In this document: positions 1 to 64,000 of the stretch, in pieces
How positions within the stretch are numbered: the first letter of the stretch is position 1
Layout: each line of letters begins with the position of its first letter
Assembly: GCF_039641995.1 (NCBI RefSeq)
Contig: NZ_CP087714.1
Span: forward strand, 1,678,328 to 1,742,327
DNA: 64,000 bases
Source of the DNA: Geoglobus acetivorans
GTDB taxonomy: Archaea > Halobacteriota > Archaeoglobi > Archaeoglobales > Archaeoglobaceae
Reading direction: 5' to 3'
Notes under the pieces: generated by a model
Seen by the model: the letters and a program-made list of their open reading frames with translations, nothing else
Told to the model about the DNA's origin: nothing
Databases searched by the model: none
Made by a program: the position numbers and the translations under genes

Positions 1-48
1 ATTTGGGTTTTTAGTGATGCTTTGGGTGTAAATTTTTGTGAGGTGATA

Positions 49-1017
49 TCAGGGTTTCAGATTGGTTATGACCTTCAGGATATCCCTGAACGTCAGCTCT
101 GCACTCCTCTCACTCTCAATTCTGATCACCTTTCTGGTCAGTCTCAGGGCAGAGACCATGTCTCCTCTCTGCACCGCCTCCAGAAAGCCGAACTCATCTT
201 CAACCCACCTGAACTCCTCGAGAATTCTGGTTTCATACTTGTCAAGGCAGTCACTGGTCAGACAGTCGTAGAAGACCTTCGCAGAGTGCAGCGCGGGGGC
301 GTTCCCCTCCCCGAAACCGCTTATGCACCCTATTGCCTCCCCGACACCGTAAACGTTTCCGTCCCTGAAGGGAAGGGATTTTGAAGGGGGATACATCCTG
401 ACGAAACCTCTGCACCCACAGGATTTCTCCCTCTCCTCGAACCCGTACTTTTCTCGGAGCTTTTTGACCATCTCCTCTGCCCTCTCGACACTCTTGTCTC
501 CTGCCCCTATGTGCCATCTACCCTCTCCCAGAGGAAATGCCCATGCGTATCCTGTCCTCCTGGCGTAGGCGTAGATGTCCTCGTCTTTCTCGTGTTCCTC
601 TATGTACTGAACTGTGTGGTACCTCATGTGGACGTCGTCCTCACCAACCTCGGGCAGGAATGCCCTTTTGCTCCCGGTGGCATCCACGACTATGTCCGGG
701 TTTTCAATCTCTCTGAACTCCAGCTCTTTCCATAAATCCTGAAGGAGCCTCTTTCTGTCGAACATCACAATGTTTTTGACCCTGAACCTGATACCGTTGG
801 CGTAGGCATATCTGGGCCTTGAGATTATGTAATCGTCAAGATCGAGCCCGATATCTCTGTAGAGGTTCTTGGCCTGCCTGTATGCTATACCCCACGCACA
901 TCTGCAGTCGGGAGAGTTTCTTTCATCCCTGATGCCGAGCTCATAATCCCCGTTATTCCTGAGGAGCATGTAAAGGTAGCTTCCAGCCATTCCGGCCCCG
1001 TAAATCTGTATCCTCAT
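49..1017 (-). CDS. FAD-dependent oxidoreductase, geranylgeranyl reductase-like
   Basis: A 322-residue flavoprotein of the geranylgeranyl reductase type. The N-terminus carries the Rossmann dinucleotide motif GAGMAGS (residues 7-13), a DATG motif lies at 112-115, and GYAWAFP (156-162) matches the family block that shapes the lipid-binding cavity. A second FAD contact, VYGVGEAIG, is at 222-230. Family members saturate isoprenoid chains of archaeal lipids or quinones. At 322 residues it is shorter than the usual 390-450, so its substrate may differ. It lies 61 bp downstream of the MoxR/DUF58 operon on the same strand and may be its last gene. The FAD fold is secure; lipid reduction is inferred. 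Confidence 0.8.
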   Translation of the reverse strand: MRIQIYGAGMAGSYLYMLLRNNGDYELGIRDERNSPDCRCAWGIAYRQAKNLYRDIGLDLDDYIISRPRYAYANGIRFRVKNIVMFDRKRLLQDLWKELEFREIENPDIVVDATGSKRAFLPEVGEDDVHMRYHTVQYIEEHEKDEDIYAYARRTGYAWAFPLGEGRWHIGAGDKSVERAEEMVKKLREKYGFEEREKSCGCRGFVRMYPPSKSLPFRDGNVYGVGEAIGCISGFGEGNAPALHSAKVFYDCLTSDCLDKYETRILEEFRWVEDEFGFLEAVQRGDMVSALRLTRKVIRIESERSAELTFRDILKVITNLKP

Positions 1018-1078
1018 CTAATCACCCTGAATGCTGTATTCCTGGGTGGAAAGATGGTAATTAAAATTTTTCCTGTAC

Positions 1079-1624
1079 TCATATTTTTTCAAAGTCTGCC
1101 CTCCTCCAGAAAAGCAGGACCGCAAATGCCGTGATGGATGTGACCACTGCCGCCTGCGTCGACGCTCCGCCCGGAACGTCCAGAAAGCTCCTGATGACAA
1201 AAAGACCGGCCGCAAGGATGAGGGCTCCTGCAGCCAGGATGGCGGCACCTCTCTTCGCCCTGTCTTCAGCAACCATGTTCATCAGGGCAAGCAGGGTGCT
1301 GAAAACGAAAATCTCCCTGAAGATAAGACCTGACAGCATGAATGCAGCGAGCAGGTATTCTGGAAAACTCCCGCTTCTGTCTTCATTCAGACCGTCTTCG
1401 AGCAGGAGGATTGTAGGTAAGAGCACGGACAGGACTGTGATCGGGTCGAGGTCGAACACATTTGTGACCCTGAATTCATAGCTGAGGGAGATGCAGTAAA
1501 CTCCAAACGATATCAGGAACGGGTTTTTCCTGTATCTGGACAGCAGGTATATCGCCGGAGCGACAAACGGGGTCTTCACGCCCGCAATGATTCCTCCAAC
1601 CAGTGCGGCTACCAGTCCTATCAT
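1079..1624 (-). CDS. Polytopic membrane protein of the MoxR operon
   Basis: A 181-residue hydrophobic protein with roughly five predicted membrane segments (about residues 1-20, 35-50, 60-75, 90-115 and 125-172) and a short basic tail. I recognise no catalytic motif or named family. Its start codon overlaps the stop of the DUF58 gene by four bases (ATGA), so it is very probably translationally coupled and works with the MoxR/DUF58 membrane complex. Calling it a real gene rests on this coupling and on coherent hydrophobic patterning. Confidence 0.7.
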   Translation of the reverse strand: MIGLVAALVGGIIAGVKTPFVAPAIYLLSRYRKNPFLISFGVYCISLSYEFRVTNVFDLDPITVLSVLLPTILLLEDGLNEDRSGSFPEYLLAAFMLSGLIFREIFVFSTLLALMNMVAEDRAKRGAAILAAGALILAAGLFVIRSFLDVPGGASTQAAVVTSITAFAVLLFWRRADFEKI

Positions 1625-2937
1625 CTCAGAGCACCCCGTATGACTTCTAACAGATCCGACGGGCCGAGGTCGATGGTCGGAACGATTCTGCCGAGCTTTC
1701 TCAGGAGTTTTTCCCTCTCAATATACCTCCTGTAGAGCCAGAGAATCGTGTCCCTGTTCAGCCTGGACTCGTCGTAGAACAGTACCGGATTTGGGGTGAG
1801 GAGCAGGATCCTGTTTCTGTCCCTGAGTTCCGACAGGATCCTCACAAGCTCGCCCGTGTTGGATGCAATGTCGGCAATGAATATCAGGAAGGCCGATGAC
1901 GGAAGGCTGCTCACAGCCTCAACCAGTCCCGTGGAGAAACCACCTCTCCTCTTGAGCGCGGGCATGACTTTTCTGAGGAACCTTCTGCTGTCGTCCGAAA
2001 CCCTGAGGTTGATCTCCGGCAGCTTGACCCCGAGAAGGTTTGAGCGTATCGAGCCTATTTTGAGCGACCTGATGAACCTCTCTATCTGTTCCGGGGATCT
2101 GGATGCATCCACCCTGAACCTGACCCCGTAGTCGTCGTAGACTATCAGTCCGACCCGGTAGTTTTTCATGAGGCTGTACGAAATCTGCAGCGTGAGGGTC
2201 GTTGCGTAGTCAATCCTGGATCTGCTCACCGCCTTTCTCATCTCCCTGCCAGCGTCGAGTATTATGTACACATCTCCCTCAAGCTCCCTGAGGAACTCTT
2301 TAACCACAAGCTCTCCGAGCCTTGCAGTTGCTTTCCACTCCACATGCTTTATGTCGTCTCCGCTCTGGAACTTTCTCAGAGAGTCGATCTCCATCGTCTG
2401 GAGGCCAAGAAGGACCTTCATGTACGTGGTGGCCAGCCGGAGGTTCTCCTCTTCTCTAACGTCCTCCTTTATTTTCTCAAGGGAAGGATAAACCTCGACC
2501 TCAACTTCGGAGTCCCCAGTTATGCTGCTGCAGTAGAGCCCCCGCATGTCGGATACCATTACCCGGGGGCCCCTGATCCTGTAAACTCCCCTCGCTGGGG
2601 TGATCGTAAACTCTACGACCTTTTCCTCTTTTCCGTTCAGCACGATCTCTGTTTTTTCAGCTTCAAAACCCGGTGGCAGGAACTCCTTCAGAACGGTAAC
2701 CTTCAGCTTCCTGTCCGTGAAGTTTCTCAGTCTGACCATTGATCTGTGTTTCTTTCCCTCAACCAGCCTTGGACTGATCTCCCATCCAGCATCTATCCTC
2801 GGAGAGAACTCGGTTCGGATGTACGTGAGGTAAAGTAAGACTGAAAATCCGAGAAGGGCCGGAAACACGTTTTCAAGGAGATACGCCTGGACGAAAAGCA
2901 GGACTGCCAGGGTTGAGAGTATCTCCTCTCTTCTCAT
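1621..2937 (-). CDS. DUF58 family protein, partner of MoxR
   Basis: A 438-residue protein with an N-terminal membrane hairpin (about residues 8-40), a beta-rich middle region and the DUF58 signature at about 185-215 (DSLRKF..GDD..H.EWKATARLGELVVKEF). A von Willebrand A-like segment follows, starting at VYIILDAG (223-230). DUF58 proteins are almost always encoded beside MoxR AAA+ ATPases and are thought to be their membrane-anchored substrates or effectors. The start overlaps the MoxR stop by four bases and the stop overlaps the next membrane gene by four. Family assignment is firm; the process served is unknown. Confidence 0.9.
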   Translation of the reverse strand: MRREEILSTLAVLLFVQAYLLENVFPALLGFSVLLYLTYIRTEFSPRIDAGWEISPRLVEGKKHRSMVRLRNFTDRKLKVTVLKEFLPPGFEAEKTEIVLNGKEEKVVEFTITPARGVYRIRGPRVMVSDMRGLYCSSITGDSEVEVEVYPSLEKIKEDVREEENLRLATTYMKVLLGLQTMEIDSLRKFQSGDDIKHVEWKATARLGELVVKEFLRELEGDVYIILDAGREMRKAVSRSRIDYATTLTLQISYSLMKNYRVGLIVYDDYGVRFRVDASRSPEQIERFIRSLKIGSIRSNLLGVKLPEINLRVSDDSRRFLRKVMPALKRRGGFSTGLVEAVSSLPSSAFLIFIADIASNTGELVRILSELRDRNRILLLTPNPVLFYDESRLNRDTILWLYRRYIEREKLLRKLGRIVPTIDLGPSDLLEVIRGALR

Positions 2938-3863
2938 TTCGGAACCTCTATCTCTTCCAGAATGTCCGCCAGCACATTCTCGGGTTTCAGACCGTCCATC
3001 TCGTACTCCGCCTTCAGTTTTATTCTGTGGGCCAGGACTGGCCTGACGACTTTCTTCACGTCGTCCGGAATGACGTACTCCCTACCGTTCAGAAATGCGA
3101 ATGCCTTGGATGCGAACAGCAGGTGCTCGGAGGCCCTGGGGCTTGCACCGAGGAGAAACCTCTCGTCAGTCCTGGTTTTCAGCGAGATCTCGTAGATGTA
3201 GTTCAGTATCTGTTCGCTTGCCCTGACCTTCTTCACCTCTTCAGAAAGTGCGAGGATTTCGCGGATGTCCACAATTCTTTCGACGTCATCGAACTCCCCG
3301 CTCTCCTTTCTTTTAAGCAGGAGCAGTTCCTCCTCCCTGTCGGGGTAACCTATCTGTATCCTCATCATGAATCTGTCCAGCTGCGCCTCGGGCAGACTGT
3401 ATACGCCCTCATACTCCACTGGATTCATGGTGGCTATCACCAGAAACGGCTCCGGCAGGGGGTGGGTGTTCCCCTCAACAGTAACCTGTCTTTCCTGCAT
3501 CGCCTCAAGCAGAGCTGACTGTGTTTTCGGGGTGGCACGGTTGATCTCGTCTGCCAGAACCACGTTGGCGAAAACCGGACCCTTTCTGAATCTGAATTCC
3601 GAGGTTTTCTGGTCGTACACCAGGCTGCCGGTGATATCTGCCGGCATCAGGTCCGGGGTGAGCTGGATTCTTGAGAACGACAGCCCTATGGCGCCTGCGA
3701 ACGTCTTTGCTATCGTCGTTTTTGCAACTCCCGGGAGACCTTCAAGCAGAACATGGCCCCTTGATAGTAAAGCCATGGCGAGAAGCTCAATCACCTCTTC
3801 CTTTCCAACTACTGCCTTGTTAATCTCTCCTTTCAGCTTTTCCATAAACTCCTTCCCGTCCAT
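2934..3863 (-). CDS. MoxR-family AAA+ ATPase
   Basis: A MoxR chaperone-like ATPase with Walker A GLPGVAKT (about residues 42-49), Walker B ending in DEIN, a sensor region around ATMNP and the C-terminal lid. The frame is open to a GTG at 3875, but GGTGAT lies four bases before the ATG at 3863 and includes that GTG, so 3863 is the better start (309 residues). The gene overlaps the end of the DUF4350 gene by 44 bases. MoxR proteins assemble or activate partner complexes, often with von Willebrand-domain proteins; the neighbours here are DUF58, DUF4350 and a DUF4129-type protein. Confidence 0.95.
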   Translation of the reverse strand: MDGKEFMEKLKGEINKAVVGKEEVIELLAMALLSRGHVLLEGLPGVAKTTIAKTFAGAIGLSFSRIQLTPDLMPADITGSLVYDQKTSEFRFRKGPVFANVVLADEINRATPKTQSALLEAMQERQVTVEGNTHPLPEPFLVIATMNPVEYEGVYSLPEAQLDRFMMRIQIGYPDREEELLLLKRKESGEFDDVERIVDIREILALSEEVKKVRASEQILNYIYEISLKTRTDERFLLGASPRASEHLLFASKAFAFLNGREYVIPDDVKKVVRPVLAHRIKLKAEYEMDGLKPENVLADILEEIEVPK

Positions 3864-4845
3864 ACGTATCACCAAGCTTTGATCCCGTTTTTATCTCGTT
3901 AATCATCCTCTCGAGCAAATCCGCATCGACCCATTCCGGCAGATCATCGAGAATGTTCTCTTCTCTTCTGGGGAAAAGTCCCATCATGACGTTTATAATT
4001 CTGCTGATCACACCGCTTTCCACGACAACAGCAAGAGCAGCAACTGCCAGGAAGACCTGAAACGCCCGCGCCCTATCCAACTCTCTGTGAATGTAAACTG
4101 TTGTCAGGGAGTACGGGTTGAAGTCAGAGTGGTGGGCCTCATCGAAATAGAACGTCCCCGTCCCCAGGTACCTCACGAGATTCTCGATGAACTTCCTGTT
4201 TTCACCGAACATGTCGTTTGTCAGAATGTCCGGGTCGGAGAGCAGTATGATTCTTCCGTTCCCGTACTTAAGCTCGGTCATGATGGGGTAGGATTTGTGT
4301 GCTTTCCCCACCGCGCTTACCTTGCTTGTGAGGATCACTCCTTCACTCCCCGTTATCGCAGAGGGGATGTTCAGGGTGATTCTCTCAACGCCCTCTGCAA
4401 GTGAGGGGTCGTTTATTCTGACCACAACCGGAAATTCGCTCCTCTTGCTGTAAAACAGGTCTTTGAGGGGCTGCTTTGAAAATCTGGCCTTCACCCCGAG
4501 CATGCTGAGCAGGCCGTTTGCCGTGCCGAAGTCGTCCGCTATGAAGAGCGTCCCACCATTGTCGAGAAACGCCCTGACCTCGCTGGCCTCTAACGCCGAA
4601 AATTCAACGTCAGGACCGATGATCATCAGAACACCGTCGAGCTCGCCAAGCCTGACGGAGTTGTAGGGGTACATTAACGGTACAACCCTGCCGTTCTCGG
4701 CTACCAGCCTTGCGAACTCCGTGCATCCGTCCCACCTGGGGCTGAACATGCTGAACTCCGCGGAGGTCTTTATGATCGGGACAGCTACGGGCAGAATTAA
4801 AAGCGTCAGTCCTATGAACACCAGTAACGGATAGATTATCCTCAT
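3820..4845 (-). CDS. DUF4350 domain membrane protein
   Basis: A 341-residue protein with an N-terminal membrane segment (about residues 5-25), an extracytoplasmic domain of DUF4350 type (LDNGGTLFIADDFG block near residues 92-105, like a type 1 glutamine-amidotransferase fold) and a second membrane segment near 258-280, then a charged cytoplasmic tail. DUF4350 proteins commonly sit between DUF4129 and MoxR genes in membrane operons. The start overlaps the upstream stop by four bases. No catalytic residues are evident, so a structural or sensing role is more likely than an enzymatic one. Confidence 0.85.
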   Translation of the reverse strand: MRIIYPLLVFIGLTLLILPVAVPIIKTSAEFSMFSPRWDGCTEFARLVAENGRVVPLMYPYNSVRLGELDGVLMIIGPDVEFSALEASEVRAFLDNGGTLFIADDFGTANGLLSMLGVKARFSKQPLKDLFYSKRSEFPVVVRINDPSLAEGVERITLNIPSAITGSEGVILTSKVSAVGKAHKSYPIMTELKYGNGRIILLSDPDILTNDMFGENRKFIENLVRYLGTGTFYFDEAHHSDFNPYSLTTVYIHRELDRARAFQVFLAVAALAVVVESGVISRIINVMMGLFPRREENILDDLPEWVDADLLERMINEIKTGSKLGDTYGREGVYGKAERRD

Positions 4846-6644
4846 TCAAGTTCCTCCAGCAACCCTGTTACCAGCCTGAAGTACATCTCCCTTTCCCTTT
4901 CGTCCAGTTCGATTTCTCCGTAGACTGCCCTCTCGTGGAGGTCGGTGATTATCCTCAGCTTATCGGCAAATGGCTCGCCTTTCAGCGATTTGAGCAGCTC
5001 TCTGGGTGTCTGGCTCCTTCTGAGCCTGTACCTGTCCACCAGTCTGTTGAACAGCGCCCTGTATACATCCTCTATGCTGCCTGTAACCTCTTCAATTTTT
5101 CGCTCTTCCTGTTCTGCTGCCTTCACATGTTCGGCCTCATGCTGCTTCTCTGGCTCAGGCTTTTGCCCGGACCTTTTCCTGCGAGACATCGCGTAAAGGA
5201 TCAGGAGGATGGCTGAGATGACTAATGCGAGCAGGAGATTAACGTGAGTTGCCACAACCCTTATCTCGACCGTGCTGGATGTGGCAGGCCTGTGCAGGGC
5301 ATCTCCCGGATAATGCACGGATATCCTGTACACTCCCGGTTTTGTGAACATCAGCGTGAAGTTGAACTCGTTTGATGTGTTGAGTTTCAGGATTTTGCTG
5401 GAGTCGATTAACACCGTAACGGGAACAGCGTATTCAACGCCGGTGATTCTCCCGCTGAACCCCACGGTTTCGTTTGGTTTTATCTCTGTGCTGTTGGCCT
5501 CCAGGTATATCGTGACCGGGAGTCTGGAGAAGAAAATTGATGCGTTTGCGGAGGATGCTTCGTACGTTTCATTTCCTGCGTAGCTCGCAGAGATGTTCAC
5601 GTATCCTTCGGAATCTCTTGTGACGTTGAGGCTGAAGAGGCCGTTTGAGGTCTCCACGACTCTCTCTGCACCATCTACGCTCACGGTAACGGTCGAATTT
5701 ACTGGGCTGCCGTAGAAATCCGACAGAAAACCGGAAATCTCCACGTTCTCCCCGATTAATGCGGATGGTTTGCTGAGGAGAAGGATGTGTGTGGGAATTC
5801 TGCTCACGAGTACCTCAACCACGTTTGACCTGATGGTGGTGCCGTCCTTCAGGCCTTCCGCATAAATTTCGTGCCTGCCGAGCGTGTCGAAGCTGTAACG
5901 CATGGTCGTGCCGGTCAGGCTGAACCTCACACCGTCTATGAAGATTGCCGTCGGAGTCACGTTCACCGCATGAACCCGGATCTCGACCTCCTGGTGGAGG
6001 AACGGGGTGTAGTCGGAAACCGTTACCGTGATACCCTCGCCGATTGTCTTCCTTTCATATCTGTCCAGCAGGTAGCTGTACTGCCTGATGAGGCCCTTGA
6101 CGTCTTTCAGCGTGTCTCTGATGCCTGAGACGTCAAAATGCAGCTCCGAAGACCCGTTCCAGAGGGATAGCTGTTCGATGTCGTTGAGAGACCCGTTAAT
6201 CCTCTCGACAGAGAGCTCCATGCTGAGAAGGGCGCTCCTGGCCCTGACGTACGTTGCATAATCCCCACCTTTTGTCAGAGCTTTCATACTGTCCAGAAAC
6301 TCTGCCTGGGAATCTGCCAGCTTCTCCAGCTCAGAGGAGAGCGTTATGAACGGCGGTATGACTGTCGAGACGTTGCTCCTCACACCCTTCAGGCTGTAGT
6401 ACCTCGCTTCCATTGCAGTGAGCATCACTCTTTCATTGAGCGATGCTGAGATGTTTACCGCACTCGCATCCTCGTCCAGAAACTTCTCCAGGCATTTTTC
6501 AGCCTGTCCCAGGATGTCGGAAAAGTAATCGTAAATGGCATCATCACTCGGAACTGCATTGGAGTAGAGTTCGTGTCTGGTTTCCACGGCGATGACAGGG
6601 CTTATCAGCGAGATGATCAGGATGATCGGCAGAAACTTTCGCAT
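4842..6644 (-). CDS. Secreted membrane-anchored protein with Ig-like repeats and DUF4129-type tail
   Basis: First gene of the minus-strand operon, 600 residues. A signal peptide (about 1-19) precedes an alpha-helical region (20-200), then two or three Ig-like beta domains in which phrases such as VTVSVDG and VTVLIDSS recur (about 200-460). A membrane helix (about 466-488) is followed by a basic stop-transfer and a cytoplasmic C-terminal domain (about 525-600) resembling DUF4129: SQTPRELL is followed by a helical hairpin ending RLVTGLLEELE. Several N-x-S/T sequons suggest an exposed, glycosylated ectodomain. This architecture suits a surface sensor or adhesin whose tail is handled by the MoxR/DUF58 machinery; that role is inferred. 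Confidence 0.82.
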   Translation of the reverse strand: MRKFLPIILIISLISPVIAVETRHELYSNAVPSDDAIYDYFSDILGQAEKCLEKFLDEDASAVNISASLNERVMLTAMEARYYSLKGVRSNVSTVIPPFITLSSELEKLADSQAEFLDSMKALTKGGDYATYVRARSALLSMELSVERINGSLNDIEQLSLWNGSSELHFDVSGIRDTLKDVKGLIRQYSYLLDRYERKTIGEGITVTVSDYTPFLHQEVEIRVHAVNVTPTAIFIDGVRFSLTGTTMRYSFDTLGRHEIYAEGLKDGTTIRSNVVEVLVSRIPTHILLLSKPSALIGENVEISGFLSDFYGSPVNSTVTVSVDGAERVVETSNGLFSLNVTRDSEGYVNISASYAGNETYEASSANASIFFSRLPVTIYLEANSTEIKPNETVGFSGRITGVEYAVPVTVLIDSSKILKLNTSNEFNFTLMFTKPGVYRISVHYPGDALHRPATSSTVEIRVVATHVNLLLALVISAILLILYAMSRRKRSGQKPEPEKQHEAEHVKAAEQEERKIEEVTGSIEDVYRALFNRLVDRYRLRRSQTPRELLKSLKGEPFADKLRIITDLHERAVYGEIELDEREREMYFRLVTGLLEELE

Positions 6645-6668
6645 TGTTAGTTCTGACCAAGCAAATGA

Positions 6669-6676
6669 TATATAAA
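6669..6676. promoter_or_regulatory. Bidirectional TATA element between divergent operons
   Basis: TATATAAA reads as a TATA box on both strands. Its centre is about 30 bases from the ATG of the plus-strand gene (6702) and about 28 bases from the ATG of the minus-strand operon (6644). With the usual archaeal spacing of about 26 bases, both transcripts would have leaders of only a few bases. Neither start has a clear ribosome binding site, which agrees with near-leaderless messages. Confidence 0.6.
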
Positions 6677-6701
6677 GTTTTGAATTTCATCAGAAAATCA
6701 G

Positions 6702-7451
6702 ATGAAGGCCAAGTACCCTGCGGGTGTAGCTTTGATTGTCGCTGGAGTGGTGATCGCGTTCAAAGGGGCGATGGAGGCAAATCAGAGTCTGGTGAACGCG
6801 GGAATAGGGGGTGTTTTTCTCGGAGTGGTCGTTCTCTCGTTCTCCACCTCAGACCACATAAAGTACGATGCCTTCAGGACAGTCTTCAACCCCTACGTGG
6901 TTCTGACCAGAAACCTCACGAACTCGCTCGGGCTGGGGGGGAAATCGGTTTACATCCCACCTTACGACAACATGCCTGATGGGGGCGTTTTTGTCCCCCT
7001 GCACGATGACTTCGATCTGGACCTTGCGAGATTTGACGACAGAACGGTGTTTCTCACTGATTCGGGCAGGGAGAGGGAGATGGGGCTGCTTCTCGTCCCC
7101 CTCGGAAGGGATCTGGTGAGGATGTACGAGGAGTATTCGGGCATGGACCTTGCAGGTGCGGGTCTCGGTGCTGTGGAAAGTGTTTCTGCGGTTCTCAGAT
7201 CTTTGGGCTTGGCAAAATCTGTGGATGTTGAGGAGGAGGGCGACGAGATCAGGGTTTACGTGGGTGGAGTGAAGGTCAGGGAATTCTGCTCTAGGGAGTG
7301 CGAGCGGATAGCCTGTCCGGTATGCAGCTCGATCATGCTTTCCATCTCCAAGGCCCTGAACGAGCTGATCGTGGTTGAGGAGATCGACTTCAACGACAGG
7401 TTTGTCGAGATATCTGCAAGGAAACTCGGAGGGGTTGATTCATGGATGTAG
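6702..7451 (+). CDS. Membrane-anchored protein with a cysteine cluster, unknown function
   Basis: A 249-residue protein with two N-terminal membrane segments (about 7-23 and 30-47) and a soluble domain ending in a cluster of four cysteines, CSRECERIACPVC (about residues 196-210), spaced like a metal or iron-sulfur site. I recognise no family. It is the first gene of a three-gene plus-strand set of membrane proteins divergent from the MoxR operon. The next start lies ten bases inside this gene's end, which suggests coupling. A role in surface or membrane biology is a guess from context. Confidence 0.7.
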   Translation: MKAKYPAGVALIVAGVVIAFKGAMEANQSLVNAGIGGVFLGVVVLSFSTSDHIKYDAFRTVFNPYVVLTRNLTNSLGLGGKSVYIPPYDNMPDGGVFVPLHDDFDLDLARFDDRTVFLTDSGREREMGLLLVPLGRDLVRMYEEYSGMDLAGAGLGAVESVSAVLRSLGLAKSVDVEEEGDEIRVYVGGVKVREFCSRECERIACPVCSSIMLSISKALNELIVVEEIDFNDRFVEISARKLGGVDSWM

Positions 7452-7681
7452 ATGATGCAATAGTGCTCGTCATCGCTGTGTGGGTCTTCATAGTCACGGT
7501 TCTCGTCAAGACTGTGGACGTCTACGTTACACTGCTGCTGATAGGCCTTCTTGTTGTTGCCGAGGTTGGTGGTTATTTTATAAATCCGGATACAAAGAAG
7601 GGGTTGAATTCGGCAATCTACTTCCTGCTCTTCGTGTTTCTCATAATAGTGGTCAGGAAGGTCATGGAGGTCCTGTCCTGA
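7442..7681 (+). CDS. Small three-helix membrane protein
   Basis: A 79-residue protein that is almost entirely hydrophobic, with three predicted membrane helices (about 5-22, 26-43 and 55-72) joined by short polar loops such as NPDTKKG. It overlaps the upstream gene by ten bases and precedes a DUF1616 protein. No family is recognised. The overlap and consistent hydrophobic periodicity support a real gene rather than a chance frame. Confidence 0.65.
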   Translation: MDVDDAIVLVIAVWVFIVTVLVKTVDVYVTLLLIGLLVVAEVGGYFINPDTKKGLNSAIYFLLFVFLIIVVRKVMEVLS

Positions 7682-7702
7682 CCTAGAGCGAGAGGTGAAG
7701 TC

Positions 7703-8689
7703 ATGGAGGCGAGAGGCTGGAGAAGTGTCTGGGACCTCATTGCGATAGCTGTTTTATCAGCACTCTTAATTCTGATAATCTATCTCTTTCCCGAGAGCAT
7801 CCTCAGGAAGGTGATCGGGCTGGCGTTCATTCTGTTCTTTCCGGGCTATTCGTTCATAACGTTTCTGTTTCCCGAGAGGAAGGAGCTCGACACCATCGAA
7901 AGGGTCGCGCTGTCCTTCGGCCTGAGCATTGCCATAACCCCCCTCATAGGCCTTGCTCTGAACTACACTCCCTTCGGGATAAGGCTCACGCCGATTCTGC
8001 TGAGCCTCTCTGCATTCAACATCCTGTTTTCGTCTTTGGCAATATACCGCAGGTTCAGCGCGAGGGATCCGTTCATACCCAGAATGGATATGAGGGACCT
8101 GCTCGAATGGGACGAGATGAGCAGGCTTGACAAAGCCTTAACGGTCGTTTTGCTTATCGCGATTTTCGCATCCATTGCGACGCTCATCTATGTCATCACA
8201 ACACCTAAACCGGGCGAGAAGTTCACCGAGTTCTACATTCTCGGTCCAGAGGGCAAGGCTGCCGACTATCCGACAAAGCTGTGGGTCGGGCAGAACGGGA
8301 CGGTGATAATCGGCATAGTGAACCACGAGTACAGGACCGTCAACTACACCGTAGAGGTGTGGCTTGTCAATGCAACATTTCAGAACAACACCACAGTCAT
8401 CCACCACATGTACTTCTTCGACAGGTTCAACGTTACGCTCAACCACACGCCCGTGAACATCGAGGGCAACTGGACACCCCAGTGGGAGATGAGGTACACG
8501 TTTTCGATTGACAAACCCGGCAGGTACAAGATGTGGTTCCTGCTTTTCAAAGGTGAGGTTCCCCCACTGCCATCAAAGGCTGAGAAGATGAAGGATTACG
8601 CTGGTACTGAAGCAGAGAGGAGGATTTTGGATGCTGTGGAGGGGAGAATTCAGAGTTTAAATCTGAATCTTGTTGTAAGAGAGATTTGA
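7703..8689 (+). CDS. DUF1616 family membrane protein
   Basis: A 328-residue protein with four N-terminal membrane helices (about 12-28, 34-52, 66-86 and 92-112), a cytoplasmic loop, a fifth helix (about 145-170) and a C-terminal extracytoplasmic domain with many N-x-S/T sequons and an immunoglobulin-like pattern. The motif FFPGYSFITFLFPERKELDTIERVALSFGLS (in parts, about 46-76) is typical of DUF1616, a family widespread in Euryarchaeota near surface-glycan and archaeosortase genes. The start follows an AGAGGTGAA ribosome binding site. Its function in the family is not established. Confidence 0.85.
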   Translation: MEARGWRSVWDLIAIAVLSALLILIIYLFPESILRKVIGLAFILFFPGYSFITFLFPERKELDTIERVALSFGLSIAITPLIGLALNYTPFGIRLTPILLSLSAFNILFSSLAIYRRFSARDPFIPRMDMRDLLEWDEMSRLDKALTVVLLIAIFASIATLIYVITTPKPGEKFTEFYILGPEGKAADYPTKLWVGQNGTVIIGIVNHEYRTVNYTVEVWLVNATFQNNTTVIHHMYFFDRFNVTLNHTPVNIEGNWTPQWEMRYTFSIDKPGRYKMWFLLFKGEVPPLPSKAEKMKDYAGTEAERRILDAVEGRIQSLNLNLVVREI

Positions 8690-9215
8690 GGAAGTTTTTG
8701 AATATGCGGGTCTGCTTGATGTTCGTTAGGTTATAGTGAGTGGATACGTGGCAATACTGTTCGGTAGGTCAAGGGGAACTGGAGATGTAGACATTTTGAT
8801 TGAACCGATCAGCTACGGCAGATTTTTTGAATTATATGGTAGGGCTGAGAAAAAGGATTTTTACTTTATGAATTCAACAAATCTAGATACTATTTACGAA
8901 ATGCTAATCAAAGGGCTGGCTGTGCGAGTTGCAAAGAAAGATACAGTAATCCCAAACATTGAAATAAAGTTTGTAAAAAATGAGATAGATAGGTATTCTC
9001 TTGACAATCGGCTGAGGGTGGTTTTGGGGGATAATCATGTATTCATATCTCCAATAGAGCTTCAAATAGCGTATAAGCTCTACCTCGGCAGTGATAAAGA
9101 TATAGATGATGCGGTTTATTTGTGGGAGATATTCAAAAATCACATAAATAAAAACAGACTTTACTACTTTATGAGGAAAATGGATGTGGAGGGTAGCAAG
9201 TATGGTATTGGATAG
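8679..9215 (+). pseudogene. Nucleotidyltransferase-like protein interrupted by an in-frame TAG
   Basis: The open frame from GTG 8736 begins SGYVAILFGRSRGTGDVDIL, the heart of a minimal nucleotidyltransferase fold, where the family normally has about 20 more N-terminal residues. Those residues are visible in the same frame upstream (ERFEEVFEYAGLLDVR, then TAG at 8727-8729, then VIVSGYVA). A tyrosine would be expected at the stop, so TAC/TAT to TAG is the simplest explanation. No start codon remains ahead of the preceding TAA at 8676. The gene overlaps the next small gene, so the pair may be a decayed nucleotidyltransferase toxin-antitoxin-like module. A shortened protein from GTG 8736 is possible. 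Confidence 0.6.
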
Positions 9216-9435
9216 AAAAGAGAATCTCCTTCAGCGGCTGGAGTTCGTTCGTTTCTATGCAGGATGGGTCAAGTCCATGCCAAACGAAGTGTGGAGCAAG
9301 CAGCAGGCGATGCTGATCAACAGCATGATGGAGAACGCCAGAAACTTCATGCTATCTGGTGAGGAGTATCTGGAATCAAAGAAGAATCGTAAAAGGTTTT
9401 GGGTCAAGCTTGATGAAACAGAAGAGGTGGAATAG
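9202..9435 (+). CDS. Small helical protein paired with the nucleotidyltransferase
   Basis: A 77-residue, mostly alpha-helical, charged protein with no recognised family. The frame is open from ATG 9184, but GGAGGG at 9188-9193 lies eight bases before ATG 9202, which is the better start. It overlaps the end of the nucleotidyltransferase frame by 14 bases, as partners of toxin-antitoxin or abortive-infection nucleotidyltransferases often do. The partner role is inferred from position only. Confidence 0.6.
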   Translation: MVLDRKENLLQRLEFVRFYAGWVKSMPNEVWSKQQAMLINSMMENARNFMLSGEEYLESKKNRKRFWVKLDETEEVE

Positions 9436-9771
9436 TATGGGTTTTCTTTGCTACTGTTCCGGTATGGAATGTATATTTTCCTGTCCTGTAGGATTTCACG
9501 AACTCCAGTCAGAATGAAGCGCATCATATCCACTTACTGAATTATTCACCTGGTGGATGTATAAATACATTCCTTGTGGAAAATTGCTGGCCACATCCCG
9601 GCTCTCGTTTACTGTAACCTGCCTTTCAGCTTCCAGGTTTTTAATTGCCTTTTTTGAGCTTTTCATCCTTCAGTTTCTGAAGCCACATCATTAAATAACA
9701 TTAAACAAAAAAGCTTAACGATAAGTAAGTTACTGTAAACCTTTTAGACTTTACATTATTTAACACTAAGT
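9436..9771. other. Intergenic stretch with no convincing gene
   Basis: Neither strand offers a frame with family resemblance or a good ribosome binding site. The AT-rich 3' part (about 9690-9770) probably holds the promoter of the downstream AlbA_2-domain gene. Confidence 0.4.
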
Positions 9772-11057
9772 ATGGATCTGGGTTTTATCCTGAAACTTAT
9801 AAGGGAAGGGGAGTCCGAAAAAATTGAATTCAAGAGAAGTGCCACAGGTGACATTAACAGAGAGATTTGCGCATTTGCAAATGCAGAAGGCGGATACATA
9901 CTGATAGGAGTCGATGATGATGGCAATATTGTCGGATGTAACGTGAAAAATCCCTTGATGTTCTCACAAATTCTGTTCAGTCCATCATCCCCCCGCCCAA
10001 GATCAGGACACGCAGGTTTACACTTGGAGACAGGGATGTGCTTGTGGTGGAGGTCGAAAAATCCAGTACTCTATGTTCTGTAAGTGGTGTGGCATACATA
10101 CGAATCGGAACCGGAATAAGACCGCTGTCAATTCAGGAAATCGTCACGCTGTCAGCCGAACTGGGAGCAATAAACTGGGACGAGATGCCAAGCCTGAGTG
10201 CTGACCACATCAACATGGATTACGTAAGGTGGTTCTTTGACACCATGGAAAAAGCGAGGGGGAAGAGAGTGCCGGAAGACATGTGGATGAAGTATCTGAG
10301 GAGCGTCAAGGCAATAAAAGGTGACAGATTGACAAACGCGGGCGTTCTCTTCTTTACAGACGCATCAGAGTTTTTGAGCCAGTGCAGATGCAGGGTCATA
10401 TTCGTTGATGGAGAGCCGGAGAAAAGCAAGGAATACGAGGGGCCGGTATGGAAGATAATTGAAGAAGTCTTTACCGACATCACCAGGGAACTCAGAAGAC
10501 CGGAAGTTGTGGTTGCGACGAGGAGAGTGAGGATTGAGGAGTATCCCGTGAGAGCTCTGAGGGAGGCAATAATCAACGCCTTCGCCCACAGAAACTACGC
10601 AATACCATCTGACGTGAGAATATTCGTTCACCCCGGCAGAATAGTCGTAAGGAATCCCGGAAATCTGATGCCCGGAGTTGACTTAAACGACCCAGAGCAT
10701 GTTCCGAGGAATCCAGCGCTGTGCCAGCTACTGTACGATACGGGATTCATAGAGAAGTACGGTTACGGGATAGTGATGATTCGTGAGGAGTGTGAAAAGC
10801 ACCCCATGGTAAGAGTGGAGTTCAAAGCCACGGCGAGTAAATTCGAGGTGGTATTCAGAAAGGAGGCTGGAGATATTCTGGATGAGCTGGACAGGAGCAT
10901 TCTGAGAATTCTCAGCACGCCGAAGAGAAGTGGCGAGATAGCAGGTGAGCTCGGAGTTTCGAAGCCAACTGTTATAACGCGCTTAAAAAAGCTTGAGAGC
11001 CTGGGACTGGTCAGGAGAGAGGGGAGGGGACCGCAGGTGAGATACAGGATCGTTTGA
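9772..11057 (+). pseudogene. AlbA_2/Schlafen-type ATP-binding regulator with C-terminal HTH, frameshifted
   Basis: Two frames together make a complete protein of about 428 residues. Frame one (9772 to about 9950) has the AlbA_2 domain: EKIEFKRS, then the ICAFANAEGGYILIGVDDDG block. Frame two runs through KSLDVLTNSVQSIIPPPKI, a central ATPase-like domain (REAIINAFAHRNY, NPGNLMPGVDL) and a winged helix (SGEIAGELGVSKPTVITRLKKL). The switch is a -1 shift in the A5 run at 9946-9950, as if one A of a run of six had been lost. Such proteins are RecG-like regulators in archaeal and bacterial accessory regions. It may be a pseudogene, a sequencing error, or rescued by slippage. Confidence 0.8.
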
Positions 11058-11350
11058 TGAGTCTCCCACCTTTGAGCGCATCTCCCAAGCCGGGTCTCGA
11101 TTGCCTTTTTTAGCTCTTTTTCAGCTTGCCATAATTTCTGCTGACCAGTTACTTACTACGAGATCAACATAATGTTGTTAGGTTCTGTAAGGTGTTCATC
11201 CTGCCTGCCTCCAGATTGTTCTGTTTGTGCATAGAAGCTTGTGAAATTAGCATCAGAGAAAAATCTGGAGAGTCGAGATACTTGAAGGATTGAAGTTCAG
11301 TTAAAGTTTTAACATTACTTTTTTAACCTATTAGATACCAAATTAATTTC

Positions 11351-11563
11351 ATGGGAATAAAAGCGAAGTACGAGAAGGGAGTTTTAAAACCTCTTGAAGA
11401 ATTAAACCTGAAAGAAGGTGAAGAAGTAGAAATAGAAATCAGGAGAAAAAAGGCAGACATTCTGAAGTATGCAGGAATTCTAAAAGATTTAAGCAGAGAG
11501 GAAATTGGAATGTTCATGGAGGCTGCAAAGAGGAGGAGTCTTTTTAAAGAGGCAAGGTTATGA
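11351..11563 (+). CDS. vapB: DUF104 (AF2212-like) antitoxin
   Basis: A 70-residue protein with the N-terminal beta hairpin typical of DUF104 antitoxins (KYEKGVLKPLEELNLKEGEE) and a helical C-terminus that would bind the toxin. It overlaps the following PIN-domain gene by four bases (ATGA), the usual arrangement of VapBC modules. There is no ribosome binding site at the ATG, and a T-rich TATA-like element lies about 30 bases upstream, so the message may be leaderless. The pair looks intact. Confidence 0.9.
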   Translation: MGIKAKYEKGVLKPLEELNLKEGEEVEIEIRRKKADILKYAGILKDLSREEIGMFMEAAKRRSLFKEARL

Positions 11564-11964
11564 AGAGATCTCTCATAGATACGAGCATACTCATTGCATT
11601 TCTAAGGGGAGAGCAGAGTGTTGTTTCTAAAGTGGGAGGATACTTAGAAGAATTCGATAAGCTGAGTCTGAGCATAATAACCTACTATGAAATACTCAGA
11701 GGGCTGAAATATCTGGGAAACGAGAGGAAACTAAAGGAATTCGATGAGTTAATGGATGAAAGCGAGATAATTACGCTTGATAGAAAAATCATCCGGAAAG
11801 GATCTGAGATCTATGCGGAGCTAAAGAGAGAAGGGAAGATGATAGAGGATGCGGACATACTAATAGCGGCAACATGTCTTGTAAGGGGCTTTGTTTTGAT
11901 AACGGATAACGAAAAACACTTCAGAAGAATAAAGGGGCTTGAAACTGAAAACTGGCTGGAATAG
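11560..11964 (+). CDS. vapC: VapC family PIN-domain ribonuclease toxin
   Basis: A 134-residue PIN domain. Acidic residues expected for the metal site are present: Asp in LIDTSILIAF near the N-terminus, Glu in YYEILRGL, and Asp in IEDADILIAA and VLITDNEKHF. VapC toxins are endoribonucleases neutralised by the antitoxin encoded just upstream, which overlaps by four bases. All key residues and the normal length are kept, so it is probably functional. Confidence 0.93.
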   Translation: MKRSLIDTSILIAFLRGEQSVVSKVGGYLEEFDKLSLSIITYYEILRGLKYLGNERKLKEFDELMDESEIITLDRKIIRKGSEIYAELKREGKMIEDADILIAATCLVRGFVLITDNEKHFRRIKGLETENWLE

Positions 11965-12305
11965 AAGAATAAAGCAGTTGCAATATCTATTATTTCCCCT
12001 TAAAAAGACATTAGGGCGTGTACAAGAAAAGAAATAGGAAGGTTTGTTGAAGTTTACTTAAGCTTGAAGTTAGAATCAAAATTAAGAGGGGGAGATCGGG
12101 AGTTTAACCGGTTACGATAGGATTTATGAAGAACCCGGAAATCTTGAGTTTTTGGATACGGATATTCTTAGGGTTGGAGAAGGAGTATTAAAGTTTTGAG
12201 AAAGGCTAAAGAGTTAAGATACCTGAAGGATTAGGGTTCTATTTCAGCTATGTTTGGATTAAATACGACAGTTTTATTAAATGTCTCCTGAACTGGATTA
12301 ATCAT
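11965..12305. other. Non-coding stretch with possible decayed frames
   Basis: No intact gene. A broken frame around 12120-12200 reads EEPGNLEFLDTDILRVGEG before stops, which looks like decayed coding sequence of unknown origin. The phrase gagatac(c/t)tgaaggatt near 12220 also occurs near 11275, suggesting a short duplicated segment. Confidence 0.35.
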
Positions 12306-12398
12306 GCATGGACTTATCCAGAGGCTCAGAGATTCAGAGGCCCTCTTTACAAGAATTCTGTCTTTCTCATGCTTTCAAGTGCAAAAACTTCACTCTAA
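12306..12398 (+). pseudogene. Remnant of a polysaccharide flippase 5' end
   Basis: In one frame the sequence reads GPLYKNSVFLMLSSAKTSL before TAA. This matches GDPLYRNSFFIMLSSISNA in the fragment at 13612, the N-terminus of an archaeal RfbX/Wzx-type flippase. Only about 30 codons remain and there is no start codon in this frame. It is one of three flippase-start fragments within 1.5 kb. Confidence 0.55.
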
Positions 12399-12417
12399 AA
12401 AAAGAGGTTGAGCGGTT

Positions 12418-12642
12418 TTGGACGAGGTTAATAAGGTCCTGCAAGGGATTGCAAGGGGAACTGGAATAGGATTCACTGGTACAATCATTTCGATGTTCTT
12501 CAGCTTTTTAAGCGTCGCAGTCATAGCGAGGTTTTTCTCCAGAGCAGAATACGGCGTTTTCAATCTGGCTTTGACGATTTTAAGTGTTGCAGTTGTAACG
12601 GCAAAGATGCTAGGAGAGATCGCGTTTACAAAAGTCCTGTAA
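12418..12642 (+). pseudogene. Truncated polysaccharide flippase (N-terminal fragment)
   Basis: A 74-residue frame starting at TTG with the N-terminus of a polysaccharide-biosynthesis flippase: an amphipathic start, a first membrane helix (GTIISMFFSFLSVAVIARFF) and the RAEYGVFNLALTILSVAV block that opens the second helix. The remaining 350 or so residues are absent, and a PIN-domain gene on the other strand follows immediately. It is a gene relic at the edge of the glycan island. Confidence 0.7.
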
Positions 12643-12682
12643 GTAGAAAGAAATGAAACAAAAACTGAAACAAGAAACTTTT

Positions 12683-13183
12683 TTAGCCAAGATTTTTCCT
12701 CAACCACTCGTTATATTTCTCAAAAACATCCTCGGGAATTGGGTTAATCACATGAAGGTCCTTTACTCTTTTCTTCATCTTCTTATCCACCGTGTAGATT
12801 ATAGGGGCCGAATGGGCTCTGGCAATGGCAACAACATAACCATCCCAGGATTCTATCCTGTAACCCATTGCATTTGTCAGAGACTCGATGACAGCCTCCA
12901 CATCCAGATCTGCATAGAATGCTGGAGATTTCGTTTCAAGAGTCTTTTTTAAAGCTTCGTAAGCAGAAACCCTCTCAACCCTGAGATAGTTGGCGAGTAT
13001 GTGGTATGCACCGAGGAAAGCCGTTACGGGAATCAGACATCTTTTTTTCCAGAGCAGGACCTCCTTTAAAAATTCGAGAGCATGATCCTGTGCAGGATTC
13101 TCAAAATGTGATACCACTATCAGGCCAACGTCGACTACTCCTTCAATCCTATCTTTCTCATGCTGAACTCCGCCGAATACCAC
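12683..13183 (-). CDS. vapC: PIN-domain protein, VapC-like toxin
   Basis: A PIN-fold protein of up to 166 residues. Family features are VVDVGLIVVSHFENPA near the start (Asp of the metal site), EAV followed by the helix YEALKKTLE, and SWDGYVVAIARAHSAPIIYTVDKKM (Asp residues of the acidic cluster). The start is uncertain: the first ATG (13183) lies 49 bases inside the upstream antitoxin gene, and no good ribosome binding site marks a later codon. With the AbrB-type gene just upstream it forms a toxin-antitoxin pair on the strand opposite the glycan genes. Confidence 0.82.
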   Translation of the reverse strand: MVFGGVQHEKDRIEGVVDVGLIVVSHFENPAQDHALEFLKEVLLWKKRCLIPVTAFLGAYHILANYLRVERVSAYEALKKTLETKSPAFYADLDVEAVIESLTNAMGYRIESWDGYVVAIARAHSAPIIYTVDKKMKKRVKDLHVINPIPEDVFEKYNEWLRKNLG

Positions 13184-13419
13184 TTTTCTCCAGCCTCCTC
13201 ATCGCCAACAAAAGGTTTTGGAGCGCTGCTTCTGAGGAAGCTCATGAGCTCCTCAACTTTTTTTTCAAGACCGTGATTCCTAAGCGTTATCAGAATTTTT
13301 TCATCCTTTACCTCTATCTCAAGCTCTGTTTCTTCCTTTATCCCCAGACTTCTCCGGATCTCCTTTGGAATTAAGATTCTGCCAAATTTATCTATTTTGA
13401 CTTTTGCCAATTTTACCAC
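13135..13419 (-). CDS. vapB: AbrB-family antitoxin
   Basis: A SpoVT/AbrB swapped-hairpin protein: VKIDKFGRILIPKEIRRSLGI is the standard DNA-binding hairpin, followed by an acidic beta strand and a helical toxin-binding tail. The frame is open from ATG 13482, but the family begins one or two residues before VKLAKVKID, so GTG 13419 (94 residues) is preferred. It overlaps the downstream PIN gene, and such antitoxins repress their own promoters. Confidence 0.8.
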   Translation of the reverse strand: MVKLAKVKIDKFGRILIPKEIRRSLGIKEETELEIEVKDEKILITLRNHGLEKKVEELMSFLRSSAPKPFVGDEEAGEKWYSAEFSMRKIGLKE

Positions 13420-13611
13420 CAATTGGCTATTTGTTTGGTTGCATAAATAGGTTGTGATTCTGAGCGCCAATTTAATGAGCATGTCGCCCCCTAAATTTTT
13501 GTCTTCACGACTTCGAAGGTATTTTTATTGGCCAGGAGAGGCCGCATTTCCCTTACTTCTTCCACATGGTTGAGCAATATTTTTAAAACTGCAGTTGAAT
13601 GGCAGAAAAGG

Positions 13612-13776
13612 ATGTTTAAAAGAATTCTCGGTCAGGCAGGAGACCCACTTTACAGGAACTCGTTCTTTATAATGCTGTCTTCAATATCGAATGCTGGTTT
13701 TGGGTTCTTCTTCCGGATGACTGCTGCAGATATTGGGTACGAAACCTTAAACAAAAGTAACTCACATCAAAAATAA
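13612..13776 (+). pseudogene. Truncated flippase N-terminus ahead of ugd
   Basis: From ATG 13612 the sequence reads MFKRILGQAGDPLYRNSFF and continues into IMLSSISNAGFGFFFRMTAA, a clear flippase N-terminus, then loses similarity and stops after 54 residues. Together with the copies at 12306 and 12418 this shows repeated loss of flippase genes here, while an intact flippase lies 5.5 kb downstream at 19161. Confidence 0.7.
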
Positions 13777-13786
13777 GGTGATTCCA

Positions 13787-15055
13787 ATGAATATTTCAGT
13801 AATAGGTTCTGGCTATGTTGGGATGGTTACCGGCATTGGTTTCGCTGAACTCGGTAACGAAGTGATTTTTGTTGACATTGACGAAAAGAAAGTTGATACT
13901 ATAAATTCTGGAAAAGCACCGATATTCGAAAAAGAGCTTGATGAGCTCATACAGAGGAATAGAAATAAATACAAAGCAACAAAAGAATACAACATCATTG
14001 CTGATACGGATATCACATTCATATGCGTTGGAACTCCCTCAAGAGAGGATGGATCGATTGACTTAACGTTTGTCAAATCTGCTGCTGCGGAAATTGGAAA
14101 AGTCTTAGCCAGTAAGGACATGTTCCATGCTGTCGTTGTAAAGAGTACTGTAATTCCGGGCACAACAGAAAAAGTCATTAAACCAATTATTGAAAGGGAA
14201 TCTGGTAAAGAAGCTTTTAAGGATTTCGGACTTGCAGTAAATCCCGAGTTTCTCAGAGAGGGGAATGCTGTCCACGATTTCTTCAATCCAGACAGGATAG
14301 TGATAGGGGTTAGGGACAAAAAGACAAAAGAAGTGCTGGAAACGTTGTATAAGCCGTTCAGTTGCTCGAAACTGATTACAGATATCAAAACTGCTGAAAT
14401 GATCAAATACGCCTCAAATGCATTTTTAGCAACGAAAATATCGTTTGCGAACGAGATTGGCAATATATGCAAAAAACTTGGGATTGATGCGTACGAAGTT
14501 TTCAAGGGAGTTGGGCTGGATCACAGAATAAATCCAGCATTTTTCAGGGCTGGAATTGGTTTCGGAGGTTCTTGTTTCCCCAAAGACATAAAGGCGTTGA
14601 TAGCAAAAGCAGAAGAGCTCGGAGTGAATCCAAAGATTCTCAAGGCTGTTATAGAAGTAAACGAAGAACAGCCACTGAAGATGATAGAGCTGTTAAAGGA
14701 GCATATTCCTGATTTAAAAGGGAAAAGAATCGGAATACTGGGTTTAGCGTTTAAGCCGGATACAGACGATATAAGGGAAAGCAGAGCAATTCCAATAGTG
14801 CAAAAATTGATTGAGGAGGGAGCTAACATTATCGCTTACGATCCAGAAGCGATGGATGCTTTTGCCAGAATGTTTCCACAGATTGAATACGCTTCTTCAG
14901 CTGAAAAAGTAATTACTAAATCTGATGCTGTGTTAATTGTCACGGAATGGGGTGAGTTCAATGAACTAAACTATAAGGGAAAGATCGTAATAGACGGCAG
15001 AAGGGTTGAAAAAGCAATGAAAGAAGCCGGAATATATGAGGGAGTGTGCTGGTAA
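13787..15055 (+). CDS. ugd: UDP-glucose 6-dehydrogenase
   Basis: A 422-residue UDP-sugar dehydrogenase that oxidises UDP-glucose to UDP-glucuronate with two NAD+. The N-terminal Rossmann motif is GSGYVGMVTGIGFAELG, the central domain carries NPEFLREG, and the catalytic cysteine is in GFGGSCFPKD. The C-terminal UDP-binding domain opens at GILGLAFKPDTDDIRES. The frame is open from GTG 13778, but GGTGAT (13777-13782) lies four bases before ATG 13787, which is the better start. It is followed by galU, which supplies its substrate. A UDP-GlcNAc or UDP-ManNAc dehydrogenase is less likely given that neighbour. Confidence 0.93.
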   Translation: MNISVIGSGYVGMVTGIGFAELGNEVIFVDIDEKKVDTINSGKAPIFEKELDELIQRNRNKYKATKEYNIIADTDITFICVGTPSREDGSIDLTFVKSAAAEIGKVLASKDMFHAVVVKSTVIPGTTEKVIKPIIERESGKEAFKDFGLAVNPEFLREGNAVHDFFNPDRIVIGVRDKKTKEVLETLYKPFSCSKLITDIKTAEMIKYASNAFLATKISFANEIGNICKKLGIDAYEVFKGVGLDHRINPAFFRAGIGFGGSCFPKDIKALIAKAEELGVNPKILKAVIEVNEEQPLKMIELLKEHIPDLKGKRIGILGLAFKPDTDDIRESRAIPIVQKLIEEGANIIAYDPEAMDAFARMFPQIEYASSAEKVITKSDAVLIVTEWGEFNELNYKGKIVIDGRRVEKAMKEAGIYEGVCW

Positions 15056-15158
15056 CCCCAATCGATTTTGGATTTTATGATTAAATGAGCAGATATGAGT
15101 TTCACAACAGAAAAATTTATTTTAGAATCGATTAGGATCAAAATGGTGAGGGGATAAT

Positions 15159-16019
15159 ATGGATATAAAGAAAGCAGTGATCCCGGCTGCTGGTTTAGGG
15201 ACTCGTTTTTTACCAGTGACAAAATCCATGCCAAAAGAAATGCTCCCTATTATTGACAAACCTGTTATACACTATGTGGTTGAAGAAGCGATTCGATCGG
15301 GAATAGAAGACATCCTCATAATCACCGGGCGAGGTAAAAGGGCCATAGAGGATTATTTTGACACCTCTCCTGAACTGGAATTGCACCTGAAGAGGAATAA
15401 TAAAAAAGAGCTAGAAAAGGTTGTGAGGGAAATCTCGTCTCTTGCAGATATTCACTACATAAGACAAAAGGAACCTAGGGGCTTAGGAGATGCCATACTG
15501 AAGGCTGAAAAGCACGTTGGTGATGAGCCATTTGCCGTTCTTTTGGGTGATGATATCCTCATAAATGATATTCCAGCAACAAAGCAGTTAATTGAAGTAT
15601 TCAGTAAGGTAAACAGCACGGTTATAGGAGTTGAAAGAGTTCCATTTGATAGAGTTTACAAATATGGGATCATAGACGGAGTTAAGAACGGAGAGCTTTA
15701 TGAGGTAAGGAATCTGGTTGAAAAACCCAGACCTGAAGAAGCACCAAGTAACTTAGGAATAGCTGGCAGGTATATCCTTACTCCAGATATTTTCGATTGC
15801 GTTAGAGAGACAAAGCCAGGGGTTGGAGGAGAAATACAGTTAACCGATGCTTTGAAGCTTTTACTTCAAAAACAGAAGATTTACGCATATGAAATTAGGG
15901 GAGAGAGGTACGACATTGGGGATAAATTGGAATACGTTAGGGCGATACTAGATTTCGCTTTAGAGAGAGCGGATTTAAAAGAAGCGATAATAGAATACGC
16001 CAGAAAAAAGTTTACGTAG
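15159..16019 (+). CDS. galU: UTP-glucose-1-phosphate uridylyltransferase
   Basis: A 286-residue nucleotidyltransferase making UDP-glucose from UTP and glucose 1-phosphate. The signature AAGLGTRFLPVTKSMPKEMLPI is at residues 9-30, followed by DKPVIHYVVEEA, the metal-binding LLGDDIL and the sugar-binding VEKP and GEIQLTDAL blocks. Length and motifs are those of GalU, not of the longer bifunctional GlmU. GAGGGGAT lies just before the ATG. It feeds the adjacent Ugd to give UDP-glucuronate. Confidence 0.95.
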   Translation: MDIKKAVIPAAGLGTRFLPVTKSMPKEMLPIIDKPVIHYVVEEAIRSGIEDILIITGRGKRAIEDYFDTSPELELHLKRNNKKELEKVVREISSLADIHYIRQKEPRGLGDAILKAEKHVGDEPFAVLLGDDILINDIPATKQLIEVFSKVNSTVIGVERVPFDRVYKYGIIDGVKNGELYEVRNLVEKPRPEEAPSNLGIAGRYILTPDIFDCVRETKPGVGGEIQLTDALKLLLQKQKIYAYEIRGERYDIGDKLEYVRAILDFALERADLKEAIIEYARKKFT

Positions 16020-16166
16020 AGGGTACAGCATGAAAACTTATATTTCAGACATGAGGTACCTCGGAAGAGTGAAAATAGAGATATAGTACATAATTAAAGG
16101 ATGTATATCGCAAAAACTTGTAAGATAAGAGTGTCTTGAAAAAGTAAATTAATGGGGGGCTGAAAA

Positions 16167-17216
16167 ATGAAAAGGGCTTTGATAACCGGTGTGACGGGAC
16201 AAGATGGGGCATACCTTGCAAAGTTTCTCTTGGAAAAAGGGTATGAAGTATATGGAACTTATAGAAGACTTTCTTCGCCGAATTTCTGGAGATTGCAGTA
16301 TCTTGGCATTTTCGATAAAGTGAATCTGATACCAGTTGATCTCTCAGATACAAGTTCGATTTTTGAAGCTATAAAGACTTCCGAACCAGATGAGATCTAC
16401 CACTTGGCAGCGCAGAGTTTTGTTGGAGCCTCATTTGAACAGCCAATTGCAACTGGAGATATCTCTGGCTTAGCTGTAACGAGAATTTTAGAGGTAGTAA
16501 GGCAGGTAAACCCTGAAATAAAATTTTATCAGGCATCTACATCTGAATTGTATGGCAATTCAAGAGAAGAGGGCATATTAAATGAAGAGACGCCCTTTAG
16601 ACCCGCCTCACCTTACGCTGCAGCAAAATTATATGGCTACTGGACTACAAGGATATACAGGGATGCCTATGGAATATTTGCAGTGAATGGCATCCTGTTC
16701 AATCACGAATCCCCTTTAAGAGGTTTAGAATTTGTAACAAGGAAGATATCGAATGCTGTAGCGAAAATAGCTTTAGGGCTTGAGAAAGAATTGAGGCTAG
16801 GCAATTTAGAAGCAAAACGAGACTGGGGATATGCTCCAGAGTACGTTGAATGTATGTGGCTCATGCTCCAGCAGGATGAGCCTGACGATTACGTAATCGC
16901 CACTGGGGAGGCTCACAGTATCAGGAAATTCTGTGAGACTGCTTTTGACATTGTTGGTTTAGACTGGCAGGAATATGTCAGCGTTGATAAAAGGTTTATG
17001 CGACCATTGGATGTCAAGTATCTGTGCGGTGATTATTCAAAGGCTAAGAACAAGCTTGGCTGGGAACCAAGAACGAAGTTCAAGAAGCTAGTTGAAATAA
17101 TGGTCAAAGAAGACTTGAATAGATGGGAAAGATGGCTTAATGGCGAGAATTTCCCGTGGGACGCTCCGAATTATCCAAGTGAGGTAAAAATACTAACAAG
17201 GACTCTGAGAACATGA
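16167..17216 (+). CDS. gmd: GDP-mannose 4,6-dehydratase
   Basis: A 349-residue extended SDR. It has the NADP motif TGVTGQDGAYLAKFLLEKGYEVYG near the N-terminus, the family catalytic Thr/Glu in STSELYG, the YAAAK catalytic pair and NHESPLRG, which is diagnostic for the Gmd family. The enzyme converts GDP-mannose to GDP-4-keto-6-deoxymannose, the precursor of GDP-rhamnose, GDP-fucose and related 6-deoxyhexoses. A GGGGGGCTG ribosome binding site precedes the ATG. The stop overlaps the start of the HD hydrolase gene by four bases. Confidence 0.93.
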   Translation: MKRALITGVTGQDGAYLAKFLLEKGYEVYGTYRRLSSPNFWRLQYLGIFDKVNLIPVDLSDTSSIFEAIKTSEPDEIYHLAAQSFVGASFEQPIATGDISGLAVTRILEVVRQVNPEIKFYQASTSELYGNSREEGILNEETPFRPASPYAAAKLYGYWTTRIYRDAYGIFAVNGILFNHESPLRGLEFVTRKISNAVAKIALGLEKELRLGNLEAKRDWGYAPEYVECMWLMLQQDEPDDYVIATGEAHSIRKFCETAFDIVGLDWQEYVSVDKRFMRPLDVKYLCGDYSKAKNKLGWEPRTKFKKLVEIMVKEDLNRWERWLNGENFPWDAPNYPSEVKILTRTLRT

Positions 17217-17911
17217 ACAGCGACATTATCAAGAAGGCAGAAAAATTTGTTCGGCATGTTTATTCTAATAAGTATATCCCCGGCCATGACTGGCTGCATA
17301 CATGCAGGGTAAGAAATCTGGCATTGACAATTGCAGATGGTTGCGACATAAACAAAGAAGCTTTGGAAATTGCGGCATTATTTCACGATGTTGGCAGAGT
17401 TAGAAGTGATAAAAACCACGCTATAGCGTCGGCAGAAATTGCAATGGATTTTTTAAAGAACTTCGATCTTGAAGTAGAATTTGTGGATGTTGTTGTTAAA
17501 AGCATTGAAGAACACGAGAGGTTGTATGAGCCTACTTATTTAGAAGGGAAGATACTGCAGGATGCCGATAAACTTGATGGAATGGGTGCAATAGGCATAA
17601 TCCGAGCTGCAGAAGCGTCAGCATTTAATTCTAAGCTGGAATATGATACACAGAATCCATTTGGTGTTGGATGCACAGATCTCGAGGAGTGGATTGATGA
17701 AAACATAAGACAGATTCCAAATAGAAATTTGAGGGTCGATAAATATCTGATCGAGGAGATAATTGGCAGGCAAATGCAATGGATAAATATGATGTGGACT
17801 GAAAAGGCAAGAAGAATGGCACAGAGAAGATTTGACCTTATGAAGACATTTTTAAAAGAACTTGAAAAAGATCTGAGAGAGGCGGGCGTAGTAATGGACA
17901 CAATGCAATAA
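17213..17911 (+). CDS. HD-domain phosphohydrolase
   Basis: A 232-residue HD-superfamily metal-dependent phosphohydrolase. The metal ligands are visible as H in HDWLHTCRVRNLAL, HD in AALFHDVGRVR, H in SIEEHERL and D in LQDADKLDGMGAIGIIRAAEA. Relatives hydrolyse nucleotides or phosphate monoesters, but the substrate here is unknown. The gene lies between two sugar-nucleotide enzymes and overlaps gmd by four bases, so it is probably co-translated and may dephosphorylate a nucleotide or sugar intermediate of that pathway. Confidence 0.85.
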   Translation: MNSDIIKKAEKFVRHVYSNKYIPGHDWLHTCRVRNLALTIADGCDINKEALEIAALFHDVGRVRSDKNHAIASAEIAMDFLKNFDLEVEFVDVVVKSIEEHERLYEPTYLEGKILQDADKLDGMGAIGIIRAAEASAFNSKLEYDTQNPFGVGCTDLEEWIDENIRQIPNRNLRVDKYLIEEIIGRQMQWINMMWTEKARRMAQRRFDLMKTFLKELEKDLREAGVVMDTMQ

Positions 17912-17945
17912 CTCAGACATTAAAATATATGGGATGGTGCTTTAA

Positions 17946-19151
17946 ATGGACTGGGGCGGTAAGAGGGTGCTGGTAACAGGAGTGAGTGGTTTTGTCGGCT
18001 CGTATTTAGCCAAATATCTCCTTGAAAAGGGCGCCGAAGTTTATGGTCTTGTGAGGAAAAAAGTGGATGGAGGAAAACAAAAATTTGGTGAGAAGATTAA
18101 AATTGTTGAAGGAGATATAACCAATATATATAGTATCACACTAGCCTTGAATAAATCCGAGCCAGATGTTGTATTTCATCTCGCAGCCCAATCTTTCGTT
18201 CCCAAGAGCTTTGAATATCCGCTGGATACTCTGAACACAAACACGATCGGTACGGCAAATTTGCTTGAGGCAGTGAGACTAAAAGAGGTAGATCCAGTAA
18301 TCGTATTTGCTGGCTCAAGTGACGAATACGGTTTGGTTATAAGTTCAGAAGAGCAATACAACAGAGTGAAGAAGAAATACGGCACAATGTTTCCCGAACC
18401 TGAAAAAATTCCAGAACTGCCAGTCAGAGAGAGTAATCCATTGAGGCCTATGTCGCCATACGCCATGAGTAAAGTTCACGGCGAATACCTAATGAGGAAC
18501 TACTATTACGCATACGGGCTTAAAACAGTGGTTTCGAGAAGTTTCAACCACGAGGGAGCGGGCAGAGGAGCAATGTTCGTGACATCGGTAATAACGAGCC
18601 AGGTGGTTAAGCTGAAGTCTGGTGAATCTGACAGGATTGTTATAGGGAACGTAAACGCTTTCAGAGACTGGAGCCATGTGATGGACATAGTAGAGGGCTA
18701 CTGCCTGCTTGCTGAGAAGGGGAAGCATGGAGATGTTTACAATCTTGGATCAATGAGAACAAATTCTGTTCTGAGCTACATACTGCTTAGTTTAGAGCAA
18801 GCTGGGTGGAAGATTGAAAAAATTGAAACTATGAATGGCGGAAAGACTGTGGATAATCCAACAGAGAGGGACTACTCGAAGATCTTTGGAGTGAATTTCG
18901 AGAAAACCAAAGTTGACAAAATGATGCTTGAAGGAGATATTGAGTTCACGATCAAAAATAAGGGTATATGGGTCCACACGGATGAGGACAAAATTCCGAT
19001 AGAATTTGATGCTAAAAAGTTCAGACCTGCGGAAGCTCCTATACTGCTTTCAGATACGAGTAAGGTTCAGAGAATAGGGTTTAAGACTAAATACACGCTG
19101 GAAGAGATAATAAAAGACCAATTGAACTATTTTTATGAGAAGTGCAAATAG
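17946..19151 (+). CDS. GDP-sugar NAD-dependent epimerase/dehydratase (Gmd/Rmd-like SDR)
   Basis: A 401-residue extended SDR with the nucleotide motif TGVSGFVGSYLAKYLLEKGAEVYG, active-site serine region AGSSDEYG, catalytic YAMSK and SFNHEGAGRGAMFVTS, placing it near Gmd and Rmd. It is about 60 residues longer than a typical Rmd: an insertion precedes the active-site tyrosine (about residues 138-160), and another segment lies near the C-terminus (about 310-370). It follows gmd, so reduction or epimerisation of GDP-4-keto-6-deoxymannose is the best guess; a second 4,6-dehydratase acting on another sugar nucleotide is the main alternative. Confidence 0.8.
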   Translation: MDWGGKRVLVTGVSGFVGSYLAKYLLEKGAEVYGLVRKKVDGGKQKFGEKIKIVEGDITNIYSITLALNKSEPDVVFHLAAQSFVPKSFEYPLDTLNTNTIGTANLLEAVRLKEVDPVIVFAGSSDEYGLVISSEEQYNRVKKKYGTMFPEPEKIPELPVRESNPLRPMSPYAMSKVHGEYLMRNYYYAYGLKTVVSRSFNHEGAGRGAMFVTSVITSQVVKLKSGESDRIVIGNVNAFRDWSHVMDIVEGYCLLAEKGKHGDVYNLGSMRTNSVLSYILLSLEQAGWKIEKIETMNGGKTVDNPTERDYSKIFGVNFEKTKVDKMMLEGDIEFTIKNKGIWVHTDEDKIPIEFDAKKFRPAEAPILLSDTSKVQRIGFKTKYTLEEIIKDQLNYFYEKCK

Positions 19152-19160
19152 ACAGCAAAC

Positions 19161-20453
19161 GTGACTCTAAGGGTGAATACGGTGACCACAGTAAGACGAG
19201 TTGCGAAAAACATAATAGCTTTAGCATCTGCTGAACTCATAACAAAGTTTCTCATGTTTATTTTAATAGTCTTAATTGCAAGGTATCTGGGAGATGTAGG
19301 CTACGGTAAATACTCCTTTGCGATGGCTTTTACGTCCTTTTTCTTAATTCTCTCAGATTTGGGTTTGAGCACGTTAACTATAAGAGAGGTAGCGAGAGAA
19401 AAAGAGCTGGCTGGAAAGTATCTTGGAAACTTATCGTTAGTCAAACTAGTCTTGTCAGTTGTATCGTTTTTGCTTTTGGTCGTTATTATCAATCTTATGG
19501 ATTATCCATACGATACCAAATTGGCAGTTTATATTGCTGGTGCTTATGTTGTCGTATCTTCTTTTACTCAGTTTTTCATTTCTTTTTTTAGAGCTTTTGA
19601 AAGAATGGAATACGAAACGCTTGTAAGGGTTTTTGAGAAAATTATTGCATTCATTCTGGTTGTGTGTTTAATCTATCTTGGTTATGGTCTAATAGAGATC
19701 ATGTTAGCATATCTGGTTTCTGGAATTTTCAGCTTTCTAATCGGCGGTTTGATCGTGCTTAGGAAATTTGCTATGCCAGAGTTTAAAGTCGATGTTTCTT
19801 TTCTAAAACATGCTATAAAAGAGGCATTGCCATTTGGTCTCACAGCAGTTTTTGTTGTGATTTATTTCAAAATTGATACTGTTATGCTCTCAGTAATGAA
19901 GGGAGATGCTGTTGTTGGCTGGTATAACGCAGCATATAGTATAATTGATGGATTGACAGCTTTAGTGGCGGGATCAATATCATTTGCTTTCTTTCCTGTA
20001 ATGTCAAGGTATGCTAAATCTTCAAAGGAGATGTTAAAGAAAGTATATTTTAGGGCTTTTCTGCTATTATTTAGTGCTGGACTAACGATTTCGGTTCTTG
20101 TGACTATTTTTGCAGATAAAATAATATTGATCCTTTACGGACAAGAGTATTTGAATTCGATATTAGCGTTGAGAATTCTGATATGGGCGTTCTTTATAAT
20201 CTGCATAAGCACAATATCGAGTACATTGTTAAATTCTGTCAATAAACAAAATATAGTTGCTATGGGAACTGGACTTGGAGCGACTTTGAATGTTATTTTG
20301 AATTTAGTTTTAATTCCCAAATACAGCTACGTTGGGGCGGCTTACGCCACATTAATAACAGAGGGTATTGGGTTTGGAATATATCTGGGGTGTATTATTA
20401 AGTTTTTAAAGAATCCTCTACAAAGAGGTTATGAAGTGAAAGGTGGGGTATAA
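19161..20453 (+). CDS. Polysaccharide/oligosaccharide flippase (Wzx-type, MOP superfamily)
   Basis: A polytopic protein of up to 430 residues with 12 to 14 predicted membrane helices and the family N-terminus (NIIALASAELITKFLMFILI, then GYGKYSFAMAF). Such proteins flip lipid-linked sugars across the cytoplasmic membrane. The frame opens at GTG 19161, but GGGTGA a few bases before GTG 19182 makes that start plausible too (423 residues). The stop overlaps the ATG of the next membrane protein by one base. This is the only intact flippase in the island, which also holds three flippase relics. Confidence 0.9.
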   Translation: MTLRVNTVTTVRRVAKNIIALASAELITKFLMFILIVLIARYLGDVGYGKYSFAMAFTSFFLILSDLGLSTLTIREVAREKELAGKYLGNLSLVKLVLSVVSFLLLVVIINLMDYPYDTKLAVYIAGAYVVVSSFTQFFISFFRAFERMEYETLVRVFEKIIAFILVVCLIYLGYGLIEIMLAYLVSGIFSFLIGGLIVLRKFAMPEFKVDVSFLKHAIKEALPFGLTAVFVVIYFKIDTVMLSVMKGDAVVGWYNAAYSIIDGLTALVAGSISFAFFPVMSRYAKSSKEMLKKVYFRAFLLLFSAGLTISVLVTIFADKIILILYGQEYLNSILALRILIWAFFIICISTISSTLLNSVNKQNIVAMGTGLGATLNVILNLVLIPKYSYVGAAYATLITEGIGFGIYLGCIIKFLKNPLQRGYEVKGGV

Positions 20454-22174
20454 TGGGGAGGATAATACGAAAATTATTGTTACTATGGATTACTTTAATA
20501 TCAGCTTTGATTCCGTTATATATCAACCTCAATGTATTACACTATCAAACAGATCCTTTCATATCAACAACAATTAATATGGGGAAAGCCATCAAATCGT
20601 ATGGGTCGCTTGACATCACAAGAAATTTTTATAGCGATATTGTCAATTCAATTCATTTAACTACTCCTTTTTGGCAGAAACACACATCTTATTTTGTACG
20701 ATTTGAGCCTGGTTCTGGGATATTTCTTGCTATTATGTCAATTATTAGTGGAATTGAAGTTAGAACTATTGCATATCTTCCTGTACCCTTCATAGTCAGT
20801 ATTTTAATATTATTCTCGATGTTCTGTAGGATATATGAGTATACAAACAGAGTAAATCAAAATAAAAAAAATATAGCAACTATATTCAATATTGTATTCC
20901 TTGGAAGCGTCATGTATTCTTTTATATCTTTTAATTTTATTGGGAAGATACACACATTGGTATATCATGGTATATATGTAGTACAGTATTTGACTATTTA
21001 TTATATACTTCTAAGAATAACTTTCAATGAAAAAAAGCCAGAATGGATAATCTTAATTGTTTTGACCTTTTGTGCTATGATAATTACTCACTATAGATAT
21101 CCTCTGATGATTGCCGGAGGTATTACTTTGTATGTCTTTATAATATACCTTACTATCTCTATAGCTGGAGTTCAAAAATTCAACATAAGCACACTCCAGA
21201 CATTTTTATATCTTAACATTTTTATGTGGGTGGTTATTAGTCTAAATGAGGTGTACTTTAGAAGTGGTGCTAAAGTAGATATCCTATCCGCGATTGTATT
21301 TTTAAAAGATTATCTTTTGAGGACATTCACTTTAAGCTATTCTCCTATTTCTTCACCTGAAACTTCAGGAAGTAAAATGGGTTTAATGATGTCTTTATTA
21401 TATACAGCTATTATATTAATTATCTCAATGGGATCGCCAATAGTTTTATTGTTGGGAACAGTCAAGAAGAAAAATATGTTGTCAAAATTAAATGTTGACT
21501 ATTATATTTTTTATTTATATGTAATTCTATTTGGAGGATCAATAGTGCGATTTTTATCATATTCATCTATATATCTAAATTTTGCAAAATATGGGCTAAC
21601 GAATCCTGAACTTATTGCCTTATTTTTGGTAATCTCTACCAAGATCATACGTCAAAAATTCAAAAAGGTCGGAACCATTATGCTGGCAATGTTACTAGTT
21701 TCTTCAATGTTAATTTTTGGTAAAAGCCTTCTTTATGCATATTCTATCTCAAATCCTAGCTCTGCATACTATTATGGTCCAAAAGAGGAAGGAATCGGAG
21801 CTTTTGGATTTTTGGTGTATCATTTACCAGATTCAACTAGCATCATTGGTGGTTCGATACAAGTCAGTAGTGGACTTTATGAGTACCTTTCATATTGTCC
21901 TCTGGAAAAAAGTAAGGAAATTATACCTGCAATGGTTCAAGTATATATTGCGCCTTCACCATATACAATCAATGGTATTACGACTGTTTACAATCTAATG
22001 AATAAGGAACTTGACTATTTCATTATTGCCAATAAGGAGATACACTATGGTTTAAATGGTGGATTAATGGTGTACCTTGATCCTGATAAAACTAATAAGT
22101 TATATAAACTTATGTCTATAAATGAGGACAGAATTTATAGTGGGAGTGCCACAATATACCACTTTAAGTCTTAA
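20453..22174 (+). CDS. Large polytopic membrane protein, possible glycan polymerase or glycosyltransferase
   Basis: A 573-residue integral membrane protein with about ten hydrophobic segments (from residue 7 to about 420) and a C-terminal soluble domain of about 140 residues rich in Tyr, Ser and Pro. The topology and position directly after a flippase suit an O-antigen-polymerase-like or GT-C membrane glycosyltransferase, but I cannot identify a diagnostic motif. The coding DNA is much more AT-rich than the operons outside the island, pointing to recent transfer. It ends 18 bases before a convergent glycosyltransferase gene. Confidence 0.75.
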   Translation: MGRIIRKLLLLWITLISALIPLYINLNVLHYQTDPFISTTINMGKAIKSYGSLDITRNFYSDIVNSIHLTTPFWQKHTSYFVRFEPGSGIFLAIMSIISGIEVRTIAYLPVPFIVSILILFSMFCRIYEYTNRVNQNKKNIATIFNIVFLGSVMYSFISFNFIGKIHTLVYHGIYVVQYLTIYYILLRITFNEKKPEWIILIVLTFCAMIITHYRYPLMIAGGITLYVFIIYLTISIAGVQKFNISTLQTFLYLNIFMWVVISLNEVYFRSGAKVDILSAIVFLKDYLLRTFTLSYSPISSPETSGSKMGLMMSLLYTAIILIISMGSPIVLLLGTVKKKNMLSKLNVDYYIFYLYVILFGGSIVRFLSYSSIYLNFAKYGLTNPELIALFLVISTKIIRQKFKKVGTIMLAMLLVSSMLIFGKSLLYAYSISNPSSAYYYGPKEEGIGAFGFLVYHLPDSTSIIGGSIQVSSGLYEYLSYCPLEKSKEIIPAMVQVYIAPSPYTINGITTVYNLMNKELDYFIIANKEIHYGLNGGLMVYLDPDKTNKLYKLMSINEDRIYSGSATIYHFKS

Positions 22175-22192
22175 TTTATCTTTATCCTCCCT

Positions 22193-23329
22193 TTATCTCA
22201 TGTTATATACTTCCTCATAAACATTCAAAGTTTCCTCAGCGGTTTTTCTCCAGTTAAACATTTTAGCTCTCTCCAGTCCTTTCTTTCTCATTTCTTCTTT
22301 TAATCCCTCGTTAGTTAAAACCTCATACATTGCTTTAGCCAAACCATCAATGTCATAAGGATCAACCATTATCCCTGCATTTCCAACAACTTCTGGCAAA
22401 GACGAAGTATTAGAAGTTATAACTGGTGTTCCACAAGCCATAGCCTCTAGAGGTGGTAATCCAAAACCTTCATAGAGTGAGGGGTATATAAATATGTCTG
22501 CTGCATTATAGAGAGCTGGCAAATCCTCATCTGGAACATAACCCGTAAATATAACATCTTTTTTGAGATCTAGCTTATCTATGGTTTCGAAGATGGGCTT
22601 ATACTTCCAACCAATTTTTCCTGCAATTACTAGTTTATGCTTAATTCCTTGTTTTTTGAGTTTGTAATATGCTTTTAGTAAAGTTTGGATATTCTTTCTT
22701 GGCTCTACTGTTCCAACATATAGTATAAATGGGTTTTTCAATTTATATTTTTGTCTGATTTTGTTTATTTCATCTTCTTTTAAAGGTTTAAATCTCTCAT
22801 CTGCTGCTAAATAAATAACTTTTATTTTATTTTCGGGAATTTTGAAATATTTTATTAAATCACTTTTAGTGCTGTATGAATCAGTTATTATTTTATCAGA
22901 CGATTTTAAAATAAGTGGAAATATATATTTATGCATCAAAACTCGACTTTTTCTATGGGTCTCAGGAAATAATAATGGAGTTAGATCATAAACCGTCAGT
23001 ATTTTTTTTGACTTTTTTAAAAATAAAAATGGTCCAAAATGGTAAGTATCATGTATAATATCAAAATCCATTTTATTTAACTTGGTAGGTATTAGTATCA
23101 TTTTTTGTATTTCATGACCAAATGGAGTTTTTTTGGGTATCGGAATTATAAAATCATTTATAAAATCATATGTCTTTATCATGTTATTAATTAATTCGTT
23201 TTTTTTATAATGTATAATATAATATTCGTTGTCTCGATAGTATGGCAAGTATTTTATTAAATTATATGGGTAAGATGCTACACCTGTTTTTATGTCATCA
23301 ATTGAATTTGCAATAATTCCGATTTTCAT
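22193..23329 (-). CDS. Glycosyltransferase family 4
   Basis: A 378-residue GT-B enzyme. The C-terminal donor-binding domain has [39 protein letters not shown] and [20 protein letters not shown], which holds the E-x7-E motif of family 4. The N-terminal acceptor domain is very AT-rich and lysine-rich. It would transfer a hexose from a nucleotide sugar to a lipid-linked glycan. It is the last gene of three GT4 genes read leftward, separated from the next by a single base. Donor and acceptor cannot be told from sequence. Confidence 0.9.
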
Positions 23330-23330
23330 C

Positions 23331-24458
23331 TTATACCTCCGTAGTATCTCTTACCAACTCTTTGTATGTCTCCATATATCGTTTTAGCAGCTTTTTCCAA
23401 GACTTAACCATTATAGCTTTTTTTGTATTATATTTATATTTCGTTAGCAATTTTTTATTTTCGGACAGCATCAAGATCGCAGAAGAAAAACACCTAATAT
23501 CGTCAACCGGGCAAGTAATCCCTATTTTAAATCTTTTTACTGTTTCCCCTATCCCTCCGATATCACTAACAATTACGGGTTTCATATGTATAATCGCCTG
23601 ATGTAGTACCTCACTTTGTGTACTTTTGCGGTATGGTAATATAATTATATCAGATTCCTCAAATAATAATGACACATCTTCATCTGGAATAAAACCTTTA
23701 AATATTACTTTATTTTCAACGCCCAATTGTTTCACAAGACTTTGTAAATACATGTAGTATTTCATAAATTTATCTGGAACTTTACCAGCAATATTTAGTT
23801 TTAGATTTGGATTATAGCGTAAGGCTACACTAAATGCCTTAATTAGTGTATCTATGCCCCTACTAGGACGAACAATCCCGAAAAACGTTAATTTGATATC
23901 TCTTTTAATAGAAAATTTATTTTTTAATGATTTTGCTATAGTGTTGTCAGTAGTAGAAATTCCATACTCAATAGTCCTACATTTTTCTCTCGCCACAGTA
24001 TATATGCTGCATATCTCCTGGAGATGTTCTCGGGTATGAACTAAAATCAGATCGGAAAGTGTGTAAATTATTTTCTCATAAAACATAAATAAGTTAATAA
24101 GAAATTTAACTCTTATATTAACTATATACGTGCTTGGCTTTTCGTGTGCGGTTATCACGATTTTAGTTTTTATTTTTTTAATTTTTCTAAATATATGAAT
24201 TAATATTAGGAAAAATGGAAAAAACAAACCACAAATAGTTGGTGTATATTGGACATGTACAATATCTGGCTTCAGATGTAGTATATCCTTTGCTGCATTT
24301 ATCCATCTAAATATTGAACGAAAATAGCTTTCATATGCATATATTCTTTGAGTATATAGACAAAGTTTTACATTTACAGATTCTTTGATAAAACGTTCCG
24401 TATACTTGGAAACTCCACATCCCTCTGTTGGATAACTACTTATCATAAAAATCTTCAA
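23331..24458 (-). CDS. Glycosyltransferase family 4 (divergent)
   Basis: A 375-residue GT-B-type protein. Family 4 features are FGIVRPSRGIDTLIKAFSVA, FKGFIPDEDVSLLFEESDIIILPYR and QSEVLHQAIIHMKPVIVSDIGG. In the last block the first Glu of E-x7-E is shifted and the usual glycine loop EGFG is replaced by polar residues, so activity or donor choice may be altered. It starts with ISSYPTEGCGVSKYTERF, a typical GT4 opening. It overlaps the upstream GT4 gene by four bases and lies in the most AT-rich part of the island. Confidence 0.85.
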   Translation of the reverse strand: MKIFMISSYPTEGCGVSKYTERFIKESVNVKLCLYTQRIYAYESYFRSIFRWINAAKDILHLKPDIVHVQYTPTICGLFFPFFLILIHIFRKIKKIKTKIVITAHEKPSTYIVNIRVKFLINLFMFYEKIIYTLSDLILVHTREHLQEICSIYTVAREKCRTIEYGISTTDNTIAKSLKNKFSIKRDIKLTFFGIVRPSRGIDTLIKAFSVALRYNPNLKLNIAGKVPDKFMKYYMYLQSLVKQLGVENKVIFKGFIPDEDVSLLFEESDIIILPYRKSTQSEVLHQAIIHMKPVIVSDIGGIGETVKRFKIGITCPVDDIRCFSSAILMLSENKKLLTKYKYNTKKAIMVKSWKKLLKRYMETYKELVRDTTEV

Positions 24459-25555
24459 GATTTACACCTACCTATAACCATTTTTGTTAGAAATACAAAT
24501 ACTGATTTATATTTTCTAGAAATTTTATTCCAACTATACTTCTCTAAAACAATCTGCCTTATTTTTTTCTCTATTTTTCTATTTTTCCCAGTAGTTTCCA
24601 TTATTCTCAAAATATTCTCAACAAACATCTCTGCATTTAATGGAGTTACCAGAATTCCAGTTTTTCCATCTATAACTGCATCTTTTATACCTTCCAAGTT
24701 TGAAGCCACAACTGGTACTCCACGAACGGTAGCTTCCAGCACAACGATGCCAAAACCCTCTATGTCACCATCCACAGGTATATTCGGCATAATAAAAATG
24801 TCTGATATTTTATAAAGCAACTCTAATGTTCTGTCATCAATTTTACCAAGTAGCACAACATACTTCCTCAAATCTTTCTCTTCAACTATTCTTTTAATTT
24901 TCTCTCTGTATGGCCCGTCACCGACAATAAGATACACAAAATCATCTCTGGCTTCTAAAAGTTTTGGAATAACGTTCTCTACAAACCAATGAAACCCTTT
25001 TCGCTCAACCAAACGACCAACAGACAAAAGAACAAACTTATCTTCCAGATCTGCATGTAGCATTTTTGAAATTCTCTTTTTTAGTACTTCTTTATTTCCA
25101 TCCGAAGATGCTGGAGGGTTTATTCCAACTGGGATTACAATGCATTTATCTGGAGAGACTCCACGTTTTACACACTCTTCCTTTGTTTCTTTACTTATAC
25201 AAATGATTTTGTCAGCCACATTTACGAACATAGGTATAAAAAACTGATATAACTTGTTTTTATAGGTAATGTCCAAACCGTGAACTTTAATAACTACCGG
25301 CTTTTTTTTAATGATTTTCAAAATGGGTATTAAGGGTGAAAGAAGAGAATCACTTAACAGAATCGCATCAAATCCCTTATTCAGTAAAATTCTAAATAAA
25401 CTGTAGATATAGAAAACTGGAGAGTACTTTCCAAATCTATTCGGTATAACCTCAAAACTCATTATTTTTCTCATATTTTTTGCCAATTCATAGTTAAGTC
25501 TCTCAGCCCCTCCTACATGTGGTGGATAGTTCCTAGCTACAAAAAGGATTTTCAT
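24455..25555 (-). CDS. Glycosyltransferase family 4
   Basis: A 366-residue GT-B enzyme with NYPPHVGGAERLNYELAK at the N-terminus and a C-terminal donor domain containing LLSVGRLVERKGFHWFVE, LLGKIDDRTLELLYKISDIFIMPN and EGFGIVVLEATVRGVPVVAS, with intact E-x7-E. It is the first gene of a three-gene GT4 run on the minus strand. All three are AT-rich and probably arrived together. It presumably adds one sugar of the surface glycan; sugar and linkage are unknown. Confidence 0.92.
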   Translation of the reverse strand: MKILFVARNYPPHVGGAERLNYELAKNMRKIMSFEVIPNRFGKYSPVFYIYSLFRILLNKGFDAILLSDSLLSPLIPILKIIKKKPVVIKVHGLDITYKNKLYQFFIPMFVNVADKIICISKETKEECVKRGVSPDKCIVIPVGINPPASSDGNKEVLKKRISKMLHADLEDKFVLLSVGRLVERKGFHWFVENVIPKLLEARDDFVYLIVGDGPYREKIKRIVEEKDLRKYVVLLGKIDDRTLELLYKISDIFIMPNIPVDGDIEGFGIVVLEATVRGVPVVASNLEGIKDAVIDGKTGILVTPLNAEMFVENILRIMETTGKNRKIEKKIRQIVLEKYSWNKISRKYKSVFVFLTKMVIGRCKS

Positions 25556-25569
25556 TAAAGCTCACCGAT

Positions 25570-26541
25570 CTATTCTTTTTCTCTCTTTTCACACTCCATT
25601 TTCTTCAACCTGTACAGCACATCATCCATAATCTGCCTCTGTGTCCTGAGCATATCCGCCAGCAATCCAAGAACTATCGTCTGAAAGCCAATAATTATCA
25701 GCGCAACTGAAAGTATCGCTGACGGCAGGTAAAACCCGACCATTCCAGTCTGCAGATAATAGTAAAGCACCCTCAAACCAACAGCGACACCAATTACAAG
25801 CAAAAATAGTCCGATGAATATGAACGTCCTTAGCGGATGGTAATCTCTGTAGCTTCTCACTATCGTCAGACCCGCTCTCACTGCATAGCTGAATATATTC
25901 GATATCAAACGCGACTTACCCGGTCTTTTCCTGAATTCTATTGGCACTTCCTCAATCTTCAACCCCATCTTTGCAGCCTGTATAATGGTCTCCTGAACGT
26001 AAGTGTAGTCTGCGAGCACGTTTATGCGTAAAGCAGCCTCTCTCGTAAACGCCCTGAATCCGGTCTGTGCATCTGAAACAGGCAATCCACTCGCAAAACG
26101 GGTTACCCATGTTGCAATCCTGTTACCAATCCGCTTTTGAATGGGCATGTCCTCGATCCAGCCCTTGAATCTCGAACCCAGAACTATGTCTGCCTTCCCA
26201 TCCAGTATTGGCTTAATCAGCTTCGGTATTTCCCTGGGGTTGTACTGCCCGTCAGCATCTATGTTGACTATTATATCAGCACCCATTTCTAAAGCTGTTT
26301 CCATACCCTGCCTGAATGCCCTTGCCAGCCCTCTATTTTTTCTAAAGCTAACTACCACGTCGGCTCCGGCTTCTTTGGCAACTTTAACAGTGTTGTCTGT
26401 AGAACCATCATTGACAACGACGATTTTGATATCGTCAATCCTGTCTCCAAAATCTACCGGTTTGAGCTCCTTTATCCCTTTTATAACATTGCCAATGGTC
26501 ATCTCCTCGTCATGTGCCGGAATTGTTATGACAAGCCTCAT
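25570..26541 (-). CDS. Glycosyltransferase family 2, dolichol-phosphate-sugar synthase type
   Basis: A GT-A enzyme of 323 residues from ATG 26541, which has AGGGG six bases upstream; the frame stays open another 33 codons without family similarity. Catalytic elements are intact: IPAHDEE near residue 8, NDGSTD at 44-49, DADGQYNP at 95-102 and the SDAQTGFRAF acceptor block. Two C-terminal membrane helices (about 235-300) anchor it, as in DPM/AglD-like enzymes that charge dolichol phosphate. It is divergent from a DUF457-like membrane protein gene, an arrangement repeated at 31999-33428. Confidence 0.9.
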   Translation of the reverse strand: MRLVITIPAHDEEMTIGNVIKGIKELKPVDFGDRIDDIKIVVVNDGSTDNTVKVAKEAGADVVVSFRKNRGLARAFRQGMETALEMGADIIVNIDADGQYNPREIPKLIKPILDGKADIVLGSRFKGWIEDMPIQKRIGNRIATWVTRFASGLPVSDAQTGFRAFTREAALRINVLADYTYVQETIIQAAKMGLKIEEVPIEFRKRPGKSRLISNIFSYAVRAGLTIVRSYRDYHPLRTFIFIGLFLLVIGVAVGLRVLYYYLQTGMVGFYLPSAILSVALIIIGFQTIVLGLLADMLRTQRQIMDDVLYRLKKMECEKREKE

Positions 26542-26622
26542 CCATAACCCCTCTCTCACCAATTCAACAATCTCAAAAACATTACACAGAATATAATAAC
26601 ACCAGCATGTATACCTTAAGTT

Positions 26623-27105
26623 GTGCTGCTCTTCGGACACATCGGAATCACGCTCGGAATATTCTGGTTTGCAGAAGAAAAATTCGGTTTCAGATTTGAT
26701 TACAGGCTGGTGGTATTTGCATCACTGCTGCCCGACATTATTGACAAGCTGATAGGGAGAGTAATACTCCCAATAGGAACTGGAAGACTGATCGGACATA
26801 CGCTGCTGTTTATCCTAATTTTGACTCTAATAAGTGTAAGGAGGAAAAATCTGCTACCTCTTCCGCTGGCATCGTTTGTACATCTGCTTGAAGATGAAAT
26901 GTGGAATTACCCAGCAACTTCATTCTGGCCACTATTTGGCAACTTTCGTACCGGCGAAAACATAAGTTTTCAGGAATACATCATGGAACTGTTAAAACAG
27001 TATGAGCCGTCCCTGTCCTACACGTTCATCTCAGAGGTTATAGGCTTCATCATTATCTTAGTATTCTTCTTGAAGAAGAAAATGCGAGCAAAGCTTAATG
27101 CCTAA
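26623..27105 (+). CDS. Membrane-bound metal-dependent hydrolase-like protein (DUF457/YdjM type), copy 1
   Basis: A 160-residue membrane protein starting at GTG. His and Asp residues lie in the pattern of DUF457 proteins: FGHIGITLG at residues 4-12, LLPDIIDK near 36, GHTLLFI near 58 and FVHLLEDEMW near 84. These would form a metal site inside a four-helix membrane bundle. The first 37 bases after the start codon are the same as in copy 2 at 32946, and the proteins stay similar throughout. The substrate is unknown; pairing with a GT2 gene suggests a lipid-linked sugar role. Confidence 0.8.
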   Translation: MLLFGHIGITLGIFWFAEEKFGFRFDYRLVVFASLLPDIIDKLIGRVILPIGTGRLIGHTLLFILILTLISVRRKNLLPLPLASFVHLLEDEMWNYPATSFWPLFGNFRTGENISFQEYIMELLKQYEPSLSYTFISEVIGFIIILVFFLKKKMRAKLNA

Positions 27106-27589
27106 CTTTTCTCAACAAGCGCTTGATTGCAATTCTTAATCCAGTGATCAAGCACCAGATAACGTAAAACACTTTCTCAAGCAAATTGGGATCTTTCGGC
27201 TCATATCCCTTAAGTATCCTTCTGTAGTTGCTATCTTTGAAATCGAATATTTCACACTTTCTAACGCCATTTTCACTTATATATTTCGATCCAACAATAA
27301 ATTCAGCATCCTTCAGCAGTGGGGTGATTGAAGCGAACTCTTCTTTGCTCAGCTCCTCAAGTATGAACACGGGTTTGCATCCCATCTCCTTAGCTTTTTT
27401 CAATCCCAGGTAAACTGCGTTAATTTTATCATAATCCTTAAGCTTTATGATTTCGGCCTCAGCAGTTCTGGCTAACTCCTCCACGATCTCGTTGCTCGTT
27501 ATAACCAGAACCCTATCAGCGTAATCTCTCGCACTGAAAATTATTCCCGGTCTCCATTCATCATTCCAGGGAATTACTGCAACCTTCAT
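27095..27589 (-). CDS. Catalytically dead GT2-fold protein (pseudo-glycosyltransferase)
   Basis: A 164-residue protein that aligns end to end with the N-terminal catalytic half of the GT2 enzyme at 31999-32886. VIPWNDE matches VIPAYNE, ADRVLVITSNE matches VDRVIVVDDGS, GLKKAKEMGCKPVFILEELSKEE matches GFERAKELGYSVVVMLDGGGQHD, and EFIVGSKY matches DLVIGSRF. The nucleotide-sugar and metal-binding aspartates are all lost while the scaffold is kept. A C-terminal amphipathic/basic helix (about 137-164) may bind the membrane. No stops interrupt it, so it may be retained for binding rather than catalysis. It lies convergent to copy 1 of the DUF457-like gene. Confidence 0.65.
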   Translation of the reverse strand: MKVAVIPWNDEWRPGIIFSARDYADRVLVITSNEIVEELARTAEAEIIKLKDYDKINAVYLGLKKAKEMGCKPVFILEELSKEEFASITPLLKDAEFIVGSKYISENGVRKCEIFDFKDSNYRRILKGYEPKDPNLLEKVFYVIWCLITGLRIAIKRLLRKVRH

Positions 27590-27610
27590 AACATCCGCAC
27601 CATTCTACAT

Positions 27611-27962
27611 TCATTGGATGATAACCTGAACAAGTTTTCTTCTTTTTCCACTGGATTTAATAATTCCTAAAGCCTGTTTTTTAACCTTCGTGTCCGGGTT
27701 CAGAATGACCACGTATTCTCCCTTAGCATGCCTGACTCCGAGGTTATTCCCCCCCACCGTAGCCCAGATTTCTTGGACTTTTAATCAGCTTAACCTCTGG
27801 AAAATTTTCTTCAACAAATTCAGCAGTCCCGTCCACCGATCCACTGTCAACAACTATTACCTCTAACGGATCATTCGCAATAACCGAGCTCAAACAGTCC
27901 TCCATGTACCTCCTGTGACTGTAGGTGACAATAACAACGCTCGCCCAGTCTGAAAGATTCAT
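27611..27962 (-). pseudogene. Frameshifted, truncated family 2 glycosyltransferase
   Basis: The first 72 codons encode a GT2 start (ASVVIVTYSHRRYMEDCL, VIVVDSGSVDGTAEFV, NLGYGGG). The frame then breaks in a C7 run on the plus strand (27749-27755). Removing one base gives NNLGVRHAKGEYVVILNPDT, the expected continuation through the second catalytic aspartate, followed after about 25 codons by a stop. It is both frameshifted and cut to about a third of full length. Confidence 0.75.
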
Positions 27963-28041
27963 GCTACCACCCAGAAAGATATAGTGTCGGAGTGTTAATG
28001 GATTGAGGGAAAAATTGTTTCCGTTAAAACTTGGCTATAAT

Positions 28042-28463
28042 TTATTCGTTGCGACTTTCAATTTCATCTATTGCTTTTACAACTCTCCTGAGAAAAACTT
28101 CGGCGCTATTCACTATTTCTTCAGCTGTTTCCTTATCTATTTTAAATTCGACACCATAATCTGCTTTTTGCCTTATATCAAGTGCGAATTTATACGACTC
28201 CGCATGAACCTCTTCCAGATATCCTTTACTGACGATTCCAGCCCGAGCATCTTCAATACGCCAGCATGCTTCTTAGGCGCGATGTTCTTTGTCAGCAGGA
28301 GTGCTCTCGCTGCGTGGTACATCGAGTAATATGCTCTTGAAACCGCTCCCCTGTACAAACCGCCTGACAGGAGATTTTCAGCTTCCTCAAGACACTCCCC
28401 AGCCAGAGCTAAGTGATCTCTTATTTCTTCAGCCCTTCCACTTCCTTCACCCAATTTCAACAC
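28042..28463 (-). pseudogene. HEPN-domain toxin, frameshifted
   Basis: The HEPN domain of an MNT/HEPN pair. The first frame carries the helices HLALAGECLEEAENLL and YRGAVSRAYYSMYHAARALL, with the R-x4-H motif of HEPN ribonucleases altered to RAYYSMYH, as in UPF0332 members. Near 28250 the frame shifts by one base; the correct continuation is KGYLEEVHAESYKFALDIRQ and runs on to a stop at 28042, restoring about 140 residues. As read, the protein ends early at 28173. It overlaps the upstream nucleotidyltransferase gene by 17 bases. Confidence 0.75.
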
Positions 28464-28773
28464 CCTCTCTCAAAACGATCCGGTGGAATGAATAGTTTTT
28501 ATTTTTCTCGAACTGCTCCTCCTCTTCAACGATTGAGGATATTACCCCCCCCTGTTCCATGAGGACCTGAAACGCTATTCTGGAGACCTCCCTCTGACTG
28601 ACTCCGCTGGCCACAATTAAAACATCTATGTCGCTCTCTTCTCCAGCTTCACCTCTCGCAGCTGAGCCAAACAGAATGATCTTGCGTATTCTATCACCGT
28701 ATTTTTCCTTCAAAATCCTTACAAACGATTCCAGGGCTCTCTGCTTGTTATCTGAAATTTGCGGTAATTCCAT
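28447..28773 (-). CDS. Minimal nucleotidyltransferase antitoxin (MNT)
   Basis: A Pol-beta-type minimal nucleotidyltransferase with the active-site motif FGSAARGEAGEESDIDVLI. In MNT/HEPN modules this protein neutralises the HEPN partner by binding or by adenylylation. The frame is open to 28824, but AATATAAAAG near 28800 would place the transcript start within a few bases of ATG 28773, giving 108 residues and a leaderless message. The HEPN gene overlapping its end is frameshifted, so this antitoxin may be an orphan. Confidence 0.82.
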   Translation of the reverse strand: MELPQISDNKQRALESFVRILKEKYGDRIRKIILFGSAARGEAGEESDIDVLIVASGVSQREVSRIAFQVLMEQGGVISSIVEEEEQFEKNKNYSFHRIVLREGVEIG

Positions 28774-28827
28774 GATAACTGCCTTGTCGCAATCTTTTAT
28801 ATTTTTATTTCCTGCAAAAGACAATCT

Positions 28828-28918
28828 AGCGGATCATCCGAATAACTGAGCTCGAACAACCATCCACGTACTTCCTGTGGCTGTACGTGACGGTGATCAC
28901 GCTCGCCCTCTTTGACAG
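28828..28918 (-). pseudogene. Remnant of the family 2 glycosyltransferase 5' end (copy 2)
   Basis: Translation gives RASVITVTYSHRKYVDGC, clearly the N-terminus of the GT2 fragment at 27611-27962 (WASVVIVTYSHRRYMEDC), then SSSVIRMIR before similarity ends. About 30 codons remain. It follows directly after a wecB start remnant on the same strand. Confidence 0.65.
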
Positions 28919-28942
28919 CATTTCAATCACTGTCCGTTTGCT

Positions 28943-28989
28943 TTCAATATCATCTCTGGCCTCGTTCCCAGAATTATCGCCATCCCCAT
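28943..28989 (-). pseudogene. wecB: Remnant of wecB 5' end (copy 1)
   Basis: Begins a few bases after the RelE-like stop codon and reads [14 protein letters not shown], the invariant start of UDP-GlcNAc 2-epimerase, before decaying. About 15 codons are recognisable. Compare the longer copies at 29645 and 30550. Confidence 0.6.
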
Positions 28990-28994
28990 AAACG

Positions 28995-29264
28995 TCATCT
29001 TCTCTTGTAAATTTTGTCGTGATGGTCTAAATCGAGGAATCTAACCACCCCATTTTCTTCATCGATTTCAAAAATCAGAACAAACGACCTCTCAACGTGA
29101 ACCCTTCTCAAACCCTTCAGATCGTATCTTAAAGGCTTGTAGTGCTGTGGATTTTTTATAATTTCCTCAATTTTTTTGATTACAGTTTCGTAGAATTTCC
29201 TGTTTTTCTTGTGTATCTTTTTCAGCTTTGATTCTAAATTTTTACTTATGAAATATCTGTACAT
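28995..29264 (-). CDS. relE: RelE/YafQ-family toxin
   Basis: An 89-residue basic protein with the RelE/ParE fold pattern: an N-terminal strand and helix (YRYFISKNLESKLKKIHKKN), then KPLRYDLKGLRRVHVERSFVLIFEID and the C-terminal DLDHHDKIYKRR. RelE toxins cleave mRNA on the ribosome. The gene follows its antitoxin by three bases. Length and motifs are normal, so it is probably functional. Confidence 0.87.
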   Translation of the reverse strand: MYRYFISKNLESKLKKIHKKNRKFYETVIKKIEEIIKNPQHYKPLRYDLKGLRRVHVERSFVLIFEIDEENGVVRFLDLDHHDKIYKRR

Positions 29265-29267
29265 TCA

Positions 29268-29477
29268 TCAGCCCTCTTCAATTAGCCTTCTCAGCTCATT
29301 TATGTCTGAGAATTCCTCAAAATCCTCTTTTCTTATTTTTTCCAGTTTTTCAAGGTATTCTTCCCTAACCTCGTAAAGCGTGTCAGCGTAAATGTCAATA
29401 AGTGTTTCAACCATTTTTTCTATTCTCTCTACCTTATACCTGAGATCCTCCAGAATTGATTCCACGTTCCCTCCCAT
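29268..29477 (-). CDS. relB: RelB-like antitoxin
   Basis: A 69-residue, acidic, almost wholly helical protein directly upstream of the RelE-type toxin. GGTGAT precedes the start codons; ATG 29477 has the usual spacing, while the frame is open to 29486. The C-terminal segment EEFSDINELRRLIEEG probably wraps the toxin. Assignment as antitoxin rests mainly on position and composition. Confidence 0.78.
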   Translation of the reverse strand: MGGNVESILEDLRYKVERIEKMVETLIDIYADTLYEVREEYLEKLEKIRKEDFEEFSDINELRRLIEEG

Positions 29478-29567
29478 TTCAATCACCTGTATATGTTATG
29501 TCTATGGCAGTATAAATATTGCCTCTCACACCTTCACATCTGGAATTTCTCTTCTCCCCGACAAATC

Positions 29568-29648
29568 AAGCAGTCCCGTCCGTCGATCCATTGTCAACAA
29601 CCATTACCTCCAGCGGATCGCTCGCGAGAACTGAGCTGAGGCAATTCT
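29568..29648 (-). pseudogene. Remnant of the family 2 glycosyltransferase (copy 3)
   Basis: Translation gives CLSSVLASDPLEVMVVDNGS then TDGTA. This matches residues 23-47 of the GT2 fragment at 27611-27962 (CLSSVIANDPLEVIVVDSGS). It is joined without a gap to the end of the wecB remnant immediately upstream, so the junction is a deletion fusion. Confidence 0.65.
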
Positions 29649-29796
29649 AACTCCTCAAAGAACACTTTATCCATCTCGTATGAATAATGCTGTCCCGTGT
29701 GCAGGATGAAGTAGTCCAGTCCCTTTTTTCGCATTCTCTTATCACAGGGCTCATTTTGATTATTTCCGGCCTTGTGCCAAGGATTATTGCAATCAT
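29645..29796 (-). pseudogene. wecB: Remnant of wecB 5' end (copy 2), frameshifted
   Basis: From ATG 29796 the frame reads [21 protein letters not shown] one-base shift in the A-run near 29733 then leads to [20 protein letters not shown] and KVFFEELEL, the start of UDP-GlcNAc 2-epimerase. It breaks off after about 50 codons at a junction with a GT2 fragment. The DNA is about 80 percent identical by eye to copy 3 at 30550. Confidence 0.75.
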
Positions 29797-30031
29797 CTCT
29801 TCACCTTCCAAGATACTATGCAATACGACTTCATCATAATCGGTTGTCCTTCACGATCATAACTCGATGTAACTCGCTATGATTTTTTTGAGGGCAAAAA
29901 CATACTAAAAATCCTCTCTGACACTCTAAAAATGGCGGGATGCTAAACGGCAACCAGAACGTCTCCTGGATATGTGTTTCAGATTCGTAACCTCTCAGCT
30001 CCAACCCGACACAACATATGTAAAACTGGCG

Positions 30032-30388
30032 TTAGATGTTGAATACTTTCCTAATGATGTTTTTAACCTCAATTAACTTTTCAGGCTTCAATTTTCCAGC
30101 TTTTTTGAGAATTAGATTTTTCTCCACAGTGAAGATTGAATGACAGTGAATATAGCTTGTTTTCTTGAGTTTTCCCTCTTTGACGTCGCTCGAAGTTATT
30201 TTGATTTCAAAATCCGGTAAATGCTCGGAGGAGCTAATTTTGGCAACGATCAAATCTGCTGACACAAGGTTGAGTTCAGAAGAACTCAGAACAACCACCG
30301 GTCTGAGTTTCTTACCCACCATGTTTGTAAAGGGTAGCTCAAGAATTACTATATCCCCTTCCTCATAACTCGAAGAGTTCTTCTGCAT
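30032..30388 (-). CDS. MazF/PemK-family toxin
   Basis: A 118-residue protein with the PemK/MazF barrel: [28 protein letters not shown] at the N-terminus carries the family block, followed by VSADLIVAKISS, KTSYIHCHSIFTVEKNLI and a C-terminal helix. MazF toxins are sequence-specific endoribonucleases. The start lies 26 bases inside the preceding small gene, a usual antitoxin-toxin overlap. The 235 bases downstream hold no gene before the wecB remnant. Confidence 0.85.
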   Translation of the reverse strand: MQKNSSSYEEGDIVILELPFTNMVGKKLRPVVVLSSSELNLVSADLIVAKISSSEHLPDFEIKITSSDVKEGKLKKTSYIHCHSIFTVEKNLILKKAGKLKPEKLIEVKNIIRKVFNI

Positions 30389-30557
30389 CTTCGCTCTCCC
30401 TCAGAAGCTTTAAGTATCCGTACAATTTAAGGTCATCAATTGCTTTAACCTCTTCTATTCTCAAAACCACTCGGGATCGTTCTGGAATATCCAATGCTTC
30501 TATCGGTATCAAAACACCTTTTTCGTAAATGCACTCCACCTTTTTCATATCATTCAC
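30363..30557 (-). CDS. DUF104-like antitoxin for the MazF-type toxin
   Basis: A 64-residue protein (61 from the second ATG at 30548) with the DUF104 hairpin [20 protein letters not shown] and a helical, acidic C-terminus ending [13 protein letters not shown]104 antitoxins usually accompany PIN toxins; pairing with a MazF-type toxin is less common but the overlap is clear. The start overlaps the end of the wecB remnant on the same strand. Confidence 0.8.
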
Positions 30558-30741
30558 TCAGAACTAACCTTGAAATACATTTTGCCTGTGTGTGGTTTAT
30601 ATTATCCATCTCGTATGAATAATGCTGTCCAGTGTGCAGTACGAAATAATCCATCCCTTTTCTCTCGCACTCCCTTATCACAGGGCTCATCCTGATTATC
30701 TCAGGGCGTGTGCCGAGAATTATTGCTATCCTTTCATTCAA
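30550..30741 (-). pseudogene. wecB: Remnant of wecB 5' end (copy 3), open frame
   Basis: A 63-codon open frame reading [20 protein letters not shown] then [20 protein letters not shown], the first 45 residues of UDP-N-acetylglucosamine 2-epimerase, followed by an unrelated tail. The full enzyme is about 370 residues, so this cannot be active. Its ATG overlaps the stop of the PIN-toxin gene (ATGA) and its end overlaps the start of the DUF104 antitoxin, so the fragment is embedded between two toxin-antitoxin modules and may still be translated. Confidence 0.8.
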
Positions 30742-31154
30742 CCCTGCACGATCCTGACATCCAAGTTCCTGAAGTGATTGTCGAAAGTGTATATTTCTTC
30801 AACATTGGTCTCTTTCATCTTCAAATAAGCGAGAGCGTCGTTCACACTAACGTTTTTCTCCTTGGCAATTAGCAAAGCCCTTAGATAGTCTTCCTGCGAA
30901 ACTGCTAATATTCTGACGTTCTCAGCAAGCAGCAGGTTTTCGAGAAACTTCAGAGCTGTTGAGAGATTAAGCTTCGCTTCGAGGATGTTTGCCACCTCGC
31001 TCAGATGAACTGCAGTTGTTACGACCTCTTCCCCATTCTCAACCCTGAGCAGAATTTGCTTGGCTTTTTCCTTTCTTTCAAGGATTTCCTTGCTGACCTT
31101 TCCCCTGGGCCTTACCACGGAGTATAGGAATACGTTGGCATCTATGAACCTCAT
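30738..31154 (-). CDS. vapC: VapC family PIN-domain toxin
   Basis: A 138-residue PIN-domain ribonuclease: Asp in [12 protein letters not shown], Glu in HLSEVANIL, Asp in [14 protein letters not shown] and [12 protein letters not shown]. The start overlaps the AbrB-type antitoxin by four bases. Motifs and length are normal for VapC, so it is probably active. Its stop codon overlaps the start of a wecB remnant. Confidence 0.92.
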
Positions 31155-31366
31155 AACATCTCCTCAAGAAGCTCCTTTTCAACGTCTTCCCTGATCTCGG
31201 CCTCGATTATGTCGAAGAACTGCGAAAGTTTTGGTTTCCTCTTCGGCAAAATCTCTATCCTGTCCTCAAATTCGATCAGAATTACTTCACTACCCCACCT
31301 TTCCCTCCACTCCTTAGGTAGAACAATCCTCCCCTGACTATCAATTTTCTTAACTTCCACAACCAC
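31151..31366 (-). CDS. vapB: AbrB-family antitoxin (VapB)
   Basis: A 71-residue SpoVT/AbrB protein: VKKIDSQGRIVLPKEWRERWG is the DNA-binding hairpin and the tail [15 protein letters not shown] is the toxin-binding helix. Start at GTG 31366 is supported by GGTGAT five bases upstream. The start region overlaps the end of a decayed PIN frame on the same strand. Confidence 0.9.
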   Translation of the reverse strand: MVVEVKKIDSQGRIVLPKEWRERWGSEVILIEFEDRIEILPKRKPKLSQFFDIIEAEIREDVEKELLEEML

Positions 31367-31689
31367 CAGTAATCACCATTAATGTGGTCTGCTACCAAGT
31401 TTATAAAAATTTTGTAATCTCCGTCCGCTGTGTGAACTTCAACAGCATCCTGCCCTCTCAGCTTCCTGTCGTTCGACCAGATCTGCTCTTCCAGAAAATT
31501 CAAGACGACCTCCAGCTCCTCTTTAGGAAGTTTAATCTTTTCGAGTATTTCGTCAAAATGCTCACGAATTTCGATGAACAGATACTTTAGCCAGAAACGA
31601 AATTTCCTCGGAATCTTGTTTGTTACAAAAACTCTGAACGTTCCCCCTCTGGCCATAAGGGCGGCAAGTACTACATTGGCGTTAATCAC
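31282..31689 (-). pseudogene. PIN-domain protein with internal deletion
   Basis: The frame begins VINANVVLAALMARGGTFRV (PIN start) and continues with a helical segment FDEILEKIKLPKEELEVVLN. It then jumps to IWSNDRKLRGQDAVEVHTAD, normally the C-terminal strand, without the DPDDAPFLALAL-type stretch that supplies catalytic aspartates. About 35-40 residues appear to be missing in frame. The frame then runs through the promoter and start of vapB without family similarity. Just upstream, LEPGEKISKSIAERFRKHVT may be the tail of its lost antitoxin. Confidence 0.6.
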
Positions 31690-31852
31690 CAGTAACGTGC
31701 TTTCTGAACCTCTCGGCAATCGATTTGCTGATTTTCTCGCCCGGCTCTAAAGCATCCCCTCCAGTCCTGCCCCCCGATTAAAGTTATGTGCACTTCCCAT
31801 AAAATATTACTCCCATACTGATTGACTCAGCCAATGTCCAGATTACAAACCG

Positions 31853-31970
31853 CTATCCACCAATAGTGGTATGTCCGGTGCGCATTATTAAGTAATCTAT
31901 CTCTTTCTCTCCACGTTCTCTTATTACGGCACTCATTTTGATTCTACGGACGTGTGCACAGGTTTTGACA
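31853..31970 (-). pseudogene. wecB: Remnant of wecB 5' end (copy 4), most decayed
   Basis: With one frame change the minus strand reads TRP, then RIKMSAVIRERGEKEIDYLI and MRTGHTTIGG before TAG. This parallels [28 protein letters not shown] in the other copies at lower identity. About 45 codons remain. It sits 28 bases beyond the stop of the GT2 gene at 31999. Confidence 0.6.
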
Positions 31971-31998
31971 GAATCCGGTAAAATCATTTTCGTAACAG

Positions 31999-32886
31999 TC
32001 ACTTGTGTTCCTTCATTATCTGAACGAGCGAATTGAGGATCAGCCCGGAGGTGACCATGAGCAGGCCGAGAATCAGAAACAGGGCACTTCCGATTGATGG
32101 GCCGTACGGCAGTTTGTTCGTGTCGTAGTACACTGAAAATGCCCAGAAGCCAAAGGCAAGCCCGATGACTGTCAGAGCAAAACCCGCAGAGCCGAACAGC
32201 AGCATCGGTCGCTTGTAGCCGATCAGACCAACGATGTCGTTCAGAACGCTCATCCCGTGTGAGAGGGGATTCTTCTTGTGCCTGTTCGGGACGTCGTATA
32301 TTGCAGAGATGGGCACCTCCCTGATTCTCAACCCTTTAGACGACAGGCGGGCGATCATCTCAGACTCTATGCTGTAGCCGTTCGACTCGAAGTTGATGCT
32401 CTCCAGCACCTTCCTGTTCATCGCCCTGAAACCGGATTGCGAGTCAGAGATCGTGATCTCAGATCCCAGATTGGTCACGAAGGTCAGGATTTTCTGCCCG
32501 AGCATCCTGTATTTCGGGATTTTCCCGTTGTTCTCTAAGAACCTGGAGCCGATTACCAGATCCGCCTCGCCCTTTAAAATGGGCTCGACAAGTGAGGGGA
32601 TTTCATCGGGATCGTGCTGCCCGCCTCCATCGAGCATAACCACGACAGAGTAACCGAGCTCCTTGGCACGTTCAAAGCCCACCATGAGGGCGTGAGCCTT
32701 TCCACAATTCTCCTCGAGCCGTATAACCTCAGCTCCGGCCAGTTCTGCAATCTCGGCCGTTTTATCCGTGGAGCCGTCATCCACGACAATGACTCTGTCC
32801 ACGTATTTCTTGGCCCTCAAAACCACACTCCCAATGGCTATCTCCTCGTTGTAGGCAGGAATGACGGCTGCGACATCATTCTGCAT
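31999..32886 (-). CDS. Glycosyltransferase family 2, dolichol-phosphate-sugar synthase type
   Basis: A GT-A enzyme of 295 residues from ATG 32886, preceded by GAGGTG; the frame is open to 32946 without family similarity. Motifs are VIPAYNEE (8-15), VVDDGSTDKT (34-43) and SQSGFRAM, with two C-terminal membrane helices (about 228-285). The metal-binding block reads LDGGGQHDP (85-93), where most relatives have DADGQ or DGDGQ, so the second aspartate is missing. It probably transfers a sugar to dolichol phosphate. It is divergent from DUF457-like copy 2, repeating the arrangement at 25570-27105. Confidence 0.88.
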   Translation of the reverse strand: MQNDVAAVIPAYNEEIAIGSVVLRAKKYVDRVIVVDDGSTDKTAEIAELAGAEVIRLEENCGKAHALMVGFERAKELGYSVVVMLDGGGQHDPDEIPSLVEPILKGEADLVIGSRFLENNGKIPKYRMLGQKILTFVTNLGSEITISDSQSGFRAMNRKVLESINFESNGYSIESEMIARLSSKGLRIREVPISAIYDVPNRHKKNPLSHGMSVLNDIVGLIGYKRPMLLFGSAGFALTVIGLAFGFWAFSVYYDTNKLPYGPSIGSALFLILGLLMVTSGLILNSLVQIMKEHK

Positions 32887-32945
32887 AATAAAGCACCTCA
32901 CAGAAAGTACAAAATTTTTATAACAAAAATAATTAACCCGAATCA

Positions 32946-33428
32946 ATGCTGCTCTTCGGACACATCGGAATCACGCTCGGAATCGCTTGGCTGATTGAAT
33001 CAAGGCTCAGAATTAGAATGGATTACAGGCTGATTGCTGTTGGCTCACTGCTGCCTGACATGATCGATAAACCGGCTGGAATGCTTCTGCTTCTCCTGAA
33101 CAATGGCAGGGTTTTTGCCCACACTCTGCTGTTCATCCTGACTCTCCACCTGATCGGCTTGAAGTACAGAGGATTTCTGTTTCTGTCCTTTGCGTCCTTC
33201 CTCCACCTGATCGAAGACGAGATGTGGAACGAGCCGGAAACGCTCTTCTGGCCCCTGCTGGGCGGCTTTCCCGCCAGAGAACGTGTGGGGTTTTACGAAT
33301 ACGTTGAGAGGATAATATCGGAATACACACCCTCTCTTTCCCATGTGTTCATCTTGGAAGTTACGGGCTTCATCGTAATCTTGGTATTGGTGATGAGGCG
33401 CGGTTCTCTTTTCGGCGCCCGACATTAA
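32946..33428 (+). CDS. Membrane-bound metal-dependent hydrolase-like protein (DUF457/YdjM type), copy 2
   Basis: A 160-residue paralogue of the protein at 26623: FGHIGITLG, LLPDMIDK, AHTLLFI and FLHLIEDEMW occupy the same positions, with membrane helices between. The first 37 coding bases after the start codon are identical to copy 1, an island of DNA identity in otherwise diverged genes. TTTTTATAAC at about 32916-32925 could serve as promoter. Function is unknown; linkage to GT2 genes in both copies suggests work on the same lipid-linked sugar. Confidence 0.8.
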   Translation: MLLFGHIGITLGIAWLIESRLRIRMDYRLIAVGSLLPDMIDKPAGMLLLLLNNGRVFAHTLLFILTLHLIGLKYRGFLFLSFASFLHLIEDEMWNEPETLFWPLLGGFPARERVGFYEYVERIISEYTPSLSHVFILEVTGFIVILVLVMRRGSLFGARH

Positions 33429-33443
33429 CCTGCGGTCATTCTT

Positions 33444-33644
33444 TCAGTGAACCGCGTTCCGAAGTAGCGGAATCGAGGAAGAGGTATGAACAGGATACAG
33501 ATCTGAATTGTTCTTGTAGACAACACTCAAATCCAGGATTGCCATTCCGGCCGAGTCATATCCCCTGTATTCCAGATTGACCAGCCCCCTCAGCAGAATG
33601 GGGCTGGCCCTTCTGGAACCGATATAGACGGTAGTTCTGCGCAT
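33444..33644 (-). pseudogene. glmS: Remnant of glmS 5' end without the catalytic cysteine
   Basis: From ATG 33644, preceded by GGTGAT, the frame reads [20 protein letters not shown] then [17 protein letters not shown], matching the first 40 residues of glucosamine-6-phosphate synthase (normally MCGIVGYIG..). The N-terminal nucleophile Cys is gone and similarity ends before residue 45; the full enzyme has about 600 residues. It is a 5'-end-only relic like the wecB fragments. Confidence 0.7.
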
Positions 33645-33702
33645 AATATCACCAAACGGGTATGAAAAATTGACAGTGCAAACGCCCATAGCAACAGCTG
33701 AC

Positions 33703-33750
33703 CCCGGCCAGCCCTCCTCATCGCTTGACGCTCGGTCTCTGCTGGCCGGG
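33703..33750. repeat. GC-rich perfect inverted repeat, possible structured RNA
   Basis: CCCGGCCAGC (33703-33712) and its exact reverse complement GCTGGCCGGG (33741-33750) flank a 28-base loop. The local sequence is much richer in G and C than the surrounding island, a hallmark of structured RNA in hyperthermophiles. It could also be a termination or attachment structure. Confidence 0.4.
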
Positions 33751-33878
33751 TAAGGCGCCACTACGTTGTTCATTTAGTCTGATGGATGCAGCACATCAAT
33801 AATTGCAAATTTATGTTTTCAGCCAAATATTTCTGGGAAATTTAAATTTTGCTATCCTGTTTTGATATGGATCATGAT

Positions 33879-34229
33879 CTACACTATCGCTTCAAGGAGG
33901 TCTCTCGGCACTCTAACGTACTTTCTGACAGTTTGAATGAATATCTCTCTTTGCGCTGAAAACGTTATCCACCAGGTGTCCTCGAAGCCCTCTGTTTCGC
34001 TCAGTTCCCTCGCTATAAGCCTTATCTGCGCCTCGGACATCTTGTATCCCCTTTCTCTCAGCACCTTCCTGAGCTTTGAGAGTGTGATTATGAAGTAGCT
34101 CATCTTCTCTCCCCTGTCTGAGGACACGTTCTTCAGCGTACCGCACTTACTGCAGCAGGGGTGCAGTTTCATGACACCGTTGGGCAACCTAGCCCAGTCA
34201 CCTTTACCGGATTCGTGGTCGCATCCCAT
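33879..34229 (-). CDS. Small zinc-ribbon-like protein, unknown function
   Basis: A 116-residue protein from ATG 34229, chosen because GGAGG lies eight bases upstream (the frame is open to 34250). The N-terminal third has Cys-His spacing like a zinc ribbon: C and H in GCDHESG, then HPCCSKCGTLK. The C-terminal part has helices (LSKLRKVLRERGYKMSEAQI, then RLIARELSE) that could form a DNA- or protein-binding domain. I recognise no named family. It follows the secreted-protein gene on the same strand with a 27-base gap, so it may be in its operon. Confidence 0.65.
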   Translation of the reverse strand: MGCDHESGKGDWARLPNGVMKLHPCCSKCGTLKNVSSDRGEKMSYFIITLSKLRKVLRERGYKMSEAQIRLIARELSETEGFEDTWWITFSAQREIFIQTVRKYVRVPRDLLEAIV

Positions 34230-34256
34230 TGGCATCCCTCCTGGAACCATTCTGGA

Positions 34257-35240
34257 TCAGCGTTTTCGCCCTCTCCATACCTGCAGGGCAGCAATAACCA
34301 GCACAGCGGTCAAAAACTCAAAACCCGGGATTTGAATTGAGATGCTTGCGGCGTTTTCCTGCCCGCTGGCCGTATTGTTGGTCTCGTCAGGCTCCTCAGT
34401 CCTGTTTACGCCATTTTCCGGTGTGGATATCGGCGTGGGTGTGGCTGTGCCGGTTCGATTTGGCTCAAGAGTTTTTTCAGGTTTTGGCGTGGATACTGGA
34501 GTGTTTGCTGGTGTCGGAGAGAGTGTAGGTGTTGTGGTTGGAGTCATCTCCGGAGTGGGCGTTTGTACTGGCGTGGGTGTGGTTGTCGGCGTGGAAGCCT
34601 GGGCTGACAGTCCACCTCCTGAGCCGCCTGAGGAGGTTGCCGGACTGCTGTATTTTTCTGATAATGTGATGACCCTTTTCACACCCCCGGCAGATATCAC
34701 GAACTCTCCAGGCGGGAGGGGAGATGTATCGTAGGTGTAGCTGAATTTACCGTTCTCGTCTGCAGTTATGTAACCTGTGGCTGTGATTTTGAGCCTGACA
34801 GTGCTTTCTCCTGACTTTCCACGGATTATCACATCGTACGTTCCCGCCGGAACACTCTGGGAAATTGTGGCCACGCCGTTTGTCGCGTCTTTGTTCAGAG
34901 TTACCCAGGCCGGAAGGTACAGAGATCCTATCAGGAGCCTCCTGGCACTCACGTCGAGGTCAAGGCAGCCGTATGCCGTTACCGTGAACCTGTTTTTGGT
35001 GTTGGGTATGTTTATGCCCGAGACGGAAAACACGTACTCGCCGTTGTTCACGGCGACAACCTTCTCAAACGTTATGTCTATCCTGACCTCCTCGCCGGGA
35101 CTCGCGGTTCCGGATATGACTACCACGTCACCCTTTACCGGGTTTTCCGGGGTTAAGGTCAGGCCCAGAACTGCCGCACTGACGGTGTTCTGGAGCAGGA
35201 TTGTAATTAAAACAAAAAATAAGGGAAGTGCTCTTGCCAT
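34257..35240 (-). CDS. Secreted surface protein with PGF-CTERM-like anchor
   Basis: A 327-residue exported protein. Start at ATG 35240 follows GGAGGAGAT and gives a good signal peptide (MARALPLFFVLITILL). Two or three Ig-like beta domains (about 25-200) precede a Ser/Gly then Thr/Pro-rich linker (about 205-290) typical of glycosylated stalks. The C-terminus has IPGFEF, a hydrophobic helix and a basic tail, matching the PGF-CTERM signal recognised by archaeosortase A. It follows another surface protein by two bases and presumably sits in or near the S-layer. Confidence 0.82.
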   Translation of the reverse strand: MARALPLFFVLITILLQNTVSAAVLGLTLTPENPVKGDVVVISGTASPGEEVRIDITFEKVVAVNNGEYVFSVSGINIPNTKNRFTVTAYGCLDLDVSARRLLIGSLYLPAWVTLNKDATNGVATISQSVPAGTYDVIIRGKSGESTVRLKITATGYITADENGKFSYTYDTSPLPPGEFVISAGGVKRVITLSEKYSSPATSSGGSGGGLSAQASTPTTTPTPVQTPTPEMTPTTTPTLSPTPANTPVSTPKPEKTLEPNRTGTATPTPISTPENGVNRTEEPDETNNTASGQENAASISIQIPGFEFLTAVLVIAALQVWRGRKR

Positions 35241-35242
35241 CT

Positions 35243-37153
35243 CTACGATCTCCTCCAGTAAGCCACTGCCAGCACTATCAGTACGGCTATGGTGATCCAT
35301 AGCAGCGGATTCTTCCACCATGCTGCCTGCTCCTCCAGGGTGGGTGTCAGCTCGGGAGCCGGAGTCTCCCCAGGAGTTTCAGTCTTTGCAGCTGTCGGAG
35401 TGACAGCAGGCGTGGGCGTAACGATTTCAGGAGTCCTGGTCGGTGTGGGGGTCACTGAAGGAGCAACCTCCTTGACAGCGATTGCAAACACGCTGAAACC
35501 TCCGGTTTCAGCCCTGTAGTAGTAATAGTTCTCATCCTCTCCGACCATTTCCGTCCTGAGCTCCTCCCAGCCGTTGTGGTACCTCATGAGGATGATATCC
35601 TCAGGATCATGTCCGCTCTCAGCAACCCAGCTCTTGGAAACCTTGAAGTCTATGTAGCCTGTGGGCTCAACCTCCTCTCCGGTGTCGTTGTTCCTGAAGG
35701 TTATCTCCACGAACCTGTAGACCTTCTTTGCTGGAGGTTCGGGAACCTCAGCAGGTGGAGACTCGAGCTTCCTGACCTCAACCTTCAGGTTCATGCTTTC
35801 CGGGGCCTTGATTGTGAGCGAAACCACGTCTATTTTCTCGGCCGTCTCAGGCGGAATTTCGATCTTCACTTCCTTGTCCTTCTCCACACCCACAACCGTG
35901 GAATATGCTCCCTCCTCAGGTACGGGGGTTGGCGTGGGTGTTGGAGCGGGAGGCGGAAGCGGGATGTATCCTCCTCCACCGGAGGGGGGTGGAGGCGGCG
36001 GGGCAACCGTTGTTATCGTTACGGAAGTCCAGTTGAACGCAACAACCCTCTGCGAGGAGTTGCTGGCATTCCATGCGGCCACGTAAAGGTAATAGTCGCC
36101 GTCAGAAAGCCCCTGCACCAGAATGCTGAGGTTGTACGTGGTCCCGGTGGCTCCCCTGTTGATGCTGAAAGTAACGGCGTTTGACGGAAATGCATTGAGC
36201 CAGTCCTCGACCGTGGTTGCATTAACGCTGTTCAGCCCGACTCCAGCGACCTTAAACCCTTCCACGAGCATAGCCTCCTGTGAGGCTGTGCCGGCCTTCA
36301 GGGTGAGATTGGTCGTTGACTTTGTTCCACCGCTTGTGAGCCTGAGCGTGAATGCGGTGTCCTTTTTCATCAACACTGCCACATACGTGTACTTCGCGTT
36401 GCTGCTTCCCCCAACGATTTCGAATTTACCGTCCAGATACTTCTGATCGCTGACGGACGACCTCGTGATTGAGGTGTCCGCGCTGAGGGTTGATTCATGT
36501 TCGAGAACCTGGAATACCGTGGCTGAAATCAGGGTTACGTTCTGTTCACTGGAGGCGTTTAGCAGCGCCACGACGGCATAATCTCCCGGATCAAGCTGCC
36601 CGAACGAGATTGAGCTGTTATCTCCGGTGGAGTTCAGGATGACTGTGATATTTTGCTTCGCATTATTGAGCAGGTTCCTCAAGGACTGGGTATCCCCGTC
36701 AACGGCCGAAGCAAGAGCGTCCTTAAGCTGGGTGGGATACGTCTTTATCAGGTAAACATACGCGGTTTTTCCCGCAAGACCATTCTCACCGAGTATCTCG
36801 GCAGTTACGGTGTCGCCCGGATGGTACATGGGCTGAGTGGTAAACGGATAATTCACGACATAGTCTTGATTTTCTGAAATATTGTTGGTTGTTATGTTTA
36901 TTATCTTGCTCCCCCTCGTGTACTGGGTGCTGTTGATCCCGCTGTAAACGAAATCTATGGCCGGAATTGAGACCCCATCTCCTCCGGTCATTTTAATCCA
37001 GTTTCCGTTGTTGGGATTCAGAATTGACAGGCTCTCATAGCTTGGTGCGCTCGTGTTGACGATCTCGACCTTCACGAGCGGCACAACTGATGCTGAGGCG
37101 GGCAGTGTCAGCAGCGGCAGTAACAGCAGCATAAGTATGTATCTGGTTCTCAT
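35243..37153 (-). CDS. Large secreted surface protein with PGF-pre-PGF domain
   Basis: A 636-residue exported protein from ATG 37153 (GGTGAT just upstream; frame open to GTG 37162), with signal peptide MRTRYILMLLLLPLL. A long N-terminal region (about 25-375) has many N-x-S/T sequons and SbsA/S-layer-like strands. A Pro/Gly-rich linker (about 375-410) follows, then a domain with GYIDFKVSKSWVAESGHDPE and GGFSVFAIAV (about 410-560), the PGF-pre-PGF signature. A Thr/Pro stalk and C-terminal membrane helix (about 612-632) follow; no PGF tripeptide is seen. It is probably S-layer associated and co-transcribed with the next gene. Confidence 0.85.
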   Translation of the reverse strand: MRTRYILMLLLLPLLTLPASASVVPLVKVEIVNTSAPSYESLSILNPNNGNWIKMTGGDGVSIPAIDFVYSGINSTQYTRGSKIINITTNNISENQDYVVNYPFTTQPMYHPGDTVTAEILGENGLAGKTAYVYLIKTYPTQLKDALASAVDGDTQSLRNLLNNAKQNITVILNSTGDNSSISFGQLDPGDYAVVALLNASSEQNVTLISATVFQVLEHESTLSADTSITRSSVSDQKYLDGKFEIVGGSSNAKYTYVAVLMKKDTAFTLRLTSGGTKSTTNLTLKAGTASQEAMLVEGFKVAGVGLNSVNATTVEDWLNAFPSNAVTFSINRGATGTTYNLSILVQGLSDGDYYLYVAAWNASNSSQRVVAFNWTSVTITTVAPPPPPPSGGGGYIPLPPPAPTPTPTPVPEEGAYSTVVGVEKDKEVKIEIPPETAEKIDVVSLTIKAPESMNLKVEVRKLESPPAEVPEPPAKKVYRFVEITFRNNDTGEEVEPTGYIDFKVSKSWVAESGHDPEDIILMRYHNGWEELRTEMVGEDENYYYYRAETGGFSVFAIAVKEVAPSVTPTPTRTPEIVTPTPAVTPTAAKTETPGETPAPELTPTLEEQAAWWKNPLLWITIAVLIVLAVAYWRRS

Positions 37154-37442
37154 AGTGATCACCGTTCACTTCTTACATGTATATCTATAAAAACATTTTT
37201 GTTTCAGTTACTCTGGAAAAAGCATTTTTGTGGGTTTCTCGATGATGTATCAGGAAAAACCTCAATTAATTTTAAAATAATTTTGAATAATTGCCAGCTT
37301 GTTAAAACATTTTTAGACCATCTGGGAATTGATTAAAGTATGTTGAATCTGTTTTTCTTATGCATCTGCAGAATGTTTGGATTTCGTAATTCAAATTCTG
37401 AAACTTCTGAGCAAGCAAAAAACGTATTTGGATATCGGTGGT

Positions 37443-37517
37443 GGTCCTGAGGACCTGATGTTTGTGTCCGAAAATCAGCAGCCTTCGGATGATGGGCTGA
37501 GCAACGTGATTCTCAGC
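37443..37517. ncRNA. Candidate structured RNA with three stem-loops
   Basis: Three perfect hairpins follow each other within 75 bases: GGTCC/GGACC around a 3-base loop (37443-37455), TCCGAA/TTCGGA around 11 bases (37467-37489) and GCTGAG/CTCAGC around 10 bases (37496-37517). The segment is richer in G and C than the AT-rich flanks, and no credible gene covers it. It lies just beyond the 3' end of tRNA-Ser in tRNA orientation. No known RNA family is recognised; the strand is undetermined. Confidence 0.4.
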
Positions 37518-37595
37518 TCGTTTTCGCTGCGTTGCTACCTTGAAATGTCTGGAAAAATTGTCGATTTGAACGCTAATGTTGTTGAAGATAACAAA

Positions 37596-37676
37596 CGCCG
37601 GGGGTGGGATTCGAACCCACGCGGGCAGAGCCCAGTGGCTTAGCAGGCCACCGCCTTACCACTCGGCAACCCCGGC
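37596..37676 (-). tRNA. tRNA-Ser (anticodon GCT)
   Basis: On the minus strand a full class II cloverleaf can be drawn. Acceptor GCCGGGG pairs with CCCCGGC, the anticodon stem GTGGC/GCCAC encloses loop CTGCTAA with anticodon GCT, the variable arm TGGGCTCTGCCCGC is long as in serine tRNAs, and the T arm is GTGGG-TTCGAAT-CCCAC. The discriminator is G, normal for serine. CCA is not encoded and there is no intron. It reads AGC and AGU codons. Confidence 0.95.
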
Positions 37677-37979
37677 TTTAAACTGGCTATTCGCTCGCAA
37701 TTTTTAAACATTTTGATGGTATTAGAGGGTGGGAAACTTGCTGCCATGGCACTGGTGAGAGCAGTTTCTGGAATATCTGTTCAATGCATGCGACTGACTA
37801 CTGAGACTCCCCGGATGGACTTGTGAGATAGTATCTAAACCTCGTTTTTCAAAGAATCTCTCAGCTTATCTATTCTCAATATCAGACTTTTAATCAGTTC
37901 TTCCCAGTTTGGACGCAGCATCTTTGGGATAAATTGGTTGATGGAATAAAAATTGGCATTTGGCCCGTTATGAGCAATT
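37677..37979. other. Intergenic stretch without a gene
   Basis: AT-rich sequence between tRNA-Ser and the ASCH gene. No frame on either strand has family similarity. The part next to 37676 should hold the tRNA promoter. Confidence 0.4.
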
Positions 37980-38297
37980 TCACTCGACAACCGTAAAGTG
38001 CACCACCGTGACGAACTCCTCGTCCTTAACCTTCCCGTATATCCTATTCAGAGCCTCTATGAGCTCCTCCCTGCTCTCAAACCCGTCAAGCCTCGCATCG
38101 CTGTCTGTCAGCTCCCTAACCCTCTTCACAACGACCTTGTCAACCCTCGCCCTTGCGAAGGGCCTGCTCTCTGCGGTCAGGTCAACTATTCTCCCTACAG
38201 GGTACCTCTTTATGCCCTTTCTGACAGTCGTTACCTTTTTCCCGCTCATTATCTCCTCAACATACTCCGAATCGAAATTAATCCTCTTCTGCTCCAT
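37980..38297 (-). CDS. ASCH-domain protein
   Basis: A 105-residue protein of the ASCH family, a PUA-like beta barrel thought to bind RNA. INFDSEYVEEIMSGKKVTTVRKG at the N-terminus and YPVGRIVDL are the usual family blocks. The start lies 20 bases inside the end of tmcA, so the two genes are coupled, and an RNA-linked function alongside tRNA acetylation is plausible. No partner or substrate is known from the sequence. Confidence 0.85.
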   Translation of the reverse strand: MEQKRINFDSEYVEEIMSGKKVTTVRKGIKRYPVGRIVDLTAESRPFARARVDKVVVKRVRELTDSDARLDGFESREELIEALNRIYGKVKDEEFVTVVHFTVVE

Positions 38298-40584
38298 GGT
38301 ACCACTCCCACACCTTTTTAAGGGCCTTCAGCACTCTTTTGTATGACCTGCTATCCTCAATCTCCCTCCAGTTTTTCATCATCAGGCATTTCGCAACCAG
38401 AACCCTCTCCTCCCTCTCGTCAAGCCCGGCCTTATCGGTCCGGGTGTAGTAGTATCTGACAAGAGGTCTTGCTATGTCAGAAACGTACTCGAACAGGCTG
38501 TGGCCCTGGAAGTACTTCTTCATTCTCCGCCTTTCAACCCTCGTGAATTCCGGCTCGTATGCCTTTGCCTCCTTTCTGAGGCTCTTCAGGAGCCTTATTG
38601 CTGTCTCAAGCTCTATGTCTCTCAGCTCGTCTCCGAGATATTCTATCACTCTCCTGACGAACTCGGCGTTTATGTCGTCGATTCTGGACTGGATGTGCAT
38701 TTTGAGGGTCTTCAGGACTATAACCGTGTACTCTCCGGAAATCTCGTTCCTCTGGGGCGTGATGTGCACCGGCACGAACCCGTTCCTCTCCCAGAACCTC
38801 AGAAGCTCTGGAGAGACGCCAAAGCCACTCCCCGCCCAGTCCATGTCTTTCTCTGAGGCCCACTCGACGAGCTTCTGCAGTGCAAAGCTCCCTATGCCCA
38901 TGTCCATCACGGATGGGTGCGTTGCAATTCTCACGATCCTTATGCCGGTAAGCTCGGGAAAGCCATACTCCCAGTAGTGCTTCAGGATCAGGTCCGGGAT
39001 TATCTGACCCTTCGGCTTGTAGCCATCGGAGAGCTTTCTGACAGTCTCCTCGTCCATCCCACCTTCGACTGCAACGTGCAGCGAGCACACAGTCTTCCCG
39101 TTCACCTTGACCCTGAGCGGAATGTGGTTCGGCATGTCCAGCAGAATCACGAGGTCGGAGGGCCGGTTTCTGTAGTGGGCGAGAACGTAAATGCCGAAGA
39201 ACTCTCTGAGGAGGTCGTCATTTTCGATGAGCATGTTCTTGTCGAGCTCCTCGAACTCAAGCTCTCCGTTCCGTATTTTCTCCATGTCGCTCTCATCAAG
39301 CTCCACGGGCTGGGCATCAAGCATCAGAACGTCGTAGAGCCAGGCCTCGATTGGGTCGCCCCTGCCGTACCTTATTGGCTCCTTCAGCTCGATTTTCACG
39401 ATCTCGGTATTTTCGTCCTGCTCCAGCCTCTTCAGAAATCTGATTGCGAAACCCCTTCCCGTCCCCTCGTAACCGTGAACGGTTGTGGAGAATATCGCGT
39501 ACTTGACACCCTCAATTATCTTGAAAAGCACCGGAACGTCGATTGACGCAGCCTCGTCCACAATGACGATGTCAGCAAACTCACCCTCTCTCATGGCCCT
39601 TGCAGGAAGGGCATACTCGATCCTCGCATACCTGCTGTTGATAACCGTGGTGTTTCCACCGCTCTTCTTCTCGGAAAAGTTCTTCATCCCCTGCCTGACG
39701 AGGGCTTTTTTCAGGAACTCGAAGTATGTTTGCACGGACTGAACGTTCGGAGCCACGAGCAGAATCCTGACGGGCCTTTTCAGGGTCCTTTCCAGCCTGG
39801 ACACCAGATAAGGGGTGAGGATGCCGAGAACGGCGGTCTTCCCCCTCCCCCTGTTGGCCGTTATGACAACAGCCTTTCTCTCCCTCTCTTTTTCAAAAAA
39901 CGATTCGAAAACCTGAAGAACGCGAACCTGATCCTGAGTGGCGCAGAGCTTGTAGAGCTTTCTCTTTATTTCCTTCTTCTCCTCGGGAATTACGATCTTC
40001 TCTCTTGAGTCGACCCTCTTCTCAAACTCGTAATTTTTCAGAATCTTTCTTTTATCAGCGTCAAATATGATTATGCCCTCAGCAGTAAGGGTCTTGTTTA
40101 TGAATCTCCTGTAGAACCTCGGAACAACATCCTCAACAGTGTATGGCTCGCTGACCAGGTCCTCATGCCACTTCCCCTTCAGATTGAACCAGCTGTCGAT
40201 GTGGGGAGATACGGCGATGATGATCCCGCCTTCCCTGATCGTCTCGATCAGTATTCCCAGGTCGTTGGGGTGAAATCCTTCCGTCAGGTCTATGATCAGG
40301 CTGTCGTATGTCTGCCCCAGAACCTTCCAGCTGTCCTTGTAGTGGACGATCTCTCCGCTGAAGTACTTGCCTGCAAGCTCATTGAAGTAACTCCTCCCTG
40401 CAAGGAGAAGGCTCTCCTCAGGATTTTCCGATGATTTCAGGTGCTGCTTGTACGCTTTTTTGGCGAGCTTCATTATCCTGTCGTTCAGCTCTTTCGTGCA
40501 TATGAAAACAACATACCTGTGCCTGTTTTCCCTGGCAATTTTACTCGCCTTCTCGATTTCGAGCATGAGGTCCCTGACCGTCAT
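38278..40584 (-). CDS. tmcA: tRNA(Met) cytidine acetyltransferase
   Basis: A 768-residue RNA helicase-acetyltransferase fusion. It has an N-terminal DUF1726-type domain (about 1-200), a RecD-like ATPase with Walker A ANRGRGKTAVLG (about 240-252) and Walker B VDEAASIDVP, a GNAT domain (about 480-640) with the acetyl-CoA loop HPSVMDMGIGSFALQKLVEW, and a helical tail. TmcA makes N4-acetylcytidine using acetyl-CoA and ATP; archaeal homologues may also modify rRNA and other RNAs, as NAT10 does. Full length and all key motifs are kept. It is co-transcribed with the ASCH gene. Confidence 0.95.
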   Translation of the reverse strand: MTVRDLMLEIEKASKIARENRHRYVVFICTKELNDRIMKLAKKAYKQHLKSSENPEESLLLAGRSYFNELAGKYFSGEIVHYKDSWKVLGQTYDSLIIDLTEGFHPNDLGILIETIREGGIIIAVSPHIDSWFNLKGKWHEDLVSEPYTVEDVVPRFYRRFINKTLTAEGIIIFDADKRKILKNYEFEKRVDSREKIVIPEEKKEIKRKLYKLCATQDQVRVLQVFESFFEKERERKAVVITANRGRGKTAVLGILTPYLVSRLERTLKRPVRILLVAPNVQSVQTYFEFLKKALVRQGMKNFSEKKSGGNTTVINSRYARIEYALPARAMREGEFADIVIVDEAASIDVPVLFKIIEGVKYAIFSTTVHGYEGTGRGFAIRFLKRLEQDENTEIVKIELKEPIRYGRGDPIEAWLYDVLMLDAQPVELDESDMEKIRNGELEFEELDKNMLIENDDLLREFFGIYVLAHYRNRPSDLVILLDMPNHIPLRVKVNGKTVCSLHVAVEGGMDEETVRKLSDGYKPKGQIIPDLILKHYWEYGFPELTGIRIVRIATHPSVMDMGIGSFALQKLVEWASEKDMDWAGSGFGVSPELLRFWERNGFVPVHITPQRNEISGEYTVIVLKTLKMHIQSRIDDINAEFVRRVIEYLGDELRDIELETAIRLLKSLRKEAKAYEPEFTRVERRRMKKYFQGHSLFEYVSDIARPLVRYYYTRTDKAGLDEREERVLVAKCLMMKNWREIEDSRSYKRVLKALKKVWEWYHGAEED

Positions 40585-40683
40585 TCACAGGAAACTTTGC
40601 CTGTCTGCTTTTATATTTTCTTGAGTCTTTGTTCTGTGATATTCATGATAATATTGTATTGCGATTAATTTAGATATTATCTG

Positions 40684-40707
40684 ATAAATAATTACGTAAT
40701 TATTTAT
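40684..40707. promoter_or_regulatory. 24-bp perfect palindrome upstream of a small gene
   Basis: ATAAATAATTAC followed by its exact reverse complement GTAATTATTTAT forms a perfect 24-bp palindrome centred at 40695/40696. It ends about 13 bases before a strong TATA box (40721-40728), where an activator or repressor would act on the 36-residue membrane protein gene. It is far from the tmcA start on the other strand. Confidence 0.6.
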
Positions 40708-40720
40708 AGAATCAAAAAAT

Positions 40721-40728
40721 TATATAAA
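40721..40728 (+). promoter_or_regulatory. TATA box of the 36-residue protein gene
   Basis: TATATAAA preceded by the A-rich AAAAAAT. Transcription would start near 40750 and give a leader of about 25 bases containing the GAGGAGGG ribosome binding site at 40762-40769. Confidence 0.6.
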
Positions 40729-40775
40729 CACTAATTGATACATATTCGTACGTAAACTGCTGAGGAGGGATGAAA

Positions 40776-40886
40776 ATGGAGCTGGCACCACTCAAAAGTC
40801 TCGGGTTCATACTTGGACTGATAATCGGTTCAGCAATACTGGCTCTCGGAATAATTGCCCCGCTGGCCGTGTTTGTGGCGGGGTAA
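40776..40886 (+). CDS. 36-residue single-pass membrane protein
   Basis: A short gene: MELAPLKSLGFILGLIIG, then a hydrophobic run to VFVAG and TAA. The predicted helix spans most of residues 8-35. GAGGAGGG lies six bases before ATG 40776 (an earlier ATG at 40770 is too close to it). A strong TATA box and a 24-bp palindrome upstream argue for a real, well-expressed and regulated gene. No homologue is recognised. Possible roles are a small subunit of a membrane complex or a membrane-active peptide. Confidence 0.7.
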   Translation: MELAPLKSLGFILGLIIGSAILALGIIAPLAVFVAG

Positions 40887-40921
40887 GCTGAAACAGGTAG
40901 AATTTTAAAAATTTTGAAAAT

Positions 40922-41974
40922 TTACTTTTTTATGTATTTTTCAGCGGATTCAAGGGCTCTTGCGACAAGCTCTGCAGACAGATCCACGTCCTTCAGCGAT
41001 ATTACCTCTACGGGCGTGTGGATATATCTTGCAGGCACCGAAACAACACCCGTGGGTATTCCTGCCTTCGTCAGGTGGATTGCGGTTGCATCTGTCGTTC
41101 CGCCCTCTCCGACCTCCAGCTGATACTCTATTTCGTGCTTCTCTGCCGTCTCAACAAGCCAGTCCACGACAACTTTCGGAGCGATCAGACCTCTTCCCTG
41201 CGCATCGGCAACGGTTATCACCGGCCCCCAGTCGAGCTTAACGTCGAGCTTCACACTTTCAGCACCGGGATAGTCTGTTGAGGGAGCAACGTCAATTGCG
41301 AGGGCAACATCAGGCTCGAGTGCGAATGACGATGTTCTCGCACCCTTCAGCCCGACCTCTTCCTGCACGGTTCCGACTGCATAGATTGTTGCATCGCTCT
41401 CGGTTCTCCTGAGCGCCTCTATCATTATCGCAACACCGGCCCTGTCGTCAAATGCCTTGCCGGTAATCCTGTTCCCCAGCCTGACACATTCCCTGTCTAT
41501 GGTTACCGGAGTTCCGATGTCGATACCCATCTCCTTCACTTCCTCCTTGCTCTCTGCTCCAATGTCTATGAACATGTCCTTGATATCTATGATCTTCTTC
41601 CTCTCGTCATCCCTCATGAAGTGCGGAGGCTTGCACCCCAGCACACCGACGATTCTGCCCTTCTTTCCGTGGAGTATCACCCTCTGGTTAAGCGCTGTTT
41701 GACTGAACCACCCTCCTATGGGCGTTATCCTCAGAAATCCGCTGTCCTCTATGTACTTCACCATAAAACCGATCTCATCCATGTGTGCGGCTATCATCTG
41801 GCTGTAGTCTTTGCCGTTTTTCACACAGATTATGTTCCCCATCCTGTCGACCTTTATCTCGTCGACGTGGTCCTCAAGCTCGGCCTTTATTATGTCCCTT
41901 ATCTCGTCCTCATATCCGGAAATGCCGTGGGCATCACTCAGCTTTTTTACAAGTTCCTCTACATTCTCGTACAT
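40922..41974 (-). CDS. M42 family metallo-aminopeptidase (TET-type)
   Basis: A 350-residue M42 peptidase. Metal ligands and catalytic residues are visible as H in IAAHMDEIGF, D in KAFDDRAG, the EE pair in VGTVQEEVGLKGA, D in AIDVAPSTD and the final H in VPARYIHTPVEV. These enzymes form dodecameric tetrahedra and trim short peptides in the cytoplasm, or deblock N-termini. Length and motifs are complete. It is nine bases upstream of hxlB's stop on the same strand but functionally unrelated to it. Confidence 0.93.
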   Translation of the reverse strand: MYENVEELVKKLSDAHGISGYEDEIRDIIKAELEDHVDEIKVDRMGNIICVKNGKDYSQMIAAHMDEIGFMVKYIEDSGFLRITPIGGWFSQTALNQRVILHGKKGRIVGVLGCKPPHFMRDDERKKIIDIKDMFIDIGAESKEEVKEMGIDIGTPVTIDRECVRLGNRITGKAFDDRAGVAIMIEALRRTESDATIYAVGTVQEEVGLKGARTSSFALEPDVALAIDVAPSTDYPGAESVKLDVKLDWGPVITVADAQGRGLIAPKVVVDWLVETAEKHEIEYQLEVGEGGTTDATAIHLTKAGIPTGVVSVPARYIHTPVEVISLKDVDLSAELVARALESAEKYIKK

Positions 41975-41983
41975 TCGACCACC

Positions 41984-42553
41984 TCATTCAAGAACCGCAT
42001 GTCTGTTCTCGAGATCTTTTTCTGTGAGGTTTCTCACGGTCATGAGTTCAGCTATCAGAGCGTCGAGGTATATCATCACGGTAAGCTCAAACATCGTGCC
42101 AAGAGGGGCAATTTTGGAAAGCTCCTCGTCCTGCTCGGTCTTTATCTTTCCCTTTATCGGAACAACAACATCCGCAAGTTTTCCGAGAGATGATTCGGGG
42201 TTGCTTGTGATTGCTATCAGCTTTGATCCTATCAGCTCCTTGGCCTTTTTGCTTATGTTCACAACCGATGTTGTTTCTCCCGAGCCTGATATGGCTATTA
42301 GAACGTCCTCCTTCCCTATCCTTGGAGTTACAGTCTCGCCAACAACGTAAACGTTGTAACCGCAGTGCATCAACCGCATTGCAAACGATTTTGCGACAAA
42401 ACCGCTCCTCCCGGCACCCATCACGAAGATGCTCCTTGCACCCTGTATCGCGCTGATAAGCTCCTCGAGATTTTCAGAGTTCACGGAATCCTTCAAGAGC
42501 TTGATCTGATTCTCCATCGCCGTGAAAAACTTTAACATCTGTTCTCCCACCAT
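41984..42553 (-). CDS. hxlB: 6-phospho-3-hexuloisomerase
   Basis: A 189-residue SIS-domain isomerase from ATG 42553, supported by AGGGGGAG upstream (frame open to 42580). FVMGAGRSGFVAKSFAMRLMH, then YVVGETVTPRIGKEDVLIAI and SGSGETTSVV are characteristic of the family. It interconverts fructose 6-phosphate and 3-hexulose 6-phosphate. In Archaea lacking the oxidative pentose phosphate route, this step runs toward ribulose 5-phosphate for nucleotide synthesis. The partner hexulose-phosphate synthase is not in the window, but pyrF starts divergently 95 bases away. Confidence 0.92.
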   Translation of the reverse strand: MVGEQMLKFFTAMENQIKLLKDSVNSENLEELISAIQGARSIFVMGAGRSGFVAKSFAMRLMHCGYNVYVVGETVTPRIGKEDVLIAISGSGETTSVVNISKKAKELIGSKLIAITSNPESSLGKLADVVVPIKGKIKTEQDEELSKIAPLGTMFELTVMIYLDALIAELMTVRNLTEKDLENRHAVLE

Positions 42554-42648
42554 GCTGGCTCCCCCTGGTAGTTTTTTCATTTCAGGGATATTAAAGATTT
42601 GGATTGTGCTGAGCTAACATTTAAAATCACATGCACGGTTAAAGGTTT

Positions 42649-43287
42649 ATGCTCATACTTGCTCTTGACGTTCTGGAGAGGGATGTGGCACTCGACGTTG
42701 CCCGGAAGTGCGGTGAGTACGTGGACTTCATCAAGGTCAACTACCCGCTCGTTTTATCTGCGGGAATAGATGTTGTTTCCGAACTCTCTGAAATCCGGCC
42801 CGTTATAGCTGATTTTAAGATAGCGGACATCCCGTATACCGCATCTCTCATCGCGGACATTGCCTTCAGGCATGGGGTCAGGGCAGTTATAGCCCACGGT
42901 TTTGCCGGAAGTGATATGCTTCGGGCTGTGAGGGATGTGGCTGACAGGCATGGAGGGGAGGTTTATGCCGTAACAGAGCTAAGCAGCCAGGGAGGGAGAG
43001 AGTTCATGACCCGCCACACTCTCGAGATTGTTGATGTTGCCAAGGAGGTCGGCTGCGACGGACTCATAGCCCCCGCCACGAGGCCTGAGAGGATTGCGGA
43101 GATAAAGAAGAGGGCTGAAAACCTCAGAGTCATCTGCCCGGGAGTCGGGGCTCAGGGGGGAAGGCTCGAGGACGTTCTGAAGGCTGGAGCCGACGGGATC
43201 ATCGTGGGCAGGACGATATATCAGTCCGAGGATCCTGCCAGAACTGCGAGAGAGATCCGCGAGAGGATTGACGGATTGATGAAATAA
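42649..43287 (+). CDS. pyrF: Orotidine 5'-phosphate decarboxylase
   Basis: A 212-residue TIM barrel that makes UMP from OMP. Catalytic residues are in [11 protein letters not shown] (the D-x-K-x2-D motif), with phosphate-binding segments CPGVGAQGG and [18 protein letters not shown] separates it from the related hexulose-phosphate synthase. No ribosome binding site is clear, and ATTTAAAAT about 25 bases before the ATG suggests a leaderless transcript. Confidence 0.95.
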
Positions 43288-43310
43288 AAGGTAAATTGCG
43301 GTTGAAGGGA

Positions 43311-43919
43311 CTACTTTATCCAGACCCTTCTCCCCTTCTCAATGTACAGCATTCTTGCGCCCGTTTTCGCAAGGATGTCTCCAATCCTCTCCAGAAATCT
43401 TGCTGAGAATATCAGGCACAGGGTTTCGTCGGTCATCTCTTCCCCTTTCAGCTTGTCTATGATGTCCCTGCTCTTTCTGTCGATCATGTCGTCTCTCGTC
43501 ATGAGTTTGTCCGCAATGCTTTCAACATCTCCCTGCAGTGCTGACTCCAGGATGTCGAACATTTCCAGCAGGACTTTCCTTATTTCCTCAAGCTCCTCCC
43601 TGAATCTGGTCGCCCTGCATCTCGAGATTTTCAGGGCGTAATCCACGATCCTCTCGTAATTTCCTGAGATTCTCATTATCGTTGCGAGGAACCTCAAATC
43701 CCTTGCAACCGGCTGGAACAGGGCAACCGCTCCCAGAGCCTCGTTTTCGATATCTGTATTCAGAATATCCGAATACCTTTCAAGCTCGTCTATCTTGACT
43801 GCGCTGTTTTCATCTCCAAAAAGGGCATCTATGCAGAGCTCAACCGAGTTTTTTGCTATACCGTGAAGCTCGACAACCTCCTCCTTAATTTTTTCAAGCC
43901 TTTCATCAAGAACTCTCAT
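43311..43919 (-). CDS. phoU: PhoU-type phosphate regulator
   Basis: A 202-residue two-repeat helical bundle from ATG 43919, which has GGAGGT six bases upstream inside the arsC end (frame open to 43958). The repeats include ENEALGAVALFQPVARDLRF and FLATIMRISGNYERI, with typical E-x3-D metal-binding patterns. PhoU dampens phosphate uptake, usually by acting on PstB. It is the last gene of the pst operon, overlapping arsC by 14 bases. Confidence 0.92.
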   Translation of the reverse strand: MRVLDERLEKIKEEVVELHGIAKNSVELCIDALFGDENSAVKIDELERYSDILNTDIENEALGAVALFQPVARDLRFLATIMRISGNYERIVDYALKISRCRATRFREELEEIRKVLLEMFDILESALQGDVESIADKLMTRDDMIDRKSRDIIDKLKGEEMTDETLCLIFSARFLERIGDILAKTGARMLYIEKGRRVWIK

Positions 43920-44301
43920 CTTCCAACCTCCGTAAAAGCTCCCTAACCTTATCCTCAATCATGGATAGCGTTTTCAAATATTCATCCACACCCTTACCCT
44001 TCGGGTCCTCGACATACCATCTCTCAACATTTCTGTGGGGGACGTTTACGCATGCACTTTCCCCGCACACAGCTATGACGACCTCATAACTCTCTAAATT
44101 AACATCTTTGAGGCTTTTTGGCCTCCCCTCATTGACTCTATAGCCCCTCTTTTCCAGTATCTCCACCGCCTTACCGTCGTACTCCTTTCCGGCCTCAACT
44201 CCGGCGCTCTCGGCTTTCCAGCTTTTGGCAAGGCTGTTAAAGACCGTTTCTGCCATCACGCTCCTGCACGTGTTCTCTATGCAGACGAACAGCACTTTCA
44301 T
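43906..44301 (-). CDS. arsC: Arsenate reductase, low-molecular-weight phosphatase fold
   Basis: A 131-residue LMW-phosphatase-fold protein with the phosphate loop CIENTCRS (C7-x5-R13), and cysteines C12, C79 and C84 placed like the redox cascade of thioredoxin-coupled ArsC enzymes. DPKG near residue 99 holds the general acid. A tyrosine phosphatase is the alternative, but the extra cysteines and location favour arsenate reductase. It lies between pstB and phoU with four- and 14-base overlaps, so it would be made when phosphate uptake, the entry route of arsenate, is on. Confidence 0.85.
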
Positions 44302-45053
44302 CCGACTCTCCCCGTTATGTATCTCTCCGTCAGCTCGTTTTCCGGCTTTTCGAATATCTTCTTCGTTCTGTCATACTCCACAAGCTTGCCCATCCAGAAG
44401 AATGCGGTGTAGTCGCTTATCCTTGCGGCCTGCTGGATGTTGTGGGTCACGACCACCACCGTGTAGTTTCTCTTCAGCTCGACCATCAGCTCTTCTATCT
44501 TTGCCGATGCGATGGGGTCAAGGGCTGAAGTCGGCTCATCGAAGAGGATCACTTCCGGATTGGTCGCTATGGCCCTTGCTATGCAGAGCCTCTGCTGCTG
44601 ACCTCCTGATAGCCTCAACGCCGAGTCGTTGAGCCTGTCCCTGACTTCATCCCAGAGAGCGGCTTTTTTCAGACTGCTCTCCACGATCTCCTTCAGCTTT
44701 TCCCGGTCGTTTATTCCGTGAATTCTCGGTCCATATGCGATGTTGTCAAATATGCTCTTCGGAAACGGGTTCGGATGCTGGAAAACCATTCCTATTCTCC
44801 TTCTGATCTCTACCGGGTCCACGTCTCTGTCGTAGATGTTCTTTCCGTCGAATATCACCTCTCCGGAAACCCTGACGTTGTCAGCAAGCTCCACGAGCCT
44901 GTTCAACGCCCTCAGAAATGTGGACTTCCCGCATCCACTCGGCCCGATAACCGCAGTAACCTTGTTTCTGTAGATCTTCATGCTCACATCGCTGATTCCG
45001 GGCTTTTCGCCGTAATATACGGTGAGATTTTTTATATCGAATATGTGCCCCAT
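44298..45053 (-). CDS. pstB: Phosphate ABC transporter ATP-binding protein
   Basis: A 251-residue ABC ATPase with Walker [10 protein letters not shown] (about 35-43), Q loop [10 protein letters not shown], signature LSGGQQQR, Walker [13 protein letters not shown] and the H loop VVTHNIQQA. PstB powers high-affinity phosphate uptake. Its stop overlaps arsC by four bases and it starts four bases after pstA ends. Confidence 0.97.
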
Positions 45054-45057
45054 CCAC

Positions 45058-45912
45058 TCACCCCCATAGCTTTTTCCTGTAATGGTTTCTCAGGTAAATT
45101 GCCAGTGCGTTCATGGACAGCATGATTGCAAGGAGGACGATTATCGCTGCCGGTGCTAGGCCATGGAGAAACTCCTCCTTGGGCATGTCCGTCCACATGA
45201 ATATCTGCATCGGTAACGGTGAATACGTGCTGAAGATGCTTTTTGGTGCGGTGAAAATAGTTGTGGCTGCGCCGATCATGATGAGCGGGGCTGTTTCGCC
45301 TATCGCCCTCGACAGTGAGAGTATAACGCCCGTGAGTATTCCCGGAATTGACGATGGGAGAACGACGTTCCTTATGGTCTGCCACTTTGAGGCTCCGAGA
45401 CCTATCGAAGCTTCTCTCAGTGAGTCGGGAACAGCCCTGATGGCCTCCTGTGATGAGACTATGACTGTGGGCAGGATGAGCAGGGATAGCGTGAGGGAGC
45501 CGGCAAGAATGCTGCCCGCTCCGATGTGGAGTGTCGAAACGAAAAGTCCGAGTCCGAGAAGACCGTAAACGATGGAGGGAACGGCTGCCAGATTTGAGAT
45601 GTTTATCTCCAGAATCTGCTTGAATCTGCTCCTCCTTCCGTATTCCTCAAGATAGATGGCTGCGCCGACTCCAAGGGGAACCGAAAAGACTCCGACCAGA
45701 ATCATCGACATAATCGTTCCCACGATTGAGGGGTAAATTCCGGCCCTGTCCGGGAACCTTGAGGGCGGTGAGGTCAGGAACTGGACATCGATCCAGTTTA
45801 CGGCCTCGTAAAACGTCAGCGCAAGCAGCGCTGAGAGGATGGTTATTCCCGCAAGGGTTGCGACGAGCGTAAGAGCCATGAACATTTTTTCCTTCCATCC
45901 ATCTCCCTTCAT
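45058..45912 (-). CDS. pstA: Phosphate ABC transporter permease PstA
   Basis: A 284-residue permease with six predicted membrane helices and the coupling segment [20 protein letters not shown] then [12 protein letters not shown] that contacts Pst[21 protein letters not shown] and [12 protein letters not shown] are usual PstA blocks. It overlaps pstC by four bases. Confidence 0.95.
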
Positions 45913-46811
45913 CTGTACACCTCCCTGTACTTCATCTTAACAAAGTAGCTCACGGTGTTCAGGGCGAGGGTCATCAGGAACAGCGTGAATCCTATGGCGA
46001 ACAGGCTCTTGTAGGCCAGGCTGTGTCCGCTCACATCACTTAGGCCGAGCTCAACCATCGCCGCAGTCATTGTTTCTATGGACTTCGTCCAGTCTGCAGG
46101 GTTCAGTATGTTCGCAAGTCTCGGCGTTCTGCCCGCCGCTATCGTGACCGCCATCGTCTCTCCTATCGCTCTCGAGATTCCTAGGATGAAGCTTGCGATG
46201 ATCCCTGAAAGGGCAGAGGGTATCACGATTGTCAAAATGACCCTCGGTTTTCTGGCTCCGAGTGCGTATCCTGCCTCTCTCAGCGACCTCGGAACGGCTC
46301 TGATTGCATCCTCGCTTATGCTCGCGACGATCGGGATTATCATTATCCCGACGACTATTGAAGCGCTGAGGGCATTATACGCCTGCAGGTCGGGCACGAG
46401 ATTTTTCAGAAACGGAGTTATGTATGCGAAAGCGAAGAACCCGTAAACGACTGTGGGTACGCCCGCAAGGATTTCGAGCATGGGTTTGAGGATGTTCCTC
46501 ACCCTCTCGCTTGCGTACTCGCTCAGATATATTGCTGAAAGAAGTCCCGCCGGAATCGCTATGAGGGCTGAGCCGATCGTAATCATGAGCGTTCCAGAGA
46601 CGAGTGGCAGGACCCCGTAGGCGTAGGGCTTAATCGTGGGAGTCCACTTCATGCCCGTGAAAAATTCAACAGGTGAGACCGAGAGGAAAAAAGTTGCACT
46701 CTCAGACAGAAGTATGTAGATTATGCTGAATGTTACGAATACCGTGAGAAGTGTGCAGATGAGCAGGACGGTTTTTATCAGACTTTCCGTGACTTTCTTA
46801 CTGGAATTCAA
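45909..46811 (-). CDS. pstC: Phosphate ABC transporter permease PstC
   Basis: A 300-residue permease with six membrane helices. Family segments are FGVLPLVSGTL-like YGVLPLVSGTL, VVYGFFAFAYITP and the coupling loop EDAIRAVPRSLREAGYALGA. GETMAVTIAAG matches the conserved PstC glycine-rich turn. It follows pstS by 44 bases and pairs with PstA to form the channel. Confidence 0.95.
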   Translation of the reverse strand: MNSSKKVTESLIKTVLLICTLLTVFVTFSIIYILLSESATFFLSVSPVEFFTGMKWTPTIKPYAYGVLPLVSGTLMITIGSALIAIPAGLLSAIYLSEYASERVRNILKPMLEILAGVPTVVYGFFAFAYITPFLKNLVPDLQAYNALSASIVVGIMIIPIVASISEDAIRAVPRSLREAGYALGARKPRVILTIVIPSALSGIIASFILGISRAIGETMAVTIAAGRTPRLANILNPADWTKSIETMTAAMVELGLSDVSGHSLAYKSLFAIGFTLFLMTLALNTVSYFVKMKYREVYR

Positions 46812-46855
46812 TCAATCCACCTCCTGAAAAAAATTTGGGAAAAACCTGGTTCCCC

Positions 46856-47839
46856 TTACTCCACCCCCAGCTCTTTCAGTGCGTCGTTAAACTTCTTGAG
46901 GTTCTCCTCCTTGATTTTTTCGCTAACCGGAATGTATCCTATCTCTTCAACAATTCCGCTGTCAAGGTTCTCCAGGTAGAACTTCACGAACTCCCTGACT
47001 GCAGGCTTCTTGAGCGCCTCCTTGTTCACGTAGATGAACAGAGGTCTGGCGAGTGGATATTCTCCGCTCTGTCCGGACTCGATGGACGGAGCGACGCAGG
47101 CCCCCGTCTCGGGGTTCTTGATCTCCACCGCCTTAACCCTGTCCTTGTTTTCGAGGTAGTATGCAAGCCCCAGGTATCCCATTGCGTACTTGTCCCTTGC
47201 AACCGCCATTATTATCGTGTTGTCCTCCTCTGTTCCGTGGTAATCCTGTCTGTGGGCTCCTGATTCGCCAACAACGTGCTCGGTGAAGAAGTCGAAGGTT
47301 CCGGAAGCTGAAGTCGGCCCGTACAGGTTCATGTTTTCATCGGGCCAGTCCGGATTGACATCGCTCCACTTCGTCACGTTTCCGGTGGCATCAGGTCCCC
47401 ATATCTTCTTCAGGTCTTCAAAGCTCAAACAGCCGACCCAGTCGTTTTCCGGATTGACGATTACTGACAGGGCATCATACCCCACAAGAAATTCTATCGG
47501 CTCGACACCGTTCTCCTTCGCTGCATCAAGCTCTTCCTGCTTTATCGGTCTGCTCGCATCGTTTATGTCAGCATGCCCCGGAATGAAGAAGTTCTTGAAT
47601 CCTCCACCTGTGCCTGTGGACTGCACGGATACGACAACGTCCGGGTGGAGCCTGCTGAACTCCTCTCCGATTGCTATTGTTATGGGGTACACTGTTGAGC
47701 TTCCGGCAATCTTAACTTCTCCGCTAAGTTTCATGCCCTCTGTCTTCTCCGTTTCCTCAGTGCTCTGCTGTGTGCAGCCAGCAGCGATGAGGGTCAGGAG
47801 CAGTGCTATAACCAGAACCAGACTGACTTTTTTCCGCAT
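46856..47839 (-). CDS. pstS: Phosphate-binding lipoprotein PstS
   Basis: A 327-residue periplasmic-type binding protein with a signal peptide and lipobox ending IAAGC (Cys 22), so it is membrane anchored. Phosphate-binding motifs include IAGSSTVYPI, STGTGGGFKNF, DASRPIK and TSASGTFDFF. It is the first gene of the operon. The ATG is about 25 bases from a TATA element and lacks a ribosome binding site, indicating a leaderless transcript. Confidence 0.96.
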   Translation of the reverse strand: MRKKVSLVLVIALLLTLIAAGCTQQSTEETEKTEGMKLSGEVKIAGSSTVYPITIAIGEEFSRLHPDVVVSVQSTGTGGGFKNFFIPGHADINDASRPIKQEELDAAKENGVEPIEFLVGYDALSVIVNPENDWVGCLSFEDLKKIWGPDATGNVTKWSDVNPDWPDENMNLYGPTSASGTFDFFTEHVVGESGAHRQDYHGTEEDNTIIMAVARDKYAMGYLGLAYYLENKDRVKAVEIKNPETGACVAPSIESGQSGEYPLARPLFIYVNKEALKKPAVREFVKFYLENLDSGIVEEIGYIPVSEKIKEENLKKFNDALKELGVE

Positions 47840-47854
47840 GTTCGTACTGTTTTA

Positions 47855-47869
47855 CTGAGATATATTTAC
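47855..47869 (-). promoter_or_regulatory. pstS promoter element GTAAATATATCTCAG
   Basis: On the minus strand this 15-mer contains the TATA box of pstS, about 24 bases before the ATG. The divergent AbrB-PhoU gene has almost the same 15-mer (one mismatch) at the same distance from its own ATG. Matching flanks beyond the TATA core suggest a shared operator. Confidence 0.6.
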
Positions 47870-47948
47870 CTTATTGATATACAATACATTTGGCTATATC
47901 TTCACCATTACCATGCTTATCCACATATTCGCATCCTGATTTGGAAAA

Positions 47949-47963
47949 GTAAATATATATCAG
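47949..47963 (+). promoter_or_regulatory. AbrB-PhoU gene promoter element GTAAATATATATCAG
   Basis: Contains the TATA box about 25 bases before ATG 47980 and differs by one base from the element at 47855-47869 in the opposite orientation. The two are separated by 79 bases. Confidence 0.6.
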
Positions 47964-47979
47964 ATGTGAAATTGGGAGT

Positions 47980-48921
47980 ATGAAACGTGTGGCCAGAAAG
48001 ATATTTGTTAGCGGTTCGAGCTTTATAATCTCTCTCCCCAAGGAGTGGATAAGGGATAACTCACTTAAGGCTGGAGACACCGTTTTCTGTGACATTGGTA
48101 AGGACTCTCTCACGATAAGGCCGAGGCTCGACAAGGCCAATCCCAGAGAATCGAGGATTGATGAGGAAGAAGACGAAAAGATGCTTCTCAGGAAAATAAT
48201 ATCCCACTATCTTGCGGGTTACGAGACGATAAGGATTCCCGTTAATGAGAGGACGAGAAGGGCTGTATACAACGCAACCGCACTGCTCATAGGTGCTGAA
48301 ATTCTGGAGGATTCTGGAAACGAGATCTGGATGGAAGTGTTTGTGGATGAGAGAAGATTCAGGGTGGATGACCTGCTCGAGAGGATGGGCAACACCGTGA
48401 TCTCCATGCTGAAGGACTTCAGAAAGAATCTGGTTGAATACGACCCCGCATCCATAGAAGTAATCCTTCAGAGAGAAAATGAGGTTGACAGGCTTTATTT
48501 TCTGATATTGAGGATTCTCAAATCTGCCCTTAGGTACTCTGACATTCTGGAAGTTCTCGATCTATCTCCCATAGAAATCCTGGGAACGAGGACCGCTATA
48601 AAGAACATCGAGAGGGTTGGAGACCACCTCCACGGGATGACCTCCAATCTCAGGATGTGCGAGACCAATCTGATGGAGCTTGAAAAGCCCGCAGAAGAGG
48701 CTGAAACTGCCTTCAGGCTTTCCCTAACCTCCCTTTTCAAGCGGGACGAGGCAATAGCAAGGGACGTGTTTGCGATCGCAGACTCGTTTGGTGTGCCGAG
48801 GATAAAGCCCGCTGAGATGAAGGACATGGTTCTGGTTTCCGGCCTGTTGAGCGGTCTGGAGAGGATTGTGGGATACAGCGAGGACATAGCCGAGATAACG
48901 CTGAACCTTGCGACACCGTGA
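47980..48921 (+). CDS. AbrB-PhoU fusion regulator of phosphate uptake
   Basis: A 313-residue protein. The N-terminal 47 residues form a SpoVT/AbrB DNA-binding hairpin (ARKIFVSGSSFIISLPKEWI then RDNSLKAGDTV). The rest is a PhoU-like two-repeat helical bundle (blocks NTVISMLKDFRKNL and TAIKNIERVGDHLHGMTSNL). Archaeal proteins of this type probably regulate pst genes in response to phosphate, with the PhoU part sensing PstB or metal-phosphate. It is divergent from pstS, and both promoters carry a near-identical element, fitting autoregulation and pst control. Confidence 0.9.
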   Translation: MKRVARKIFVSGSSFIISLPKEWIRDNSLKAGDTVFCDIGKDSLTIRPRLDKANPRESRIDEEEDEKMLLRKIISHYLAGYETIRIPVNERTRRAVYNATALLIGAEILEDSGNEIWMEVFVDERRFRVDDLLERMGNTVISMLKDFRKNLVEYDPASIEVILQRENEVDRLYFLILRILKSALRYSDILEVLDLSPIEILGTRTAIKNIERVGDHLHGMTSNLRMCETNLMELEKPAEEAETAFRLSLTSLFKRDEAIARDVFAIADSFGVPRIKPAEMKDMVLVSGLLSGLERIVGYSEDIAEITLNLATP

Positions 48922-48985
48922 TGTTAAAATATTATAAATCGTAATTGACAGCAATTCTTAAATTACGAGGCTGTGAAGGGGGGCC

Positions 48986-50185
48986 ATGAAGAACATATTT
49001 GTTGAGGAGTTAGTTCACACTCCTGTTGAGAATCAAAAGGTCGAAATTGTTGAAAGGAAGGGTATCGGTCATCCTGATTCAATAGCTGATGGTATCGCAG
49101 AGGCGATGAGCAGGGCACTGAGCAAGGAGTACCTCAAGAGAGTTGGGGTAGTGCTGCACCACAACACCGATGAGACCCAGATCGTTGCAGGGAGGGCGAA
49201 AACCGCATTTGGTGGAGGAGAGGTCATACAGCCCATATACATTCTCCTTGTTGGCAGGGCAACGAAGTACTTCGACGGCATAGACATTCCAGCTGACCGG
49301 GTTGCCCTCAAGGCAGCAAAGGACTACGTGAGAAGTGCCATGAGGAATCTCGACCCTGAAACAGACATAGTATTCGACGTGAGGCTTGGTGAGGGCTCAA
49401 CTGATCTGAAAGAGGTCTTTGAGAGGAAGGGTGGCAAGGCACCACTTTCGAACGATACGAGTTTTGGCATCGGCTTTGCCCCGTTCACCGAAACGGAGAA
49501 TCTGGTCTACAACGTTGAGAGAAGAATATATGAGGAGTTCAGAAAGAAGGAGAAGGCCATTGGCGAGGACGTCAAGGTAATGGGCCTGAGAGAGGGGGAT
49601 AAAATCAGGCTCACAATAGCCTGTGCCTTCGTTGACAGACATGTGTCCAGTGTGAAGGAGTACCTTGCGGTGAAGGAGGAGCTTACGGACTTTGTGAGGG
49701 GAATCTCTTCAGAGTACACCTCCAGAGAGGTTGAGGTTGCCGTCAACACGGCCGACAACATTGACAAGGAAGTCGTGTACCTCACGGTCACGGGGACCTC
49801 TGCCGAGAACGGAGATGATGGAAGTGTTGGCAGGGGCAACAGGTGCAACGGCCTGATAACTCCGGGCAGACCCATGTCCATGGAGGCATCGAGCGGAAAG
49901 AACCCGATAAACCACGTCGGAAAGATATACAACCTCCTCGCAAACAGGATTGCCTGGGACTGCTACGAGGCCATCGAGGGCATCAAGGAGGTCTACGTCC
50001 GCATTCTCTCCCAGATCGGAAAGCCAATTGACGAACCCAAGGCTCTCAGCATTCAGATAGTCCCCGAGAACGGATACGATGTGGAGAGGATGGAGTCCAA
50101 GGCGAGAACCGTCGCGGATGAATGGCTCAACGACATCACGAAGATAACCGATATGGTCATCAACGGGGAACTCAAAACATTCTAA
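48986..50185 (+). CDS. mat: Archaeal S-adenosylmethionine synthetase
   Basis: A 399-residue methionine adenosyltransferase of the archaeal family, which shares little sequence with bacterial MetK. Characteristic segments are [20 protein letters not shown] near residue 24, [13 protein letters not shown], and [20 protein letters not shown] in the C-terminal half. It makes SAM from methionine and ATP. The ATG has AGGGGGG upstream, and TTATAAATC near 48933 is the likely TATA box. Confidence 0.97.
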
Positions 50186-50200
50186 TACCTCTTTTGCCCA

Positions 50201-50207
50201 TTTTTTT
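50201..50207 (+). terminator. T-run terminator after the SAM synthetase gene
   Basis: Seven consecutive T 16 bases after the stop codon, preceded by another T4 at 50192-50195. Archaeal termination often occurs at such oligo-T stretches. It lies immediately before the nreA GTG, so some read-through or an upstream promoter is needed for that gene. Confidence 0.35.
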
Positions 50208-50209
50208 CC

Positions 50210-51406
50210 GTGCTGTGTGTCAGGTGCAAGGGAAAGCTCCTCTGCGGGAAGAGCTTTTGCCCGATCATCCGGGCTTTCAAGTCTGCAAGCTTCGAACTCA
50301 GGGATGTTGACGAGAAACCAACCCCGCCGTCAGTTTTTGTCGGGAGAATTGGCTATCCGAAGGTCTTTGCTGGACCGATGATAGTCCTCGGAGGGGAAAA
50401 CCCCGAGGTTTATGAAAATCCGGCAGGTTACTCCCAGAGGGTTGAAGACGTCATAGCCCTGAGAATGTCCCTTGCAAGAACCTACTCTCAGTTTTCTGTT
50501 CAGTCTGCAGGAAACCCCGACAGAAATCTCATGGAGATTCAGGAGATTGCCAGCAGCGTCAGAAATCTGGATGTCGAGGCAGAATACGAGAAGGTGATAA
50601 AAAAACCTGCCATTGACGACATCCTGATGCCTTCGGGAGTTTCAGCATTTTTCAGGAGGATGAAGGTAACCTCGAACCCCAAAATCCCGTCCAAGGTTGA
50701 GAAGGTCAGTGACGATGAGCTCAAAGCCGTGAATGCAGTAATGGAGCTTTACGAGGAAAATCTTCCGACGTCTTACATCCAGAGGGTGTTCTCTGTCGGG
50801 CTGCTGGGGGTGGAGAAAAAGCTCGTCCCGACAAGGTGGAGCATCACCGCCGTGCATGACATCATCGCGGAAAACCTGAAGAGGGAAATAGCGGATTTTG
50901 AGAGGATAAACGACTGTCTGCTTTTCAGCTACGAACACTACGGAAATCACTTTGAGGTAATCCTTTACCCCTCGTCATACTGCTTCCAGCTTGTGGAAAT
51001 CTGGATGGAAAAGAGTCTGTGGAGCCCTGAAAACGTCTGGATTGGCTCAGACAGCGAGGGTCTTGGGAGGAAGAGGGACTACTCTGAACTTTCTGGAGGG
51101 TATTACGCTGCGAGACTCCCGGTTCTTGAGTACCTGCACTCAAGAAGGAGGCAGGCAGGAGCAATTGTTTTGAGAGAGATAAGGCCGGAATACTCAGCCC
51201 CCCTCGGCGTATGGGTCGTGGAGGAGGGAGTCAGGAGGGCAATGAACTCCAGACCTGAAAGGTTCTCGAGCCTGAATGAAGCTGTGGAGCAGGCATCAAA
51301 AAGAATGAGGGTGAGCAAAAGTCTGTGGGAGAAGCACCTCAAATTTACCGCACAGCAGACTCTGGATCTATTCCTCCGTAACTCCTCGCGCCCACCCTCT
51401 CAATGA
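50210..51406 (+). CDS. nreA: DNA repair protein NreA
   Basis: A 398-residue archaeal Nre protein. The N-terminus has a C4 zinc-finger-like arrangement (C3, C6, C12, C17), the body carries family blocks RIGYPKVFAGPMIVLG and LLGVEKKLVPTRWSITAVHD, and the C-terminus has QQTLDLFL (382-389), a PCNA-interacting motif. NreA proteins take part in DNA damage repair through PCNA. The start is GTG without a ribosome binding site. Its last 62 bases overlap the end of the convergent PfkB kinase gene, so the PCNA motif is coded in DNA that is coding on both strands. Confidence 0.93.
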   Translation: MLCVRCKGKLLCGKSFCPIIRAFKSASFELRDVDEKPTPPSVFVGRIGYPKVFAGPMIVLGGENPEVYENPAGYSQRVEDVIALRMSLARTYSQFSVQSAGNPDRNLMEIQEIASSVRNLDVEAEYEKVIKKPAIDDILMPSGVSAFFRRMKVTSNPKIPSKVEKVSDDELKAVNAVMELYEENLPTSYIQRVFSVGLLGVEKKLVPTRWSITAVHDIIAENLKREIADFERINDCLLFSYEHYGNHFEVILYPSSYCFQLVEIWMEKSLWSPENVWIGSDSEGLGRKRDYSELSGGYYAARLPVLEYLHSRRRQAGAIVLREIRPEYSAPLGVWVVEEGVRRAMNSRPERFSSLNEAVEQASKRMRVSKSLWEKHLKFTAQQTLDLFLRNSSRPPSQ

Positions 51407-52238
51407 GCTTTGAGGCCACGTAGTTGCCAATCTTCGCAGACTCCACAATGTCCTTGTTCCTCTGCAGGCCGTAGAGGAAGCCCGCATTGAACGCATCCCC
51501 CGCGCCTGTCGTATCCACAGGGTTTGAGGGAAACGCCTTTACAAATTCCTCTGTCCCTCCGTCAGAGACAAAACAGCCCTCCTTTCCGAGTTTCACCGCA
51601 ACAATCTCAACTCCCAGGCTGTGAGTCTCTCCAACTGCATCCCTCCAGTCCATTCCGAATACAATCTCAAGCTCTTTCCGGTTGGGCAGAAAGACTGTCG
51701 TCTCCTTCAGCAGCCTTTCAAGCCCCTTCAGCCCCTTCTCCGCATAGGGCATTCCGGGATCGAGGCTTACCCTCTCTGCTCTTTTAGCAACCCTGATCTG
51801 GGATCTGAATGAATCATCACCCATCCTGCAGATGAAGGAGGTCATGTGGATGATTTCAGATTTTTCAACAACATCCCAGTTGATCTCATCTTCCCTGATT
51901 GTGTCGTTGACGCCCGGATCGACCAGTATGGCCCTCTCTCCTTCCCTGTCGACGAATATCATCGCAACGCCACTTCTGCCCTCGGCCCTGATTATTCCGG
52001 AGGTGTCTACTCTTCTGTTTTCAAAATCACCTATCAGAATTCTGCCCTCCTCATCACTCCCGACCTTGCCTATGAAGGACGTTCTCACACCAAAGGTGGC
52101 AAGTCCGGCGATGGTGTTAGCCGCACTCCCTCCCGGGTGGAGATCCACGTCAATCACAAAGCCTTCCTCATCCTTTGAGGGTATTTTGTCAACCAGGTAT
52201 ATCTTGTCGAGGTTCAGCGCCCCAAATCCAGCAATCAT
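51345..52238 (-). CDS. PfkB-family sugar/nucleoside kinase
   Basis: A 297-residue ribokinase-fold kinase. N-terminal GGSAANTIAGLATFGV and C-terminal DTTGAGDAFNAGFLYGL are the two PfkB signatures; Asp in GAGD is the catalytic base. Substrates of archaeal members include nucleosides, ribose and ADP-dependent sugar phosphates, and cannot be fixed here. It overlaps the HAD phosphatase gene by four bases at its start (GGTGA upstream) and nreA at its end. Confidence 0.88.
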   Translation of the reverse strand: MIAGFGALNLDKIYLVDKIPSKDEEGFVIDVDLHPGGSAANTIAGLATFGVRTSFIGKVGSDEEGRILIGDFENRRVDTSGIIRAEGRSGVAMIFVDREGERAILVDPGVNDTIREDEINWDVVEKSEIIHMTSFICRMGDDSFRSQIRVAKRAERVSLDPGMPYAEKGLKGLERLLKETTVFLPNRKELEIVFGMDWRDAVGETHSLGVEIVAVKLGKEGCFVSDGGTEEFVKAFPSNPVDTTGAGDAFNAGFLYGLQRNKDIVESAKIGNYVASKLIERVGARSYGGIDPESAVR

Positions 52239-53188
52239 CCAAGCTCACCTGCCTTTCCTCTCAATGCCCTTCTCATTTTTAACGATTTCCTGATGGTGTC
52301 TTCATCAATCTCAAAATGGATCTCGTATTTGCCGCTGAGAAGGTCGTGCCCGCTCTCCGCAATCTCTCTGACACCTTCAAAGCCCCTCTCGAGGAACGTG
52401 ATGGCTATTACTGCCTCAACCACTGCACTGTCTGCGATGACTGCCAGGTTTGCATGCCTCAGTGCGAACTCGTTTCCGTTGAAGGACATGGCAAGCCCAT
52501 CGTTCTCTCTCGCATAATCGAACATTTCGATGTCGGAAATGCTGTCTCCTATTGTGATTACCTTGCTCTCATTGTAGCTCTCCGCGATTTCTCTTTTCCG
52601 CCTGCTTCCCACAACCTTTACGTCCTCCATAATCTGCCAGAAGGGCGTTTTCGGCAGCTCCTTCCAGAAGAGGCTGTTGAGATACTCTGCCGATGCAGTC
52701 TTTCCTTCACTTATCTCTATGTCCTCGAGAGATGCGATCTCGTCAACCTTCACCAGCAGCCATCTTTTCCACTCCGCATCAATCCTGTATTTCTCCGGAT
52801 CGAACACCGTACCGTGCAGGTCTCCTCTAACGCCTATCATTCTGGCCGTTTTGGTGAGGTATATGTCATAGCTCGTTGAAATGACCACCGGCTTTACCCT
52901 CTCCTGCAGGTATTCCATCGCTTTTTCAGCATCGGGAACGAATCTTGCCGTCTGTTCGCTCAGAACTTCAAGCTCCTCCAAGCTCAGGTCAGCAGCGACA
53001 AGAAATGGCGCAAGAAGTTTTAGAGTGTCCCCGGCCTGATACCCCTCCTTTTTTTCCACGTAAGCCAGATAATCGTCATACTGACTCAATCTTTCAAAGA
53101 ACTCTCCGTTGTTGAACGCCGCCAGGGACAGTTCGTATGCTATGTCCGTCAGAATCCAGGGCCCTTCCCAGTCGGTGAAAACGTGCAT
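52235..53188 (-). CDS. HAD-superfamily phosphatase-like protein (EhaR-like)
   Basis: A 317-residue HAD-fold protein with motif I FTDWEGPW at residues 4-11 (nucleophile Asp 6), motif II VVISTSYD and motif IV TIGDSISDIEMF, so it should be an active phosphotransferase. It resembles the archaeal protein annotated in methanogens as energy-converting hydrogenase subunit R, though no hydrogenase genes occur here. Co-transcription with a PfkB kinase suggests a sugar- or nucleoside-phosphate substrate. Confidence 0.8.
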   Translation of the reverse strand: MHVFTDWEGPWILTDIAYELSLAAFNNGEFFERLSQYDDYLAYVEKKEGYQAGDTLKLLAPFLVAADLSLEELEVLSEQTARFVPDAEKAMEYLQERVKPVVISTSYDIYLTKTARMIGVRGDLHGTVFDPEKYRIDAEWKRWLLVKVDEIASLEDIEISEGKTASAEYLNSLFWKELPKTPFWQIMEDVKVVGSRRKREIAESYNESKVITIGDSISDIEMFDYARENDGLAMSFNGNEFALRHANLAVIADSAVVEAVIAITFLERGFEGVREIAESGHDLLSGKYEIHFEIDEDTIRKSLKMRRALRGKAGELG

Positions 53189-53216
53189 GGGTGAAGATTG
53201 CCGGGGGTTAAAAAAT

Positions 53217-54851
53217 TCATTGCCCCATCTCGTCGAGAACTCTTTTCAGTATTTCCTTCTCCTCTCCCCTGCTTTTCTCCATCAGCCTTTCCACTATCAA
53301 TTCAGGCGTGCTCCTTCCTATTCTGTTGAACACGGGCTGTCTGTCCACAATGAGCCTGAAATTCTCGTCTAAGCCCTTTGCCTCAATTCCGTCGATTCTA
53401 ATGAACTCCAGCCCCCTAAACTCCTCGCCCAGGTGGGTCACAAGCACGAGGTGATGCCCCTTCTCGTGGGCAATCTTTAAAATCGTGCTCAGGATTTTTG
53501 CTCCCGCTCCGGGCTCGGTTATAGCCTCGAACTCGTCTATGAGTATCAGCTTTCTTCCATTTCCGGACACCGCTTTAACAAGGCTTTTAACTGCCTTTTC
53601 AAACGCTCCAGAACCGTAGGAACTCTTCTTTCTCTTGAAGTAGAATATTTCGTCGTATACGGGGACTTCAGCCTTTTCTGCGTTCACCGGCAGTCCCGAG
53701 TGAGCGAGAATGGCAACCTGGCACATCAGGTCGAGGAGACTGGTTTTGCCTCCTGAGTTCGCCCCTGTTAGCAGTATTATGCTTTCGCTGTGGGGGAACA
53801 GGCTGTTTCTGCCTATGCAGTAGCTCACCGGCTGTGGATCCTCGATGAAGAGGTTCCTGCCGTTGACGATTGCAAATCCATCTCCGAATTCCGGCATGGT
53901 GAATGAGCTGGAGTCGAGCAGTTTGTACAGGCTCAAGGCCCTGTAGAATTCCACTCTCTCGTTGATGTATTCCAGATCTATCTTTTCAGCTATCCTGAGA
54001 CATTTGAGGTAGTAGTCAAGTGCGGCTCTCTCCTTAATTCTCGAAATTGCCCTCTCCACACCCTCGTCATCGACCCTTACTGGAAAGGATCTTGAAAAAA
54101 GCGACTCCACTATTCCTATGCTCTCGAACTCCTTTTCGTACCTTGAGATAACCTTTTCTATCTCCTCCTCGATCTCAGCCGAAAGCCTCCCCTCACTCAT
54201 GATTCTGAGCAGCTCGCTGGCTGGAAGAGTCACCTTTATTTCTGCAAGTCTCTCCTCTATTTCCCTGTTTATTTCCACCTCCAGCTCCTTAGCCCTCGAT
54301 TTGATTCTCTCGATCTCGCCCAGTCTGGTGTAAAGACTCCTCAGCTCCTCTATCTCGGGGATAAGATTTTTGTAATGTGTGTTTCCCGAAATTCTGGCTT
54401 CAATCTCAGCGAAGGCCCTGAACGACTCAAGATTTTCGATAACGGACTCAACATACAGTTCGGGGGCAAAGCTCTTCAAATCCACGCTGTTCACGAAGTC
54501 GTTGAGGGTAATTGCAAAATCCACCATCTGGGATCCGTCTCTGACGACCTCACACACTCCCAGTTTCACGGCAGACTCATAGCTTTCATCGTCGCTTGCG
54601 AGAAAAATCCGGTCTTCGAAGAACCTCTTTCTGATTGTGAGCAGTCTGAGTTTTTCTATCTCGTCCGGGTGTATTTTCCTTGAAATCTCCATCTTTTTCC
54701 TGATCTCGTTCTGTCTTTCAAGGATCTCTTCGAGGCTGGACACTGGCCTGTATGATTGCAGTTCTCTCCGCGCTTCGTCAAACCTGACGGCCTTAGAAAG
54801 GGTGTCCAGGGTTTTCCTGTAGATCAGTGCGGCATCGCCCGAAAGTCTCAT
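53217..54851 (-). CDS. MutS-family ATPase without mismatch-recognition domain
   Basis: A 544-residue MutS-like protein. The C-terminal ATPase has Walker A GANSGGKTSLLDLM, the ABC-type signature SSYGSGAFEKAVKSLV, Walker B LILIDEFEAITEPGAGA and the H loop LVLVTHLG. The N-terminal half is the lever/clamp coiled coil (about 150-260). MutS domain I is absent and there is no Smr nuclease tail, so it resembles the archaeal MutS-related proteins linked to recombination or ribosome biology rather than mismatch repair. ATG 54851 follows an in-frame TTG. Confidence 0.85.
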   Translation of the reverse strand: MRLSGDAALIYRKTLDTLSKAVRFDEARRELQSYRPVSSLEEILERQNEIRKKMEISRKIHPDEIEKLRLLTIRKRFFEDRIFLASDDESYESAVKLGVCEVVRDGSQMVDFAITLNDFVNSVDLKSFAPELYVESVIENLESFRAFAEIEARISGNTHYKNLIPEIEELRSLYTRLGEIERIKSRAKELEVEINREIEERLAEIKVTLPASELLRIMSEGRLSAEIEEEIEKVISRYEKEFESIGIVESLFSRSFPVRVDDEGVERAISRIKERAALDYYLKCLRIAEKIDLEYINERVEFYRALSLYKLLDSSSFTMPEFGDGFAIVNGRNLFIEDPQPVSYCIGRNSLFPHSESIILLTGANSGGKTSLLDLMCQVAILAHSGLPVNAEKAEVPVYDEIFYFKRKKSSYGSGAFEKAVKSLVKAVSGNGRKLILIDEFEAITEPGAGAKILSTILKIAHEKGHHLVLVTHLGEEFRGLEFIRIDGIEAKGLDENFRLIVDRQPVFNRIGRSTPELIVERLMEKSRGEEKEILKRVLDEMGQ

Positions 54852-54896
54852 CAAAAAGTGATATCAAAAGGATAATTTTTCAAGTTTTTCAATACC

Positions 54897-55658
54897 TCAC
54901 CTTCCCTTCCACTCTGGCTTCCTCTTTTCGAGAAATGCGTTGAGGCCTTCAACGGCATCCTCCGTCTTTATAAGCTCGTTCAGGTAAATTCTGTTAACCT
55001 CCCCCAGCACTTTTCCGAAGTCCACGGCTGTGGATTTTTTCAATGCTTTCTTTGCAAGTTTCAGCGCAATGGGGGATTTTTCAAGCAGCCCGTTCACGTA
55101 TTTTTTCACATCCTCGTCAAAACTCTCCTGCTCAAACACCCTCGACACTATGCCCATCTCTCTCGCTCTGTGAGCATCAACGGCCTCTCCCGTTGTTATC
55201 AGGTCGAATGCGTTTTTCCATCCTATCATGTGGGGGAGAAGCGCTATTGCCACCGGTGGATAATGTGCGAGGGTGATTTCCGGCACTCCAAGCTTGGCGT
55301 TGCTGGAAGCGAGAATCACATCGCATGCGAGAGGAATCTCGAATCCCCCTCCGAGTGCGTAACCCCTGACAGCACAAACCGTGATTTTTTCGCTGTTCAG
55401 GATCTTCAGAATGAGTTCCGTGAACGTCCCTATCAGATCTGGGGCTTTATCCGGATAGTGTTCCTTGATTTCAGCTCCAGCACTGAAGTGCTTCCCCTCG
55501 TGGGATATCACAACAATTTCCGCCTCATTTTCCGCCACATCAAGTGCAGATATCAGTTCCCTCATCATTTCGAGGTCAACGATGTTGAGAGGGGGGTTCG
55601 CAAGCAGTATCCACGCTGTATCTCCTTCAAGGCTGTACTTTATTTTTTTGTACTCCAT
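54897..55658 (-). CDS. Enoyl-CoA hydratase family, probable cyclohexa-1,5-dienecarbonyl-CoA hydratase
   Basis: A 253-residue crotonase-fold protein from ATG 55658 (GGTG upstream; frame open to 55706). It has the oxyanion-hole segments HFSAGAEIKEH and YALGGGFEIPLACDVI. Family lysines and glutamates fit a hydratase, and the length equals that of the dienoyl-CoA hydratase (Dch/BamR) that hydrates the product of benzoyl-CoA reductase. It lies beside the bcr genes and its promoter region has the same inverted repeat as the ferredoxin promoter. The exact substrate is inferred from context; a general enoyl-CoA hydratase is the alternative. Confidence 0.78.
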   Translation of the reverse strand: MEYKKIKYSLEGDTAWILLANPPLNIVDLEMMRELISALDVAENEAEIVVISHEGKHFSAGAEIKEHYPDKAPDLIGTFTELILKILNSEKITVCAVRGYALGGGFEIPLACDVILASSNAKLGVPEITLAHYPPVAIALLPHMIGWKNAFDLITTGEAVDAHRAREMGIVSRVFEQESFDEDVKKYVNGLLEKSPIALKLAKKALKKSTAVDFGKVLGEVNRIYLNELIKTEDAVEGLNAFLEKRKPEWKGR

Positions 55659-55707
55659 AACACCGCTTTGGAATTTTACATATTTAACTGTTACTATATA
55701 AATCATG

Positions 55708-55720
55708 TTTACTGTGTAAA
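55708..55720. promoter_or_regulatory. Inverted repeat TTTAC-TGT-GTAAA, candidate operator
   Basis: A perfect 5-bp inverted repeat with 3-base spacer directly upstream of the TATA-like element (about 55693-55704) of the hydratase gene, in minus orientation. The same pattern, TTTAC-N3-GTAAA, occurs at the ferredoxin promoter. Confidence 0.5.
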
Positions 55721-55831
55721 AACCGCAGCCGTAAAGTGCTGTAGGGCGTAAGGTTCCTGACCGACTCCCGTATCGTGCTGTGCTGCTTTCCTGATGCGAA
55801 AAGTATTTTTAAGGGAAATCTATAATTATTA

Positions 55832-56305
55832 ATGGTGAAGTATATGGGTTCGAAATCTGAAGGCCCTGTGATAAGGCCCATGAGGAAGGACGATTTTGAT
55901 GACGTCGTTAGGATAGATTCTCAGTACACCGGGGAGAGGAGGGAGGAGTATTTCAAGAGGCTCTTCGATGAGGTTCTGAACTCAGAATACGGGGTTGTGA
56001 TATCTCTCGCTGCGGAATATGATGGCAGAGTGGTCGGGTTTGTGGCTGGGAGTGTTTTTTCCGGTGAGTTTGGAATCCCCGAGAGCGTTGCCTATCTGAC
56101 CACGATCGGAGTTGACAAGGAGTTCTCCGGCAAGGGCATTGGAAGGGAGCTTTTTGATCAGTTTGTCACCAACGCAAGGGCGATAGGAGTGAAAAAGATA
56201 TACACAATGGTTGACTGGGGAGACAAAATGCTGTTTGACTTCTTCAGGAACTCAGGATTCAGGCCATCATCGACAATGTTAACCCTTGAGCTTGAGATTC
56301 CTTAA
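55832..56305 (+). CDS. GNAT-family N-acetyltransferase
   Basis: A 157-residue GNAT protein with the acetyl-CoA pyrophosphate loop KEFSGKGIGRELFDQF (R/Q-x2-G-x-G/A type) and a preceding strand AYLTTIGVDK. GNAT genes recur in benzoate clusters (for example BadL in Rhodopseudomonas) and in control of acyl-CoA synthetases by lysine acetylation, so regulation of this pathway is plausible but unproven. GTATTTTTAAG about 28 bases before the ATG could be the promoter of a near-leaderless message. Confidence 0.85.
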   Translation: MVKYMGSKSEGPVIRPMRKDDFDDVVRIDSQYTGERREEYFKRLFDEVLNSEYGVVISLAAEYDGRVVGFVAGSVFSGEFGIPESVAYLTTIGVDKEFSGKGIGRELFDQFVTNARAIGVKKIYTMVDWGDKMLFDFFRNSGFRPSSTMLTLELEIP

Positions 56306-56444
56306 TCTGAGCAATTTTGTTTAAAAATGCTGTTTTTCAATTACTTTTTTGACCCCCACTGTCGGTTAATCCGCAACACCTCCGTGTTTTGCCCATCAGT
56401 TCCATGACCTTTTGTTACAATGGCAAGTGTAGAAACCTTTAAAT

Positions 56445-56457
56445 TTTACAATGTAAA
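56445..56457. promoter_or_regulatory. Inverted repeat TTTAC-AAT-GTAAA, candidate operator
   Basis: Perfect inverted repeat, overlapping the TATA-like CTTTAAATTTTA and lying 10-22 bases before ATG 56467. Occupancy here would block transcription start, so it would suit a repressor. Confidence 0.5.
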
Positions 56458-56466
56458 CTTAGTATT

Positions 56467-56775
56467 ATGATTGCGCAGTACGGATATAGGGACGGTTCCG
56501 GTACGTACTACATAAGCATTGACACTGACCTGTGCGATGGCTGTGCTGACCTTGAAACCCCGAAATGCATCGAAGTCTGCCCGTCCGGAGTTTTCGAGGT
56601 TGGAGAGGATGAGATTGATCCCTTCAGGGATGAACCTGTGGCGAAGGTTAGGGAGGATCACAGAAACAAGATCAGGTTCAGCTGCGCCCCATGCAAACCC
56701 GCTTCGGGCTGGGAGATTGAGAAGCTGGCATGTGTTTCCTCATGTCCCAAGAATGCGATAAATCACTCCTGGTGA
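56467..56775 (+). CDS. 2[4Fe-4S] ferredoxin of the benzoyl-CoA reductase cluster
   Basis: A 102-residue ferredoxin with eight cysteines in two clusters: C23-x2-C26-x7-C34-x3-C38-P and C73-x2-C76-x12-C89-x3-C93-P. The long insert between the second and third cysteines is like Allochromatium-type ferredoxins of aromatic degraders, which have very low potentials and donate electrons to benzoyl-CoA reductase. It has its own promoter with an inverted repeat and probably a leaderless message, and is followed by a small Cys-rich gene six bases later. Confidence 0.88.
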   Translation: MIAQYGYRDGSGTYYISIDTDLCDGCADLETPKCIEVCPSGVFEVGEDEIDPFRDEPVAKVREDHRNKIRFSCAPCKPASGWEIEKLACVSSCPKNAINHSW

Positions 56776-56781
56776 AACCCG

Positions 56782-56988
56782 ATGGAGGAGGGCTGGGAAA
56801 AGGCATTCACCGTTGAAAGGAGACGGGTTGAGGAATACATCGATCTTTACAGGTCCATGGGTTACGATGTTAAGGTGGTGGATGTCGATACCTGCGAAAG
56901 GGATTGTGGCGTGTGCTATCTTCAGGGCGATTACGTGGAGCTCTGGATAAGAAAATCGAAAATGATGGGGGACGAGGATTTCTACTGA
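56782..56988 (+). CDS. Small Cys-rich protein linked to the bcr ferredoxin
   Basis: A 68-residue protein with three closely spaced cysteines, CERDCGVC (38-45), between a helical N-terminus (VERRRVEEYIDLYRSMGYDV) and a short strand YVELWIRK. No family is recognised. It lies six bases after the ferredoxin stop and must be co-transcribed. The cysteine spacing would allow metal or iron-sulfur binding, or a role in cluster assembly for the reductase. Confidence 0.65.
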   Translation: MEEGWEKAFTVERRRVEEYIDLYRSMGYDVKVVDVDTCERDCGVCYLQGDYVELWIRKSKMMGDEDFY

Positions 56989-57087
56989 CCGCATCTTTGG
57001 CCGGAAATATTTTTGAAATCACCGTTCAGATTTGCACCGCATCAGAAATTGTTTAATTAATAATATGATTTTGTTTAACTCGTAGCA

Positions 57088-57097
57088 TTTATATATC
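57088..57097 (+). promoter_or_regulatory. TATA box of the HTH regulator gene
   Basis: TTTATATATC centred about 25 bases before ATG 57117. The start has no ribosome binding site, so the transcript is probably leaderless. Upstream the phrase TTGTTTAA occurs twice (near 57050 and 57071), a possible binding site. Confidence 0.6.
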
Positions 57098-57116
57098 AAT
57101 CAGACATAACATTGTC

Positions 57117-57647
57117 ATGGAGTTCGATCTCAGGACACCAATTGTAAGGCTTGACAGGACCAAAATAGTTATTCTGAAGGAGAAGATCGAAGATCCGAAC
57201 ATAACGACGAGAAAGCTCAGCGAAATTCTGAAGAAGAAATACGGGATATCTCTGAGTCATGCCAGAATCGCAGAGATAATCAAGGAGATGAGAGAGACAG
57301 AGATTTTCAGGGAGACAGTCATACCGAACGAGAACTACTTCATTTTCAGCTTCATGGAGATCAGCTTCAACAACCAGAACTTTTCAGAGAACTGGAGAAG
57401 GGCGTACGAGTATCTGATCAACTCGCCAAACGTGATGCTGTTCTTCATAACCGACGGCACCCACAGGTGGAAGTTCATAATGGTCTTCAGGACTTTTCAG
57501 GAGGTCTCAAAATGGGTCCACAGCTTCCTGAAGGAATACGGCGACTTTGTTCAGGATCTGAACGTTCTAATAATCTACAGAATCCTGAAATTCAAGTTTG
57601 ACGAAAAGCTTCTCGAGGAACTCATAACTTCCTCTGAGACAATGTAA
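57117..57647 (+). CDS. Winged-helix transcriptional regulator of the bcr cluster
   Basis: A 176-residue protein. Residues about 15-70 form a winged helix (NITTRKLSEILKKKYGISLS then HARIAEIIKEMRE is the helix-turn-helix). The C-terminal part (about 75-170) is an alpha/beta domain with alternating strands and helices such as FIFSFMEISF and FFITDGTHRWKFIMVF, reminiscent of Lrp/AsnC ligand-binding domains. It sits between the ferredoxin operon and bcrC, read in the same direction but with its own promoter. It is the natural candidate to bind the inverted repeats nearby and sense an aromatic acid or CoA ester. Confidence 0.78.
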   Translation: MEFDLRTPIVRLDRTKIVILKEKIEDPNITTRKLSEILKKKYGISLSHARIAEIIKEMRETEIFRETVIPNENYFIFSFMEISFNNQNFSENWRRAYEYLINSPNVMLFFITDGTHRWKFIMVFRTFQEVSKWVHSFLKEYGDFVQDLNVLIIYRILKFKFDEKLLEELITSSETM

Positions 57648-57698
57648 ACTAATTTCACTTTTTTACTGTCCAATTTTCAGAAAAGTATTTATACTAAT

Positions 57699-57711
57699 TT
57701 TACGGATTAAA
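57699..57711. promoter_or_regulatory. Imperfect inverted repeat upstream of bcrC
   Basis: TTTAC-GGA-TTAAA, matching nine of the ten fixed bases of the operator-like motif seen at 55708 and 56445. The wider sequence AATTTTA-N5-TAAAATT is itself a perfect 7-bp inverted repeat. It follows a TATA-like GTATTTATACTA (about 57685-57696), so it covers the likely transcription start of the bcr operon. Confidence 0.45.
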
Positions 57712-57753
57712 ATTTGTGGCAGTTGATAATCTTACAGGTGAGGTGGTTGAGTG

Positions 57754-58935
57754 ATGACTACGTCTGTCGATGATATGCCCCAGATGAAGAAATTCAGGGA
57801 ATGGTTCGAAAACAGGCACGAATATGCGAAGAAGTGGAAGGAAAAAACAGGTGGCAGGGTCGTCGGCTACTACTGCACCTACGTACCTGAAGAGATACTG
57901 TACGCGGCAGAAATCCTCCCCGTGAGAGTTCTCGGATCACATGAGCCGGAGAGCATAACCAGGCCATATCTTCACGATATGTACTGTCCGTTCTGCCATG
58001 ACACTCTCGCCCAGGGATTGCAGGGCAGGTACAACTACCTTGACGGTGTTACACTTGCTCAGTCATGCCTCCACATGAGACAGTCGTATTTCAGCTTCGC
58101 AGACAGGGTGCCGAACATTGAATGGAGCTATTATCTGCCGTTTCCCCATGGAGTGAACAACCCTCATGCAGGCGATTTTGCAAAACACGAGTTTGAGAAA
58201 TTCAAGGAATCTGTCGAGGAATGGACTGGCGCAAAAATTTCCGATTCTGATCTTGACAGAGCGATTGAAGTTTACAACAGGAGCAGGGAACTTCTGACAA
58301 AGGTGTTCGAGCTGAGGAAGGCCGAGAATCCCCCCATTACCGGACTGCATGCAATGCTGATTGTCGTGTCTTCACAGGTGGTTGACAAGGAGGAACACAA
58401 CGAGGTTCTGGAGAGCTTCCTGGAGGAGGTTGCCGAAGTTGAACCTGACAGGGAGGTTGGGACGAGGCTGATGCTCATAGGCAGTGAGGATTACGATATC
58501 GAGCTTTTCGAGCTGATCGAGTACGGGATGAGCTACCCTGCAACGTTTGTCTTCGAGGAAAACTGCACGGGTTCGAGGTATTTCTGGGGGGCTGTGGAGA
58601 ATGGTGGAGACAGGATAAAGGCCCTTGCCGAGAGGTACGTTTACAGGGTCCCGTGTCCTGCAAAGGACTGGGCAAGGGGCGACTTCTTTGGAAGGAGGAG
58701 GTTCCAGTTTATTGAGAACGTCATAAAGGAGTGGAACGTTGATGCCGTGATCATCGCCCAGATGAAGTTCTGCGATCCTCACGAGCTTGACATACCCTCT
58801 CTCAGAGACATGCTTGACAGGATGGGTGTCAGACACCTCCATCTCGAGCTTGACCTCACGCAGCCTGTTGGGCAGTTCAGAACGAGAGTCGAGGCCATGA
58901 TTGAGGCCATGGGTGAGGAGGACCTGTTTATTTAG
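57754..58935 (+). CDS. bcrC: Benzoyl-CoA reductase subunit C (2-hydroxyacyl-CoA dehydratase family)
   Basis: A 393-residue subunit of the active-site heterodimer of ATP-dependent benzoyl-CoA reductase. Features are GRVVGYYCTYVPEEILYAAE, then DMYCPFCHDTLAQGL and LAQSCLHMRQSY, which contain cysteines likely to ligate a [4Fe-4S] cluster, and ARGDFFGRRRF near the C-terminus. The enzyme dearomatises benzoyl-CoA to the dienoyl-CoA with two low-potential electrons and two ATP. AGGTGGT lies six bases before ATG 57754, which is preferred over GTG 57751. It heads the C-B-D-A operon. Length favours BcrC (BzdN) over BcrB. Confidence 0.9.
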   Translation: MTTSVDDMPQMKKFREWFENRHEYAKKWKEKTGGRVVGYYCTYVPEEILYAAEILPVRVLGSHEPESITRPYLHDMYCPFCHDTLAQGLQGRYNYLDGVTLAQSCLHMRQSYFSFADRVPNIEWSYYLPFPHGVNNPHAGDFAKHEFEKFKESVEEWTGAKISDSDLDRAIEVYNRSRELLTKVFELRKAENPPITGLHAMLIVVSSQVVDKEEHNEVLESFLEEVAEVEPDREVGTRLMLIGSEDYDIELFELIEYGMSYPATFVFEENCTGSRYFWGAVENGGDRIKALAERYVYRVPCPAKDWARGDFFGRRRFQFIENVIKEWNVDAVIIAQMKFCDPHELDIPSLRDMLDRMGVRHLHLELDLTQPVGQFRTRVEAMIEAMGEEDLFI

Positions 58936-58946
58936 AGGTGGTGAGT

Positions 58947-60278
58947 ATGGGAGTCAAGGTTAGGCCTTTTGAATGCTGGGATGATTTCAAGAAGTACAGA
59001 ATGGAGTATTATAGGAATTATCTGGAAGCCAAGGAGAATGGCAGCATCAGGTGGGCAGGTTCAGCATGGGCGTTTGATCCGGTTCCGGCGGGGCTGGGAG
59101 AGGACGTTTATCCGCTCACCGGCGAACCCTACGGCGCCACGGCTGCGTTTTTCAGGGACTTCTCCATGAGGGCTTTGGAAACCATCGAGAGGAAGGGTGC
59201 TGCAAGAGACCTCTGCGGGTACATGAGGAACTACTGGGGCAGCGTGGCGATGGACAAATATCTGCTTGCCGACGGTGCCGAAATTGAGCCGTTCCCGAAA
59301 CCGGACTTCAACTTCACGATTCACATCTGTTGCACTCATGCAAAATGGTACCACTATGCTGCCGAGCTTGAGGGGGGCGTGCCGACATACGCTGTCGACA
59401 TCTCGGTTGGGCCGGGCTACCTGCTGAATGACAAGAAAATAGAATACGTGGTGAGGCAGCTCGAGGATGCGATTCAGTGGATGGAGAAGGTTACGGGCAG
59501 GGAGTACGATGACGAACTCCTGATTAGGGCTGTTGAGAATGAGGCGAGATCGATGACCCTGTGGTCGAAGATCTGCAAGCTGAACCAGAACACCCCCGCA
59601 CCGATGGAAGAGAAGTCGATGTTCTCGTTCTACGTCATGACTCTGCTCAGGAGGAGCGATGAGAAGATTGTGAAGCTGTACGAAAAGCTCTACAAGGAGG
59701 TTGAGAGCAGGGTTAAAAGAGGTATTGGGGCTCTGACCCAGGAGCAGTTCCGCTTTGTTACGGACAACCCGCCACCCTGGCCGTTTCTGAAGGTTTACAG
59801 GTATCTCGAGGAGAATTACGGCGCTGTTTCTGTCGGCTCAATCTACACGTTTGGCCTTGGTGCGGCCTGGCTGGGCATGGATGAGAAGGGTGAGAACTGG
59901 ATCTGGGAGCCGGCTCCAACGCCCGAAGAGGCCGGTTACGAGATCCACGACAGGAGGAGCGCCCTCTGGTGGACGGCGATGTTCAACCTGAAGTACAGAG
60001 CCTCGTGGCAGCACGAGTACTCTCACTGGATAAGGAAACAGGAGACGTACCAGATGGTGAAGGACTGGAAGGCGGATGCCATCATAATGCACCTCAACAG
60101 GGGATGCGAGCTCTGGAACATGTCCACTCTTGAGGTGAGAGATTATCTCGTCAGGAATGGTGTCTCAGTTGCGACATACGAAGGAAACATGGCTGATCCG
60201 AGAGAATTTGACGAGGCGAGGACGTTCAACGTCATAGACTCGTTCATGCAGAGTCTGGGAATTGAAAAGCTAACTTAA
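58947..60278 (+). CDS. bcrB: Benzoyl-CoA reductase subunit B
   Basis: A 443-residue protein of the 2-hydroxyacyl-CoA dehydratase family, partner of subunit C and likely substrate-binding subunit. PNFTIHICCTHAKWYHYA-like sequence (CCTHAKWYHYAAELEGG) holds the cluster cysteine, and YTFGLGAAWLGMDEKGENWI and HLNRGCELW are family blocks. ATG 58947 follows GAGGTGG; the frame is open to GTG 58938. The gene begins 12 bases after the bcrC stop. Length and motifs match BcrB/BzdO. Confidence 0.9.
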   Translation: MGVKVRPFECWDDFKKYRMEYYRNYLEAKENGSIRWAGSAWAFDPVPAGLGEDVYPLTGEPYGATAAFFRDFSMRALETIERKGAARDLCGYMRNYWGSVAMDKYLLADGAEIEPFPKPDFNFTIHICCTHAKWYHYAAELEGGVPTYAVDISVGPGYLLNDKKIEYVVRQLEDAIQWMEKVTGREYDDELLIRAVENEARSMTLWSKICKLNQNTPAPMEEKSMFSFYVMTLLRRSDEKIVKLYEKLYKEVESRVKRGIGALTQEQFRFVTDNPPPWPFLKVYRYLEENYGAVSVGSIYTFGLGAAWLGMDEKGENWIWEPAPTPEEAGYEIHDRRSALWWTAMFNLKYRASWQHEYSHWIRKQETYQMVKDWKADAIIMHLNRGCELWNMSTLEVRDYLVRNGVSVATYEGNMADPREFDEARTFNVIDSFMQSLGIEKLT

Positions 60279-60301
60279 ATATTTTTGAGGGGTGGTTGAA
60301 G

Positions 60302-61084
60302 ATGGTTGTTGCGGGTATCGATGTGGGAAGCAAGATGGCAAAAGTCGTTATTATGGATGGGGATAGGAACATACTCTCCTACGTCATGGCGCGAACCGGC
60401 ACAGACCATGGAAAAACCTCTGAGGAAGTTCTGAATGAGGCACTTGAGAAGGCAGGACTGAAGAGAGAGGATCTGGAAAAAATTGTTGCCACAGGTTTTG
60501 GCAAGATCTCCGTGCCCTTTGCGGATGACGAGGTTACGCAGGTGATTGCCGCAGGAAAGGGCGCCTACTTCGTAAGGCCTTCAGCAAGGACGGTGATTGA
60601 GGTTGGTGCTGAAGAGAGCAGGGCAATAAGTCTTGACGAAAACGGCAACGTCAAGGATTTTGCTCTTGCAGACAAATGCGCCGCCGGAGCCGGTTCATTT
60701 GTTGATGCGATGATAAGGTATCTCGAAGTCACTCCCGAGGAGTTCGGTCAGCTTGCTCTCAAGGCAACAAGGGCAATCCCGATGAACGCTCAGTGTGTGG
60801 TCTTTGCGGAATCCGAGGTGGTTTCACTGCTGCACTCCAACGTCCCGAAGGCCGAGATTTCGAGGGCAATACACGACGCCATAGCTGACAGGGTCATCGC
60901 GATAGCCAGGAGGCTCGATATAAGGGATGATGTTCTGTTGATAGGCGGTCTTGCCAACGACATCGGATTCATCGAGTCCATGAAGAGGGAGCTTGGAAAG
61001 GATGTTTACGTTCCCGAGGATTATCCTCCGGAGCTTGTTCCCGCAATAGGGGCGGCTCTTTCTGCAGTTCAGGGGGTGAGATGA
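60302..61084 (+). CDS. bcrD: Benzoyl-CoA reductase ATPase subunit D
   Basis: A 260-residue ASKHA-fold ATPase of the activator type. It has AGIDVGSKMAKVVIMDG at the phosphate-1 loop, EVGAEESRAI where the A-type subunit has MGGQDLKAI, and the cluster cysteines in KCAAGAGSF and AQCVVFAESEV. Two such subunits share one [4Fe-4S] cluster and use ATP to drive electrons to the active site. The GA rather than GGQD motif makes it the D (BzdQ-like) subunit. ATG 60302 follows GAGGGGTGG; the frame opens six bases earlier at TTG. Confidence 0.87.
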   Translation: MVVAGIDVGSKMAKVVIMDGDRNILSYVMARTGTDHGKTSEEVLNEALEKAGLKREDLEKIVATGFGKISVPFADDEVTQVIAAGKGAYFVRPSARTVIEVGAEESRAISLDENGNVKDFALADKCAAGAGSFVDAMIRYLEVTPEEFGQLALKATRAIPMNAQCVVFAESEVVSLLHSNVPKAEISRAIHDAIADRVIAIARRLDIRDDVLLIGGLANDIGFIESMKRELGKDVYVPEDYPPELVPAIGAALSAVQGVR

Positions 61085-61966
61085 ATGGTTAGCGTTCAGG
61101 AGAGCGAATACTGGAGATGGCCAGAAACCGTCTGGGTGGACGAATCAAGGAACTGGCAGGATGCAGATGTGATAAGCTGCGGTATTGATCTCGGCTCGGT
61201 CAGCACCCAGGCAGTGATAATGGCCGATGGTGAACTTTACGCTTACGCCAGCATGAGAACCGGGACGAGCAGCAGTGCCAGCTCTGAAAAGGCACTCAAT
61301 GCAGTCCTTGAAAAAATCGGGGATATGAGCAGAGAGGATATCCACTACATTGTCGGTACGGGCTATGGAAGGGTGAGCGTTCCCTTTGCGAACAAAACGA
61401 TCACCGAGATCGCATGCCATGGAAGAGGTGCGGTGTACGTCTACGGCAACACCGTAAGGACCGTTCTCGACATGGGCGGTCAGGATCTGAAGGCCATAAA
61501 GATCGACAGCAGGGGCAAGGTGATAAACTTCCTGATGAACGACAAGTGTGCAGCCGGAACGGGAAGGGGCATCGAGGTGGTCTGTGATCTGCTCTCCGTT
61601 CCCATAACCGAAGTCGGTGACATGTCCCTGAAGGTTGAAGAGGAGCCCGAGCCTGTGAGCACAACGTGCGTCGTCTTTGCAAAGTCGGAGATCCTGGGAC
61701 TTATAAGGAAGGGCTGGAACAGGGAAATGATACTCGCTGCGTTCTTCAATGCTGTGTCGAGCAGGGTTGTGGAGCTTCTTGAGAGAGTGGGAGTTGAGGC
61801 AGACTTTGCAATCACAGGCGGAATTTCGAAGAACGTCGGGGTTGTCAGGAGGATTGAGATCAAGCTGAACATGAAGGCACTCGAGCCGAAGGTCGATCCT
61901 CAGCTCGCAGGAGCAATCGGTGCAGCGCTTTTCGCAAGAGCGCTCTACATCAAATCCAAAAAATAA
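61085..61966 (+). CDS. bcrA: Benzoyl-CoA reductase ATPase subunit A
   Basis: A 293-residue ASKHA ATPase. CGIDLGSVSTQAVIMADG forms the phosphate-1 loop, VLDMGGQDLKAIKID is the A-type signature, and KCAAGTGRGIEV and TTCVVFAKSEI give the bridging [4Fe-4S] cysteines. It starts directly after the bcrD stop (TGAATG) with GGGGGTGA upstream. At 293 residues it resembles BzdP of Azoarcus rather than the longer BcrA of Thauera. An N-terminal extension of about 25 residues (with WRWPETVWVDESRNW) precedes the fold. Confidence 0.88.
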   Translation: MVSVQESEYWRWPETVWVDESRNWQDADVISCGIDLGSVSTQAVIMADGELYAYASMRTGTSSSASSEKALNAVLEKIGDMSREDIHYIVGTGYGRVSVPFANKTITEIACHGRGAVYVYGNTVRTVLDMGGQDLKAIKIDSRGKVINFLMNDKCAAGTGRGIEVVCDLLSVPITEVGDMSLKVEEEPEPVSTTCVVFAKSEILGLIRKGWNREMILAAFFNAVSSRVVELLERVGVEADFAITGGISKNVGVVRRIEIKLNMKALEPKVDPQLAGAIGAALFARALYIKSKK

Positions 61967-61987
61967 TATTTTTTCGGGAGGTGCATG

Positions 61988-63076
61988 ATGGGGGAGCTAC
62001 GCATAAGGATTGACGGCAGAGAGGTATCATGCGAATCCGGAAAATACCTCATCGAGATAGCTCTTGAGAACGGCATCTACATCCCAAACCTCTGTTATCA
62101 TCCCAACATTTCGCCTGCTACACGTTTCGAAGGTGCTGAAAAGGTTTTCAGAGGTAGTGAGATTTTTGAGGGTAATGCGGGCCACTACGATGGCTGCGGG
62201 ATATGTGTTGTGGAGGTTAACGGAAAACCGGTCAATTCGTGCGAATACGTTCCTCAGGGTGGGGAGGATGTTGTAACCGACAGCGATTCCCTCAGAGAGG
62301 AGAGGCAGAGGAGGCTTGCGGAAATTCTTGCCAATCATCCGCACGTCTGCATAACCTGTGAGTACAGGCACGGCTGCGACAGGATTCAGTGCAGCTTCGG
62401 AAACCCGGTTGAGGAGAGGTGCTGTGATCTGTTTCCTGTTTGCGAATTGAGACACCTCGCCGAGTATGTGGGAGTAGCAGACCACACGCCAAAATACGTT
62501 TTCAGGGACCTGCCCGTTGTGGAGGAAAAGCTTTACCGGTGGAACTGGAACTACTGCATAAACTGCACCAGATGCGTGAGGGCCTGTCAGGAAATCAGGG
62601 AAGCCGGGGCTTTGAGCTTCACCGTCATTGATGGTGGAGTGTTGGTGGGCAGAACCGCTGAGAGCGATACCCAGTCAGGGTGCAAGTTCTGCGGGGTGTG
62701 TGTTGAGGTGTGTCCCACCGGCACCGTCAGGGATCTGAAGGGCAGGCAGAAGAACAGGTGGAGAGAATCCATATCGGCCAAAATGCTTGCACCCCTGCAT
62801 GAGGCGATCCCGCTGAGTGAAGAAAACGTTGAAGATGTCCCGGAAAAGGCCGGAGTTTTCAGGCTTTTCAACGAGTCGATGGAAATCGTTTACATAAAGG
62901 GGACGGAGAACCTGAAAGAAGAACTTATGAACGAGCTTGGAAAGGCCGCATTTTTCGATTATGTTGAGGACGAGATGTACACGATGAAGGAGAGCGAGAT
63001 GATTCAGGAGTACCTCCAGAAACACGGGACAATGCCGCCCATGAATGACGAGGAGGATGACCTTTTCGACATCTGA
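61988..63076 (+). CDS. NuoG-like iron-sulfur protein with extra C-terminal domain
   Basis: A 362-residue protein (ATG 61988 has GGGAGGTG at better spacing than ATG 61985). The N-terminus is a plant-type [2Fe-2S] domain with about 30 extra residues between its first cysteine (NLCYHPNISP) and GCGICVVEVNG. Next come a NuoG-type cysteine segment (NHPHVCITCEYRHGC) and two [4Fe-4S] sites, CINCTRCVRAC and CKFCGVCVEVCP. Residues 287-362 form a separate domain, AGVFRLFNESMEIVYIKGTE with YTMKESEMIQEYLQKHG, that resembles a degenerate GIY-YIG fold. It probably passes electrons toward the ferredoxin or the reductase. Confidence 0.82.
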   Translation: MGELRIRIDGREVSCESGKYLIEIALENGIYIPNLCYHPNISPATRFEGAEKVFRGSEIFEGNAGHYDGCGICVVEVNGKPVNSCEYVPQGGEDVVTDSDSLREERQRRLAEILANHPHVCITCEYRHGCDRIQCSFGNPVEERCCDLFPVCELRHLAEYVGVADHTPKYVFRDLPVVEEKLYRWNWNYCINCTRCVRACQEIREAGALSFTVIDGGVLVGRTAESDTQSGCKFCGVCVEVCPTGTVRDLKGRQKNRWRESISAKMLAPLHEAIPLSEENVEDVPEKAGVFRLFNESMEIVYIKGTENLKEELMNELGKAAFFDYVEDEMYTMKESEMIQEYLQKHGTMPPMNDEEDDLFDI

Positions 63077-63094
63077 TCTTTTTGCGGTGATTTT

Positions 63095-64000
63095 ATGTCT
63101 GCTGGAAGGAGGGTAGGAATCGTAGGCGTTGGCTGTTCAAAATTCGGTATCCGGGATGATGTGACGCTTCAGGAGCTTGCCTTTGAGGCCGTGAGCGAGG
63201 CCCTCAGTGACGCCTCTCTCACAAAAGACGATATCGAAATGAGTGTTGTGGGCATCGCTGGAACGAGGAGCTATGAGCTGATGCCCGCCGTTCCCATAAA
63301 CGAGTACTGTGGGTTCGCCGGAAGAGGCCCGGTGAGGGTTGAGGCCGCATGCGCAACGGGAAGTGCGGCCGTTTACACGGCCTACTCAAGCATAGCATCC
63401 GGCATGGTGGATGTTGCCATAGCTGTGGGCGTGGAGAAGATGAGTGAGGTGGACACGCCGACCTCCCTCGCTGTTGGTGGCAGGAGCGGGAGCTACCTTT
63501 GGGAGTTCCACCAGTACGGGACAACATTTCCCGGATACTATGCGATGCACGCCTCCGCCCACATGGCCGAGTATGGAACAACTGAGGAGCAGATGGCTCT
63601 TGTTGCAGTTAAAAATCACAGAAATGCTGTTCACAACAAAAAGGCCATGTTCAGGAAGGAGATATCTCTTGAAAAGGCTTTGGGCTTGAGATACGTTGCT
63701 TACCCCCTGAGGCTCTTCGATTGCAGTGCGATTACTGACGGCTCCTCGGCGGCAATTCTCGCAAGTGAGGAGAAAATCAGAGAGCTTGGAATTGACAATG
63801 CTGTGTGGATTGAAGGCGTGGGCTTCAGCAGTGACACCGCCAACATGACCAGGAGGGAGAGCTACACCACGCTTAAAGCCACGGTGAAGGCAGGCGAGAT
63901 GGCATACAGGATGGCCGGGATTGATGAGCCTGTCAAACAGCTCGATGTTGCAGCGGTCCACGACTGCTTCACCATTGCGGAGATTATGGCATACGAGGAC
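63095..64000 (+). CDS. Thiolase-like acetyl-CoA acyltransferase, cut by window end
   Basis: The first 302 codons of an SCP-x-type archaeal thiolase. The catalytic cysteine is in VEAACATGSAAVYTAYSSI and the C-terminal catalytic His region begins at VHDCFTIAE near the window end. Start ATG 63095 follows GGTGAT. Archaeal members are often paired with a DUF35 OB-fold protein, which would lie just beyond 64000. In this operon it could cleave a 3-oxo-acyl-CoA after ring opening, or take part in an HMG-CoA-like condensation; context favours the former. Confidence 0.87.
   Translation, partial: MSAGRRVGIVGVGCSKFGIRDDVTLQELAFEAVSEALSDASLTKDDIEMSVVGIAGTRSYELMPAVPINEYCGFAGRGPVRVEAACATGSAAVYTAYSSIASGMVDVAIAVGVEKMSEVDTPTSLAVGGRSGSYLWEFHQYGTTFPGYYAMHASAHMAEYGTTEEQMALVAVKNHRNAVHNKKAMFRKEISLEKALGLRYVAYPLRLFDCSAITDGSSAAILASEEKIRELGIDNAVWIEGVGFSSDTANMTRRESYTTLKATVKAGEMAYRMAGIDEPVKQLDVAAVHDCFTIAEIMAYED

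Follow-up and report, generated by a model that had tools for sequence, protein, structure and literature searches.

The gap between the tmcA gene and an M42 family aminopeptidase gene in Geoglobus acetivorans very probably holds a real protein-coding gene, judging from its sequence and that of its relatives, and this gene, coding for a 36-residue membrane peptide, is preceded by what is almost certainly a functional promoter. We consider it about an even bet that the product is a microprotein specific to this lineage, which spans the membrane once, has an accessory or regulatory role, and is made from its own promoter, probably controlled by an activator that binds upstream of the TATA box. 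The window, i.e. the whole 64-kb stretch of DNA analysed, begins at position 1678328 of a genome of 1,903,522 bases in a single contig (G000). The two congeners most used for comparison, G001 and G006, have 1,860,815 and 1,770,093 bases, respectively. The gap is 337 bp long and holds one plausible plus-strand gene, with the following features and neighbours:

38278..40584, minus strand: tmcA, tRNA(Met) cytidine acetyltransferase, the divergent neighbour, identified by family search.
40684..40707, no strand: 24-bp perfect palindrome ATAAATAATTACGTAATTATTTAT, exact in G001, with 20 of 24 aligned bases in G006.
40700..40726 (genome 1719027-1719053), plus strand: promoter block TTATTTATA-N4-CAAAAAATTWTATA, of fixed spacing, overlapping the 3' arm of the palindrome and the TATA box.
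40720..40727, plus strand: TATA box TTATATAA, in a block kept in three of three genomes, with 0 control hits.
40729..40745, plus strand: motif CACTAAT-NN-ATAC-N-TAT, downstream of the TATA box, exact at the peptide gene in three genomes.
40762..40769, plus strand: Shine-Dalgarno-type motif GAGGAGGG, 6 nt before the ATG at 40776, with GGAGG kept in G001 and G006.
40776..40886, plus strand: peptide gene, TAA included, 36 residues, single-helix membrane protein (helix 4-35), in three genomes with start and frame kept.
40922..41974, minus strand: M42 family aminopeptidase, the convergent neighbour, identified by family search.

The coordinates given in the initial annotation for the short gene, its ribosome site, the TATA box and the palindrome all hold. 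Two in-frame ATGs are present, at 40770 and 40776. Since the first directly follows the Shine-Dalgarno motif and has no counterpart in G001 or G006, we considered 40776 as the right start, from which the 36-residue sequence MELAPLKSLGFILGLIIGSAILALGIIAPLAVFVAG is read. The M42 gene, on the other strand, ends 35 bp past the stop at 40886, and tmcA has, by eye, a TATA-like box of its own inside the gap.

The start codon and the GGAGG of the peptide gene are kept in both G001 and G006. Between G000 and G006 the gene differs at 11, 4 and 22 sites in codon positions 1, 2 and 3, respectively (dN 0.33 and dS 1.28, NG86), third positions holding 22 of the 37 base differences (p ~0.001, binomial test). 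The peak of hydropathy over 19 residues is almost the same in the two peptides (2.63 in the window, 2.59 in G006), and an ATG reading frame of at least 34 residues with a comparable hydrophobic stretch arose in 28 of 5000 shufflings of the gap. AlphaFold2, run on a thin alignment of three sequences, gave one helix at residues 4-35 with a mean pLDDT of 89.6, which is the expected outcome for a hydrophobic peptide. With fewer than 50 residues and one hydrophobic helix, the peptide has the size and build of a single-span membrane microprotein, which is a kind of protein and not a homology family. Antisense frame 1 is also open here, with 18 of its 33 residues conserved (18 of 34 in the sense frame) and with third positions that coincide with the sense ones; its similarity score is lower (67 vs 100), and it has neither ribosome motif, nor common start, nor promoter. 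The codon changes, together with the preservation of the helix, would say that the peptide is translated. As for the small membrane protein with its own promoter described initially, the peptide, its start, its ribosome site and the promoter block are kept in three genomes, which goes against part of what had been named initially as a refutation, while its translation is suggested by comparison of sequences.

These same data bear on whether the transcript itself, as a small RNA or a leader under a strong promoter, is the product. The control region is strongly conserved while the peptide is lineage-limited, as would be expected in that case. The start codon, the Shine-Dalgarno motif and the frame are kept, however, with differences concentrated at third positions; the fold of the transcript region is not unusual (z -0.99), and Rfam gives no family at the locus at the gathering score. 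We therefore regard an RNA product as very unlikely.

As the initial annotation had proposed, the peptide was sought in related genomes. Orthologues were found in G001 (97% identity) and G006 (53% identity), in the same place and orientation between tmcA and the M42 gene as in G000, so that it is present in three of seven genomes of the genus Geoglobus. The wider searches returned the same three convincing genomes each time: three of the five with E up to 10 in a protein search of 40 genomes, three of 14 with E up to 10 in an order-wide search of 57 genomes, and three of four with E up to 0.01 in a phylum-wide search of 392 genomes, the last two with a three-row profile. The weak distant matches (two genomes in the protein search, 11 of 57 in the profile search) were rejected as short; those in L042 and L046, examined in detail, look like chance, and the one in G079 (E 0.0016) is short and lies inside a 297-residue ORF. 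One scan of genome contigs gave 17 pattern matches, none confirmed at a threshold that is severe for 36 residues. Among the genomes searched, the peptide gene is confined to three related iron-breathing, heat-loving archaea. That it has no recognised family was confirmed: Pfam gave 0 families and NCBIfam one sub-threshold match only, to the Myrrcad domain NF033158 (13 bits against a cut-off of 33). A match to a solved structure at E 0.6 was dismissed, and among the papers listed in a literature search none concerned this peptide.

In G002-G005 tmcA, at its upstream end, and the M42 gene, at its 3' end, lie directly side by side, with gaps of roughly -1 to 45 bases by eye, against about 337 bases in G000 and G001 and about 980 in G006. 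These four genomes are drafts of 30-570 contigs, yet the M42-tmcA junction is present and empty in each of them. The abutment of the flanking genes in four congeners implies that the unit was either inserted once or lost elsewhere. The identities of TmcA to that of the window (92% in G001, 78% in G006, 74% in G002, 71% in G005, 69% in G004 and 68% in G003) are compatible with a single gain in the ancestor shared by the three carriers, or with loss in the others. Since it is missing from four of seven genomes of the genus, the peptide is dispensable.

A unit of patchy occurrence, sited between genes that abut in G002-G005 and coding for a small hydrophobic single helix, could also be a membrane-active toxin, or the remnant of a toxin-antitoxin or mobile unit inserted between two operon genes and kept by addiction instead of through service to a host complex. 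In G006 the peptide gene is followed, on its own strand, by a charged frame (89 residues, L003 1178-1447, minus), but this frame has no Pfam family at threshold. At the window locus, moreover, there is no antitoxin or antisense RNA partner, the next gene ending 35 bp on, and Rfam finds in the 64 kb only one tRNA (tRNA-Ser). Copies of the peptide are absent from 50,697 phage records and 72,556 plasmid records, and none of the 23 pattern matches from one scan of viral contigs was confirmed, the threshold again being severe for 36 residues. On balance we consider a toxin or mobile remnant improbable.

Turning to the promoter of the putative microprotein gene, the pattern TTATTTATA-N4-CAAAAAATTWTATA at up to 3 mismatches has one match each in G000, G001 and G006, always at this place, and 0 control matches; as the pattern was derived from the alignment of these same three promoters, this measures its uniqueness and is not an independent discovery. 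When up to 2 mismatches are allowed, the motif CACTAAT-NN-ATAC-N-TAT occurs no more often than its control. Given the position of the TATA box, transcription would be expected to start at about 40746-40752. A motif of the start region, CACTAATNNATACNTAT, was also sought elsewhere, and its 4 hits in G000 at up to 2 mismatches, against 10 for the control, were attributed to chance; a site with 1 mismatch in L056/L057 lies inside another reading frame. A sigma-70 promoter scan was set aside as not applicable to archaea.

Among 27,196 bases aligned with G001, the 110-base run of identity at 40647-40756 is the fourth longest, although in the 5' part of tmcA 92 of 333 third positions are changed with respect to the same genome. 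The two longest stretches identical between window and G001 are 57658-57830 (173 bases), which includes the DNA upstream of a 2-hydroxyglutaryl-CoA dehydratase-like gene, and 48874-49029 (156 bases). In G006 the DNA from tmcA to the palindrome has largely diverged (42 of 99 bases kept), and the right half of the palindrome continues unbroken into the promoter block. Precisely, we listed 23 intergenic stretches, of which 15 were unaligned and 1 partly aligned; among the 7 fully alignable ones of at least 80 bp, the peptide-gene gap ranks second in identity to G001. Two other intergenic regions of the window, taken as controls, are similarly conserved with respect to G001 (98% for 57648-57750, 94% for 47840-47979), so that strong conservation of the control region is not special to the peptide gene in G000 and G001. 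With this second rank among seven alignable stretches, the initial claim of more regulatory signal than at most genes in the window holds only in part.

The 24-bp perfect palindrome was verified at 40684-40707, and the next-longest perfect palindrome in the 64-kb window has 14 bp. One of 14 bp, with the same ATTACGTAAT core, lies at 16886-16899 inside a GDP-mannose dehydratase gene and is probably due to chance. The AT-rich upstream region (185 nt) was simulated 20,000 times with a first-order Markov model, and a palindrome of at least 24 bp appeared in 3 of the simulated regions and one of at least 20 bp in 25. In any single region such a palindrome is therefore rare, but it is less remarkable when all the intergenic regions of a genome, roughly a thousand or more, are considered. 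Its DNA can form a hairpin (z -2.72), as is true of any palindrome. Looked for in the relatives, as had been suggested, it is perfect in the closer one, G001, and its full dyad is gone in G006 (20 of 24 bases), where the retained bases are mostly those of the TATA-side half. In its own genome no second copy was found with up to 3 mismatches over 22 bp or with 1 mismatch over 16 bp, and we accordingly discarded it as a recurrent regulon motif, no regulon being visible. An imperfect look-alike is found in G006 near 420636, where a 246-residue ORF lies downstream of it.

The centre of the palindrome (40695.5) is 28 bp upstream of that of the TATA box (40723.5), which places the dyad upstream of BRE/TATA, where operators of archaeal activators lie. 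This position makes an activator recruiting TBP/TFB likelier than a repressor. In Thermococcus kodakarensis, the sites of the activator Tar (TK0271) lie upstream of BRE/TATA as well (PMC6737238), and the palindrome of the peptide gene resembles them in this respect; Tar sites have the form TGGACA-N8-TGTCCA and occur at three operons (PMC6737238), whereas here one AT-rich continuous palindrome lies at one gene. We consider a regulator site moderately probable. Alternatively, the palindrome could be an AT-rich melting or bending element, or a by-product of AT drift, which aids the promoter without being an operator, the gene being constitutive. This is consistent with the loss of the full dyad in G006, where the TATA-side half, TTATTTATA and its spacing are kept, with the single genomic copy, and with the base composition of the region (27% G+C), a palindrome this long having been met in 3 of 20,000 simulated regions. 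The identity of 24 of 24 bases between G000 and G001, within the 110-base identical run, argues against it, and we hold this second explanation to be possible but clearly the less likely.

Under the preferred interpretation of an accessory microprotein, the locus would be a self-contained single-gene unit, made of an AT-rich upstream control site, an archaeal promoter of the TATA type, a short leader that carries the Shine-Dalgarno motif, and the 36-residue peptide. Expression would be set at the promoter, most likely through a dimeric regulator occupying the palindrome, which immediately precedes the TATA box. The peptide would insert in the membrane as one transmembrane helix, at about residues 8-35, and its conserved, basic N-terminal segment, M(E/D)xAPLKSLGF, would face the cytoplasm. 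By the positive-inside rule, basic residues are linked to the cytoplasmic side, and the one lysine close to the N-terminus would place that end of the peptide in the cytoplasm. The helix would then pack laterally on a larger membrane complex and raise, damp or stabilise its activity. The most conserved part of the peptide is M(E/D)xAPLKSLGFI at the N-terminus, which, on conservation, is the most likely place of contact with a partner. We give even chances to a role as accessory or regulatory subunit.

Small proteins of this build are known in bacteria, where CydX, KdpF, AcrZ and MgrB are single-span accessory or regulatory microproteins that pack on large membrane proteins. The peptide is like them in having 30-50 residues, one transmembrane helix and a gene of its own; they differ in being bacterial and in having known partners, and no sequence relation to the peptide is expected. 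In archaea, MtrR of Methanosarcina mazei is a 49-residue small protein located at the cytoplasmic membrane that modulates the Mtr complex and is transcriptionally induced, with H2 as the inducer (PMC13370731). Both are archaeal small membrane proteins, the complex-modulating role being proposed here by analogy; MtrR differs in that its target (the Mtr complex) and its inducer (H2) are known (PMC13370731).

The anatomy of the peptide agrees with the initial suggestion of a missing small subunit of a complex. No partner was found, however, and absence from four of seven genus genomes indicates that it does not belong to the core of a complex universal in Archaeoglobi. The suggestion of a stress- or metal-induced peptide finds no backing, as the flanks of the gene offer neither a regulator nor a metal ligand nor a stress gene, the neighbours being an RNA modification enzyme and a peptidase, and the peptide has neither Cys nor His. 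A nearby gene at 47980-48921 codes for a PhoU-domain protein with a MazE/AbrB-type DNA-binding N-terminus and is divergent from a phosphate-binding-protein-like gene; it was rejected as the regulator, its upstream region sharing just one 9-mer, ACATATTCG, with the peptide start region. A bolder version, in which a recently acquired or newborn membrane subunit with a single-gene switch was put into a two-gene operon and tunes an energy-metabolism complex of these iron-reducing archaea, seems to us a long shot. The peptide is for now one of many orphan small proteins. Its gene is nonetheless a clean archaeal small-protein gene with a visible origin, and the locus could be used to study how membrane microproteins restricted to one lineage originate together with a promoter of their own.

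Elsewhere in the window, the segment 1077-37595 (~36.5 kb), lying between position 1077 and the 3' end of the tRNA-Ser gene (37596), has no DNA counterpart at the corresponding place in G001. The tRNA end was not found repeated directly on the far side of the segment. In G001 the tRNA and the far flank of the segment are about 110 bases apart, and in the window the contents of the segment include a glycosyltransferase and the GDP-mannose dehydratase.

Follow-up and report, generated by a model that had tools for sequence, protein, structure and literature searches.

Genes and features of the locus

The window analysed here is a 64,000-nucleotide stretch of the genome of Geoglobus acetivorans (contig NZ_CP087714.1 of NCBI RefSeq assembly GCF_039641995.1, positions 1,678,328 to 1,742,327, forward strand). 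Close to its end it contains a ferredoxin gene, a four-gene set that NCBIfam models predict to be a bzd-type class I benzoyl-CoA reductase, and the gene of an iron-sulfur protein with an unusual C-terminal tail:

56467..56775, + strand: 2[4Fe-4S] ferredoxin, 102 aa
57117..57647, + strand: conserved 176-aa protein upstream of bcrC, between ferredoxin and bcrC
57751..58935, + strand: BcrC/BzdN-like reductase subunit (TIGR03190 BzdN, 395 bits, below the cut-off of 453.8)
58938..60278, + strand: BcrB/BzdO reductase subunit (TIGR03191 BzdO, 467.7 bits, above the cut-off of 448.6)
60296..61084, + strand: BcrD/BzdP-like activase subunit (TIGR00241, 228 bits, over the cut-off)
61085..61966, + strand: BcrA/BzdQ activase subunit (TIGR03192 BzdQ, 414.7 bits, above the cut-off of 380.2)
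61985..63076, + strand: short-form BzdV-like electron-transfer protein, 362-363 aa (ATG at 61985 or 61988)

BzdN is the best NCBIfam family of the 57751..58935 gene, though the score lies under the curated cut-off. The 102-aa ferredoxin is likely the electron carrier of the reductase; its relatives sit directly between bcrA and the long form of the tail-bearing protein in other genomes. The 176-aa protein has no Pfam match, is retained in most short-form operons and is possibly a regulator. The tail-bearing ORF directly follows bcrA/bzdQ, which ends at 61966, and is itself followed by a thiolase gene. About 5 kb downstream, past the window end, lies a second 2-hydroxyacyl-CoA dehydratase/BCR-like trio (L073:11976-15150, - strand), whose members are 27%, 23% and 41% identical to BcrC, BcrB and BcrA.

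The stop codon of the tail-bearing ORF ends at 63076, and the coding part for 362 residues spans 61988-63073. Orthologues with 60-93% identity occur in eight other Archaeoglobi genomes. The protein is organised as follows:

61988..62284, + strand: NuoG-like [2Fe-2S] domain, residues 1-99 (Cys36, 70, 73, 85; Pfam Fer2_4, E 1.4e-10)
62285..62443, + strand: His/Cys [4Fe-4S] region, residues 100-152 (His117, Cys121, 124, then 130 or 152)
62534..62737, + strand: 2[4Fe-4S] ferredoxin-like domain, residues 183-250 (Fer4_9 and Fer4_Nqo3)
62738..62809, + strand: linker, residues 251-274 (low confidence, pLDDT <50 at 261-271)
62810..63046, + strand: GIY-YIG (UvrC-like) domain with a degenerate active site, residues 275-353
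63047..63073, + strand: acidic C-terminal end, residues 354-362 (conserved D/E-E-L-D-D-L-F/Y; low pLDDT)

A NuoG-like iron-sulfur module had been predicted ahead of the tail, and it is clearly present. Pfam places Fer2_4 at residues 4-99 and Fer4_9/Fer4_Nqo3 at residues 187-246, and the PDB chains of NuoG and HydA, as well as formate-dehydrogenase iron-sulfur modules, align with the protein over residues 4-254 only. The four [2Fe-2S] cysteines are invariant among 26 homologues, the residues of the His/Cys [4Fe-4S] region are invariant in the alignment of tail-bearing proteins, and the ferredoxin-like domain holds its cysteines at 190, 193, 196 and 200 and at 232, 235, 238 and 242. The front thus shares with NuoG and HydA the arrangement of one [2Fe-2S], one His/Cys [4Fe-4S] and two [4Fe-4S] clusters; it differs from them in a Cys-rich insertion and the GIY-YIG tail, and in the absence of a molybdopterin-like or H-cluster domain. 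No Pfam match to a molybdopterin-oxidoreductase-like C-terminal part was found in the window protein, and the PDB alignments end near residue 254. The insertion (residues 130-152, 62375-62443) is family-specific, with the extra invariant cysteines C130, C135, C145, C146 and C152, which are kept across the aligned tail-bearing proteins and missing from HydA/NuoG-type controls; it possibly holds an additional cluster.

Fold and conserved residues of the tail

Compared as a single sequence with NCBIfam, the window tail matched only GIY-YIG proteins (TrsA, UvrC and the DEDD-exonuclease/GIY-YIG family; E 0.001-0.07), and in Pfam it gave a weak match to DUF7508. The Pfam GIY-YIG model PF01541 fails to detect the tail in the window genome. 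Among 43 homologous tails, 24 matched UvrC TIGR00194 (best 9e-7) and all 43 matched DUF7508 (PF24348; best 1.2e-12). HHalign of the tail profile against UvrC GIY-YIG domains drawn from the same genomes gave 90.8% (E 1.2e-6), comparable to the 87.9% obtained for UvrC against small stand-alone GIY-YIG proteins, while ten column shuffles used as controls reached at most 17%.

An AlphaFold2 model of the tail, built from a 43-row alignment (mean pLDDT 84, pTM 0.75), shows a sheet plus flanking helices in the GIY-YIG order. The top 10 PDB matches of this model in Foldseek are all GIY-YIG domains, including the UvrC structures of Bacillus caldotenax and Thermotoga, and from the eleventh match onward the probability falls to 0.33. 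The best by E-value is UvrC 1yd6 (E 4.8e-4, prob 1.00), and the highest TM-score among the listed matches is that of the GrxS16 N-domain (2lwf, TMq 0.66). Profile matches in the PDB to pyrin, AAR2, SHP2 and an E8 peptide were set aside as low-complexity or partial and unconfirmed by structure. Because the profile matches, the AlphaFold2 model and Foldseek agree, the tail is almost certainly a GIY-YIG domain of the UvrC kind. This bears out the original prediction of a GIY-YIG-like C-terminal domain: the profiles, HHalign with its shuffled controls, the predicted structure and the structure search all lead there. Profile search and structure prediction, which had been proposed as its check, returned a confident GIY-YIG assignment and no different fold. 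The extent first given was residues 287-362; better bounds for the domain are about 275-353, and residues 354-362 belong to the acidic DELDDLF-like end.

The window domain carries the motifs GVF (291), YIKG (302-305) and RESELIQ (334-340). When the 43 tails are aligned to UvrC, the catalytic Arg column (312) holds Glu, Ala, Leu, Asp, Gly and other residues, and Arg in none of them. The Tyr of the GIY motif (position 291) is Tyr in 17/43 and that of the YIG motif (position 302) in 25/43, and the GK pair of the UvrC YVGK motif reads KG (or xG). The Glu of the long helix aligns to an invariant Gln340 or to 341 (Glu in 13/43), a one-residue shift deciding between them. Nuclease activity is unlikely, as judged from these residues, because the catalytic Arg column never holds Arg. 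The signature had already been called degenerate from the window sequence, and the variable Tyr columns together with the lost Arg confirm this across the family.

What the 43 tails do conserve lies on the turn and long helix, E-x-M-[YF]-T-[MK]-R-E-S-E-L-[IL]-Q, together with G347, P350 and an acidic end of the form D/E-E-L-D-D-L-F or E-E-D-L-Y, in which Leu359 is invariant. None of the 43 tails has a conserved Cys. The dN/dS values of 0.038 for the tail and 0.055 for the front indicate purifying selection on both modules.

Distribution and architectures

We searched GTDB genomes with a profile of the tail only, so that the query contained no bcr sequence. It returned 42 loci: Archaeoglobi, Thermoplasmata, Hecatellales, Bathyarchaeia and other Thermoproteota among the archaea, and Chloroflexota, Planctomycetota, Kapaibacteria and Desulfobacterota-like genomes among the bacteria. 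Unlike the tail alignment, a single sequence used as query against GTDB contigs gave no matches, and the tail was not found in the viral contigs searched. Two small proteins matched the tail profile weakly, a Bathyarchaeote protein with a GIY-YIG-like N-terminus and DUF5752 (L083:2042-2812) and a 94-aa stand-alone protein of an Archaeoglobi genome (L119:2282-2563); neither has bcr genes nearby in the stretches read.

Two architectures were found. Most relatives are long forms, typically about 840 aa within a range of about 740-880 aa, in which the iron-sulfur front is followed by a GltD-like domain (Fer4_20 + Pyr_redox_2) and the tail; one of them (L055) is split by a frameshift. The short form of about 362 aa consists of front and tail without the GltD-like NAD(P)H-flavin module; the window protein is of this kind, as are its relatives in most Archaeoglobi that have bcr genes. 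In the window protein the GltD-like FAD/NAD(P)H domain of the long relatives is absent, and the linker at residues 251-274 marks the site where it is held in them. A Desulfobacterota short form of 394 aa (L116:4395-5576, - strand) adjoins a ferredoxin gene and bcrA. All versions have in common the iron-sulfur front and the GIY-YIG tail, and no intact long or short form was found without the tail.

Had the tail belonged to NuoG-like proteins at large, the fusion would have been commonplace; instead, it is missing from NuoG, HydA and other 2Fe-2S proteins encoded at the loci retrieved. Common GltD proteins were rejected as tail carriers, as the GltD-type matches on plasmids stop short of the tail, and in the closest fusion of NuoG-N and GltD (Acetoanaerobium, L151) there is a molybdopterin domain and no tail. 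The fusion had been called unusual for such an operon, but it is not special to this one: it recurs beside bzd-type reductases in archaea and bacteria, usually with a GltD-like NAD(P)H module between front and tail.

Linkage to benzoyl-CoA reductase genes

Of 35 testable loci from the tail-only search, 34 have bcrA/bzdQ upstream on the same strand at a distance of 0-2.4 kb, usually with nothing or only a ferredoxin gene in between; one further locus (L064) adjoins an N gap and was left out of the 35. The association also holds genome by genome. Among 59 Archaeoglobi genomes the tail (>130 bits) occurs in 15, the same 15 that have an intact bcrB, defined as a benzoyl-CoA-type BcrB of >700 bits (Fisher p 4e-13). 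One more Archaeoglobi genome has a 165-aa BcrB fragment and is without the tail. Geoglobus ahangari has been reported to be without benzoate genes (PMC4600277), and the genome that is apparently of this species (G006) has neither tail nor BcrB. In Chloroflexota, tail and BcrB were found in exactly the same 2 of 301 genomes. The 297 Desulfobacterota genomes include 8 with both, 3 with the tail only and 1 with BcrB only (8/11 tail genomes, p 1e-12); the BcrB search scored no more than five candidates in some genomes, where BcrB absences are not firm. Two of these four discordant Desulfobacterota genomes have bcrD-bcrA and a long form with bcrC/bcrB not nearby, and in one discordant genome the contig ends inside bcrA. 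The tail is thus a conserved hallmark of proteins encoded beside class I (bzd-type) reductases in archaea and bacteria.

The fourth discordant genome (G821) has a long form (L110) with no adjoining bcr genes. It lies between AOR-type genes and a set of Fe-S, HdrD-like and HdrA-like genes, the AOR-type/HdrA-like cluster being on the opposite strand, and the layout of this neighbourhood resembles that of class II (bam). The long form at L063 follows an HdrA-like gene.

Short and long forms beside the same reductase

GltD was searched for in nine short-form genomes at a single strict threshold of E<=1e-30, with a query that picks up the Archaeoglobus long forms at 37% identity, and no match was found. 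In the BcrA tree, the operons of the long-form Archaeoglobus (L031-L034) nest within the short-form Archaeoglobi, beside a short-form Archaeoglobus (100/98). In the tree of the front module, the Archaeoglobi short forms make up one clade that is distant from the Archaeoglobus long forms. Another version of the protein has therefore taken over the place next to the reductase, and the tail is borne by both versions. As all long forms found here carry the tail, the swap speaks for linkage to the reductase and not for independent recruitment of the tail. With an AU p of 0.5, the data are compatible with the short form having arisen once, so repeated loss of the GltD-like module is not claimed, despite the bacterial short form at L116.

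In the operons L031-L034, genes of NuoE-like (151 aa) and NuoF-like (588 aa) proteins stand between bcrA and the long form. With them, a class I benzoyl-CoA reductase would be served by a complex linked to both NADH and NAD(P)H.

Comparison with known systems

BzdV of the Azoarcus bzd operon has been described as a putative NADPH:ferredoxin oxidoreductase (PMC5658619, PMC5736913). Like the window protein it is encoded in the operon of a bzd-type class I reductase, and the long forms show the NuoG-like front and GltD-like FAD/NAD(P) module expected from its description; the window protein differs in being without the GltD-like module. With the N-terminal GIY-YIG domain of UvrC (1yd6, 1ycz), the best structural match by E-value, the tail shares the strand-turn-strand-helix order GV(F/Y)...YI.G..NL. 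It differs from UvrC in the loss of the catalytic Arg, in an unreliable catalytic Glu and in the reading KG for GK, and it is fused behind an iron-sulfur module, outside a nuclease context. By fold and profile, then, the tail is a GIY-YIG domain, and by its residues it is predicted not to be an active nuclease.

The nearest precedent for the fusion is plant GrxS16 (2lwf), in which a GIY-YIG domain is likewise joined to an iron-sulfur/redox protein, a glutaredoxin; there, the GIY-YIG domain is N-terminal, is an active nuclease and is tied to a disulfide switch (PMC5890173). DUF7508, matched by every tail, comprises small haloarchaeal proteins. Full-strength matches in the phylum search, whose controls included Haloferax volcanii, belonged to other families, and no benzoyl-CoA reductase linkage was seen for them here. 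We found no description of GIY-YIG together with benzoyl-CoA reductase in the open literature, and none of the Pfam and NCBIfam models encountered covers the combination of iron-sulfur front and GIY-YIG tail.

Proposed role of the tail

Electrons enter class I benzoyl-CoA reductase through the BcrAD activase. The enzyme draws them from low-potential ferredoxin (PMC5658619, PMC6500515). We propose that the window gene encodes a short form of the BzdV-type electron-input protein for the ATP-dependent class I (bzd-type) reductase. Its iron-sulfur front, with motifs for one [2Fe-2S], one His/Cys [4Fe-4S] and two [4Fe-4S] clusters, would serve as a wire, and the GIY-YIG tail as a non-catalytic plug that holds this wire on the BcrAD activase or on a dedicated ferredoxin, the RESELIQ helix and the acidic C-terminus being the parts that would grip the partner. 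Low-potential electrons would then reach the ATP-driven step. In the long form they would enter from NAD(P)H via the GltD-like flavin; the short form would depend on a different source, the likeliest being a 2-oxoacid:ferredoxin oxidoreductase or ferredoxin itself. The former has been suggested as a candidate donor in Ferroglobus placidus (PMC6500515), and one of the loci (L036) has IorAB-like genes downstream.

The gene linkage and the lost catalytic residues make it somewhat probable that the tail is such a catalytically dead docking domain. The original prediction had offered nucleotide binding or docking of the ferredoxin or the reductase, and docking appears to suit the gene linkage better. 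The activase side is favoured because bcrD-bcrA have the tail protein beside them also at loci where bcrC-bcrB do not adjoin. The long form of G821 without bcr genes beside it and that at L063 after an HdrA-like gene stand against docking on the reductase.

Alternatively, the tail could chiefly serve the structure or dimerisation of the BzdV-type protein and make no contact with a partner, which would agree with its presence in every intact long and short form. We regard this as unlikely, since other NuoG-N modules and GltD proteins have no such tail and it occurs almost only alongside the reductase. Slightly less likely still is a regulatory domain that senses ATP/ADP, a CoA ester or redox state and gates electron flow unless substrate is present. 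The obligate linkage to an ATP-dependent enzyme and the redox cross-regulation between GIY-YIG and iron-sulfur parts in GrxS16 (PMC5890173) lend it some appeal, but no nucleotide-binding motif was seen in the tail and conservation is strongest in one helix and the acidic end. A disulfide switch of the GrxS16 type is excluded because no Cys is conserved in the tail.

A working GIY-YIG nuclease, or a DNA/RNA-binding domain, is very improbable: the UvrC-like fold and the DNA cutting by such a domain in GrxS16 (PMC5890173) speak for it, and are set against the lost Arg, the variable Tyr columns, a Glu position that is Gln or, in 13/43, Glu, the blindness of PF01541 to the tail in the window genome and the catabolic nature of the operon. 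A chance likeness of some unrelated small alpha/beta domain, for which the weak profile scores of the single sequence might argue, is scarcely credible when family profiles, HHalign with shuffles and structure search converge solely on GIY-YIG.

Returning to docking, a broader reading can be put forward more tentatively: this catalytically dead and hitherto undescribed branch of the GIY-YIG superfamily may be an obligate docking part of the electron-input protein of class I reductases in archaea and bacteria. Together with the iron-sulfur front it would stay in place where the NAD(P)H module is missing, so that various electron sources would use the same plug.

Conclusions

Benzoyl-CoA reductases of the ATP-dependent class break aromaticity without oxygen, and the delivery of electrons to them is poorly known. 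A domain of 90 residues that tracks the reductase genome by genome offers a handle on the binding partners of BzdV-type proteins and a sequence tag for finding the electron-input protein in genomes. A fold that is known mainly for cutting DNA probably has here a role other than that of a nuclease. Finally, to judge from the short form, the electron supply to the reductase in Archaeoglobi such as Ferroglobus and Geoglobus may work without the usual GltD-like module.
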